Below, piece after piece: positions 1-34,405 of a stretch of 34,405 bases of DNA; the first letter of the stretch is position 1; every line of letters begins with the position of its first letter. Made by a program: the position numbers and the translations under genes. The notes beneath the pieces are model-generated. The model worked only from the letters and a program-made list of their open reading frames with translations. It had not been told where the DNA came from and did no database searches. The stretch is from IMG/VR virus record IMGVR_UViG_3300031575_000037, positions 1 through 34,405 of that record. One strand, given 5' to 3'. This DNA comes from a virus.

Positions 1-35
1 ATGTAGGATAACAAATCTTTGAAAGGAGGAAACAC

Positions 36-296
36 ATGGCTAAAGTCGAAGTGAAAGTCCAGACAACCAAGATAGAGGCAAGAGTCAAGCTGGTCGAAGA
101 GAGGGCAGAGGGCGAGGTAGTAGACCGCCACCTTATGACTGAGGTTAAGATTGAGTATGAGGGCACACCGGCACAGTTAGACAGGGTGCTTTATGCCTTG
201 AAAGCGGGGCACGATGTAGACGTTACATTCGGCAGCCCTCAGTATTCCTTAGACGAACCTCAAGAGGCAAAAGAGCCGGTAACCGTGGGTAGCTAA
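36..296 (+). CDS. small hypothetical phage protein (86 aa)
   Basis: I do not recognise this family. The protein is small, acidic to neutral, soluble, and rich in Val, Glu and Lys, with alternating hydrophobic and charged residues near the N-terminus (MAKVEVKVQTTKIEARVKL) that suggest beta strands. There is no signal peptide or membrane segment. The start is well supported: an excellent Shine-Dalgarno (AAAGGAGG) lies about 8 bases before the ATG. It stands at the left edge of the early region and is followed by a GC-rich hairpin before the next gene. It is probably an early accessory protein; no function is assigned. Confidence 0.7.
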   Translation: MAKVEVKVQTTKIEARVKLVEERAEGEVVDRHLMTEVKIEYEGTPAQLDRVLYALKAGHDVDVTFGSPQYSLDEPQEAKEPVTVGS

Positions 297-344
297 GAAT
301 AATGACCGTCTTTTCTCTTCACACTCCTTTCTGATTTAGGTGGC

Positions 345-376
345 GCGGGGGCCTAACCAACCCCCGCTATCCCTTT
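345..376 (+). terminator. GC-rich hairpin, weak terminator or attenuator
   Basis: A perfect 7-bp inverted repeat (GCGGGGG at 345-351, CCCCCGC at 361-367) encloses a 9-base loop and is followed by TATCCCTTTT. The T tract is short, so termination may be partial. It lies between the first small gene and the DUF5131 gene. Confidence 0.45.
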
Positions 377-389
377 TATGGGGGTAATT

Positions 390-1313
390 ATGAATAAGAC
401 AGGAATCGAATGGGTGCGCAACCCTGACGGCAGCCAGGGCTATACGCTCAATAGCAAAACAGGCTGTGAGAATCACACGCCAGAGGGCTTATGCCTGGGG
501 GGGTTATTTCCCTGCTATGCCTTCAGGTTGGCACATGGGAGGTTATGGAAGCGATATGTAGCTAACCACCATTTGGCTCCTCCAGATGGGCAGTTAAGCC
601 CTGAAGTCATAGAAAGAAGTTTCCTAGACCCCTTCTATCCTCGCTGGTGGCCAGAACGACTTGCGCAAATTAGCAAACTGAAGAAGCCCACAGGTATCTT
701 CCTGGATGATATGAGCGACTGGATGGGAGATTACTGGCCGAGGGAATGGACCATGGCCGAGCTCCAAATGATGAGGGAGAATCCTCAACACCGGTTTTAT
801 ACCCTCACAAAGCAAGCACAACGGCTGCCTGAATTCTCACCCTTCCCTGACAACTGCTTCGTGGGCGTGACGTCTACGAATCAGACTATGTTTTATCACG
901 CCGTATATCATTTGCAAGATATAGAAGCGAAGGTCAAGTTCATATCATTTGAGCCATTATTGCAGGGTTTTAATACTGACCTTCAATGGGAAGTGAGGTT
1001 TTTGTATTGGCTAAAAAGGGCTGGCATCAACTGGCTCATCATCGGGGCTTGCACTGGCACTCTACCTGAAATGGTATCCCTCTGTGACAAATATCCTGAA
1101 CTGGCAATAATGCGATACGGGAATAAATTAACTGCACAGCCTCGTATCGAGGACTTGCGTGAAATTGTCGAGGCTGCGGACAAGGCGGGAGTCAAGGTGT
1201 TTCTAAAGGATAATCTTGATACCCTTTTACGAACCACGGATGGGCAAATACCTACTGGCTTATGCGATAACTATGGGCATACTTTAAGACAGGAGATGCC
1301 AGAGATAAAATGA
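390..1313 (+). CDS. DUF5131 (phage Gp37/Gp68) family protein
   Basis: The 307-residue protein matches the phage Gp37/Gp68 family (DUF5131), whose members start with a T-K/G-IEW segment followed by a cysteine cluster ending in CYA. Seen here: MNKTGIEWVRNP at the start, then Cys26, Cys35 and Cys42 (the last in PCYAFRLA), and later LDDMSDWMGDYWP and FYTLTKQAQRLP. The three-cysteine arrangement has been likened to radical-SAM enzymes, but the reaction is not established. An ATG at 378 is also in frame; I prefer 390 because GGGGG lies 5-6 bases before it and family members start at this point. The next gene follows after 6 bases in the same frame. Neighbouring redox-type and nuclease genes suggest a nucleic-acid or nucleotide modification role (inference). 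Confidence 0.85.
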   Translation: MNKTGIEWVRNPDGSQGYTLNSKTGCENHTPEGLCLGGLFPCYAFRLAHGRLWKRYVANHHLAPPDGQLSPEVIERSFLDPFYPRWWPERLAQISKLKKPTGIFLDDMSDWMGDYWPREWTMAELQMMRENPQHRFYTLTKQAQRLPEFSPFPDNCFVGVTSTNQTMFYHAVYHLQDIEAKVKFISFEPLLQGFNTDLQWEVRFLYWLKRAGINWLIIGACTGTLPEMVSLCDKYPELAIMRYGNKLTAQPRIEDLREIVEAADKAGVKVFLKDNLDTLLRTTDGQIPTGLCDNYGHTLRQEMPEIK

Positions 1314-1319
1314 ATACAG

Positions 1320-2090
1320 ATGGCCTTATCACAATTAAATTTCGCAGGATTGAATAAAGTGGAAATGGCGATTGCCCGGCTAAAAGAATTTGAACCACCT
1401 GAAGGATATTATCTTGCGTTTAGTGGTGGGAAGGACAGCATAGTAATCTATGACTTGGCTCTGAAGGCCAGTGTCAAGTTCGATGCTCACTACTCTCAGG
1501 GTGGTATTGATCCACCTGAGCTAATTCAGTTTATTCGGCAACATTACCCCGATGTCATCCGTGATCACCCTAAGATGTCAGTCTGGCAAGGTGTAATGAT
1601 ACACGGTATGCCAAGACGACAAGGCAGATGGTGTTGTGAGTTAATCAAGGAGCAACACGGTAGTGGAAGGCGAGTCCTAACTGGTATCAGGTGGCAAGAG
1701 AGTTCACGGAGGAAATCGAGGCGAATGGTCGAGGTTTGCCAACAGGATAAAACAAAGTTATTTGTGCATCCCATTATAGACTGGAGTTCCACCGAGGTCT
1801 GGGAATATATTAAAAAGGCAGGTCTGGTCTACTGTTGCCTCTATGATGAAGGCTTTAAGAGATTAGGCTGCGTTCTCTGCCCGATGAGTAACCCCAAACA
1901 AGCAATTTTGGAAGTTGAAAGGTGGCCAAAGTTAGCTGGAGCATGGAAGCGAGCCTGTTATCGCTATTGGGATAAAGGCACTGAGGCAACAAAACGCTGG
2001 GCAACACCTGAAGATATGTGGCAATGGTGGCTATCCCGAAAAGGCGCGTCTAAAGTAGATAAGGCTCAATGTATTATGTTTGATAACTAA
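1320..2090 (+). CDS. PAPS/APS reductase-like (CysH/DndC-type PP-loop) protein
   Basis: The 256-residue protein is a PP-loop ATP pyrophosphatase of the phosphoadenosine-phosphosulfate reductase family. The ATP-binding SGGKDS loop is at residues 35-40, followed by TGIRWQESSRR near 121-131. Cysteines form a CC (105-106) and CxxC (184-187, GCVLCPM) pair 77 residues apart, close to the CC-X~80-CxxC pattern that holds a [4Fe-4S] cluster in APS reductases. Phage members are not sulfate-assimilation enzymes with any certainty; DNA phosphorothioation (DndC-like) or tRNA/nucleobase thiolation chemistry is possible. The gene sits 6 bases after the DUF5131 gene and has no good Shine-Dalgarno. Upstream, TAAAAT ends 8 bases before the ATG, so leaderless expression or coupling is possible. 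Confidence 0.85.
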   Translation: MALSQLNFAGLNKVEMAIARLKEFEPPEGYYLAFSGGKDSIVIYDLALKASVKFDAHYSQGGIDPPELIQFIRQHYPDVIRDHPKMSVWQGVMIHGMPRRQGRWCCELIKEQHGSGRRVLTGIRWQESSRRKSRRMVEVCQQDKTKLFVHPIIDWSSTEVWEYIKKAGLVYCCLYDEGFKRLGCVLCPMSNPKQAILEVERWPKLAGAWKRACYRYWDKGTEATKRWATPEDMWQWWLSRKGASKVDKAQCIMFDN

Positions 2091-2123
2091 GCTGAATTAT
2101 GACACCAAAGGAAATACAAGCGA

Positions 2124-2468
2124 ATGGCCCGCGGTAGATTCGTAAGCAAGGCAATCAGCCTGGACGAGAAGGTTGAGCGTCACTCAATTCCTGTTGCCCT
2201 AGCTCGTGAGGTTATTGAGAGAGATGATTGCACGTGTCAGTACTGTGGCAAACGAGGCGAATTCATCAATCGCTATGGCAAGCCGACAGTGGTAGAGAAT
2301 CCGAAGGGCATTGACCTTCAATCTAAGGAATTCTATAACGGGCTCGATGTAATTCCCTTTCAAATTGACCATGTTGTACCCATATCCGAGGGTGGGCAAA
2401 ACACAAAAGAAAATTTAATTTTGAGTTGTCGTCATTGCAATCTAAGCAAAGGAGCGAGACATGGCTAG
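2124..2468 (+). CDS. HNH endonuclease with replication-protein-like N-terminus
   Basis: The 114-residue protein has a complete HNH nuclease fold: zinc-binding CQYC (Cys38, Cys41) and CRHC (Cys102, Cys105), the catalytic DH pair (Asp82-His83 in QIDHVVPISEGG) and Asn97 in KENLIL. Its first ~17 residues (MARGRFVSKAISLDEKV) resemble the start of the next gene's product (MARGRMVNKKISNSKRV), a replication protein. The stop overlaps the next start by 8 bases. Phage HNH proteins serve as homing endonucleases or in packaging; this one is far from the terminase genes, so a mobile homing-type origin inside the replication locus is more likely (inference). Confidence 0.88.
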   Translation: MARGRFVSKAISLDEKVERHSIPVALAREVIERDDCTCQYCGKRGEFINRYGKPTVVENPKGIDLQSKEFYNGLDVIPFQIDHVVPISEGGQNTKENLILSCRHCNLSKGARHG

Positions 2469-3183
2469 AGGCCGGATGGTCAACAAGAAAATCTCCAATA
2501 GTAAGCGAGTTAATGATATGCCCTTGCAGGCTCAACTTCTGTTCACATGGCTAATTCCTCATCTGGATTGTAACGGATGCTTTTACGGCAGTGCCCAAAT
2601 GGTCAAAAGTTTAGTGATTCCACGCAAAAATTGGACAAAAAAACAAATCGAAGAATGGTTAAAAATCATGGAAGCCTCTAAAAATTCTGAGGGCATACCA
2701 CTAATTTATCGTTACACTGTTGGCAATACTGTTGATGCGGAACAATATCTTGTTATGCCTGGTTTTGCCAGTGAGCAAACGGGGCTTAGATATGACAAAG
2801 AAAAGCCTGAATTCCCGACTTTTGACGGAAAGAATACGGAAACTATCCAGCAAAATGTCCCCCTAAGTAGAAGAGAACAGAACAGAAGAGAAGTAGAAGA
2901 AGAAGTAGAAGGTAGTAGTAGTAGTTTATTCCCCCAAAAAAATGTCAGCGTAAACACCGACATTTTTTCAGGGGTTTATAAAACCTACGAGGACAACATC
3001 GGGAAGATAACTGAGCAGCTTAAAGAGGCGCTCAATAAAGCGATTGAGGAATATACCAGCGAGTGGGTCATTGAGGCTATTAAAGAAGCAGCTCTGCGGG
3101 AACAGCCGAAGTGGATTTATGTGAAAGGCATACTGAAGAACTGGAAAACTGGCGGGCGGGAAGGTGAACCTGACTTCCACTGA
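2461..3183 (+). CDS. DnaD-like phage replication initiation protein
   Basis: The 240-residue protein has the layout of phage replisome organisers: an N-terminal winged-helix-type region (about residues 1-110, beginning MARGRMVNKKIS and containing LLFTWLIPHLDCNGCFYG), a low-complexity charged linker (about 115-168, with RREQNRREVEEEVE and SSSS) and a C-terminal DnaD/DnaB_2 helical domain (about 170-230, ending KWIYVKGILKNWKTGG). The WxYxxxILxxW pattern is typical of that domain. Such proteins bind the phage origin and load the host replicative helicase. The ATG overlaps the upstream HNH stop, with AAGGAG just upstream. The linker DNA carries short GTA and GAA repeats. No primase, helicase or polymerase gene was seen, so host machinery is presumably used. 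Confidence 0.78.
   Translation: MARGRMVNKKISNSKRVNDMPLQAQLLFTWLIPHLDCNGCFYGSAQMVKSLVIPRKNWTKKQIEEWLKIMEASKNSEGIPLIYRYTVGNTVDAEQYLVMPGFASEQTGLRYDKEKPEFPTFDGKNTETIQQNVPLSRREQNRREVEEEVEGSSSSLFPQKNVSVNTDIFSGVYKTYEDNIGKITEQLKEALNKAIEEYTSEWVIEAIKEAALREQPKWIYVKGILKNWKTGGREGEPDFH
2880..2925 (+). repeat. low-complexity purine/GTA tract in the replication gene linker
   Basis: Short repeats of AGAAGA/GTAGAAGAA lead into five tandem GTA-type triplets (around 2911-2925). They encode the Arg/Glu-rich and Ser-rich linker between the two domains of the DnaD-like protein. Triplet units can expand or contract without breaking the frame. Confidence 0.6.
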
Positions 3184-3245
3184 TAAGCAATGAAAGAACA
3201 GCGAGAAGAAGGAGTGAGAAATGAAACCAACGAAGGAGGAACACA

Positions 3246-3542
3246 ATGAACAAACAGGCTAAGACATGGGAAGAGACTGTGATGGGTGAAGAACAGTTAG
3301 ATGGGTTAGGCTATCCAATCTTGCCCTTAGGTGATAGAACTGGTTCCAGAAGAGTAGCTCAAGCCCAAGCCAAACTCACATGGGAAGCACTTATAAATAG
3401 AATAAAGGAGTGGGGGGATGGCGACTGTCCTCATACCGAAGGAAGAACTGACAGAGACCATTATCCTCTTATCCAATTCACGAGGCAATGCGAGAAGTGT
3501 TGGCAAGCCTTTCTAAAGGACTTGGGAGTTAAAGGAGGGTAA
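3246..3542 (+). CDS. small hypothetical protein with possible zinc site (98 aa)
   Basis: No family is recognised. The C-terminal half holds a CPHTEG segment (about residue 60) and CEKCWQAF (about residue 83), giving Cys, His and CxxC ligands that could form a small zinc-binding module. The rest is polar and Gly-rich with no membrane segment. A strong Shine-Dalgarno (AAGGAGG) precedes the ATG by about 7 bases. It lies directly after the replication gene and is probably co-transcribed with it. Confidence 0.68.
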   Translation: MNKQAKTWEETVMGEEQLDGLGYPILPLGDRTGSRRVAQAQAKLTWEALINRIKEWGDGDCPHTEGRTDRDHYPLIQFTRQCEKCWQAFLKDLGVKGG

Positions 3543-3545
3543 AGC

Positions 3546-3764
3546 GTGAAGGTTCTAGATGATTACTGGTTCAATGACATGCGCGGGGGCACAGTCGGCA
3601 TCATAGTCGGGGAAGACGAGCTCACCGGGGAACGGAAAGCCTACATCGGAGTAGGAGCGGGGTTTAACCAGGCAATCGACAGAGAGAGCATCCTGGACGG
3701 CGGGCAGAAGCTCCCCGTGTCATTCCTGGAGGGGCTGGTCCGGTGGCTCAAGCCTAAGAAATAA
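3546..3764 (+). CDS. small hypothetical phage protein, GTG start (72 aa)
   Basis: A short soluble protein with Gly/Asp-rich turns (TVGIIVGEDELTGERKAYIGVGAG), likely a compact beta fold. It starts with GTG; GGAGGG ends 7 bases upstream, within the end of the preceding gene, which fixes this start. The GC content of this gene looks higher than that of its neighbours (many GGC, CTC and CGG codons). Function unknown. Confidence 0.7.
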   Translation: MKVLDDYWFNDMRGGTVGIIVGEDELTGERKAYIGVGAGFNQAIDRESILDGGQKLPVSFLEGLVRWLKPKK

Positions 3765-3774
3765 AGGGGGTGAA

Positions 3775-4260
3775 ATGATGCCAATAGCTAACTATACCAC
3801 AGAAGTAGCAGCCCTGAAATCGATTGGCGAGATCCAGGGCATGTTAGTGGCTCATGGTGCTAAGCAGATTTTGATTGCTTATGGTGATAAGGGCGAGCCG
3901 GTGGGTCTGGCATTTATCATCGCCACGCCTTACGGGGATACTCCCTTTCGTCTTCCCGCTAACATGGGCAAAGTTGAAGCAGTCCTTCTTCAACAACTGG
4001 CATCCTCTAATCGTAGGCGATGGGACACGAAATACCAGGAGCAGCGAAAGGTCAAGATAAAGGAACAAGCAAGTAGGGTGGCCTGGAGAATACTTAAAGA
4101 TTGGGTCCGGGCTCAAGTGGCAATTCTAGAGGCCGAAATGGTGACTATTGACCAGATATTCTTACCTTATATGGAAACAGGCCAGGGTAAAACACTTTAT
4201 CAAGCCATGCTAGACCATAATCTTCAATTACCAAGGGGTGATGATGCAAAGAAGGATTGA
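3775..4260 (+). CDS. conserved phage hypothetical protein (161 aa)
   Basis: The product has an N-terminal beta-rich half (IGEIQGMLVAHGAKQILIAY, then VGLAFIIATPYG and FRLPAN) and a C-terminal helical half with RVAWRILKDWVRAQ and IFLPYMETGQGKTLYQAML. From memory this pattern recurs in uncharacterised phage and metagenome proteins sitting between replication and nuclease genes; I cannot name a function. Two ATGs occur in tandem (3775, 3778) after AAGGGGGTGAA. The last residues overlap the VRR-NUC gene start, which indicates translational coupling. Confidence 0.75.
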   Translation: MMPIANYTTEVAALKSIGEIQGMLVAHGAKQILIAYGDKGEPVGLAFIIATPYGDTPFRLPANMGKVEAVLLQQLASSNRRRWDTKYQEQRKVKIKEQASRVAWRILKDWVRAQVAILEAEMVTIDQIFLPYMETGQGKTLYQAMLDHNLQLPRGDDAKKD

Positions 4261-4555
4261 CACCATCCCCGTAACTGAGCGAGACCTGAGAGAGTGGATC
4301 CGGGACCTCTGCAAGATATACCACTGGCGTTTCCGATTCACCTGGACATCAATACATTCCCCGAAGGGCACGCTAGACTTATTACTGACGAATAGGGAAC
4401 AAAAGCGGGTGATTTTTGCAGAACTCAAGAGCGAGAAGGGGAAAATGACCCCGGAGCAGCAGGAAACCTTTGACGACCTGAAAGCCTGTGGGCAGGAGGT
4501 TTACCTGTGGCGACCGGGGGACATCGAGGGGATCGCGGAGATACTGAGAGGATAA
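4244..4555 (+). CDS. VRR-NUC domain nuclease
   Basis: The 103-residue protein matches the VRR-NUC (PD-(D/E)xK) family of small phage nucleases. Seen: GTLDLLLTN with the core Asp, then VIFAELKSEKGKMTPEQQE with the ExK catalytic pair, then a Gly-x-EVYLWRP strand near the end. Such proteins are structure-specific nucleases linked to recombination or Holliday-junction processing. GTG 4238, ATG 4241 and ATG 4244 are all possible starts; AAGGGG at 4233-4238 is best spaced for 4244. The gene overlaps the preceding one and is followed one base later by the next GTG start. Confidence 0.85.
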   Translation: MQRRIDTIPVTERDLREWIRDLCKIYHWRFRFTWTSIHSPKGTLDLLLTNREQKRVIFAELKSEKGKMTPEQQETFDDLKACGQEVYLWRPGDIEGIAEILRG

Positions 4556-4556
4556 A

Positions 4557-5147
4557 GTGAATTTATCACAAGCTGGTAAAAAGGGAGGAACTGCTCAGAA
4601 ACACATCTGGACGGAAGAGGAAAGAACCATTGTAAGGCGTGATTATAATGGGACTAATGCCAGCGCTGAGAGAATAGCGTCTAAGCTTGGGGTAACATGT
4701 TGTGCTGTTAAGGGGCAAGTTGCAAGGATGGGTATTGCCATGCAGAAAAGCCCACCCTGGACAGACAGGGAATTAAGGCAATTGGAAGAGTTGGTTCATA
4801 GGTATTCTATTTCGACAATAGCCAGAAAGCTTCATCGGTCACATAATGCGGTTGCGGTCAAAGCTAAACGATTGAAATTAAGCCTACGCAATCGTGATGA
4901 TTGGTACACAAAGAAGGAAGTTTGTGAAATATGTGGCGTTGACCACAAAAAAGTACAAAGTTGGATAGATTTAAGAGCGTTGAGGGCGTCATATCATAAT
5001 GGTCGAAGACCATCTAAGTTTGGTATGGCTATGTGGCACATAGAGGTAAAAGATTTTAAAGACTTTCTACTCAATTATTCAGGTGAGCTACTCGGTAGAA
5101 ATGCAGACATTCAGCAAATTATCTGGATAGTGAGCGATAATGAATAA
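4557..5147 (+). CDS. DNA-binding protein with two SANT/Myb-like HTHs and a winged-helix domain
   Basis: The 196-residue protein appears to have three DNA-binding units. Unit 1, residues ~18-60: WTEEERTIV, then RIASKLGVTCCAVKGQVARM. Unit 2, ~68-112: WTDRELRQLEEL, then TIARKLHRSHNAVAVKAKRL. These resemble SANT/Myb-type or homeodomain-like tri-helical HTHs. Unit 3, ~120-180: WYTKKEVCEICGVDHKKVQSW with a later MWHIEVKDFKDFL strand-helix, like MerR/excisionase winged helices. It starts with GTG one base after the VRR-NUC stop, with AGAGGAT as Shine-Dalgarno. It is a plausible phage transcription regulator, but the target is unknown. Confidence 0.75.
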   Translation: MNLSQAGKKGGTAQKHIWTEEERTIVRRDYNGTNASAERIASKLGVTCCAVKGQVARMGIAMQKSPPWTDRELRQLEELVHRYSISTIARKLHRSHNAVAVKAKRLKLSLRNRDDWYTKKEVCEICGVDHKKVQSWIDLRALRASYHNGRRPSKFGMAMWHIEVKDFKDFLLNYSGELLGRNADIQQIIWIVSDNE

Positions 5148-5153
5148 TACGAA

Positions 5154-5162
5154 TGATATAAT
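5154..5162 (+). promoter_or_regulatory. extended -10 promoter for a leaderless gene
   Basis: TGATATAAT is a perfect extended -10 element (TGn plus TATAAT). No good -35 is visible at 17-18 bases. The downstream ATG at 5171 begins 9 bases after the last T of the hexamer, exactly where transcription would start, and there is no Shine-Dalgarno. This points to a leaderless transcript. Confidence 0.55.
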
Positions 5163-5170
5163 AGAATCAG

Positions 5171-5380
5171 ATGGACGGTATAAAGCTGATTGATTGCAAG
5201 CTAACTCCCTTGCAGGCAGCGCTCATCGCCTGGGGGAAAGAGCATCCCTACGGGCATATCAGGGAGCTCGTGTTCCAGGACGGGATTCCAGTCAAGGCAG
5301 AGGTATATTGCGAGGACGGGACCGGCTGTGAGACAATAATGTTTGATAAGTTTGCACGGAGGGCAGGATTGCTGAAATGA
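5171..5380 (+). CDS. small hypothetical protein, probably leaderless (69 aa)
   Basis: An unknown short protein containing LTPLQAALIAWGKEHPYGHI, a helical stretch, then EVYCEDGTGCETIMFDKFARRAGLLK with two cysteines. No membrane segment. No ribosome-binding site is visible before the ATG; instead an extended -10 promoter lies 9 bases upstream, so the mRNA probably starts at or next to the start codon. It begins a short transcription unit with the next gene. Confidence 0.65.
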   Translation: MDGIKLIDCKLTPLQAALIAWGKEHPYGHIRELVFQDGIPVKAEVYCEDGTGCETIMFDKFARRAGLLK

Positions 5381-5390
5381 GGAGAGATAG

Positions 5391-5648
5391 ATGAGAGACA
5401 AGATAGCAAATATAGAATTCATTAATGATGATTTCACTTTTGCCGAAGGTGGTAAATTCAATTTCACAAAGCAGGGGCTCGACAAGTTAAGCCTAGCAAT
5501 ACGCGAGGAGATAGAGAAGGCGGAGATACCTGAAAGCCCAGAGAAAATGCCGACCGATAAATACGACGATGCCATAGCGGATAAAATCATAGCGTTTGAA
5601 TACGGTGCAAAAATGTACCGCCAGAAGATTCTCACCCTTTTTAAATAA
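5391..5648 (+). CDS. small hypothetical protein (85 aa)
   Basis: A soluble charged protein of unknown family. The central part (LDKLSLAIREEIEKAEIPESPE) looks helical; the C-terminus (YDDAIADKIIAFEYGAKMYRQKIL) is also helical. A GAGGAGAGAT Shine-Dalgarno lies just before the ATG. It follows the previous gene by 10 bases and ends about 65 bases before a strong terminator, so it closes this operon. Confidence 0.65.
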   Translation: MRDKIANIEFINDDFTFAEGGKFNFTKQGLDKLSLAIREEIEKAEIPESPEKMPTDKYDDAIADKIIAFEYGAKMYRQKILTLFK

Positions 5649-5712
5649 TGGAACGAAAGGAGGCTGAGATTACTAACCTAGCATAACTAAACGCTGACCT
5701 GGGAAACAGGAG

Positions 5713-5753
5713 GCGAGCTTTACCCGGGGAAACCTGGGGGGCTCGCTTTTTTT
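5713..5753 (+). terminator. rho-independent terminator with GAAA tetraloop
   Basis: A two-part hairpin: GCGAGC (5713-5718) pairs with GCTCGC (5741-5746), and inside it CCCGGG pairs with CCTGGG around a GAAA tetraloop. Seven Ts follow (5747-5753). It is a textbook intrinsic terminator closing the early operon. The LuxR-type gene starts only 7 bases after the T tract. Confidence 0.88.
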
Positions 5754-5759
5754 ATTACG

Positions 5760-5993
5760 ATGATAAGAAAGCTATTAGAGAGGATCCTGGGGATAACGCG
5801 GAGGCCACTTACCAGAAGGGAAACTGAGGTTCTGCGCTACATGTGCCGGGGCTGGCAGAACAAGGAAATCGCCTGCCACATGGGAATCGGGCATCAGACA
5901 GTCAAAAATCACGTCACGCACATCTACCAGAAGTTAGGTGTCCGGAACAGAGTCCAGGCTACTTCCTACGCTATGAGAAAGCGGTGGTTCTGA
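5760..5993 (+). CDS. LuxR/GerE-type HTH DNA-binding protein (77 aa)
   Basis: A stand-alone LuxR C-terminal-type helix-turn-helix: PLTRRETEVLRYMCRGWQNK, then EIACHMGIGHQTVKNHVTHI and YQKLGVRNRVQATSYA, with the conserved LT-x2-E-x-EVL, KEIA and VK-x-H signatures. There is no receiver or ligand domain, so it is a small effector of the GerE kind, probably a phage regulator. No Shine-Dalgarno precedes the ATG, which lies 7 bases after a terminator's T tract. No later in-frame ATG would keep the domain. Read-through of the terminator would be needed, a possible switch. The stop overlaps the next ATG (TGATG). Confidence 0.85.
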   Translation: MIRKLLERILGITRRPLTRRETEVLRYMCRGWQNKEIACHMGIGHQTVKNHVTHIYQKLGVRNRVQATSYAMRKRWF

Positions 5994-6187
5994 TGGCACT
6001 CTGGGACGGCCTATCAATACAGAGCAAGAGGAATCTGGCTCGTTATTGTAGAAAGGAGCTCGGCATCTTCTTCAAACCACCCGGGAGCAAGAAGCAGGCT
6101 ATTGAAGTCCAGGGGAAGCTCGAAAGCCTCGAGGAAATAGACAAGCTCATGCGCCAGAAGCCTCACGGGAGAATGGGGCGTGGCTGA
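5993..6187 (+). CDS. small hypothetical protein (64 aa)
   Basis: The ATG at 5993 overlaps the LuxR-type gene's stop codon (TGATG), so translation is likely coupled. The frame is also open upstream of this, but that part would overlap the HTH gene out of frame. The product is basic and helical (LWDGLSIQSKRNLARYCRKE, then KKQAIEVQGKLESLEEIDKL). Function unknown. Confidence 0.6.
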   Translation: MALWDGLSIQSKRNLARYCRKELGIFFKPPGSKKQAIEVQGKLESLEEIDKLMRQKPHGRMGRG

Positions 6188-6689
6188 GCTTGACTGCCGA
6201 AAGTGTAAACGCTGGAAGGGCTGCCCAGGCAAATGGTATTCGTATACTGAAAATGGGAAAAAAGCGGAAAAAGAATGGTATCACTATGGAGAAATACGCT
6301 GGTGCCCGCGACAAATCCTCTGGATTCTAGACCACGCTGACATATTCAGGGCTGGGGATTGGGTAACTAAGCACGAAGAGTCAGGGGAGTCCAAGCAGCT
6401 CCATCCCGAGGCTTATTTCGTCAAGGCAGGAATAGCAATAGCTGAGGTCGAAGCGAGGTTGGAGAGTACGCCAAACCAAGGGGAGTTGCTAATCACTCAA
6501 GTTGAAGATGGCAGGACTCTAAGCAATCTCAGTCCCGGGGCTTATGAAATCCTGATGTATATTAAGGGGAAGGGTCGGAAGTCGAGGGACTTCAACACCT
6601 GGAAGAGAGAAAAAGATTATCGGTATAGCATACGAAACCGTATGCAAAATGCTGAACTTGACAAAAAATTGAATAGGGTTTACCCTTGA
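6180..6689 (+). CDS. hypothetical protein with N-terminal four-cysteine zinc site (169 aa)
   Basis: It starts with GTG overlapping the previous gene by 8 bases. Cys6, Cys9, Cys15 and Cys42 (CRKC, GCPGKWY, WCPRQI) form a likely treble-clef or zinc-ribbon site, within an aromatic-rich segment (EWYHYGEIRWCPRQILWIL). The C-terminal part (GAYEILMYIKGKGRKSRDFN) is basic and helical. From memory similar N-terminal motifs occur in uncharacterised phage proteins next to terminase regions. A nucleic-acid-binding role is an inference. It is the last gene before a double hairpin terminator. Confidence 0.68.
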   Translation: MAELDCRKCKRWKGCPGKWYSYTENGKKAEKEWYHYGEIRWCPRQILWILDHADIFRAGDWVTKHEESGESKQLHPEAYFVKAGIAIAEVEARLESTPNQGELLITQVEDGRTLSNLSPGAYEILMYIKGKGRKSRDFNTWKREKDYRYSIRNRMQNAELDKKLNRVYP

Positions 6690-6695
6690 CAATGT

Positions 6696-6747
6696 GGGCG
6701 TTTTTACGCCCTCAAGTCATTTTAGAGCCACCTTCGGGTGGTTTTTT
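6696..6747 (+). terminator. double hairpin terminator
   Basis: A first hairpin pairs GGGCGT (6696-6701) with ACGCCC (6706-6711). A second pairs AGCCACC (6726-6732) with GGTGGTT (6737-6743) around a TTCG tetraloop and runs into six Ts. The second is a standard intrinsic terminator, separating the early region from the holin/terminase region. Confidence 0.88.
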
Positions 6748-6767
6748 CATTTAGGGAGGCTGATTGA

Positions 6768-6788
6768 ATGAAGAAAACCAAGTGCTAA
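6768..6788 (+). CDS. possible 6-codon leader minicistron (MKKTKC)
   Basis: ATG 6768 encodes MKKTKC before TAA. It has its own Shine-Dalgarno (TTAGGGAGGC, 6751-6760). The same motif recurs as TTAAGGGAGGC just before the holin-like gene. It may be a translated leader that couples to the next gene, or only a duplicated initiation region. Expression is not proven. Confidence 0.25.
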   Translation: MKKTKC

Positions 6789-6805
6789 TTAAGGGAGGCT
6801 ACACC

Positions 6806-7006
6806 ATGGAGAATCCGATTGTTCAAATCATAAGAGCAATAGCAAGACCGGCAATCAGTGTAATCTTCGCTGCCGTGATTGCTCAAATAGTAATAGAAGG
6901 GATTACTGTCCCGGATAAGTTCTGGGCATTAGCTAGTGTCTGCATCCTCTGGTGGTTCGGCGATAGGACGGTCCAGCACATCAAGGAAAAGAAGGAGCAA
7001 GACTAA
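6806..7006 (+). CDS. holin-like small membrane protein (66 aa)
   Basis: Two hydrophobic segments are visible: about residues 12-32 (AISVIFAAVIAQIVIEGITV) and 36-53 (FWALASVCILWWFGD), followed by a charged tail (HIKEKKEQD). This is the layout of small two-TM phage holins, which open the inner membrane at the end of infection. An in-frame TTG at 6764 could extend it, but AAGGGAGG 6 bases before ATG 6806 makes 6806 the better start. The stop overlaps the next gene start (TAATG). Its place before the terminase genes is common for such proteins, but the lytic role is inferred from size and topology only. Confidence 0.6.
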   Translation: MENPIVQIIRAIARPAISVIFAAVIAQIVIEGITVPDKFWALASVCILWWFGDRTVQHIKEKKEQD

Positions 7007-7269
7007 TGGGCTTCCTGAAAGGCATTAAGCCTTCTACCTTCCTGGATACTCACCAGGAGTGGCACGCTCTAATTGAGGGGTATAGTGATGGCTTTTGCAT
7101 ACGGAAGGCTAGGTATGAGCCTTGGGATGAAGGAAATGACGATGAGAACTTATTGAAGTCTCTGAGGAAGGAACGTCACTACTACAACATAGGGCGAGTC
7201 CCTGGATTTGCATCTTTCATTGTCTTAATAACTGGCATGATAGTCTGGATAATAGGAGCGGTAATATGA
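7006..7269 (+). CDS. hypothetical protein with C-terminal membrane anchor (87 aa)
   Basis: A polar N-terminal two-thirds (HQEWHALIEGYSDGFCIRKA, then an acidic WDEGNDDENLL) is followed by a single C-terminal transmembrane segment (FASFIVLITGMIVWIIGAVI). It could be a tail-anchored membrane protein. It overlaps the stop of the holin-like gene and could act with it in lysis or host-membrane change (inference). Its TGA stop is in the same frame as the downstream zinc-ribbon reading frame. Confidence 0.65.
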   Translation: MGFLKGIKPSTFLDTHQEWHALIEGYSDGFCIRKARYEPWDEGNDDENLLKSLRKERHYYNIGRVPGFASFIVLITGMIVWIIGAVI

Positions 7270-7464
7270 AGGAGCCTAAAAGACGAACCTAGAATATATC
7301 GAAGCAATTACGAATTCAAGTGTTCTAAATGTGGACAACCGATTAAGGCTCAGTCTCCGTATTACATAGAGCAGAAGCCTATTGTCGTGGCCGGCGACAG
7401 AATCTTGGACATTCGGCGTGTTCATGCTGAGTGTCCTGAGGTAAAAAATGGAATGGAACGATAA
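7266..7464 (+). pseudogene. zinc-ribbon protein gene broken by a one-base frameshift
   Basis: An ATG overlaps the previous stop (ATGA, 7266) and sits in the usual coupled position. It encodes only MKEPKRRT before TAG at 7290. In the neighbouring frame a good protein continues to 7464: RIYRSNYEFKCSKCGQP, then YYIEQKPIVV and RRVHAECPEV, with a CxxC plus His/Cys zinc site. Removing one base between 7278 and 7292 joins the two parts into one ~65-residue protein. The zinc-ribbon frame has no ATG, GTG or TTG start near a Shine-Dalgarno. It could be a real mutation, an assembly error at the AAAA run, or a programmed +1 shift. Confidence 0.65.
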
Positions 7465-7525
7465 CTTTACATGGACTGAGGACGGGACAACTTTAGAGGA
7501 ACAAGATGGAAAAACAGAAGGCTAA
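7448..7525 (+). CDS. possible tiny acidic ORF (25 aa) upstream of terminase
   Basis: ATG 7448 follows GAGG by 6 bases and encodes a 25-residue peptide starting MEWNDNFTWTEDG. It overlaps the end of the zinc-ribbon frame and the start of the DUF5681 gene, so it could couple translation. No family is known. Confidence 0.3.
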   Translation: MEWNDNFTWTEDGTTLEEQDGKTEG

Positions 7526-7871
7526 ATATCCCCCTGGCAAGCATCCGAAGACACTGGCTAACCTTGCAAAAGGTAGAGCGGAAGGGAAGGGATTTAAGCC
7601 AGGGCAATCGGGAAACCCAAAGGGGAGACCACCTGGCATAAGGTATGTCAGTGAGGCTCTGAGGGATTTACTGGCAAGTGATGAAGCACTCGTTGATAAG
7701 CTGGCTAGGAATCTAGCAAATCGAGCAAAAAAGAAGTCATACGACCTCAACTTAGTATTTGAGCGAACAGAAGGCAAGGTTACTCAGCCTATCGGTGGCG
7801 GAGGCGAAATAACGCTAAGGGTGATCTATGACGACAGCGATAGAATACCAAGTACATCTGCGGAATCCTGA
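7506..7871 (+). CDS. DUF5681 protein, putative small terminase subunit
   Basis: The 121-residue protein has the DUF5681 signature FKPGQSGNPKGRPPG (about residues 36-50), preceded by a basic N-terminus. A helical region follows (VSEALRDLLASDEALVDKLA). DUF5681 proteins are found immediately before large terminases and are thought to act as the small subunit that recognises DNA for packaging. That is the exact position here; the last 44 bases overlap TerL. GAGGAA precedes the ATG by about 5 bases. Confidence 0.82.
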   Translation: MEKQKAKYPPGKHPKTLANLAKGRAEGKGFKPGQSGNPKGRPPGIRYVSEALRDLLASDEALVDKLARNLANRAKKKSYDLNLVFERTEGKVTQPIGGGGEITLRVIYDDSDRIPSTSAES

Positions 7872-9159
7872 AACACATCTACCACAAAAGCGGATGGTAG
7901 AATCCGAAGCCAAACGGCTAATAGTAAAAGCAGGCCGTCGTGGTGGCAAGACTGTAGGTTTCTCAATTAGGGCTGTTCGGAGATTCCTAGCTGGCCGGCG
8001 GCAGTTATATGCTGCACCGACCAATGAGCAAACTGATACTTTTTGGTATGAGATTACACGCGCGCTGGCCGAACCTGTAGAGGCTGGTGTTTTCAAGAAA
8101 AACGAATCAGAGCGGTTTATTGAGCTTGCAGGCACGAAGCAGAGAATCAAGGCTAAAACGGCGTGGAACGCTAATACCCTGCGTGGTGACTATGCGGACG
8201 ACCTTTACCTCGATGAGTTTCAGTTAATGGCCGAGGATACCTGGGATGAAGTGGGCGCCCCGATGCTTCTTGATAACAATGGGGATGCCGTGATTATCTT
8301 TACGCCACCTTCACTAAAAGCCACAGGTATTTCCAGGGCTAGGGACCCCCGCCATGCCTCAAAGCTGTTTAAGAAGGCACAGGAAGATAAAACGGGGATA
8401 TGGGAGACAATTCATTTTACGAGTCTTGAAAACCCCTTTATCAGTAGAGAAGGGCTGGCAATTATTACCACTGATATGTCTCTCGATTCATACCGCCGTG
8501 AGATTATGGCCCAGGATGATGAGATAGAGGCATCTTGGTTAGTTCACAGTAAATTCAATGAGCCACTTTGCAAAATTAACCGCTTCACCATTCCGGATAA
8601 TTGGGACGTTTACTCTGGCCATGACTTCGGCTCCGCAAATCCCGCTGCTCTATTTCTAGCTCGCGTGAAATTGCCACTTCCCCCGGGCACACCTGCATAT
8701 ATGAGACAGAATGACATGGTTATCTTCCGGGAGTATGGCCCTGGTGCTGGTTTCTCGATGGGTCAACATATTGAGCGTTTCAAGGAATTGGCTAAGGGAT
8801 ATACGGTCAAATGTAGCAGGGGGGGCAATATTACTTCTGAAGGCGAGATAAGGCAAGGGTATACTCAGGCTGGTTGGTCAATACTTCCCCCAACGCTTGA
8901 AAGGAAGAACAGCCAGATTGACAGGGTAATTGCTATAGAGGAAAGCAATAAGCTCTATATCTTCAATGATTTATGGCAAACGCTCAGTCAAATTTCGAAC
9001 TGTATGTGGAAACTGGATGCCGATAATAAAGCCACGAATGAAATAGATAATGAGAAGGCATACCATCTGCTAGCAGCTCTGAGGTATGTTTGCAGCGATA
9101 GCGACTTCACCCCGGAGACGATACCGCAGAAAGAGAAAACGCCAAGTTGGAAATACTAG
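7828..9159 (+). CDS. terL: phage terminase large subunit
   Basis: The 443-residue protein has the two halves of TerL. ATPase: Walker A AGRRGGKT (35-42), an APTNEQTD segment (63-70), Walker B LYLDE (126-130) and coupling motif IIFTPPS (156-162). Nuclease: an Asp in GHDFGSANP (Asp266), a central acidic region, and a C-terminal AYHLLAALRY helix where the last metal-binding acid usually lies. It is the motor that cuts and pumps phage DNA into the head through the portal. The ATG lies inside the end of the DUF5681 gene with GGGTGA upstream. Length is typical for the family. Confidence 0.95.
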   Translation: MTTAIEYQVHLRNPETHLPQKRMVESEAKRLIVKAGRRGGKTVGFSIRAVRRFLAGRRQLYAAPTNEQTDTFWYEITRALAEPVEAGVFKKNESERFIELAGTKQRIKAKTAWNANTLRGDYADDLYLDEFQLMAEDTWDEVGAPMLLDNNGDAVIIFTPPSLKATGISRARDPRHASKLFKKAQEDKTGIWETIHFTSLENPFISREGLAIITTDMSLDSYRREIMAQDDEIEASWLVHSKFNEPLCKINRFTIPDNWDVYSGHDFGSANPAALFLARVKLPLPPGTPAYMRQNDMVIFREYGPGAGFSMGQHIERFKELAKGYTVKCSRGGNITSEGEIRQGYTQAGWSILPPTLERKNSQIDRVIAIEESNKLYIFNDLWQTLSQISNCMWKLDADNKATNEIDNEKAYHLLAALRYVCSDSDFTPETIPQKEKTPSWKY

Positions 9160-9168
9160 GAGGGCAAT

Positions 9169-9396
9169 ATGAGCATCATTGAGTACATAGGCAGTATTGG
9201 GGGTGTGGCGGGAGTTCTCGCAGTCATTATGTTTCTGGCATATAGGCATCTTGTTAATCAGATGCGCCAGGACAGAATGTTCATGGAAGATAGACTCACT
9301 GGGTTTATCACGAACTATAACGATGCCGTGAAGGAGAATACGAAGGTATTATCGGAGCTATTTACTTGGCTCAAAGCCAAGAACGGGCACAACTAA
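9169..9396 (+). CDS. single-TM holin-like small protein (75 aa)
   Basis: One N-terminal transmembrane segment (IGGVAGVLAVIMFLAY, about residues 10-26) is followed by a charged amphipathic helix (MRQDRMFMEDRLTGF, then DAVKENTKVLSELFTWLKAK). This resembles small BhlA/UviB-type holin-like proteins, but other roles, such as a small membrane anchor, are possible. A clear Shine-Dalgarno (AGGAGGGC) precedes the ATG. It sits between terminase and portal. Confidence 0.6.
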   Translation: MSIIEYIGSIGGVAGVLAVIMFLAYRHLVNQMRQDRMFMEDRLTGFITNYNDAVKENTKVLSELFTWLKAKNGHN

Positions 9397-9405
9397 GGAG
9401 CAACG

Positions 9406-11115
9406 ATGAGTGACGAAAGCAGAGCAGAATATAAGCTAGTCCAGGCTAAATTAAAGGAGATGAAGCCTCTCTATGACCGCATGGATGGGGACGAGAAACT
9501 GTACCTGCTTGAACCCTTCAGGATGAAACAACTGGGCTCTAGCGTAGATGAAAAAGATGTGTCTAATGTTACCCTGAATGACCCCCTGCTATACGCTAAG
9601 AAGGCTATTGCTATTACCGGAAGCTATCAGAAGCAAACAGTCATTGAGGGCAAGGAACTGACAGATAAGCAGACGACCAAGATTGAGAAGTTTCTGGAAG
9701 ATATTTTCTACATGGTGGACGAGTGGCTTCCGAAGAGGGGGATTCCCAGCTTGGACGGTTTTATCAACGAGCAAGCGTGTAACCGGGGGAGAATAGGAGC
9801 TCGTTCATGTTTGAAGCTAGACGGGGAGGGTAGCATAATTCCCGATGTTGTGCCGGTAGATACGAGATGGTTTCCCCTTGACGCTGCCAGTGACGGCATG
9901 ATATGGGGTGCGCCGATTTGTAGCCGTTCAAAGGCACAGATTGAGCGGGAATATCCCGACATTGGAATCAAACTGAAGGACAGCGGGAACCAGGTCATTG
10001 ACTTCTGGAACGCTACTAATGAGCTGGTGTTCGTTGAAAAGACTATAGGCAAAGATGAAATAAACTCTTACGGATACCCGCCGTTTGTCATTGCCAAGTG
10101 TCCGATTGGGTGCATGCTTAATACAGAAAATGCCCTAGAGCATGACGGGGAGAGTATCTTCTGGCCTAATCGTGGTTTGTGGAAAGAGAAAAATGAGATT
10201 GTCACTATTCTAAAAACACTGAGCAGAAAGGCATTGAAGGGTGGGTTGGAGATTCAAAGAGGTCCAAATAGTCCTGATCGTGGCAAGAAGGCAGATGCTT
10301 CGCCTTATGAGGAGGATGTGGTAATAGAAACAGAGATAGGTGGGGGGTTCAGACAAATACCAGTCAACGATATTAAGAGTGCTACCAGGCTGCTCTACCA
10401 GATAATAGAGACCTGTTTACAAAGGGGCGAGCTGACACCCTTAGATTATGGGACTCTGGCCTTCCCTCTGTCCTCAGTGGCCATACTAAACCTTATCGCT
10501 GCACGCAATGACATCTTCGCTCCTATACTGTCCATGATCGCCTCATTCTACCAGGCTCTTTCGAGGATGATTATTGACCAGTGTGTGCAGCTCAACCAGA
10601 CGATAAAGCTAGGACGGCCAGGTGGATACAACACATACAGCCCAGGTGATTTTGCCGGTGAGTTTTCCATTAACTATCAATTCCATCTGTTATCGAAGGA
10701 ACAAACGGCGGCCGACGCTACATTGGCTAAGGCTTTGCGCGGGGTAGTATCCGATGACTATATTCTGCGAGAAGTCCTCAAGGTGCAGAACCCAGAGGGC
10801 ATGAAGTTTGAGCTTCAAGTGCAACAAGCAGAAGAAATGGATGAAGTTTTATCCCTCTTCAATAAGGGACTTAGCTTTTTGCGTCAAGCAGAAGACATGA
10901 GTGGTATTGAGCAGGAGATAATGGAACTTGAAGCTAAGACCTTGATGCAACGAATTAAGACTATCTTGAGACAAAGGCAAACGCTAGGACAGTTAAGCCC
11001 GATAGAAGGCAAGAGGGAAGAGCCAAAGCAAGAAGACCTGCTGCCTCTTTTAGAGAAAGGGGGGACTGGTGCAAAGGGAACAGCGAGGCCAGAAGCCGAG
11101 GAGACTGAGACATGA
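9406..11115 (+). CDS. portal protein (head-tail connector)
   Basis: The 569-residue protein has the size, position and composition of podovirus-type portals. Helices with K/R/E-rich segments come first, then a middle part with EYPDIGIKLKDSG and SYGYPPFVIAKCP, a segment with GGGFRQIPVNDIKSATRLLY, a long stem-like helix region (AILNLIAARNDIFAPILSMI) and a C-terminal acidic helical tail (EEMDEVLSLFNKGLSFLRQA onward). Portals form the dodecameric DNA channel at one capsid vertex. It comes right after TerL and just before the giant internal protein, as in many phages. The assignment rests on context and overall pattern rather than a single motif. Confidence 0.78.
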   Translation: MSDESRAEYKLVQAKLKEMKPLYDRMDGDEKLYLLEPFRMKQLGSSVDEKDVSNVTLNDPLLYAKKAIAITGSYQKQTVIEGKELTDKQTTKIEKFLEDIFYMVDEWLPKRGIPSLDGFINEQACNRGRIGARSCLKLDGEGSIIPDVVPVDTRWFPLDAASDGMIWGAPICSRSKAQIEREYPDIGIKLKDSGNQVIDFWNATNELVFVEKTIGKDEINSYGYPPFVIAKCPIGCMLNTENALEHDGESIFWPNRGLWKEKNEIVTILKTLSRKALKGGLEIQRGPNSPDRGKKADASPYEEDVVIETEIGGGFRQIPVNDIKSATRLLYQIIETCLQRGELTPLDYGTLAFPLSSVAILNLIAARNDIFAPILSMIASFYQALSRMIIDQCVQLNQTIKLGRPGGYNTYSPGDFAGEFSINYQFHLLSKEQTAADATLAKALRGVVSDDYILREVLKVQNPEGMKFELQVQQAEEMDEVLSLFNKGLSFLRQAEDMSGIEQEIMELEAKTLMQRIKTILRQRQTLGQLSPIEGKREEPKQEDLLPLLEKGGTGAKGTARPEAEETET

Positions 11116-11270
11116 CAGATAGATACGACATTAAGAAATATCTGGAAGAATATAGGCAGGCACTTGAGCCACAGCCAGAGAAACCTAAACAGCCAACCAG
11201 ACCGAACTTTTTAGAGATGCTACGAACTGGTGGAAAGCTAGGGCAACTTAACACTGAGAAACAGGAATGA
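11112..11270 (+). CDS. tiny coupled protein after portal (52 aa)
   Basis: ATG 11112 overlaps the portal stop (ATGA). The product starts MTDRYDIKKYLEEYRQAL, has a Pro/Gln-rich middle (EPQPEKPKQPTRP), and ends with FLEMLRTGGKLGQLNTEKQE. No known domain. Precise overlaps at both ends suggest a real, translationally coupled gene. It could be a small head or connector accessory protein (inference). Confidence 0.55.
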   Translation: MTDRYDIKKYLEEYRQALEPQPEKPKQPTRPNFLEMLRTGGKLGQLNTEKQE

Positions 11271-11407
11271 ATGGAAGAGTATCTAAGAAGATAAGAAAAT
11301 ATAGCAAATTGAACTTTCTTGAATATGTTAATGCAGTGAAGCAGTGGCCACTCTCAGCAAGGTGGAGGCTTTGCTGGCATATCTTATTTCGTAAAGGTGT
11401 TGGTTAA
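11267..11407 (+). CDS. tiny basic protein before the giant gene (46 aa)
   Basis: ATG 11267 overlaps the previous stop (ATGA), and its TAA overlaps the next ATG (TAATG at 11405-11409). The product is strongly basic and aromatic, beginning MNGRVSKKIRKYSKLNFLEY and ending RWRLCWHILFRKGVG. The final part could be an amphipathic membrane-active helix. No family assigned. Overlaps on both sides are the main evidence that it is translated. Confidence 0.55.
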   Translation: MNGRVSKKIRKYSKLNFLEYVNAVKQWPLSARWRLCWHILFRKGVG

Positions 11408-14400
11408 TGAACGGATTTACGCTAAACGAAGGGGAATTACTAAAGAAATACGGGCAATCTAAGCAACTGGAGATAGAGCGTCTTTTGTCTCAATACGGGA
11501 CTTCCCTTGAAGATATGAGGGAAATGTATCCCCAGCTTACGGAAGCTATCTCAAAGAAACAATTAACAACTACATTTCCGACACAGCCGTTGTTCTTTAC
11601 TTCGTATGAAGCTGCTCAAATGGGGTTAGGACTCCAAGAGGGATGGATGCTGAAGATGACTCCGGCAGAGGGCAATGGTGGATATACTTCGAGTCTTATT
11701 ACCCCTGAGAAGTGGGAAATTACCGAGAGCGACCTTTATATCTCACCAGAAGGAACGCAATATACGGTGGCGGATATGCAAGCACTTCTCTCAATGCCAA
11801 CAGGAATCGCAGAACTGCTACCCTTCAAACTAGGACCTCTAACCATTGAAGACTTAACAGAAGAGGGGCAGCGCCTATACGAAGAGTATCAACAAGCTGG
11901 TGGCGCTTTAGATGTTAAAGGCTGGTTGGATTTAAGAGAAAGGCAGCAGTTAGAAACAGAACAGGTCTTTGGCAAGGTTTTCCCTCAGCAGGATATAGAT
12001 GAGGTCTTGGATTATATGGCAGCCAATCCTGAAGGATTCCTTGCTGATATACGGGAAATCGGGCCAACTGAGGAGATGGTGACATTCCTCAAAACACTGG
12101 AATTTGAAGATGAGGAGGGGAATACTCGGCATCTTAGTGATGACGAAATACAGGAATTGTTTGGCACAACCGCCGTGCCAGAGTATATTCCTGAAAGCTG
12201 GGTTAAGGATGTTTACTGGGACCCTTGGTGGGTTGGCTATGTCAATTTTATTGCTGGGCAAAGAGTAAACTTTGCTTCTATTTTGCCCAGCGTGATTACA
12301 TCTTTTTTTGAGAAAACCTTTTGGAAGCTATATCCAGAAGATGTAATAGAAAACCTCACTAGCAACCTTCAATCAGGTGCAGAAGAGAGATTCCTGCGAC
12401 TAACGGAAGAGAGCAATGCTTGGCTTCAGCAATGCCCTGAATTTGTCCCGAATCCTAAATACTCAGAAAATCCATTTGAGCAGACAGAGTTATTCAAAGA
12501 CCCAGGATACTACATTTATTCGTTCAGCAGTAGCCTTGTCTATTCGATGAGTGTTATGGGAACACTTATAGGAGTATCGGCTGCTGCTAGTCCTGCTGCT
12601 GGGATACCAGCTGCCATGATGGTAGCAGCAGGCCCAGAAGCTCATCAAATGACTGAGGAATTAGTCAATCTAGGTGTGCCATTTGAAGATGCTGCAATAT
12701 GGGGAGAGATTTACGGGTTAGTATCTGGTGGAATTGAAACAGCATCAGATTTACCTTTCGTCGGTACTATATTCAAACCAATCGGGCAGGCATTGAAGCC
12801 GATGTGGAATACAATCTTTAAGGGGGTTGCAAGCCGATTTGCCAAAGGTATTCTTACGGGACTCATTATCACTCAAGGCGAGGGTATTGAAGAGATATTC
12901 ACTCAGGTATCCCATAATGCCATTCTCAAGCATTACGATGAAACGCAATCTATCCTAGAGGGCGTAAGCCATGCTTATATTCAGGCAGTGATAGCGTCTC
13001 TACCGTTTGGGCTTATAGGTGGTTACAGTTCATATACTACATTCCATGATGAGTTATCGCCTGAGACACGAGATGAATATGATGGCTTGGTAGATGATGC
13101 AATGGAGGCTGGGGCTAGTAAACAACAGGCTCAAATATATGCTGCCAACGAGATTGCCAAAACCCCTGAAGGGGAAGCTGAATTATCTAAGGCTATCGAG
13201 GCAGCACAAGAGGAATATTGGGAGGAGCACCCTGAATTAACTCGTCCAAGTTTAGAAGCTTTGCCGATGACTGAGGGCATTGATGTTCTGCAAGATATTC
13301 AGGTTAGAGAGCAGATTACCGAAAGGCGTATGCCTACTCTTCCTGAAATCACCACTGGCCAGCCATACACAGCGACAGTTTATCGAGGCTATAAGGTTGA
13401 AGGGCAACCTCTAGATGAGGGCTTGTATGGCAAGGGAACTTACTACACTACGAACAGAGAATATGCCGAGACTTATGACGGCAAAGAGGTTATGACTGTC
13501 AATCTAAAGAATCCCTTTGTCATAAACAGCCATGCTGAGGCTGAGGCTTTTTGGAATGAGACTACAAGGCCAGCTAGAGAGCAGGCTCTTAATGAAGGCA
13601 AGACAGTAGAAGAAGCTGACGAATTGGCTGCGAGAGCAGCTAGGGAATGGCTTGAAAGTCGAGGCTATGATGGGCTTATAGCCAGAAACATCATAGCCCC
13701 AGGGGATGAGATTGTGGTGTTCGAGCCTGAGAAGTCCGTAGGGGCGAAAGTGCCAGTAGAAGAAGCAATTCCCACAACCGAAGCTGGTATGCCAGAGGCA
13801 GGGCTTCAGCCTTCTATGCTAGAGGAAGTCCCGGCTAAGGAAGTGAGACCTGAAGCAAGGGGGAAACTTGTCCAATCCCGCCTAGACGATTATCTAAGGC
13901 TTAGAGAGTATAACGCTAAGGCTGTTACAGACAGAATCGCCGAGATTAAGAAGGCTCTTGAAACTAAGGGCAGATTACCAAAGGAACTAGGACTCAAGGG
14001 GAATTTACGCATAGAGCTTGCCAGGCTTGAGGCATTACAGGAAGTTGATGCCGTAGAAAGCGTTGAGGAGCTTGACCATCTCATAAAGCAAGTGGCAGAG
14101 GAGATTGGGCTTCGGGAGATGCCCTATGCAGGCTATGGTGGCAAGGCACACATTGACTTGCTCAGAAGTCCCACTCATCGCTTATTCAAGGGATATAGTC
14201 TCAGGCAGCTAGAAGAGATGCTAAAGGTTTACCAGCAAGCTAGAGATTCACTAGGGAAAATCGCTGAACCAGCACCGAAACTTCCTGAACCGCCTGAGCC
14301 TAGCACTGAAGACATTGAACTGGTTAAGACTGACCCGACACCAGAATCGGATGCAAAGATTGTTGCGAAGTTTATTGAGGCTATCAAGGATGCCAAGCCA

Positions 14401-17400
14401 GCAAGGGAGGCTACCGAAGCATTAAAGCATGAGGAATTATCAAAGCGTTCTGCTATATATGCCAGTATACTTCAGGGTGGCGAAGGCTGGAAGGCATTTG
14501 ACGAAGCCAAAAGTGCATTGAGGGGGCCGCTACCTACCGCTGATTACGATATTGACCTCAGGAAGTTTGAAGTTACCGATGCTGATATAGAGCGAATGTT
14601 TGACAGGATTCGCACTGACGAAAATCTGCGACCCTTTGAAAAACTTAATACCGCCGAAGCCTTGACTAATTTAATCATGGGGCAAATACCAACTGAGGGT
14701 GAATTAGTATTACTCGAAAGGGAATTTGGCTCAGAGTTTGTCAAGGCTATTATGGATAAGATGCCCACCAGCCAGAAAGTTACTAGGATTGCTCTGGACA
14801 TAGCGAATATACCTCGTACTCTAAAGACTATAGCAGATTTATCAGCCACATTAAGGCAAGGGGCTACCCTGGCCGTTGGTCAACCTATTCAATTTGCCGA
14901 GGCATTTAAGAAGGAACTCAAGGTAATCTTCAGTGAAAAGAACTTTAAGCTGATAAATGAAATCGTACATAACAACGTGTATGCGGACAAAGCGGAGCGT
15001 TACGGGCTTTATATTGCACCTATAGAAGAAGCAGTTAAGATAGAAGCCCGGGAAGAAGCATTTAGAGGGCGACTAATTGAGAGAGTGCCAATTATCGGTT
15101 CGGTAGTACGAGCATCTGAAAGAGCATACATAACCTTTTTGAATGTATTGAGGATGGAGACATGGGCTTATTATTGCCGACAATGGGAGGGACAAAACAA
15201 AACAGTTAAAGACTATACCGACTTGGCATCCTTCATCAATCATGCTACTGGGCGTGGTGATTTAGGTGCATTAAGCAGGGCAGGGGCATACCTTTCAGCG
15301 GTCTTTTTCTCACCGCGTTATGTAACTTCTAGGCTTCAGCTTCCACTTGATTTAGTCAAGACAACTCCCACTGTGCGAAAGATAGTTGCTCGAAATCTTG
15401 TATCGTGGGTAGGTGCTAACTTACTGGTGATAATGCTACTGGAATTGGCTGGGGCTGATGTTGAAAAGGACCCACGTTCTAGCGATTTTGGGAAAGTTAG
15501 ATTTGGTAATACCAGGATAGACTTCTGGGCAGGCTTCCAGCCGTATGTAAGGAATGTCGCTCAGATAATTGCCGAAGAACGTAAGTCAACCAGGACTGGG
15601 GAAGTGTATAAATTTGACCCCATAGATATAGGGGTTAATTTTGTTAGGTCAAAACTTGCACCTATTCCTGGTTTATTGTGGAGCCTGAAATCAGGCAAGA
15701 CGTTCATAGGCGAAGAGCTAAGTGCCGAAAATGCTGAGAGTATAATTTATCAAGAGCTAACACCTTTGGCTGTTCAAGACTGGATAGATGCAGTCAGGTG
15801 GTCAAATGCAGGAGCAAGCACAATATATGGACTACTTGCAATGCTGGGTGTTGGTGTTCAAACATGGACTAATAATTGGGACACGGCTGCACAGCAGTTA
15901 GGATTGCCAGTGAGGTCAGAGACATTGCCCTATACTGTGGAAAACGAAATCTACGACATGAAGGATTACTACTCAGAAGTTGGGCAGATGATTGGTGGTG
16001 CTACTTATGAAATGTTGGTTGAAATAGGCAATATACCTGAATTGGTTTTGACAGTCGCTAAAGCAAAGGATATTAAGAGGGAGATTGACCAACTGCCGAA
16101 TAAAAGGTTGGTCAATATAAATGCCGATGAAAACGAAGGCGATACCTTTGAACAATATCGTGCTCAGTGGCTTGCTAGGCAAGCTATTACAAACGAGGGT
16201 GAATTAGCACAATTCGATGAAGAATATCCAAATGCACACTACGGCAATATGTCACAAAACCAATATTCATTGCTAGTTGAGTATCACTCATTATCGCCAA
16301 ATGCTCAGGCTGAGTTTTTAGGCAAGCATCCAGAACTTTATGCTAACCCTAGAGATGAATGGTTAAGAACTCATCCTGAAGAGAACGCTATATTAGCATT
16401 GCTAGGGCAATCTGATGTATTCAGTCTTGATGCTTTATCTAGGGTTAGCTCGTTGGCTAGTTCTCTCAATGTGCCACATAGTGCTTTGGTTATGGAAGAG
16501 CTAGACGATGTTGCGCAACTTCGCTTAAAGAACGATAAATTATTTGACCTGCTCGATGCTTATAGCGGACTCGATGATGAGATAAAAGATGCCGAAGGCT
16601 TAACTGCTAGGGATAGGGCAATTCAGGAACTATATGAAGATAACCCCGATTTCAGGAATGACATGAGGCGGATTGAGGCTTTACAGCAAGGGACGGAAGA
16701 GAATCCGACTCCCGAAGATATTATGGAGGGGTGGGTAGATAGAGGGATAATCGTTGACGAGTTTGGGGCTAACAGCGCTGAGGCTAAACTTTGGCTCCTA
16801 GACAACAAAGAGGTTCACCAGTGGGCATTAGACCGCGCTTTACTTACCGATGATGGCTCGGACTGGAATGAGCCTGTTCTGAGGCTTCTAGTGCAGTACA
16901 GAGATGATTTTGACAAGTATGAGGCTTATGGAGACATAAGCTCTGACAGCTATATTTCAAGCGATGAGCAAAGAGCAGAAGCACGGCGCCGATTATTATT
17001 CGATGAACAAGGAATGACTAGCTTTGGCAGGGCATACTACACAAGAGAAGCCTCAAGCCAGGGTTATTCTGAAAGCAACTGGAACGCCTTTGTAGAATAC
17101 TCGGCATTACCACAGTGGGGAAGCTGGCGAGAAAGATTCCTTTTAGATAACCCCAACTTCTACCATGAATACACGAACCCCGAGATTGGTAATCACCCGC
17201 TTATTGATAAATCGAAGGTGAAACCAGTTAATAGGGATAAGATTTACCAGCAGTTTTACGATGAGTTTCAGTCATGGGATGAGACAGGCGGCATGGCCAC
17301 CAAAGCTATTGAGAATATGAGGGCGGGACTTGACGACATAGAAAAGGGCGGCATGACTTTTAAGGAAGCTCGATATAGCGTGCAAGCCTATGACAATGGT

Positions 17401-17775
17401 TTGCCCGAAGATTTGGTGGATGATTATGTTGGCTACTATGAGATAGAAAAGAAAGCGGGCGTGGACTATTCTGCTGGCTGGTATGAAGATGACTGGTTCT
17501 TAATCGAGCACATGGATTTCTACCGCAAGATGCGTGAACTTAACCTATGGACAGAGGACAGAGACTTCAGCAAAGTGCCTACTAAACAGGTTTACAAGCT
17601 ATATAAGGACTACTTAGGCTTGCCAACGGGAGGTCCTAGAATAACTTTTAGAATCCAGCATCCCGAATTAGATGCATGGCTAGTTTGGGCCAAACAGTAT
17701 AGTTTTGCTAGTGATGCAACTAGGGATATATACTCTAAACACCCAGAGGAGTTTCTGGCATATTGGCCTAGATAG
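11407..17775 (+). CDS. giant polyvalent/internal virion protein with ADP-ribosyltransferase-like domain (2122 aa)
   Basis: This gene takes up about 18% of the window. Seen in order: a helical N-terminus (1-~300); hydrophobic stretches (~373-409 with VMGTLIGVSAAASPAAGIPA, ~430-456, ~480-490, ~524-543); an ART-like domain (~655-776: TVYRG with Arg660, GKGTYYTTNREYAETY, VNLKNPFVI, SRGYDGLIARN, EIVVFEPEKS); a coiled-coil-rich region; a domain at ~1126-1488 resembling the LPD38 'large polyvalent protein' domain, with ERAYITFLNVLR and a hydrophobic segment (~1332-1351); and a C-terminal third with repeated HPE/NPE motifs (KHPELYANPRDEW, SKHPEEFLAYWPR). Polyvalent proteins (Iyer and colleagues) are phage factors thought to enter with the DNA and modify host targets. 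Position between portal and capsid, and the absence of a tape measure, fit an ejected internal virion protein. Confidence 0.75.
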   Translation: MNGFTLNEGELLKKYGQSKQLEIERLLSQYGTSLEDMREMYPQLTEAISKKQLTTTFPTQPLFFTSYEAAQMGLGLQEGWMLKMTPAEGNGGYTSSLITPEKWEITESDLYISPEGTQYTVADMQALLSMPTGIAELLPFKLGPLTIEDLTEEGQRLYEEYQQAGGALDVKGWLDLRERQQLETEQVFGKVFPQQDIDEVLDYMAANPEGFLADIREIGPTEEMVTFLKTLEFEDEEGNTRHLSDDEIQELFGTTAVPEYIPESWVKDVYWDPWWVGYVNFIAGQRVNFASILPSVITSFFEKTFWKLYPEDVIENLTSNLQSGAEERFLRLTEESNAWLQQCPEFVPNPKYSENPFEQTELFKDPGYYIYSFSSSLVYSMSVMGTLIGVSAAASPAAGIPAAMMVAAGPEAHQMTEELVNLGVPFEDAAIWGEIYGLVSGGIETASDLPFVGTIFKPIGQALKPMWNTIFKGVASRFAKGILTGLIITQGEGIEEIFTQVSHNAILKHYDETQSILEGVSHAYIQAVIASLPFGLIGGYSSYTTFHDELSPETRDEYDGLVDDAMEAGASKQQAQIYAANEIAKTPEGEAELSKAIEAAQEEYWEEHPELTRPSLEALPMTEGIDVLQDIQVREQITERRMPTLPEITTGQPYTATVYRGYKVEGQPLDEGLYGKGTYYTTNREYAETYDGKEVMTVNLKNPFVINSHAEAEAFWNETTRPAREQALNEGKTVEEADELAARAAREWLESRGYDGLIARNIIAPGDEIVVFEPEKSVGAKVPVEEAIPTTEAGMPEAGLQPSMLEEVPAKEVRPEARGKLVQSRLDDYLRLREYNAKAVTDRIAEIKKALETKGRLPKELGLKGNLRIELARLEALQEVDAVESVEELDHLIKQVAEEIGLREMPYAGYGGKAHIDLLRSPTHRLFKGYSLRQLEEMLKVYQQARDSLGKIAEPAPKLPEPPEPSTEDIELVKTDPTPESDAKIVAKFIEAIKDAKPAREATEALKHEELSKRSAIYASILQGGEGWKAFDEAKSALRGPLPTADYDIDLRKFEVTDADIERMFDRIRTDENLRPFEKLNTAEALTNLIMGQIPTEGELVLLEREFGSEFVKAIMDKMPTSQKVTRIALDIANIPRTLKTIADLSATLRQGATLAVGQPIQFAEAFKKELKVIFSEKNFKLINEIVHNNVYADKAERYGLYIAPIEEAVKIEAREEAFRGRLIERVPIIGSVVRASERAYITFLNVLRMETWAYYCRQWEGQNKTVKDYTDLASFINHATGRGDLGALSRAGAYLSAVFFSPRYVTSRLQLPLDLVKTTPTVRKIVARNLVSWVGANLLVIMLLELAGADVEKDPRSSDFGKVRFGNTRIDFWAGFQPYVRNVAQIIAEERKSTRTGEVYKFDPIDIGVNFVRSKLAPIPGLLWSLKSGKTFIGEELSAENAESIIYQELTPLAVQDWIDAVRWSNAGASTIYGLLAMLGVGVQTWTNNWDTAAQQLGLPVRSETLPYTVENEIYDMKDYYSEVGQMIGGATYEMLVEIGNIPELVLTVAKAKDIKREIDQLPNKRLVNINADENEGDTFEQYRAQWLARQAITNEGELAQFDEEYPNAHYGNMSQNQYSLLVEYHSLSPNAQAEFLGKHPELYANPRDEWLRTHPEENAILALLGQSDVFSLDALSRVSSLASSLNVPHSALVMEELDDVAQLRLKNDKLFDLLDAYSGLDDEIKDAEGLTARDRAIQELYEDNPDFRNDMRRIEALQQGTEENPTPEDIMEGWVDRGIIVDEFGANSAEAKLWLLDNKEVHQWALDRALLTDDGSDWNEPVLRLLVQYRDDFDKYEAYGDISSDSYISSDEQRAEARRRLLFDEQGMTSFGRAYYTREASSQGYSESNWNAFVEYSALPQWGSWRERFLLDNPNFYHEYTNPEIGNHPLIDKSKVKPVNRDKIYQQFYDEFQSWDETGGMATKAIENMRAGLDDIEKGGMTFKEARYSVQAYDNGLPEDLVDDYVGYYEIEKKAGVDYSAGWYEDDWFLIEHMDFYRKMRELNLWTEDRDFSKVPTKQVYKLYKDYLGLPTGGPRITFRIQHPELDAWLVWAKQYSFASDATRDIYSKHPEEFLAYWPR

Positions 17776-17794
17776 GTGTAATTCAGGAGGGTTT

Positions 17795-17905
17795 ATGAAA
17801 GGCATACCTAAAAGAGATGGCTCTGGCAGAGGAGTCAGGGCGAATAAAAACAGAGGTGGATGCAATAAACCGAGGGCTGTAGGGAAAGGAAGTAACCGAA
17901 GGTGA
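17795..17905 (+). CDS. small Gly/Arg/Lys-rich basic peptide (36 aa), paralogue of 22043-22156
   Basis: ATG 17795 with Shine-Dalgarno CAGGAGGG. The peptide contains PKRDGSGRGVRANKNRGGC and ends KGSNRR; it is strongly basic and Gly-rich with one cysteine, and probably disordered. A second gene at 22043 encodes nearly the same peptide. The next gene starts inside its last codons (GTGA overlap). RNA, DNA or capsid-interior binding is possible; function unknown. Confidence 0.7.
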   Translation: MKGIPKRDGSGRGVRANKNRGGCNKPRAVGKGSNRR

Positions 17906-18243
17906 ATGAAGATTTTGCTTTATTCCAAAGTGAATTTAAGAAGTGGCAGAAGCTATTTGGGCTAACTGGTTGGAAGGTTTACTTCAAATATGAGCCATTG
18001 GAGGAGCATTTCGCTGAGATCAACGCTAACCTGGGCAATATGGTAGCCACAGTAAGTCTCAATAGCAAGCTCCCTAAGAAAGATAAGGTGTTCAAGGATA
18101 TTAAACAGAGTGCCAAACATGAGGCGATACATCTACTTCTATCCCGATTGGAAAAAAATGCACGGTATCGGTTTGTATCTGAGGGCGAGATATATGAGAC
18201 TACCGAGGAATTAGTGATTAGGTTAGAAAACTTAATCCCATAA
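17902..18243 (+). CDS. small HExxH zinc metallopeptidase-like protein (113 aa)
   Basis: GTG start overlapping the preceding stop. The zincin motif HEAIH lies at residues 73-77 in AKHEAIHLLLSRLE; glutamates at ~102-103 (YETTEELVIRL) could supply the third zinc ligand. An N-terminal amphipathic part (FKKWQKLFGLTGWKVYFKY) precedes it. Small phage zincins of this kind are common and mostly uncharacterised. Here it lies just before the scaffold and capsid genes, and no standard prohead protease (S14, S49 or U35) was seen, so a head-maturation role is conceivable but unproven. It ends just before a tandem hairpin terminator. Confidence 0.72.
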   Translation: MNEDFALFQSEFKKWQKLFGLTGWKVYFKYEPLEEHFAEINANLGNMVATVSLNSKLPKKDKVFKDIKQSAKHEAIHLLLSRLEKNARYRFVSEGEIYETTEELVIRLENLIP

Positions 18244-18261
18244 ATTAGGGTCGTTGGGAAA

Positions 18262-18321
18262 GCCACCGCCTTAAAGGGTGGCACTAGCCTCAGAAAATCT
18301 TTTACATTCTGAGGCATTTTT
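18262..18321 (+). terminator. tandem hairpins ending in a T-rich tract
   Basis: The first hairpin pairs GCCACC (18262-18267) with GGTGGC (18277-18282). The second pairs GCCTCAGAA (18287-18295) with TTCTGAGGC (18307-18315) and runs into ATTTTTATT. The second looks like an intrinsic terminator. It sits between the zincin and the scaffold gene, whose Shine-Dalgarno (TAGGAGG) follows directly; no promoter is seen between them, so it may only reduce or stabilise read-through mRNA. Confidence 0.75.
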
Positions 18322-18335
18322 ATTAGGAGGTAAAA

Positions 18336-19052
18336 ATGGACGAAACCAAACAAGCTAAGCAGGATTCCCTCCAGGAACTTGGAAAGGCTCCAACTGGCGA
18401 AGTTGGGACTACTCCAAAGGAAACCGCCAAGACTTACACAGAGGACGAGGTTCAAAAGGCAATCGAGAAAGCCACGCACGATGCTCTCATTAAGGCTGGT
18501 AGGGATGCCAAAAGCCTAGCCGATAAGGAAGCTAGTCTAAAAACTCAGCAACAGGAGATTGATGACACTAAATCTGAAATCTCCAAGATACAAGAGCAGA
18601 TAGACGAGGCGGAACTAGAGGCAGCCAGAGGCGATCCTGACAAACTCAGGGAAATTCAGGCTAAGAAGTCCTACAAGACTTTACTGGCTGGCCTTGAGGA
18701 CAAAAAGAAGGAACTCAAAAATGAACGAGAGGCATTGGAGCGAGACAAGGCTGAACACGCATCGGAGATTGAGGCTGCCCAGGAAGCCACGCTCGAAATG
18801 AAAATCTTTGAGCTGGCAGTTGAGCATGAACTTAACCCCCAAGACATCAGGGACTCTATGACCGAGCTTAAACTAACGACTGTTGACCAGGCAGTGGTCA
18901 TAGCGAAGCGACTGAGTGGGAAGCCTAAAGAACCCACCAAAGAGCCTAGGAAAACTGATTCTCTGTTAACTTCTGGTGCTAAGGGATCCTTAGAAGGAAA
19001 ACCAGCGAGACAAATATACGCTGATTATTTCCGAGACCTTCACAAAAAATAA
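18336..19052 (+). CDS. capsid scaffolding protein
   Basis: The 238-residue, highly charged protein has a long central coiled coil (about residues 60-165: KEASLKTQQQEIDDTKSEI, then KKKELKNEREALERDKAEHA), a polar N-terminus and a C-terminal basic tail ending YADYFRDLHKK. This is the usual pattern of phage scaffolding proteins, which guide capsid assembly and then leave or are cleaved. It lies 17 bases before the major capsid gene, the normal place. Shine-Dalgarno TAGGAGG. No protease domain is fused to it. Confidence 0.85.
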   Translation: MDETKQAKQDSLQELGKAPTGEVGTTPKETAKTYTEDEVQKAIEKATHDALIKAGRDAKSLADKEASLKTQQQEIDDTKSEISKIQEQIDEAELEAARGDPDKLREIQAKKSYKTLLAGLEDKKKELKNEREALERDKAEHASEIEAAQEATLEMKIFELAVEHELNPQDIRDSMTELKLTTVDQAVVIAKRLSGKPKEPTKEPRKTDSLLTSGAKGSLEGKPARQIYADYFRDLHKK

Positions 19053-19069
19053 AGCACAGGAGGAACTAA

Positions 19070-20059
19070 ATGATTACCGGATATTTTGCCAGCACTACCG
19101 AAATGGTGAAGCTGGTGCAGTCCAAGTTACTACCCGGCATCGTCCAGGAGATATACGAGGTTGGGCAACTTATACCCATGCTCCCGATTACTACTATTGA
19201 CTCCTACACCCTGAAGTGGAACCGTGAGGCAACGCTCCCTGGTGTCTCCGCTAAGAGCAAGGGTGAGCAATATGGCTGGAAGGAAGTCGCTACTTATGGA
19301 CAGGCGGAATTGGCACTGAAGGAATTTGGCGACCAGTGGGCATTAGTCGCAGCGGCTCAGGAAACATACAAGGACCCCAACGACTACCGGGCAGCCATAC
19401 AGTCCCAGATCATAAAAGGGGCTCTCAGGACTATCGAGGACAAGCTCATTTACGGTGATGCCACCACTTACCCGAAGGAGTTTGATGGCCTGGACAAGCT
19501 GTGTCCGGCTGTTAGCGGACACACATTCGCTACTGCTCAGGATTGCGACCAAGGCGGTGGCACCGTAGGTCTTAGCATCGTCAACTTGCTGGGGCTTATC
19601 CATGCCTGCAAACCACGTCCTGACTTTTTACTGATGCCTCAAGAGATAGTTGACCAACTATTCATTTACAGTATGGGCAAGGCCGGAGCTATTATAATGG
19701 CTCGCACTCCTAGTGAGTTTGGAACACTGATTCCAAGCGTCAATGGTGTCCCCATTGTCCCATCGGACTACCTGGCAGATGAGAATGACAACACCGGTGG
19801 GAAGCTGGGTTCTGGAGGACTAGTAAGCATCTACGCTATCAGAAAAGGCTCAATCGAGGATGGCGGAGTCAGCCTTGCCGTTGGTGGTAAAACCGGTGGA
19901 CAAGACTTCTTTGAGGTTGACCACTTTGAGAAGCTGGAGAACTACAACGCTGAGGGTATTCGAGCATACTGCTACACAGCCTTAGCGAAGGGTAGCCCCA
20001 AGTCTATATCCCGAGTTCACAGCATTAAGAAGACTACGGCCATAGATGCAACAAGTTAA
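19070..20059 (+). CDS. major capsid protein, HK97-like fold
   Basis: The 329-residue protein follows the scaffold gene and has the expected features of the HK97-fold MCP class found in short-tailed phages. N-terminal helices (LVQSKLLPGIVQEIYEVGQL) come first, then the E-loop region (LKWNREATLPGVSAKSKGE), a spine helix (NDYRAAIQSQIIKGALRTIE), then EDKLIYGDATTYPKEFDGL, P-domain strands around RPDFLLMPQEIVDQLF, and VPIVPSDYL near the A-domain. It forms the icosahedral shell. A good Shine-Dalgarno (CAGGAGG) precedes it. High expression is expected. Confidence 0.88.
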   Translation: MITGYFASTTEMVKLVQSKLLPGIVQEIYEVGQLIPMLPITTIDSYTLKWNREATLPGVSAKSKGEQYGWKEVATYGQAELALKEFGDQWALVAAAQETYKDPNDYRAAIQSQIIKGALRTIEDKLIYGDATTYPKEFDGLDKLCPAVSGHTFATAQDCDQGGGTVGLSIVNLLGLIHACKPRPDFLLMPQEIVDQLFIYSMGKAGAIIMARTPSEFGTLIPSVNGVPIVPSDYLADENDNTGGKLGSGGLVSIYAIRKGSIEDGGVSLAVGGKTGGQDFFEVDHFEKLENYNAEGIRAYCYTALAKGSPKSISRVHSIKKTTAIDATS

Positions 20060-20113
20060 GGCTTTCAAGGGAATGTGCCTAAACAAATCCTAATCTAAAC
20101 AGGAGGTAAACTC

Positions 20114-20539
20114 ATGACTTTATATGCTAGTGGAATGCAATCTCATGTCCGCAAAGGCACCATAAAGATTTCCAAGAGTAACTTCAACGCCAATGCCCTA
20201 TTAGGTGGTGTGGAGAACCCCGAAGATGAGGACATTCTAATTGATAGGGTAGTAGCCGACATTAAAACGGCAGCAGAGGCAGCGTGTAACCTTGAGGTTG
20301 GCCTGGGGGATAACGCTATTGATAACAGCCTGAATGCCACGATAATGTTTCTCGAGACTAATGCCATGAACATTGGTATTGCGACTGGACCGGCGGCAGC
20401 GATTAACGCCAACTGCAAAGTGGCAGCTCAAAACGCCAATCATAATGCCACTAACTCCTGGATTTTGATTGGTTCAAGTGTCATAGCAAACGCCGATGAC
20501 CTTGTGGCCGATGTCTATGTGGACTACATAATTCCGTAA
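20114..20539 (+). CDS. probable capsid decoration or head structural protein (141 aa)
   Basis: No known family is recognised. The protein is rich in Ala, Asn and Ile, with alternating patterns suggesting a beta fold: TIKISKSNFNANALLGG, CNLEVGLGDNAI, NATNSWILIGSSVIANAD. There is no signal peptide or membrane segment. It is the first gene after the major capsid gene, where head decoration (cement) or fibre proteins are often found; that is the only basis for the proposed role. A strong Shine-Dalgarno (CAGGAGG) precedes the ATG. Confidence 0.6.
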   Translation: MTLYASGMQSHVRKGTIKISKSNFNANALLGGVENPEDEDILIDRVVADIKTAAEAACNLEVGLGDNAIDNSLNATIMFLETNAMNIGIATGPAAAINANCKVAAQNANHNATNSWILIGSSVIANADDLVADVYVDYIIP

Positions 20540-20558
20540 CCGGAAAAAGGAGGCTGCT

Positions 20559-21875
20559 ATGTTAGATTTCATACTTTATACTTGCTCTTATGGGCTGGTT
20601 ACAGACCATACAGTAGTATCTGTTGAGAGACTACACAATACAAACTACAGGTTTGAGTGGTGGTTTCAGACAGGGGATGCTTTGATAAGCAGGAGTCGAA
20701 GCGTAGCAGCCTACCAGTTCTTGAAGAAAAACCGAGCACCTTATCTGATATTCCTAGACGGAGACATTATATTCACACCCGGAGACATCGAGAAGTTACT
20801 GGATGGTCTGAGTGGCGGACTAGATGTAGTGGGTGGGCTATACCCGGTAAGAGGAGGCACCTTCCTAGCTCAAAGAGGATGGAACGGGCATTTTCACATA
20901 TCAGGTAACTTAGAGGAAGTGCAGTTCGTCTCAACGGGATTTCTAGGGATTAGCCGTAACATCTTAGAAAAGATTACTCAGGATATGCCAGTTCTCAACG
21001 AGGGGAGCTGGTCGGAGTGTTATCCCATATTTGAGGTTGGTAGGTATGAAAATATCTACATCTCAGAGGATTGGGACTTCTGTAACAAGGCCAGACAGGC
21101 GGGATCGAAGGTTTATGCACATACCGGGATTCAGCTTCAACACCTGAAGGAAAAGGTTTACACCACTCAGGAAGCGATAGAGAAAATGACTTGGAAGCCA
21201 GAGAGTCCCGATTTATGGAATGACTTAGCTGAATATCTGGGGAAGGAGCCGAAGGAACTTGTTCCTCAAGCCGTAGCAACAAAGCAACTAGGCGATAGAT
21301 GGAAGGAGTGGCAAGGAACGTCTGAGGACTTCTACAAAGACCCAGAGATAGGCCAGCTTTATCTCTATGACTTAGTAGGGTTCAACTCCGCAAAGTTCTA
21401 CAAAGAGCAACGCATGGCTGGCATCAAGAACGCCGAGCATCTGAATATCCTTGATGTGGGCTGTGGCATAGGGACGGCGCTAATCGAACTCTCCTGGAAG
21501 AACAAAAACCTAGTCGGTTATGACATAAGCGAGACAGCGCTGGACTTCGCCCGGTTTAGAGCCACTAAAACAGGGGCAAGGAACGTGAGCTTTACCAGCG
21601 AATTTCCTCAAGACCTGAGCAAGTTTGACCTTGTTATCGCAATAGACACGCTAGAGCATATCGAGGACTTGCGTAGCTTTCTCTTGAAGCTAGGAAGAGG
21701 AATGAAGGAAGGTGCAAGACTTTACCATTTTGATTGTTTTTGGGAACACGAAGTAAGCCCAATGCACTTTGACCACAGCAAAAATATAGATGATTGGTTA
21801 AAGGAAGCAGGCTTAGTTATTTTTGACAACCATTGGTGTGTCAAAGGAGGTAATTATGCCAACGGCAGTAGATAA
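20559..21875 (+). CDS. bifunctional GT-A glycosyltransferase / SAM methyltransferase fusion (438 aa)
   Basis: N-terminal half (about 1-230): GT-A glycosyltransferase, with LISRSRSVAAYQF, the nucleotide-sugar DxD motif FLDGDIIF (Asp67-Gly-Asp69), VSTGFLGISRNIL and the catalytic-type EDWDFCNKARQAG (170-182). C-terminal half (about 270-430): class I methyltransferase, with SAM-binding LDVGCGIGTALIE (298-310), an acidic strand end YDIS (321-324) and the IDTLEHIED motif (362-370). It would move a sugar from a nucleotide donor and methylate a small molecule, sugar or protein. Sitting inside the head operon, a target on the virion (capsid or fibres) or on the host surface is possible. Its end overlaps the next small gene. 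Confidence 0.85.
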   Translation: MLDFILYTCSYGLVTDHTVVSVERLHNTNYRFEWWFQTGDALISRSRSVAAYQFLKKNRAPYLIFLDGDIIFTPGDIEKLLDGLSGGLDVVGGLYPVRGGTFLAQRGWNGHFHISGNLEEVQFVSTGFLGISRNILEKITQDMPVLNEGSWSECYPIFEVGRYENIYISEDWDFCNKARQAGSKVYAHTGIQLQHLKEKVYTTQEAIEKMTWKPESPDLWNDLAEYLGKEPKELVPQAVATKQLGDRWKEWQGTSEDFYKDPEIGQLYLYDLVGFNSAKFYKEQRMAGIKNAEHLNILDVGCGIGTALIELSWKNKNLVGYDISETALDFARFRATKTGARNVSFTSEFPQDLSKFDLVIAIDTLEHIEDLRSFLLKLGRGMKEGARLYHFDCFWEHEVSPMHFDHSKNIDDWLKEAGLVIFDNHWCVKGGNYANGSR

Positions 21876-22035
21876 CTTGACCAAAGAAAGTTCTGATGAT
21901 GCGGTCCTAGAGGCCGTTCAGAGTTGCATAAAGACTGAGATTGATAACGGCGAAGAGCCAGAACGGGCCTCCGCCATGTGCTACAACATGGCCCGGAAAA
22001 AGACCGGCAAGACCGCATTACTTTCCAGAAAGTAG
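21856..22035 (+). CDS. small hypothetical protein (59 aa)
   Basis: The frame is open from 21823, but AAAGGAGG 6 bases before ATG 21856 marks the real start, inside the end of the glycosyltransferase-methyltransferase gene. The product begins MPTAVDNLTKESSDDAVLEA and has two cysteines in a helical segment (VQSCIKTEID, SAMCYNMARKKTGK). The pattern recalls short helical motifs in phage head-associated proteins, but no function is known. It may bridge the GT-methyltransferase and head genes. Confidence 0.62.
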   Translation: MPTAVDNLTKESSDDAVLEAVQSCIKTEIDNGEEPERASAMCYNMARKKTGKTALLSRK

Positions 22036-22042
22036 GTGAAGC

Positions 22043-22156
22043 ATGGCTAAAGGAACACCTAAACGAGACGGCTCTGGCAGGGGTGTCAGGGCAAACAGGG
22101 GGAGAGGGGGGTGCAAGACAACTCGCAGTACAGGGCGAGGCAGCAATAGAAGGTAG
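22043..22156 (+). CDS. small Gly/Arg-rich basic peptide (37 aa), paralogue of 17795-17905
   Basis: ATG 22043, with AGGTGAA as Shine-Dalgarno. The peptide has GTPKRDGSGRGVRANRGRG, then a GC dipeptide, and ends GRGSNRR. It aligns along its whole length with the 17795 peptide (shared PKRDGSGRGVRAN, RGGC and GSNRR). It is highly basic and probably disordered. The pair flanks the scaffold-capsid block. From memory similar peptides occur in other uncultured phages; the role is unknown. Confidence 0.7.
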   Translation: MAKGTPKRDGSGRGVRANRGRGGCKTTRSTGRGSNRR

Positions 22157-22163
22157 GTGAGCT

Positions 22164-22739
22164 ATGAAGAATTTATCGGGTATCAGGGCGACTGCGAGAC
22201 AATTTCTCCGCGACGAGTTTTCATCTAGCAATGATTATGAGTTCGCTGATGATGAACTGGATTTACATATTAACAAAGTCCTTGTAGAAATCTCTAACGT
22301 CAGTCCTTATGAAGTCAAGGAAACAATAGAAAGTGATGGCACAAGGGAGATAGACCTTAGCGAAATCACGGGCTTAATTGGGGACAAGGTTGTAAAGGTC
22401 GAATATCCCACAGGGAATTATCCGCCTAGCGAGTTGGAATTCAGTATTTTTGGGGATTCTCTAACACTTGAAAGCGAGCCGACTTCTGGGGAGGACATTT
22501 GTTTATATTGTCTTAAGGTTCACGAACTAACAGAATCTTCATCTACATTGAAACAAGGTGAAGAGGAAGTCTTAGTTGATGGTACTGTCGCTTTAGCTGC
22601 TCGTTCATGGCTAAACAGGATGCGGGCTCAGATAGTGCCAGCCAGTGCAAAGTGGTATCACGACTGGGCAAGTGAACACTACGCAATTTATCAGAAAGGA
22701 CTCGATTCAATCACTCCAGCGAAAGGCTGGAAATACTAA
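22164..22739 (+). CDS. head-tail adaptor/connector protein (191 aa)
   Basis: The protein starts with an amphipathic helix (IRATARQFLRDEF), then DDELDLHINKVLVEISNV, a pattern seen in phage head-tail adaptor (gp6-like/gp11-type) proteins. A beta middle follows (REIDLSEITGLIGDKVVKVE, LYCLKVHELTESS), and then a C-terminal helical part with AARSWLNRMRA and WYHDWASEHYAIYQKGL. This is the typical order alpha-beta-alpha of adaptors that bind below the portal. Its place after the head genes and before tail genes supports this. The start is ATG 22164 after AGGTGAG. Confidence 0.7.
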   Translation: MKNLSGIRATARQFLRDEFSSSNDYEFADDELDLHINKVLVEISNVSPYEVKETIESDGTREIDLSEITGLIGDKVVKVEYPTGNYPPSELEFSIFGDSLTLESEPTSGEDICLYCLKVHELTESSSTLKQGEEEVLVDGTVALAARSWLNRMRAQIVPASAKWYHDWASEHYAIYQKGLDSITPAKGWKY

Positions 22740-22752
22740 AAAGGAGGAAACT

Positions 22753-23301
22753 ATGAAAGAGATAAAGGTCAATCTACCGTCAAACCTGCGGTCAGGAGGG
22801 AAGTTCAAGGGTGTCTTTGAGGTAGAAGTCAGAGACAAGCAAGGCAACCTGCTATCAAGCAGCAGGGCTGAGAACATCGTTACTGATGAAGGCTTGAACG
22901 CATTTCTCAATATCATGCTCCACGCTGCCACGCAGATTACGACCTGGTATTGCGTAATGTTTGAGGATAACTTCACCCCTGATGGGGATGAGACATACGC
23001 AGTGCCAGGATACACTGAGTTCGCAGCCTATGATGAAGCTACCCGTCCTGAGTATGAGGAGGCTGAGTCAACCGAGGAGTCTATAACTAACTCAGCGAAC
23101 AAGGCAGTCTTTACAGCCAATGCCACCAAGACACTCTACGGAGCAGCCCTAGTGGGTGGTGGGTCTGACCCCACTGTTAAGTCTAACACCGCGGGCGGTG
23201 GCACTCTGCTCTGTGCTGGTAAGTTTGCTGCATCTCAGCCTGTGGTTGATGACAACGTGGTCAATCTCACTTATACCGTAACAGCAGCCGATGCTGGATA
23301 A
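22753..23301 (+). CDS. virion structural protein, tail/receptor-region type (182 aa)
   Basis: The start is ATG 22753 with AAAAGGAGG about 6 bases upstream; an open frame further upstream overlaps the adaptor and is not used. The protein has a beta-rich N-terminus (FKGVFEVEVRDKQGNLLSS), then IVTDEGLNAFLNIMLH, WYCVMFEDNFTP and a repeat-poor Gly/Ala-rich end. The 'NIVTDEGL-NAFLNIML' type segment recurs in short phage tail or baseplate proteins. It is a structural protein by context; the exact position in the virion is unknown. Confidence 0.6.
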   Translation: MKEIKVNLPSNLRSGGKFKGVFEVEVRDKQGNLLSSSRAENIVTDEGLNAFLNIMLHAATQITTWYCVMFEDNFTPDGDETYAVPGYTEFAAYDEATRPEYEEAESTEESITNSANKAVFTANATKTLYGAALVGGGSDPTVKSNTAGGGTLLCAGKFAASQPVVDDNVVNLTYTVTAADAG

Positions 23302-23321
23302 CCATTAGAGGGTCTTGCAGT

Positions 23322-23348
23322 GGTAGGTGAGTCTCTTGACTCCCTACC
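23322..23348 (+). other. stable hairpin without T tract
   Basis: GGTAGGTGAGTC (23322-23333) pairs with GACTCCCTACC (23338-23348), giving 11 bp with one bulged T and a TCTT loop. No T run follows, so it is not a standard terminator. It may be an mRNA processing or stabilising element between virion genes. Confidence 0.5.
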
Positions 23349-23367
23349 GTGCTATATGGAGGCGAAT

Positions 23368-23403
23368 ATGGCATTTCTAAAAGTAGCGAATCGGCAGGAA
23401 TAA
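23368..23403 (+). CDS. possible 11-codon minicistron
   Basis: ATGGAGGCG provides a Shine-Dalgarno (GGAGG) in front of ATG 23368, which encodes MAFLKVANRQE and stops before the next gene's own Shine-Dalgarno. Short, no family; perhaps only a leader that keeps ribosomes on the mRNA. Confidence 0.22.
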   Translation: MAFLKVANRQE

Positions 23404-23415
23404 AAAGGAGGAACT

Positions 23416-23715
23416 ATGGCAGCAATAGGAGATGTATTTTCAGCTTGTGGGGAACAGATAGCAAATGACGCTTACCAGACTATCCAGCCAGCAGCCAGCC
23501 ATGAGGCAGCAATTCATAACATCTACTTTGAGGACGACATTGAGATTGAGTGGTATGACGGCACGTATACGGTAGCCTTCGATGCCGTAACTGGTAAAGG
23601 CGTATATCCGTGTTATGGTTCTCATGTAACCAATTCAATCTATATCAGAGTCAAGAATGTTGGTGGGGAAGCCCACTCAATAGGCTTTGATGGAGTCTAT
23701 ACGAAGGTGGCATAA
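23416..23715 (+). CDS. small tail-region structural protein (99 aa)
   Basis: A predicted beta-rich protein (AAIHNIYFEDDIEIEWYDG, then SIYIRVKNVGGEAHSIGFDG). It looks like a single beta-sandwich domain of the sort used in phage tail or fibre complexes. A strong Shine-Dalgarno (AAAAGGAGG) precedes the ATG. It is followed 2 bases later by another structural gene. Function is from context only. Confidence 0.6.
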   Translation: MAAIGDVFSACGEQIANDAYQTIQPAASHEAAIHNIYFEDDIEIEWYDGTYTVAFDAVTGKGVYPCYGSHVTNSIYIRVKNVGGEAHSIGFDGVYTKVA

Positions 23716-23717
23716 AA

Positions 23718-24377
23718 ATGATTAAAAGTCCTTGGGTTTGGATACATGAGAAGCTAACTACAGGCGTTCATGGTGTAGGCACAGATACCATAAACGAGAT
23801 TTATGACATACTCTTGAAACGCAGATGGATTCAGATATGGTATGCAAACTTCTTAAAAACAGTAACAGGCACAGGTGCTGTTAACCAAGAAGGTGCCAGC
23901 ATAAAAGTTAGCACAGGAGCTACGAACGGCTCTACCGCTCTTGGATATTGTGCTGTTGCTGGTGGGGTTCCTCGTATAAATGATGAGCCTTGGTGGGCTT
24001 TTGAGATTAACCCCAGAGATATAGCTGATTGCAGGTTTACGGTAGCTTTTACTTGGAAAGCCGACCCATTAAGTGAGAGCAATCGTATAGCTGGTATTGA
24101 TATTCTTGATGGTGCTCTCCGTGCCATCTCAGGAGATGGGACAACCACCAGCATATTAGACTTGGCAACTTCGTTAGTAGCAACCCGTTATCTTATACAA
24201 CAGAGACTAACAGCCAGCGGGCTAGAAACTTGGGTAGATGGCGCAGCGAAAACGACCAAAACTACTAATCTTCCACCTGCCGCAGGCACTATAGTCACTT
24301 GGGCTATTCGGTCAGAAAATATGGCCGATGTGGACAAGGAAATCTGGGTCTATGCAAATACCGTCGTGATGAAATAA
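23718..24377 (+). CDS. tail-region structural protein, lectin-like beta fold (219 aa)
   Basis: An N-terminal helical part (SPWVWIHEKLTTG, then TINEIYDILLKRRWIQIWYA) is followed by a beta-rich domain with alternating polar and hydrophobic residues (WWAFEINPRDIADCRFTVAF, ETWVDGAAKTTKTTN and EIWVYANTVV). This resembles concanavalin/lectin-type jelly rolls used in adhesion, but no motif proves it. It is probably a virion surface or fibre component. It starts 2 bases after the previous stop and has only a weak ribosome-binding site, so coupling is likely. Confidence 0.55.
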   Translation: MIKSPWVWIHEKLTTGVHGVGTDTINEIYDILLKRRWIQIWYANFLKTVTGTGAVNQEGASIKVSTGATNGSTALGYCAVAGGVPRINDEPWWAFEINPRDIADCRFTVAFTWKADPLSESNRIAGIDILDGALRAISGDGTTTSILDLATSLVATRYLIQQRLTASGLETWVDGAAKTTKTTNLPPAAGTIVTWAIRSENMADVDKEIWVYANTVVMK

Positions 24378-24391
24378 TGGTAGGAGAAATT

Positions 24392-24445
24392 ATGCAAAAG
24401 ACAACCGATGATATGATAAAGGAATTATATCATGAAAGCTATTAA
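24392..24445 (+). CDS. possible minicistron 1 (17 aa)
   Basis: ATG 24392 after TAGGAG encodes MQKTTDDMIKELYHESY and stops at 24445, inside the next small frame. It is a polar, helix-prone peptide. Coupling with the 24432 peptide is suggested by the overlap. Confidence 0.3.
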   Translation: MQKTTDDMIKELYHESY

Positions 24446-24497
24446 ATACTTCTTAGCAGTTCTAATCTTGGTGCTGGCGTTGATATATATGCTGTAA
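24432..24497 (+). CDS. possible 21-residue single-TM mini membrane protein
   Basis: ATG 24432, with AAGGAA 7 bases upstream, encodes a peptide starting MKAIKYFLAVLILVLALIY. Two lysines precede an almost fully hydrophobic helix, so it would insert in the membrane as one transmembrane segment. It overlaps the previous minicistron. Similar tiny hydrophobic phage peptides can act as lysis or membrane-modifying factors, but this is inference. Confidence 0.4.
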   Translation: MKAIKYFLAVLILVLALIYML

Positions 24498-24548
24498 TAA
24501 ACAAGTGCATAGAACGTAATGCCCAGCTCAGGCTGAATAGGAGAACCA

Positions 24549-24584
24549 ATGCCCTATAGAATCCTGAAGGAAGATGGTGAATGA
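24549..24584 (+). CDS. possible coupled minicistron 3 (11 aa)
   Basis: ATG 24549 after TAGGAG encodes MPYRILKEDGE; its TGA overlaps the ATG of the large tail protein (ATGA at 24581-24584). The overlap would deliver ribosomes to the tail gene, which has no strong Shine-Dalgarno of its own. Confidence 0.35.
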   Translation: MPYRILKEDGE

Positions 24585-25939
24585 GACTTACAGAACACGG
24601 CAAAGCTAAGGTAAATGGGATTGATGAGTATGGCAGGACTATCGTTGGACGCATTACCGAGTTCGGTAGAATAGTTGGCATAGTAGCCCCCACAGCAGAA
24701 TACCTCGCAGCCTCTAATATAGGTCAAACTGTAGCCCGAACCAATGGGAAGATTTCAGAAGATGGCGGAGAGTCCTGTGAGGCTAGGTTCAGGTGGAGGA
24801 AGAAGGATTATCAAACCTTTTTCCCGATAGATCCCGTTGAAGTAACACCAGGGACTATCAACGAATGGACTGATGTAGATATCAGTGGTTATGTTCCCGT
24901 TGGAGCTACTGGTGCATTATTGCACTTGGTAAACAATCGGGTTAGTAGTGATGATATAGGATTGCGTAAGAAAGGTTCAGAGGACAATAGGTATCAGGAA
25001 TTAAGGCACAATGCTCATTGTTGGGCAGCCATTGGCATAGATAACAATAGAATTTTTGAAGCCTATATTGAGACTACATCTGAAGATTTCCAGATTTGGC
25101 TTGTTGGCTATACTACGGCTGGAGTTACATTTTTCACCAACGCTTATGACAAGTCTCTTTCAGATACGTTCCAGTGGAAAGATATTGATTGCCACACAGA
25201 AGCTCCTAATGCTATAGGCTTAATCTTTGAGGTTGTATCATCTGGCACTTACAGTTTTGGATTCAGGAAAAAGGGAAGTTCTGATAATAGGTATGAGGCA
25301 AATTTAGGGCATGATGCCTTTACTGTTATTATTGGTTGTGATGATTCTCAAGTTTGTCAAGGGTATATTGGAAGCACTGACCTTGATTTCTACTTGGTTG
25401 GCTACATAACGGCTGGAGCTGTTTTTAATACCAATGCTACTGACCTTAGCCTGGAAACTGTGGACAATTGGCTAGATTTGGCATCATTGCCCTCTAATGC
25501 TGTTATGGCCTTTATTGAGGTGTTTAATACTCCTCCTAGTGATAATAAATATGGTCTTAGAAAGAATGGTAGCTCAGAGGACATTTATTCAGATGGTATT
25601 TTTTACCCTTGGGCCTTTGTTGAGTGTGATAATGACAAAATTATAGAAGGCAAAATAGAGGATACAGGAATTGATTTTTTTCTTGTGGGGTATGCTTTAA
25701 CATGGACAGAAACAGAGTGGCAAAACACCCTAGAAACTGATGATGAATACTATGAGGATTTAGTCGATTTAGAGCCTGGAACAGAATACGAGTTCCAGAC
25801 GCAGGCTAAGAATAGTGCTGGCGAGGGCGAGTGGACTGCATCCGCATACTTTACGACCTTAATAGGTCAGCCTACTATGCGACGATGGGGAGGTTCTATC
25901 TTGCCTATAGGCGCACAAAGAATAGGAAAAGGATGGTGA
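24581..25939 (+). CDS. tail protein: FN3-type domain split by three tandem beta repeats (452 aa)
   Basis: Residues ~36-76 look like the first half of a fibronectin type III domain (SNIGQTVARTNGKI, then EDGGESCEARFRWRKK). Residues ~374-426 look like the second half (TWTETEWQNTLETDDEYYED, then LEPGTEYEFQTQAKNSAGEG and SAYFTT). Between them lie three ~90-residue repeats (96-187, 198-287, 296-373) sharing GLRKKGS-DNRY, an internal (C/G)-D-N/D strand, an EA/QG-YI segment and DF-LVGY. A short C-terminal tail (MRRWGGSILPIGAQRIGKGW) closes it. The repeat part uses many AT-rich codons. It is probably a carbohydrate- or receptor-binding tail fibre or appendage. Confidence 0.7.
   Translation: MRLTEHGKAKVNGIDEYGRTIVGRITEFGRIVGIVAPTAEYLAASNIGQTVARTNGKISEDGGESCEARFRWRKKDYQTFFPIDPVEVTPGTINEWTDVDISGYVPVGATGALLHLVNNRVSSDDIGLRKKGSEDNRYQELRHNAHCWAAIGIDNNRIFEAYIETTSEDFQIWLVGYTTAGVTFFTNAYDKSLSDTFQWKDIDCHTEAPNAIGLIFEVVSSGTYSFGFRKKGSSDNRYEANLGHDAFTVIIGCDDSQVCQGYIGSTDLDFYLVGYITAGAVFNTNATDLSLETVDNWLDLASLPSNAVMAFIEVFNTPPSDNKYGLRKNGSSEDIYSDGIFYPWAFVECDNDKIIEGKIEDTGIDFFLVGYALTWTETEWQNTLETDDEYYEDLVDLEPGTEYEFQTQAKNSAGEGEWTASAYFTTLIGQPTMRRWGGSILPIGAQRIGKGW
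24866..25699 (+). repeat. three tandem ~90-codon repeats in the tail protein
   Basis: Copies at 24866-25141, 25172-25441 and 25466-25699. Protein-level signatures shared by the copies are GLRKKGS/GFRKKGS/GLRKNGS, then DNRY or EDIY, then DF(Q/Y/F)-x-LVGY. The DNA copies have diverged, so the duplications are old. Confidence 0.75.
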
Positions 25940-25942
25940 TAT

Positions 25943-26284
25943 ATGAGTTCAAGTGACGCTAGACCGATACCGCATAAGGGAGTAGCTTACCGGGCGACGT
26001 TCCCTATCCTAGACGCTGATGGAGATTTAGTGACCGCAGCGGCGGACCTCGACTCCGAAATCAGCAAGGATGGTGGGACATTCGCCGATTGCGATAACGA
26101 GGCCACGGAGATAGCTACGTCTAGCGGTATGTATTATCTTGACCTCACGGCGACCGAGATGAATGCCGATACCGTAGCGATTATAGTAAAGACCTCAACG
26201 AGCGGAGCTAAGACGACCCCTATAGTCTTTTATCCGGAAGAGACGGGGGATATTAGAGCGAACCCTGACGCTCAGAAAGGATAG
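25943..26284 (+). CDS. Ig-like tail/baseplate protein (113 aa)
   Basis: A single beta-sandwich-type domain: AYRATFPILDADGDLVTAAA, then EISKDGGTFADC, MYYLDLTATEMNADTVAIIV and TTPIVFYP. The SKDGG-x-FA and YYLDLT-x-x-EMNAD motifs recur in the second domain of the protein at 26988, so the two are paralogous. The fold resembles BppU-N/Ig-like phage adsorption modules. It begins 3 bases after the preceding stop, with AAAAGGATGG upstream. Likely a baseplate or fibre component. Confidence 0.65.
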   Translation: MSSSDARPIPHKGVAYRATFPILDADGDLVTAAADLDSEISKDGGTFADCDNEATEIATSSGMYYLDLTATEMNADTVAIIVKTSTSGAKTTPIVFYPEETGDIRANPDAQKG

Positions 26285-26348
26285 GAGGCAAATATGATGA
26301 GATGTTGAAACAGAGAGCAACTAAAATCTAAAAAAGGAGGCAACAAAA

Positions 26349-26933
26349 ATGGCAGCAGGAATTTATAAAAATGGAGTAGCAATCATAGTAACCTATCAGG
26401 CGGTTAATAAGGCAACGGGCAAGACCGTCACAATGGATGTGTACGACGAGGCGCACGCACTGGACGAAGCTAAGTCCGTTGCGGAGATGACCGAGATAGC
26501 CGCCACAGGAAGATACTACGCTACCTTTACGCCAGATGCCGAGGGTGAGTGGATTGTTGTAATGAGGAACACTACCGACGGCAACGGCGATGCAGTCAAG
26601 GCTTTTGCCGTAGCCGGTCACGATGTGGACTCTATTGGTGATACCTTGGCCACGGTAGACGGCAAAGTTGATACAGTTGATACTGTCGTAGACGGCATTG
26701 TGACTGATGTAGCGGCTGTAGACGGTAAAATTGATACCCTAGATGGTGTCGCAGATGGTATCGTGACTGATGTGGCAGCTGTAGACGGGAAGATTGATAC
26801 TATAGATGGTGAGATTGAGACCATAGATACCGTCGTAGATGGAATCCAGACTGACCTTAGCAATGGAACTGATGGCCTGGGAGCGATAAAAGACGCTGTT
26901 GATGCTATAGCTTCGCCAGCGATGGTAGGGTAA
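26349..26933 (+). CDS. tail fibre stalk protein: Ig-like head and coiled-coil repeats (194 aa)
   Basis: The N-terminal ~90 residues are an Ig-like module (KATGKTVTMDVYDE, then ATGRYYATFTPDAEGEWIVV), similar to the first domain of the 26988 protein. Residues ~100-175 are heptad-type repeats (VDGIVTDVAAVDGKIDT, in units of 21 residues) that should form a trimeric coiled-coil stalk. Such stalks are common in phage tail fibres. Strong Shine-Dalgarno AAAAAGGAGG. It is followed by a perfect 10-bp hairpin. Confidence 0.7.
   Translation: MAAGIYKNGVAIIVTYQAVNKATGKTVTMDVYDEAHALDEAKSVAEMTEIAATGRYYATFTPDAEGEWIVVMRNTTDGNGDAVKAFAVAGHDVDSIGDTLATVDGKVDTVDTVVDGIVTDVAAVDGKIDTLDGVADGIVTDVAAVDGKIDTIDGEIETIDTVVDGIQTDLSNGTDGLGAIKDAVDAIASPAMVG
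26685..26810 (+). repeat. two tandem 63-bp repeats encoding the coiled-coil stalk
   Basis: Unit 1 is 26685-26747 and unit 2 is 26748-26810, each encoding a 21-residue block V-V/A-DGIVTDVAAVDGKIDT. Partial copies lie on both sides (for example ATVDGKVDTVDT before and VVDGIQTDLS after). The unit length of three heptads keeps the coiled-coil register, so copy number could vary without loss of structure. Confidence 0.8.
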
Positions 26934-26943
26934 CAGAAGGATT

Positions 26944-26970
26944 CAGAGAGGAGTCTTTAGCTCCTCTCTG
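26944..26970 (+). other. perfect 10-bp hairpin without T tract
   Basis: CAGAGAGGAG (26944-26953) pairs with CTCCTCTCTG (26961-26970) around a 7-base loop. Its right arm is not followed by Ts, so a processing, stability or translation-control role is more likely than termination. It lies before the Shine-Dalgarno of the next tail gene. Confidence 0.55.
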
Positions 26971-26987
26971 GGTCTTGAAGGATAAAA

Positions 26988-27563
26988 ATGGCAGAGCTTT
27001 ATACTACGGGTATTAATAGGATAATCTACAGAGCTGAGGCATTTGGCACTGGAAAGACGGTTACTGGATATCTATGGAGTCCGACGAATGTTAAGAGTGA
27101 CCTCCAGACCTTCACTGAGATTGAACTGGGATTATATTATCTTGACTTCAACTTCACTGTTGCTGGGACTTGGACAGGCTTATTCTTCGAGAATGATGTA
27201 TCTAAGGCCAGTGGAGTATTTAGGGTCAAGGAATTGGCCTTGGAAGCCACGCTAGATGCAGTCAAGGCCAAAACTGACTTGTTACCGTCTGGTATATCCA
27301 AGAACGTCGCCCTAAATAACTTTGAGTTCTTAATGGTATTGTCATCTGACCATATCACTCCAGCGACAGGCAAGACGATTACCTCGCAGGTCTCGAAGGA
27401 TGGTGGGGCATTCGCCAATACCGAGAACTCAGTCAGCGAGGTCGGTTCAGGCGTCTATAAGATAAACATTACACAGGCAGAGATGAACGCTGACGTTCTT
27501 GTTTTAAAGTTTTCTGAGGCAACTTGCGATCAAAGAACCATAACCATAATTACTTCGACTTAG
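26988..27563 (+). CDS. two-domain Ig-like tail protein (191 aa)
   Basis: Domain 1 (~10-85: INRIIYRAEAFGTGKTVTG, then ELGLYYLDFNFTVAGTWTGL) resembles the head of the 26349 protein. Domain 2 (~105-191: FEFLMVLSSDHITPATGK, then SKDGGAFANT, YKINITQAEMNADVLVLKF) resembles the protein at 25943. A short helical linker (LEATLDAVKAKTDLL) joins them. The gene therefore combines the two modules found separately upstream. AAGGAT lies just before the ATG. Probably a baseplate/fibre component. Confidence 0.65.
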   Translation: MAELYTTGINRIIYRAEAFGTGKTVTGYLWSPTNVKSDLQTFTEIELGLYYLDFNFTVAGTWTGLFFENDVSKASGVFRVKELALEATLDAVKAKTDLLPSGISKNVALNNFEFLMVLSSDHITPATGKTITSQVSKDGGAFANTENSVSEVGSGVYKINITQAEMNADVLVLKFSEATCDQRTITIITST

Positions 27564-27574
27564 AGGAATGAGTA

Positions 27575-27799
27575 ATGATTATAGATTGGCAAGTCTATCC
27601 GTGGCACGGTGCACAGAGTTTGACTCTAGGTTGCATATTTAATTGGCTAAGTAGTGGCGAGTTTGGAGGAAGGATACTCTCTATCAAGGTTATTACAGCA
27701 CAATATAGAAGCATAAGCACTGTTACTGCGCAGAATCGAAATATAGATGTAGTTACCACGCAGAAAAGAAAAATCCGAACCCTTACCACGGGAGGTTAA
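27575..27799 (+). CDS. small repeat protein in tail operon (74 aa)
   Basis: After a hydrophobic/aromatic N-terminal half (MIIDWQVYPWHGAQSLTLGC), residues 39-74 are tandem 10-residue repeats: VITAQYRSIS, TVTAQNRNID, VVTTQKRKIR and a final TLTT. The (V/I)TAQ-x-R pattern suggests short beta strands or a beta-helix rung. No family known. It lies between two Ig-like genes and is probably a fibre accessory. A weak GAGGAA lies upstream. Confidence 0.55.
   Translation: MIIDWQVYPWHGAQSLTLGCIFNWLSSGEFGGRILSIKVITAQYRSISTVTAQNRNIDVVTTQKRKIRTLTTGG
27689..27796 (+). repeat. 30-bp tandem repeats (three and a partial)
   Basis: Units at 27689-27718, 27719-27748 and 27749-27778 plus a partial to 27796, each encoding ten residues of the type (V/T)-V/I-TAQ-x-R-x-I-x. 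The length (a multiple of three) keeps the frame. Confidence 0.7.
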
Positions 27800-27800
27800 T

Positions 27801-28130
27801 ATGGCTTTAGAAGGAATTGTTCAAGTAATAGTATTTCCCGACAAGGCTACAGTCTGGGTTCTAGCCCTTGTCTATGATGAGAATAAGGCACTTGTTGACC
27901 CAACGGCTGCCAAGGTCTCTATCATTAGTCCTGATGATGAGGTCATTGTTGACGAAGAGGCGATGACACAATATGAAAGCACAACTGGGATTTACGAGTA
28001 TTTTTATCACAAGGGAGAGACTGCTGACCCGATGGCTGAAGGGCAGTGGAGAGGCGAGATTCTTGTCATAGACGGCTCAGGGGCAGATGCAATCATATCG
28101 CCCCAGAGCTTTGCGTTTTCAGTAAAATGA
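27801..28130 (+). CDS. Ig-like tail/baseplate protein (109 aa)
   Basis: One beta-rich domain: KATVWVLALVYDENKALVDP, then KVSIISPDDEVIVDEEA, GIYEYFYHKGETADP and EGQWRGEILVID. The last parts match the G-x-YY-x-x-F...GEW pattern of the 26349 and 26988 proteins, so it is a further member of the Ig-like family here. GGGAGG lies before the ATG. Its stop overlaps the next ATG (ATGA), linking it to the 688-residue tail protein. Confidence 0.65.
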   Translation: MALEGIVQVIVFPDKATVWVLALVYDENKALVDPTAAKVSIISPDDEVIVDEEAMTQYESTTGIYEYFYHKGETADPMAEGQWRGEILVIDGSGADAIISPQSFAFSVK

Positions 28131-30193
28131 GGACTATTTCAGATAGCTTATTAAAGGCACAGCAGACAGGGTTTCTAAACCCACTATGTAAGGTTGTGCT
28201 CACAAAGGGGGAAAGCAGCTACACTTATGAAAAAGACAGGATACTGCCCTCTGAGCATGATGAGGAGATGTATTCTCACCGAGCCAAGATTGTCCTACAT
28301 AACAGAGACCATGCACTCGATGACATAGACTTGAGGGGCTATGATGCCGTTATCTCGTATGGCTTCGCTGACGAATATTCGGCAACTGCTCCTCTCTCAG
28401 TGATAGACCAGCAGTTCGACTCCGACCCAAATAATCTGACGTGTATTCTTGAACTTGAAGGTACGCCTAATCTCATGGCGCAAGATGAAGCGAGCGAGAA
28501 TTACATACCTGAATCGGATGCCGATGAAAAAGTTAAAGATTTGGTAGAGGCTATTGCAGGAGCTACATTAGCGCCGTTCACCCACTGCACGGCCTTTGAG
28601 GTAGTCTGGGATGAAGGTTATGATGACTTGGCAGACACCTACGAGCCTGCGGACGACTTCAGAATCTACACTGGCGGGAATCGCCTAGCTGCCATAAGAA
28701 AATTACTCGACTATACTTCCAATGTTGCTAGATTCGAGGCTGATGGCAAGATTCATATAATGAAGCCTGTGACGACAGGAACTACTTACGACTCCGAATA
28801 TGCGCTTGGGAAAGGTTATCATAACTTCTTCAACAAGGCATATCGAAATACCCTTGTGATTCCGAACAGAGTAGTCGTTCAAAGCCGTTCCGATGATGAA
28901 CCCTTTTACCAGGGCGAAGCACAGACTGACGACTATGATTCTCTACCTGCAAAGGTAAAGAAAACGAAGTTTGTTGAAGCTCGGTTGGAAAGTGATGACC
29001 AGGGTGACGACATAGCGGAGGCATTGCTATCAAAGGCTGAAATGGGCTGTTCAAGAGGGCAGGCTGAAGTTCCAATCAATGTTGCTGCCGAAGTTTTTGA
29101 CTACGATAAGGTAACTGATTCAAGACAGGGAGATGCACGGACAGGAAATGTCGGTTATATCCACCGAAGATTCGGCGGAGATAAGTGGAAAATGACATTC
29201 GGTTTTGGTAACTGGTTCGATCTGCTTCATTATCAAGCGATGCTCAATGAACTGGAAACCTATACCGATATTGATAACTATTTCTCGCGGCTGCGGGTGG
29301 GAACTTTATATGCCTATCTCGATGACATAAAGGACGGGCCAGAGATTTACATAAGGCAAAGGTCAATGCAGTTGGATGCTACAGGCCTTTATTTGCAAGA
29401 GAATATAGTTTATACCATTAGACTGCCCGGAGAGGCACAGCATAAATTAACAAAATCCGATACCGCACCAAGTTCGCCAGAGGAAGGTGATTTTTGGATT
29501 GACACTAATTATATACCCAACCCCATAATGATATGGAACGGCTCCTCGTGGGATGAACTAACGGCAGAAGAAATCGCAGAGTATAACAGGGCTACGATTT
29601 TCAGGGAAGTAAAGAGCATGTCATTAACAGCCGATGGTTTAGTCCTCTTAGACCAAGTTCAAGTGGGGACTTATGGGCTGGTTCTTGCCACTGCTATTTC
29701 AGCAGGTAATATCCTCCTCTCCAAGACAGAGAAAGATGGATTGTGGTATGACGAGACTGGAGTAGCCATAAATGCGACTACAGGAATCGGGTTATACGGC
29801 GGAGCTGGGATTAACGCCTTCAGAACCTATCCCACAAAACAGGATTACCTAGATGGCACTAATGTTCTGTGCTACATAGGCACGGATGGAAGGTTATCCA
29901 TCAATGGCCCTGGAAGTCTGCGGTTTTACCATGATTCCTTCTACGCTGGCTGTCTCGGTGTTAGTAATACCTCTCCTTATGAGTTCAATATCTTGGCTAT
30001 GGGTGGAAATCCTCTTTATATAGGAACGGAGGGAGACCCAGATGGTGGGGATATTTACCTTAACCCTGGCAGCAACTATGTTTTACCTTATGCTGATAAT
30101 GACATAAGGCTGGGTAGTCCATCAAAGCAATTCTATGGTGGCTACTTTGCCTCACGGCTTGTAATTCCACATGGGTTAAATAAGTATGATTAG
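28127..30193 (+). CDS. large tail hub/fibre protein (688 aa)
   Basis: The start is ATG 28127, overlapping the previous stop; the frame is open further upstream but without a proper start. The N-terminal ~440 residues resemble baseplate/tail hub proteins: YEKDRILPSEHDEEMYSHRA, IVLHNRDHALDDIDL, LDYTSNVARFEADGKIHIM and KTKFVEARLESDDQGDDIAE. A linker follows with the phage motif APSSPEEGDFWIDTN and IMIWNGSSWDELTAEE. The C-terminal ~200 residues look like a fibre: GLYGGAGINAFRTYPTKQDY, ADNDIRLGSPSKQFYGGYFA. The fusion of hub and receptor-binding parts suits a short tail. Confidence 0.7.
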   Translation: MRTISDSLLKAQQTGFLNPLCKVVLTKGESSYTYEKDRILPSEHDEEMYSHRAKIVLHNRDHALDDIDLRGYDAVISYGFADEYSATAPLSVIDQQFDSDPNNLTCILELEGTPNLMAQDEASENYIPESDADEKVKDLVEAIAGATLAPFTHCTAFEVVWDEGYDDLADTYEPADDFRIYTGGNRLAAIRKLLDYTSNVARFEADGKIHIMKPVTTGTTYDSEYALGKGYHNFFNKAYRNTLVIPNRVVVQSRSDDEPFYQGEAQTDDYDSLPAKVKKTKFVEARLESDDQGDDIAEALLSKAEMGCSRGQAEVPINVAAEVFDYDKVTDSRQGDARTGNVGYIHRRFGGDKWKMTFGFGNWFDLLHYQAMLNELETYTDIDNYFSRLRVGTLYAYLDDIKDGPEIYIRQRSMQLDATGLYLQENIVYTIRLPGEAQHKLTKSDTAPSSPEEGDFWIDTNYIPNPIMIWNGSSWDELTAEEIAEYNRATIFREVKSMSLTADGLVLLDQVQVGTYGLVLATAISAGNILLSKTEKDGLWYDETGVAINATTGIGLYGGAGINAFRTYPTKQDYLDGTNVLCYIGTDGRLSINGPGSLRFYHDSFYAGCLGVSNTSPYEFNILAMGGNPLYIGTEGDPDGGDIYLNPGSNYVLPYADNDIRLGSPSKQFYGGYFASRLVIPHGLNKYD

Positions 30194-30195
30194 CA

Positions 30196-31143
30196 ATGGC
30201 AACAGCTGATATTTATTGTAGTGTAGGAGGTTCAGGCTATTATGCATCATATATACAGCCAACCTATGATGACGCATATTTTAAGGAAACAGGAGTGTGG
30301 GTTCAGCAACCCCCTAACCGACCAATTCTTGCTGGACAGGGGTATCGTTATAACACTGATTGGCCACCTCCTCCAGACCATGAGTATAGCATTAATCGTG
30401 GTCTTTTCTCTTTGGATGAAGCGTTACCCTCATCTCCTATATACATAACAGAAGCTTACCTATTCTGTCCAGTGGCCCAAATTAGGTCTGATATCAAAAC
30501 AAGGGCTGCTATCCTCATTGATGGAAATGATATAGATGCTGGTGAAGAGGAGGGATATGGACAACTTCGCTCAAGAAATGGGCCATTAGCTTGGTATCCT
30601 ATAGAAGTTACATCTGGGTATGAGTATCCCACCGATGTTGAAGTCCCCTTCACAAATGCTGGTAAGCAATTTCTACAGTCCCATGCAGGAGAAGTCGTTG
30701 CCTTTGGCTTACGCATGGATGGTGACATTATAGCTGTTGCACCTGGTATACCAGCAGAGCAAGATGAGTATTATTCCTTTATGTTTCATGCTGTTGGTGA
30801 TGACAAGGCATATTTACACATAGTATACTCAGCAGAAGCTCCACCTCTACTAAGTGTTGCATATATTTGGGTAGAGGGAACTAAGTTTGCTTACCTTGAC
30901 GAGTTCAGGCACAAACGAACAAAGGAAGGAACTCTTACTGGGCTAACAGGAGAATGTGGTGATATTACAATAGATTCTATCTACCTATATTATCCTGATG
31001 AATCAGGGAATGTAAGACGCATAGAGGGAACACTAACAGGTCTTACTGGTAAGACTCCTTACCAAAAGGCAATAAGTTTGACAAGGTGCTGCTACATAGA
31101 TTCATCTGGTTGCGAAAGATGCTTTCAAGGCGATTTAGCATAG
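30196..31143 (+). CDS. tail protein with C-terminal beta-hairpin repeats (315 aa)
   Basis: The first ~220 residues are Tyr/Pro-rich and beta-type (YASYIQPTYDDAYF, then PIYITEAYLFCPVAQIRSDI and EVVAFGLRMDGDIIAV). Residues ~225-315 have hairpin repeats of the type YLDEFRHKRTKEGTLTGLTG, YYPDESGNVRRIEGTLTGLT and YIDSSGCERCFQGDLA: Y-x-D-x-x-G/H-x-x-R then EGTLTGLTG. Similar hairpin repeats occur in phage fibres and adhesins. The last copy contains cysteines (CC, C, C) that might pair. It begins 2 bases after the hub/fibre gene with no Shine-Dalgarno, so coupling is likely. Probably a receptor-binding or fibre-tip protein. Confidence 0.6.
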   Translation: MATADIYCSVGGSGYYASYIQPTYDDAYFKETGVWVQQPPNRPILAGQGYRYNTDWPPPPDHEYSINRGLFSLDEALPSSPIYITEAYLFCPVAQIRSDIKTRAAILIDGNDIDAGEEEGYGQLRSRNGPLAWYPIEVTSGYEYPTDVEVPFTNAGKQFLQSHAGEVVAFGLRMDGDIIAVAPGIPAEQDEYYSFMFHAVGDDKAYLHIVYSAEAPPLLSVAYIWVEGTKFAYLDEFRHKRTKEGTLTGLTGECGDITIDSIYLYYPDESGNVRRIEGTLTGLTGKTPYQKAISLTRCCYIDSSGCERCFQGDLA

Positions 31144-31150
31144 GAGGTAC

Positions 31151-31327
31151 ATGGACATCTCAAAGGAACTGACAGAGGCCAAGCGCAAGCGACAAGAGAT
31201 AGTAAATCAAATTAACGAGTCAGATAGGCAGAAGCAGCAGTTAATACAAGAGGCTCTTCGGCTGGATGGCGAAGTCAGGACATTGGAAAGGCTATCAAAA
31301 GACGGCGACAAGCCTCAAGGGAAATAG
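31151..31327 (+). CDS. small coiled-coil protein (58 aa)
   Basis: ATG 31151 with TAGGAGG upstream encodes a highly charged helix from residue 2 to ~50 (SKELTEAKRKRQEIVNQINE, then RQKQQLIQEALRLDGEVRTL) and a short polar tail. It forms a coiled coil. From memory, proteins like this are frequent in phages of uncultured bacteria, after the tail genes. Role unknown; a fibre accessory or chaperone is possible. Confidence 0.6.
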   Translation: MDISKELTEAKRKRQEIVNQINESDRQKQQLIQEALRLDGEVRTLERLSKDGDKPQGK

Positions 31328-31329
31328 CC

Positions 31330-31512
31330 ATGCCGGATAACCCCGGGCTGGTTGATAAATACATTGGCCAGCTCCGTCAAATCATGCTCGACATGAGGCA
31401 TGACGGGATTCCGCACAGGACTATCCATCATGTTTTCAGCGAGCTAACAAAAGACCTGGAAACAATGGCTCGTGCTGCGGAAGGCTTAGAAGGTTCTCCA
31501 GAAATCCCCTAA
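31330..31512 (+). CDS. small hypothetical protein (60 aa)
   Basis: A soluble helical protein (LVDKYIGQLRQIMLDMRHDG, then HRTIHHVFSELTKDLETMAR) with a run of histidines. It starts 2 bases after the coiled-coil gene and is the last gene of the tail operon. No family. Confidence 0.6.
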   Translation: MPDNPGLVDKYIGQLRQIMLDMRHDGIPHRTIHHVFSELTKDLETMARAAEGLEGSPEIP

Positions 31513-31624
31513 TTGGTGCTGAAACCCCTATAATTATGTATGATTGTAAAGACGAAATTCTTTTTGCGTGTTTTGCCACAGGGCGGGCGAAATCATAAAC
31601 AACTTCATAAGTAATAAAGTTTTA

Positions 31625-31654
31625 CCCATCGAGGAAACTCGGTGGGCCTTTTTT
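31625..31654 (+). terminator. strong rho-independent terminator ending the tail operon
   Basis: CCCATCGAG (31625-31633) pairs with CTCGGTGGG (31638-31646) around a GAAA tetraloop and is followed by CC and a run of six Ts. It separates the late structural operon from the cargo genes. Confidence 0.92.
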
Positions 31655-31663
31655 ATTTATAGG

Positions 31664-31692
31664 TTGACAAAATGGGCAAGGAATTCCATACT
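31664..31692 (+). promoter_or_regulatory. sigma-70-type promoter of the DUF5658-like gene
   Basis: TTGACA (31664-31669), a 17-base spacer, then CATACT (31687-31692; four of six match TATAAT). The first candidate start codon downstream, GTG 31702, begins 10 bases after the -10, so the mRNA may be leaderless. Confidence 0.6.
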
Positions 31693-31701
31693 TTATAAAG
31701 A

Positions 31702-32031
31702 GTGGAAACGATACACAAAATTAGGAAATTAGAACATATAAAACTGGCAGCCGTTTTTGTTGCTCTGAATATGGTGGATGCTGCTCTCACTTGGACATTA
31801 GCAGGGAAAGGTGGATATGAGCTAAACCCAATAACAAGAATCGTGTTGGCACAGCAATCAGCATTGGCATATTGGGGATTCAAAGTCGGGAGGACATTAC
31901 TCTGCACGGCAGCACTTCTTTTTTTGGCAAGCGTTTATCCCCGGCAGATGGGAAAGGTTTTTATTGCCTTAATAATTGTAGCTCTAGGAGTTTGCCTGTT
32001 TAACTTGCTGGGTTTATTGGGTGTAGTGTAG
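31702..32031 (+). CDS. DUF5658-like membrane protein (109 aa)
   Basis: Probable start GTG 31702; no Shine-Dalgarno is seen. About three transmembrane segments are visible: LAAVFVALNMVDAALTWTLA (~15-34), ALAYWGFKVGRTLLCTAALL (~53-75) and FIALIIVALGVCLFNLLGLL (~87-108). The N-terminal segment with ALNMVDAALTW followed by YELNPITR is the signature of the DUF5658 family, whose role is unknown. It lies outside the tail operon with its own promoter, a typical lysogenic cargo (moron) arrangement. Its last 18 bases overlap the end of the opposite-strand gene. Confidence 0.7.
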   Translation: METIHKIRKLEHIKLAAVFVALNMVDAALTWTLAGKGGYELNPITRIVLAQQSALAYWGFKVGRTLLCTAALLFLASVYPRQMGKVFIALIIVALGVCLFNLLGLLGVV

Positions 32032-32469
32032 AAGGTAATCAAGTAAACTCACTTTCTTATAATGAATTTCTTTTATAGTAGGTATAGCTTCATAGGTCCA
32101 ATTACCGAGGGACTCAGTTGGACATTCAGCAGTTCTCTGCTCGCTGGCATTCAGGCTTAACTTTATCACTAGGGGATACAAGTCAGAAGCAGGAGTAATT
32201 CCAGAAAAAGTAACAGTGAAGTTACCAGCAATAGTGTCCATATTTGTTACATCAACACAAGCTATCTGAACCGCCACTTCGACTAATTCCCGATTACACC
32301 CACACGAACCCACTGGTCGGTACACCTCAATAGTGTCTATTCGGGTATAATTACTTGCCTCAAAATTTAGAGGCATAGGATTCGTATAAGCCACTTCCTT
32401 CAAGGGAACAAGGCAGACGATAAGTGCTATAACCGCCACAACACCGATGATTATCCCGGTCTTCTTCAT
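32014..32469 (-). CDS. membrane-anchored extracytoplasmic protein (151 aa)
   Basis: The only clear minus-strand gene. The N-terminal MKKTGIIIGVVAVIALIVCL is a signal-anchor or uncleaved signal sequence; a Cys at 19 follows LIV but gives only a weak lipobox. The rest is an external beta-rich domain (YTRIDTIEVYRPVGSCGCNR, then ITPASDLYPLVIKLSLNASE) with several cysteines (SCGC, IACVD, AECPT) that may form disulfides. From memory such proteins are found in Dehalococcoidia. GGGAGG lies before the start. It looks like a lysogeny-expressed cell-surface cargo gene. Confidence 0.7.
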   Translation of the reverse strand: MKKTGIIIGVVAVIALIVCLVPLKEVAYTNPMPLNFEASNYTRIDTIEVYRPVGSCGCNRELVEVAVQIACVDVTNMDTIAGNFTVTFSGITPASDLYPLVIKLSLNASEQRTAECPTESLGNWTYEAIPTIKEIHYKKVSLLDYLLHYTQ

Positions 32470-32486
32470 TTCAACCTCCCACTATT

Positions 32487-32514
32487 ATTCTAATTCCTTT
32501 CCCCGAAATGTCAA
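32487..32514 (-). promoter_or_regulatory. promoter for the minus-strand surface-protein gene
   Basis: On the minus strand: TTGACA (32514-32509), a 16-base spacer, TAGAAT (32492-32487), followed by GGGAGG and the ATG at 32469. This gives a short leader with a normal Shine-Dalgarno, unlike the plus-strand promoters nearby. Confidence 0.68.
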
Positions 32515-32578
32515 CTCCCTATGTAAATTTTTCCTTTTGGGATTTTCCCACCAAAGCTGTACGAGTGAGGTTTATGGC

Positions 32579-32591
32579 TAGCTCATAGCTA
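32579..32591. promoter_or_regulatory. possible operator palindrome (TAGCT-cat-AGCTA)
   Basis: A perfect 5-bp inverted repeat with a 3-base spacer lies 10 bases upstream of the integrase-operon -35 box. It is a candidate repressor or activator site; only one copy was seen. Confidence 0.35.
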
Positions 32592-32601
32592 ATTTAGGGG
32601 G

Positions 32602-32630
32602 TTGACAAAGGCGTAAAGGTGTTTTACAAT
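32602..32630 (+). promoter_or_regulatory. strong promoter of the integrase operon
   Basis: TTGACA (32602-32607), exactly 17 bases, then TACAAT (32625-32630), five of six bases of the -10 consensus. The first start codon, ATG 32640, begins 10 bases after the -10, at the expected transcription start area, without any Shine-Dalgarno: probably a leaderless transcript. Confidence 0.82.
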
Positions 32631-32639
32631 AAGGCTAAC

Positions 32640-32819
32640 ATGGTAACAAAGCGAATACAGCGGCGAGATGAGAATATCAGGCGTTACCGGCGAGAACACA
32701 AAACTCCATACCGCAAGATGGCTAAAATATTCAAATTAAGCCATACCCAAATTATGAATATAGTTAAGGCAGAGAACCACGAAGAGCAAAAAGAGAAGGT
32801 ATCGGTGGAGCAAAAATGA
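32640..32819 (+). CDS. small HTH protein upstream of the integrase (59 aa)
   Basis: The frame is open from 32619, but the promoter covers that part; ATG 32640 is the first start available on the predicted mRNA. The product is very basic: KRIQRRDENIRRYRREHKTP, then YRKMAKIFKLSHTQIMNIVK, a clear helix-turn-helix, and a charged tail. It could be an excisionase, repressor or regulator of integrase expression. The stop overlaps the integrase ATG (ATGA), so both are translated together. Leaderless start predicted. Confidence 0.75.
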   Translation: MVTKRIQRRDENIRRYRREHKTPYRKMAKIFKLSHTQIMNIVKAENHEEQKEKVSVEQK

Positions 32820-33787
32820 CAGTTACGCTAATTGAGGAAAACAGGGCGAGTAAACCTGTAAGCCGAGTTATAGGTACAGTTGATTATTTATTTCCTAATG
32901 CTAGAATAGCATCACCTGATACTGTTAACCACACGACAGGAAATGTAGGGGATGAGTACTTGCAGAAGGAAATCTCAAAGATTCTCCTTCTCAAATCGTA
33001 CGAAAGGGAGCTTCTACTCAAAGACCTTTCTCCTGTTAGTGTTGCCAAATACAAGCAACAGGTTAAATCTTTCTGCGGGTGGCTCGGTCAACGAGAACCA
33101 TCTGCAGAACTAGCAAAATTATTCTTAGCCGAATTAAAGATATCCGGTTATAGCAATGCAGGCATCCGCTCATATTATGCTGCGATTAAGCCTTTCCTGA
33201 AATGGCTTAATATTGAGTTCAAGCTAAAGCTAAAGAAAGAAAAAAGACTTCCACGCTATCACGCTAAAAGCGAGCTTGATCGTTTAATTCAGGCAATTGC
33301 TAATCGCAAGGATACCTGGGCTAAGAATAGCGAGCGGGATATTCTCATAGTCAAAGTCTTTGCCTACACTGGCATAAGGCGTTCTGAATTGTTATCTCTT
33401 AAAAGTCAGGATATTGCCAAGGGATTTCTGTTTGTTCAACAGGGCAAGGGGCAGAAGGATAGAGTAATCCCGCTAATCAAAAGCCTTCAAAATGATATAG
33501 CTGATTATGTTAGCAAGCACAATCTAGTGCCGGCTGATAGGTTATTCCCGATTGGTAAGAACCGACTTGACAGGATGATTAGGGAATCCGCCGCTAAAGC
33601 AGGGCTAGCTAACATTACTCCACACCAACTCAGGCATTGTTTTGCCACTTGGTTGATGGAAAGAGGGGCAGAATTGCGAAAAGTCCAGGAATTGCTGGGC
33701 CACGAGGATATATCAACAACGGCAATTTATCTTGATGTGATACCAAGACACCTTAAAGAAACAGTCGAACTTTTGGAGGAGGAATAG
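32816..33787 (+). CDS. int: tyrosine recombinase / phage integrase
   Basis: The 323-residue protein is complete. An N-terminal arm/SAM-like core-binding domain (~50-140: VAKYKQQVKSFCGWL, AAIKPFLKWLNIEF) is followed by the catalytic domain with Arg188 in YTGIRRSELLSL, Lys211 in GKGQKDR, His270 and Arg273 in HQLRH, His296 in LGHEDIS and the nucleophile Tyr305 in TTAIYLDV. It cuts and joins phage and host att sites, making the phage temperate. It is most like XerC/D-type integrases. No att core could be identified by eye. Confidence 0.95.
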   Translation: MTVTLIEENRASKPVSRVIGTVDYLFPNARIASPDTVNHTTGNVGDEYLQKEISKILLLKSYERELLLKDLSPVSVAKYKQQVKSFCGWLGQREPSAELAKLFLAELKISGYSNAGIRSYYAAIKPFLKWLNIEFKLKLKKEKRLPRYHAKSELDRLIQAIANRKDTWAKNSERDILIVKVFAYTGIRRSELLSLKSQDIAKGFLFVQQGKGQKDRVIPLIKSLQNDIADYVSKHNLVPADRLFPIGKNRLDRMIRESAAKAGLANITPHQLRHCFATWLMERGAELRKVQELLGHEDISTTAIYLDVIPRHLKETVELLEEE

Positions 33788-34081
33788 ATGTCTTTATTAA
33801 GCAATGAGGAAAAGGAAACCTTAATCAGTTTCGATGAAACTCCAGCCGAGGCAGTGATATTCACATATAACAAGCGCTGGCAAAAGCATCTTGAACAGAA
33901 GCTCGGGCTGAAACCTATCTTAAACAATGGCTATGGAGGTAAGGAATATCACATGGCCAAAAGGCGAATCCCTTTGCCGCGAGCCCCTAGAAAATTATCG
34001 CCTGAGCAAAGGGAAAAGATGGGCGAAAGGTTACAGAAGGCACGGCATCAGAAATCGCCTAATTTGTCGGGAAAGCATTGA
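33788..34081 (+). CDS. conserved hypothetical protein after integrase (97 aa)
   Basis: It starts right after the integrase stop, with GGAGGAGG before the ATG. N-terminal part: EEKETLISFDETPAEAVIFT and KHLEQKLGLKP; C-terminal part is basic and Pro-rich (RRIPLPRAPRKLSPEQREKM). From memory this type of small protein recurs near early genes of phages from uncultured bacteria. It could bind DNA through the basic tail. Function unknown. Confidence 0.65.
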   Translation: MSLLSNEEKETLISFDETPAEAVIFTYNKRWQKHLEQKLGLKPILNNGYGGKEYHMAKRRIPLPRAPRKLSPEQREKMGERLQKARHQKSPNLSGKH

Positions 34082-34155
34082 TAATCAATGGTATTAAGGG
34101 GATTAAAAAGGTTTTGTGTGGGATTACTAGAGAGGATTAAAGAAAGGTTGGGGAA

Positions 34156-34344
34156 ATGAACAAACATCAACAAGGGGAAGCCTTTAAATTAGCTGCCACA
34201 TGCTTTAAGGCAATGGCTGCCGAATATAAGCCCCCGATTTGTAAGGCATATGCAGGAATGGTTTGTATTCATCCTCGTTATCTGCCTACCTGTAAAGGAT
34301 GTGTTATCGCAAAAAAGAAAGAAGAGGAAGGAAATGGCAACTGA
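34156..34344 (+). CDS. small cysteine-rich protein (62 aa)
   Basis: Four cysteines (CFKAMAAEY, ICKAYAG, VCIHPRYLPTCKGC) in a spacing that could bind zinc. A basic-acidic C-terminal tail (KKKEEEGNGN) follows. The start has a Gly-rich ribosome site (TTGGGGAA). Its last residues overlap the next start at 34334. No family known. Confidence 0.6.
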   Translation: MNKHQQGEAFKLAATCFKAMAAEYKPPICKAYAGMVCIHPRYLPTCKGCVIAKKKEEEGNGN

Positions 34345-34405
34345 GAATTGGTGGGTGAAGGAAGCACAGAGCCGTATTGCGATAATGCGGAATATAAAAC
34401 TGGCG
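34334..34405 (+). CDS. partial ORF at the window end (at least 24 aa)
   Basis: ATG 34334, with AGGAAGG upstream, begins MATENWWVKEAQSRIAIMRN and runs to the last base without a stop. It overlaps the previous gene. Because the window ends here, length and function cannot be given. Joined to base 1 it would stop after one more codon (ATG then TAG). Confidence 0.5.
   Translation, partial: MATENWWVKEAQSRIAIMRNIKLA

Follow-up and report, generated by a model that had tools for sequence, protein, structure and literature searches.

Why does a virus carry, among the genes for its head, a single gene that encodes both a glycosyltransferase and a methyltransferase, and what does the encoded protein modify? 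The question is raised by a 34,405-nucleotide stretch of DNA from an uncultured phage (IMG/VR record IMGVR_UViG_3300031575_000037), whose full length we call the window. The original prediction for this DNA held that one gene joins a GT-A glycosyltransferase (GT) half to a SAM methyltransferase (MT) half and that its location suggests modification either of virion proteins by methylated sugars or of host glycans for superinfection control.

The gene is a genuine fusion of a GT-A glycosyltransferase and a class I SAM methyltransferase; it is conserved and linked to the capsid gene (Table 1). The predicted motifs lie exactly where they had been placed: DGD, a DxD motif, at residues 67-69, EDWDFC from residue 170 (as part of SEDWDFC, 169-175) and, in the MT half, motif I, LDVGCGIGT, at residues 298-306. 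The GT half also has RSRS at residues 45-48. The structure matches described below agree with this assignment, as do the Pfam matches, which are Glycos_transf_2 (PF00535) at residues 50-138 (26.0 bits; cut-off 23.3) and Methyltransf_31 at residues 293-406 (62.2 bits; cut-off 27). Across 28 divergent homologues, D67, D69, S169-E170-D171-W172 and other residues are invariant. We estimated dN/dS for the window against five relatives (L004, L005, L007, L010 and L011), considering only comparisons in which synonymous sites are unsaturated. The GT half gives ratios of 0.04-0.08 and the MT half 0.06-0.12, similar to those of the capsid gene (0.07-0.09), and both halves appear to be maintained by strong purifying selection. 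Because the motif residues are invariant in the homologues and dN/dS is low, a chance origin of the fusion is excluded.

Table 1. Features of the head gene block around the GT-MT gene (positions in the window)
Feature	Positions	Strand	Basis
Major capsid protein (MCP), possible acceptor	19070-20059	+	PHROG major head protein phrog_212, E 1.7e-24
Cement/decoration protein type A, 141 aa, proposed acceptor	20114-20539	+	Predicted fold
Intergenic stretch, 19 bases, with ribosome-binding site AAAGGAGG immediately 5' of the GT-MT ATG	20540-20558	+	Sequence; scan without terminator or promoter match
GT-MT fusion gene	20559-21875	+	ORF, 438 aa
GT-A glycosyltransferase half, residues 1-212	20559-21194	+	Pfam PF00535; STIV A197 profile and structure match
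Helical linker, residues 213-285	21195-21413	+	AlphaFold2 secondary structure; alignment
Class I SAM methyltransferase half, residues 286-438 and stop	21414-21875	+	Pfam Methyltransf_31, E 5.7e-17; structure matches
ORF, 59 aa, start overlapping the last 20 bases of GT-MT	21856-22035	+	Sequence, AAAGGAGG just 5'
191-aa gene, right border of the cassette, perhaps head-tail connection	22164-22739	+	Next gene kept in relatives, GT-bearing or not

In an AlphaFold2 model of the protein (mean pLDDT 89), each half is predicted with confidence, but how the two are oriented to each other is uncertain (pTM 0.58). The modelled GT half combines the GT-A fold with a DxD motif for nucleotide-sugar and metal. 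The solved structure that it matches best is STIV A197, from an archaeal virus (PDB 2C0N; Z 20.6, 173 residues, 2.3 A), to which it is also related by profile comparison (E 4.5e-9). The structures ranking after A197 are LH3, COLGALT1 and mimivirus R699; the alignment to human LH3 spans LH3 residues 295-536, which we take to be the accessory GT domain and not the active one. The catalytic base of A197 is Asp151; the invariant S169-E170-D171-W172 of the window's GT half is a candidate site for its counterpart.

The MT half, as modelled, has the Rossmann fold and the motif I GxGxG of class I SAM methyltransferases. It matches solved members of this class with Z of about 16-17, including UbiG, phosphoethanolamine methyltransferases (PMT) and AtmM. 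The last of these is a sugar O-methyltransferase (Z 15.9, 24% identity). However, N-, C- and other O-methyltransferases match as well, and because the matches span all these types, sugar O-methylation is not pinned down; the structure matches fix the fold and leave the substrate undecided. The top sequence matches, together with LicD neighbours in relatives, prompted us to consider a role as a phosphoethanolamine N-methyltransferase, which is less likely here because no LicD is seen in the window.

The gene directly upstream bears on the question of what is modified. We call its product a cement protein, type A, because its predicted jelly-roll fold matches phage capsid and cement proteins; the AlphaFold2 model has moderate confidence (pLDDT 77.5). 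The top four structure matches of this model are all phage capsid chains (KHP40 cement, Pam1, GP4 and KHP30; Z 9.2-9.6). These outrank every other structure match, and at least one of them, the trimeric protein of KHP40, is a named cement protein. The product therefore has, in its predicted form, the small jelly-roll of the KHP30, Pam1 and GP4 cement proteins. While the predicted fold is like those of the KHP30/KHP40, Pam1 and GP4 proteins, sequence identity to them is only 9-14%, and we found no helpful sequence match for type A cement. A match of the gene to PF02007 (MtrH) was set aside as chance, at 20 bits against a cut-off of 22.8.

The fusion gene had been described as sitting between capsid and decoration genes on one side and a head-tail adaptor gene on the other. 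The capsid part of this description stands through the PHROG match, and the decoration part through the cement-like predicted fold. The head-tail adaptor label stays a guess, because the 191-aa gene has no Pfam or PHROG match. Judging from the overlap of their reading frames, the 59-aa ORF is likely to be translationally coupled to the GT-MT gene; ORFs of similar size also occur 3' of GT or cement genes in L037, L057 and L062. Elsewhere in the window, a 2122-aa ORF (11407-17775) lies between portal-like and scaffold-like genes. It has a weak resemblance, below threshold, to an ADP-ribosyltransferase domain of polyvalent proteins (residues 676-775; 27.4 bits, cut-off 31.2), differs strongly between relatives and may encode an injected internal head protein. 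In the early region (378-2090), genes of the DUF5131 and PAPS-reductase families are adjacent.

The original prediction had asked for a survey of the same locus in related phages. Two scans of IMG/VR found close relatives (71-100% identity) on 16 contigs (L001-L014, L028 and L030), and the capsid gene, the type A cement gene and the GT-MT gene occur in this order in all 16. Between L013 and the window, the MCP is only 23% identical, the cement protein 59% and GT-MT 71%. L001 is identical to the window in protein sequence across the head block. At the fn3-containing tail gene (24581-25939), the identity of L001 to the window is only 65-77%, an abrupt mosaic border. Two contigs have two tandem type A cement genes 5' of GT-MT (L028:6062-6924 and L030:7120-7982).

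A scan with the capsid protein uncovered near relatives that lack the GT (L056, L057, L062, L064 and L067), none of which has type A cement. A type B cement gene takes the place of type A in three of them (L057, L062 and L064) and a gene for an unrelated 287-aa protein does so in L056; in L067 both GT and cement genes are missing. Two further contigs, L063 and L069, were left out of this count since they end too early. On the capsid tree, GT presence requires four changes, at least three of which are forced by well-supported branches, and at these gains or losses the type of cement switches too. A scan with the cement gene did not find type A cement without the GT; in L037, the GT is paired with a different cement type. 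It might seem that this association demonstrates a functional pairing of enzyme and cement. However, linkage could also produce it, because one exchange between the MCP gene and the next gene moves both. Since linkage explains the association equally well, we count it as support only and do not use it as functional proof.

More distant relatives of the GT extend the association with head genes. The GT lies 3' of head genes in L032-L043 and L045-L049, and 5' of the capsid gene in L044 and L050. The adjoining capsid genes were PHROG major head proteins in 10 of 10 cases tested (phrog_212, 267, 10 and 283). In many of these relatives the GT follows the MCP gene directly, with no intervening cement gene, so cement cannot be the acceptor in the family as a whole.

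The partners of the GT also vary. According to the GT tree, the state of the C-terminal MT has changed at least five times, and the form with an N-terminal MT (L045 and L046) is a separate clade. The partner is LicD in L033, L037, L038, L040, L041 and L006 (with a Pfam LicD score below the cut-off in L006), a cytidylyltransferase-like gene in L038, and a GT4-MT and B12-radical-SAM pair in L015. L035 has a second GT, NeuB, cytidylyltransferase and aminotransferase genes. As a side observation, the region 3' of GT-MT in that contig (L035:10162-15868) comprises the second GT, a B12-radical-SAM gene, NeuB, the cytidylyltransferase and a class III aminotransferase, and resembles a nonulosonic-acid pathway adjoining capsid genes. 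Another concerns the L015 pair: at L015:580-2145, within the head region that also encodes the GT-A/MT fusion, a GT-B (GT4-like) domain and a methyltransferase are joined in a second, unrelated fusion.

We found no close relative of GT-MT in INPHARED. Its distant relatives there include the cultured Microcystis phage Mel-JY34, in which the GT gene, XAI96494, is directly 3' of the MCP gene (by a weak but significant profile match), and Synechococcus phage ACG-2014f, in which it lies amid tail-collar genes. In Rhodobacteraceae phage OP947162 and the Manatee Spring phages (about 30% identity or less), the GT is located in replication/recombination regions, so the family is not always structural. 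Homologues encoded away from structural genes, which the original prediction had regarded as counter-evidence, are thus confined to distant relatives, and no close relative is among them. Of two genome scans for a prophage carrying a relative, the first found none and the second a single distant GT on a contig of a Salinibacterium MAG, around which we recognised no head gene.

Known systems offer three comparisons. A197 is essential in STIV and is proposed to glycosylate the coat protein of that virus, which is itself glycosylated (PMC10551542). Like the GT half, it is a viral GT-A enzyme, the nearest one by both profile and structure, with a proposed cytoplasmic action on a virion protein. 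It differs in having no methyltransferase, in the unrelated virus type and capsid fold, and in an identity of about 20%. PBCV-1 A064R has two GT (rhamnosyltransferase) domains and an MT in one chain, which builds and O-methylates the end of the capsid glycan; its MT acts on the sugar put on by its own second GT domain (PMC9614988). It shares with the window the placement of virus-encoded GT and MT on a single polypeptide, but has two GT domains, belongs to a large algal virus and acts on an N-glycan acceptor. The A064R-D1 structure is absent among the structural matches listed for GT-MT, an absence that does not exclude common ancestry.

Among tailed phages, Corndog encodes three GTs and an O-methyltransferase between the portal and protease genes of its head operon (PMC4351075), and glycosylation of its capsid has been reported (Freeman 2023, as cited in PMC12363180). 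The gp35-gp38 genes of this cluster thus resemble the window in placing an O-methyltransferase and GTs within a head operon, but they are separate genes, with a TylF-type O-methyltransferase and a GT25-type GT. Homology to these enzymes was rejected, as hhalign probabilities against Firecracker gp33-gp36, which represented the cluster in our comparison, were 0.1-9%. Precedents for this kind of system already exist in Corndog and A064R, and the window's fusion is a further variant; A064R is the nearest precedent for the chemistry, which was tested there, and Corndog the nearest among phages. Our literature search did not find a phage GT-MT fusion acting on the capsid or a glycosylated phage cement protein.

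Virion glycosylation by GT-MT is likely. We infer catalysis, donor, acceptor, order of steps and benefit as follows. The protein would be soluble and expressed along with the late genes for the head. In the cytoplasm, its GT-A half would take a sugar from a nucleotide-sugar of the host and attach it to a virion protein; the type A cement encoded directly 5' is the most likely acceptor and the MCP the next. The MT half would then cap this sugar, or one added after it, by methylation with SAM. Released virions would bear a short methylated glycan on the head exterior, where it might serve shielding, stability or attachment. As a whole, the account of a soluble two-step enzyme that glycosylates cement, or else capsid, and then caps the sugar is one we regard as probable.

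Within this account, it is quite conceivable, if not our first choice, that the acceptor is the MCP, the tail tube or a fibre rather than cement. The many relatives without a cement gene between the MCP gene and the GT fit such an acceptor, as does the tail-collar setting in ACG-2014f, and capsid and tail tube proteins are glycosylated in mycobacteriophages (PMC12363180; PMC12619734). In the lineage of the window, however, the cement type tracks the GT and the MCP does not. By comparison, it is unlikely that GT-MT alters a surface glycan of the infected or lysogenic host and so blocks superinfection, in a manner like serotype conversion. In favour of this idea, a tyrosine integrase (32816-33787) indicates a probably temperate phage, the LicD and NeuB partners of relatives are also known from surface glycans, and a GT encoded between the portal and MCP genes of a gut phage has been interpreted in this way (PMC8008677). 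However, neither a flippase nor a membrane-anchored GT (GtrB/GtrC-like) was seen among the ORFs of the window, a record that may be a fragment, and the gene content as read here does not appear to form a gtrABC serotype-conversion module. The GT-MT protein has no detected transmembrane segment (maximum 19-residue hydropathy 1.2), the scan of the block for promoters and terminators gave matches only at chance level, and the tight position in a late head operon is kept in every close relative. The two alternatives of the original prediction have thus fared differently: the reading that virion proteins receive a methylated sugar is the best supported, by gene order, STIV A197, Corndog and A064R, while a role in host glycans and superinfection has little support.

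It seems to us rather improbable that the gene is a moron that hitchhikes without any function in the virion and is paired with cement through linkage only. Its absence from five near relatives means that the GT is dispensable, but strong purifying selection on both halves argues against this explanation, as does the GT's retention beside capsid genes in unrelated phages, where MT, LicD and sugar genes have repeatedly become its partners. Phage GTs modify DNA in other systems, and distant relatives of the GT adjoin RusA, exonuclease and methyltransferase genes, so that glycosylation or hypermodification of the phage DNA might be proposed. We give this very little credence: the early genes scanned include no base-hydroxymethylating, thymidylate-synthase-like or TET-like enzyme, and GT-MT is a gene of the head operon. 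The preferred reading is still the two-step modification of a virion protein.

Phage-encoded virion glycosylation is documented in few phages. Because relatives of the GT adjoin capsid genes in many unrelated phages, glycosylation of phage capsids may be commoner than thought. The gene described here would be a two-step enzyme with its presumed acceptor encoded next door, and its family ties the GTs of tailed phages to A197 of an archaeal virus. The family can be recognised from sequence and keeps its place next to capsid genes, and could therefore be a marker for glycosylated virions in uncultured phages; near-identical phages with and without the cassette would permit a direct test of the role of a capsid glycan. 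More tentatively, the locus may exemplify a widespread, unannotated capsid-glycosylation cassette that many unrelated tailed phages from the environment would carry in their head operons. It would combine an A197-like GT beside the capsid gene with modules for the second step that can be swapped (MT at either end, LicD, NeuB/CMP-sugar genes) and, in some lineages, with a matching cement gene that moves with it. If this is true, capsid glycan coats would be common in tailed phages, and enzyme and acceptor would evolve as a pair.
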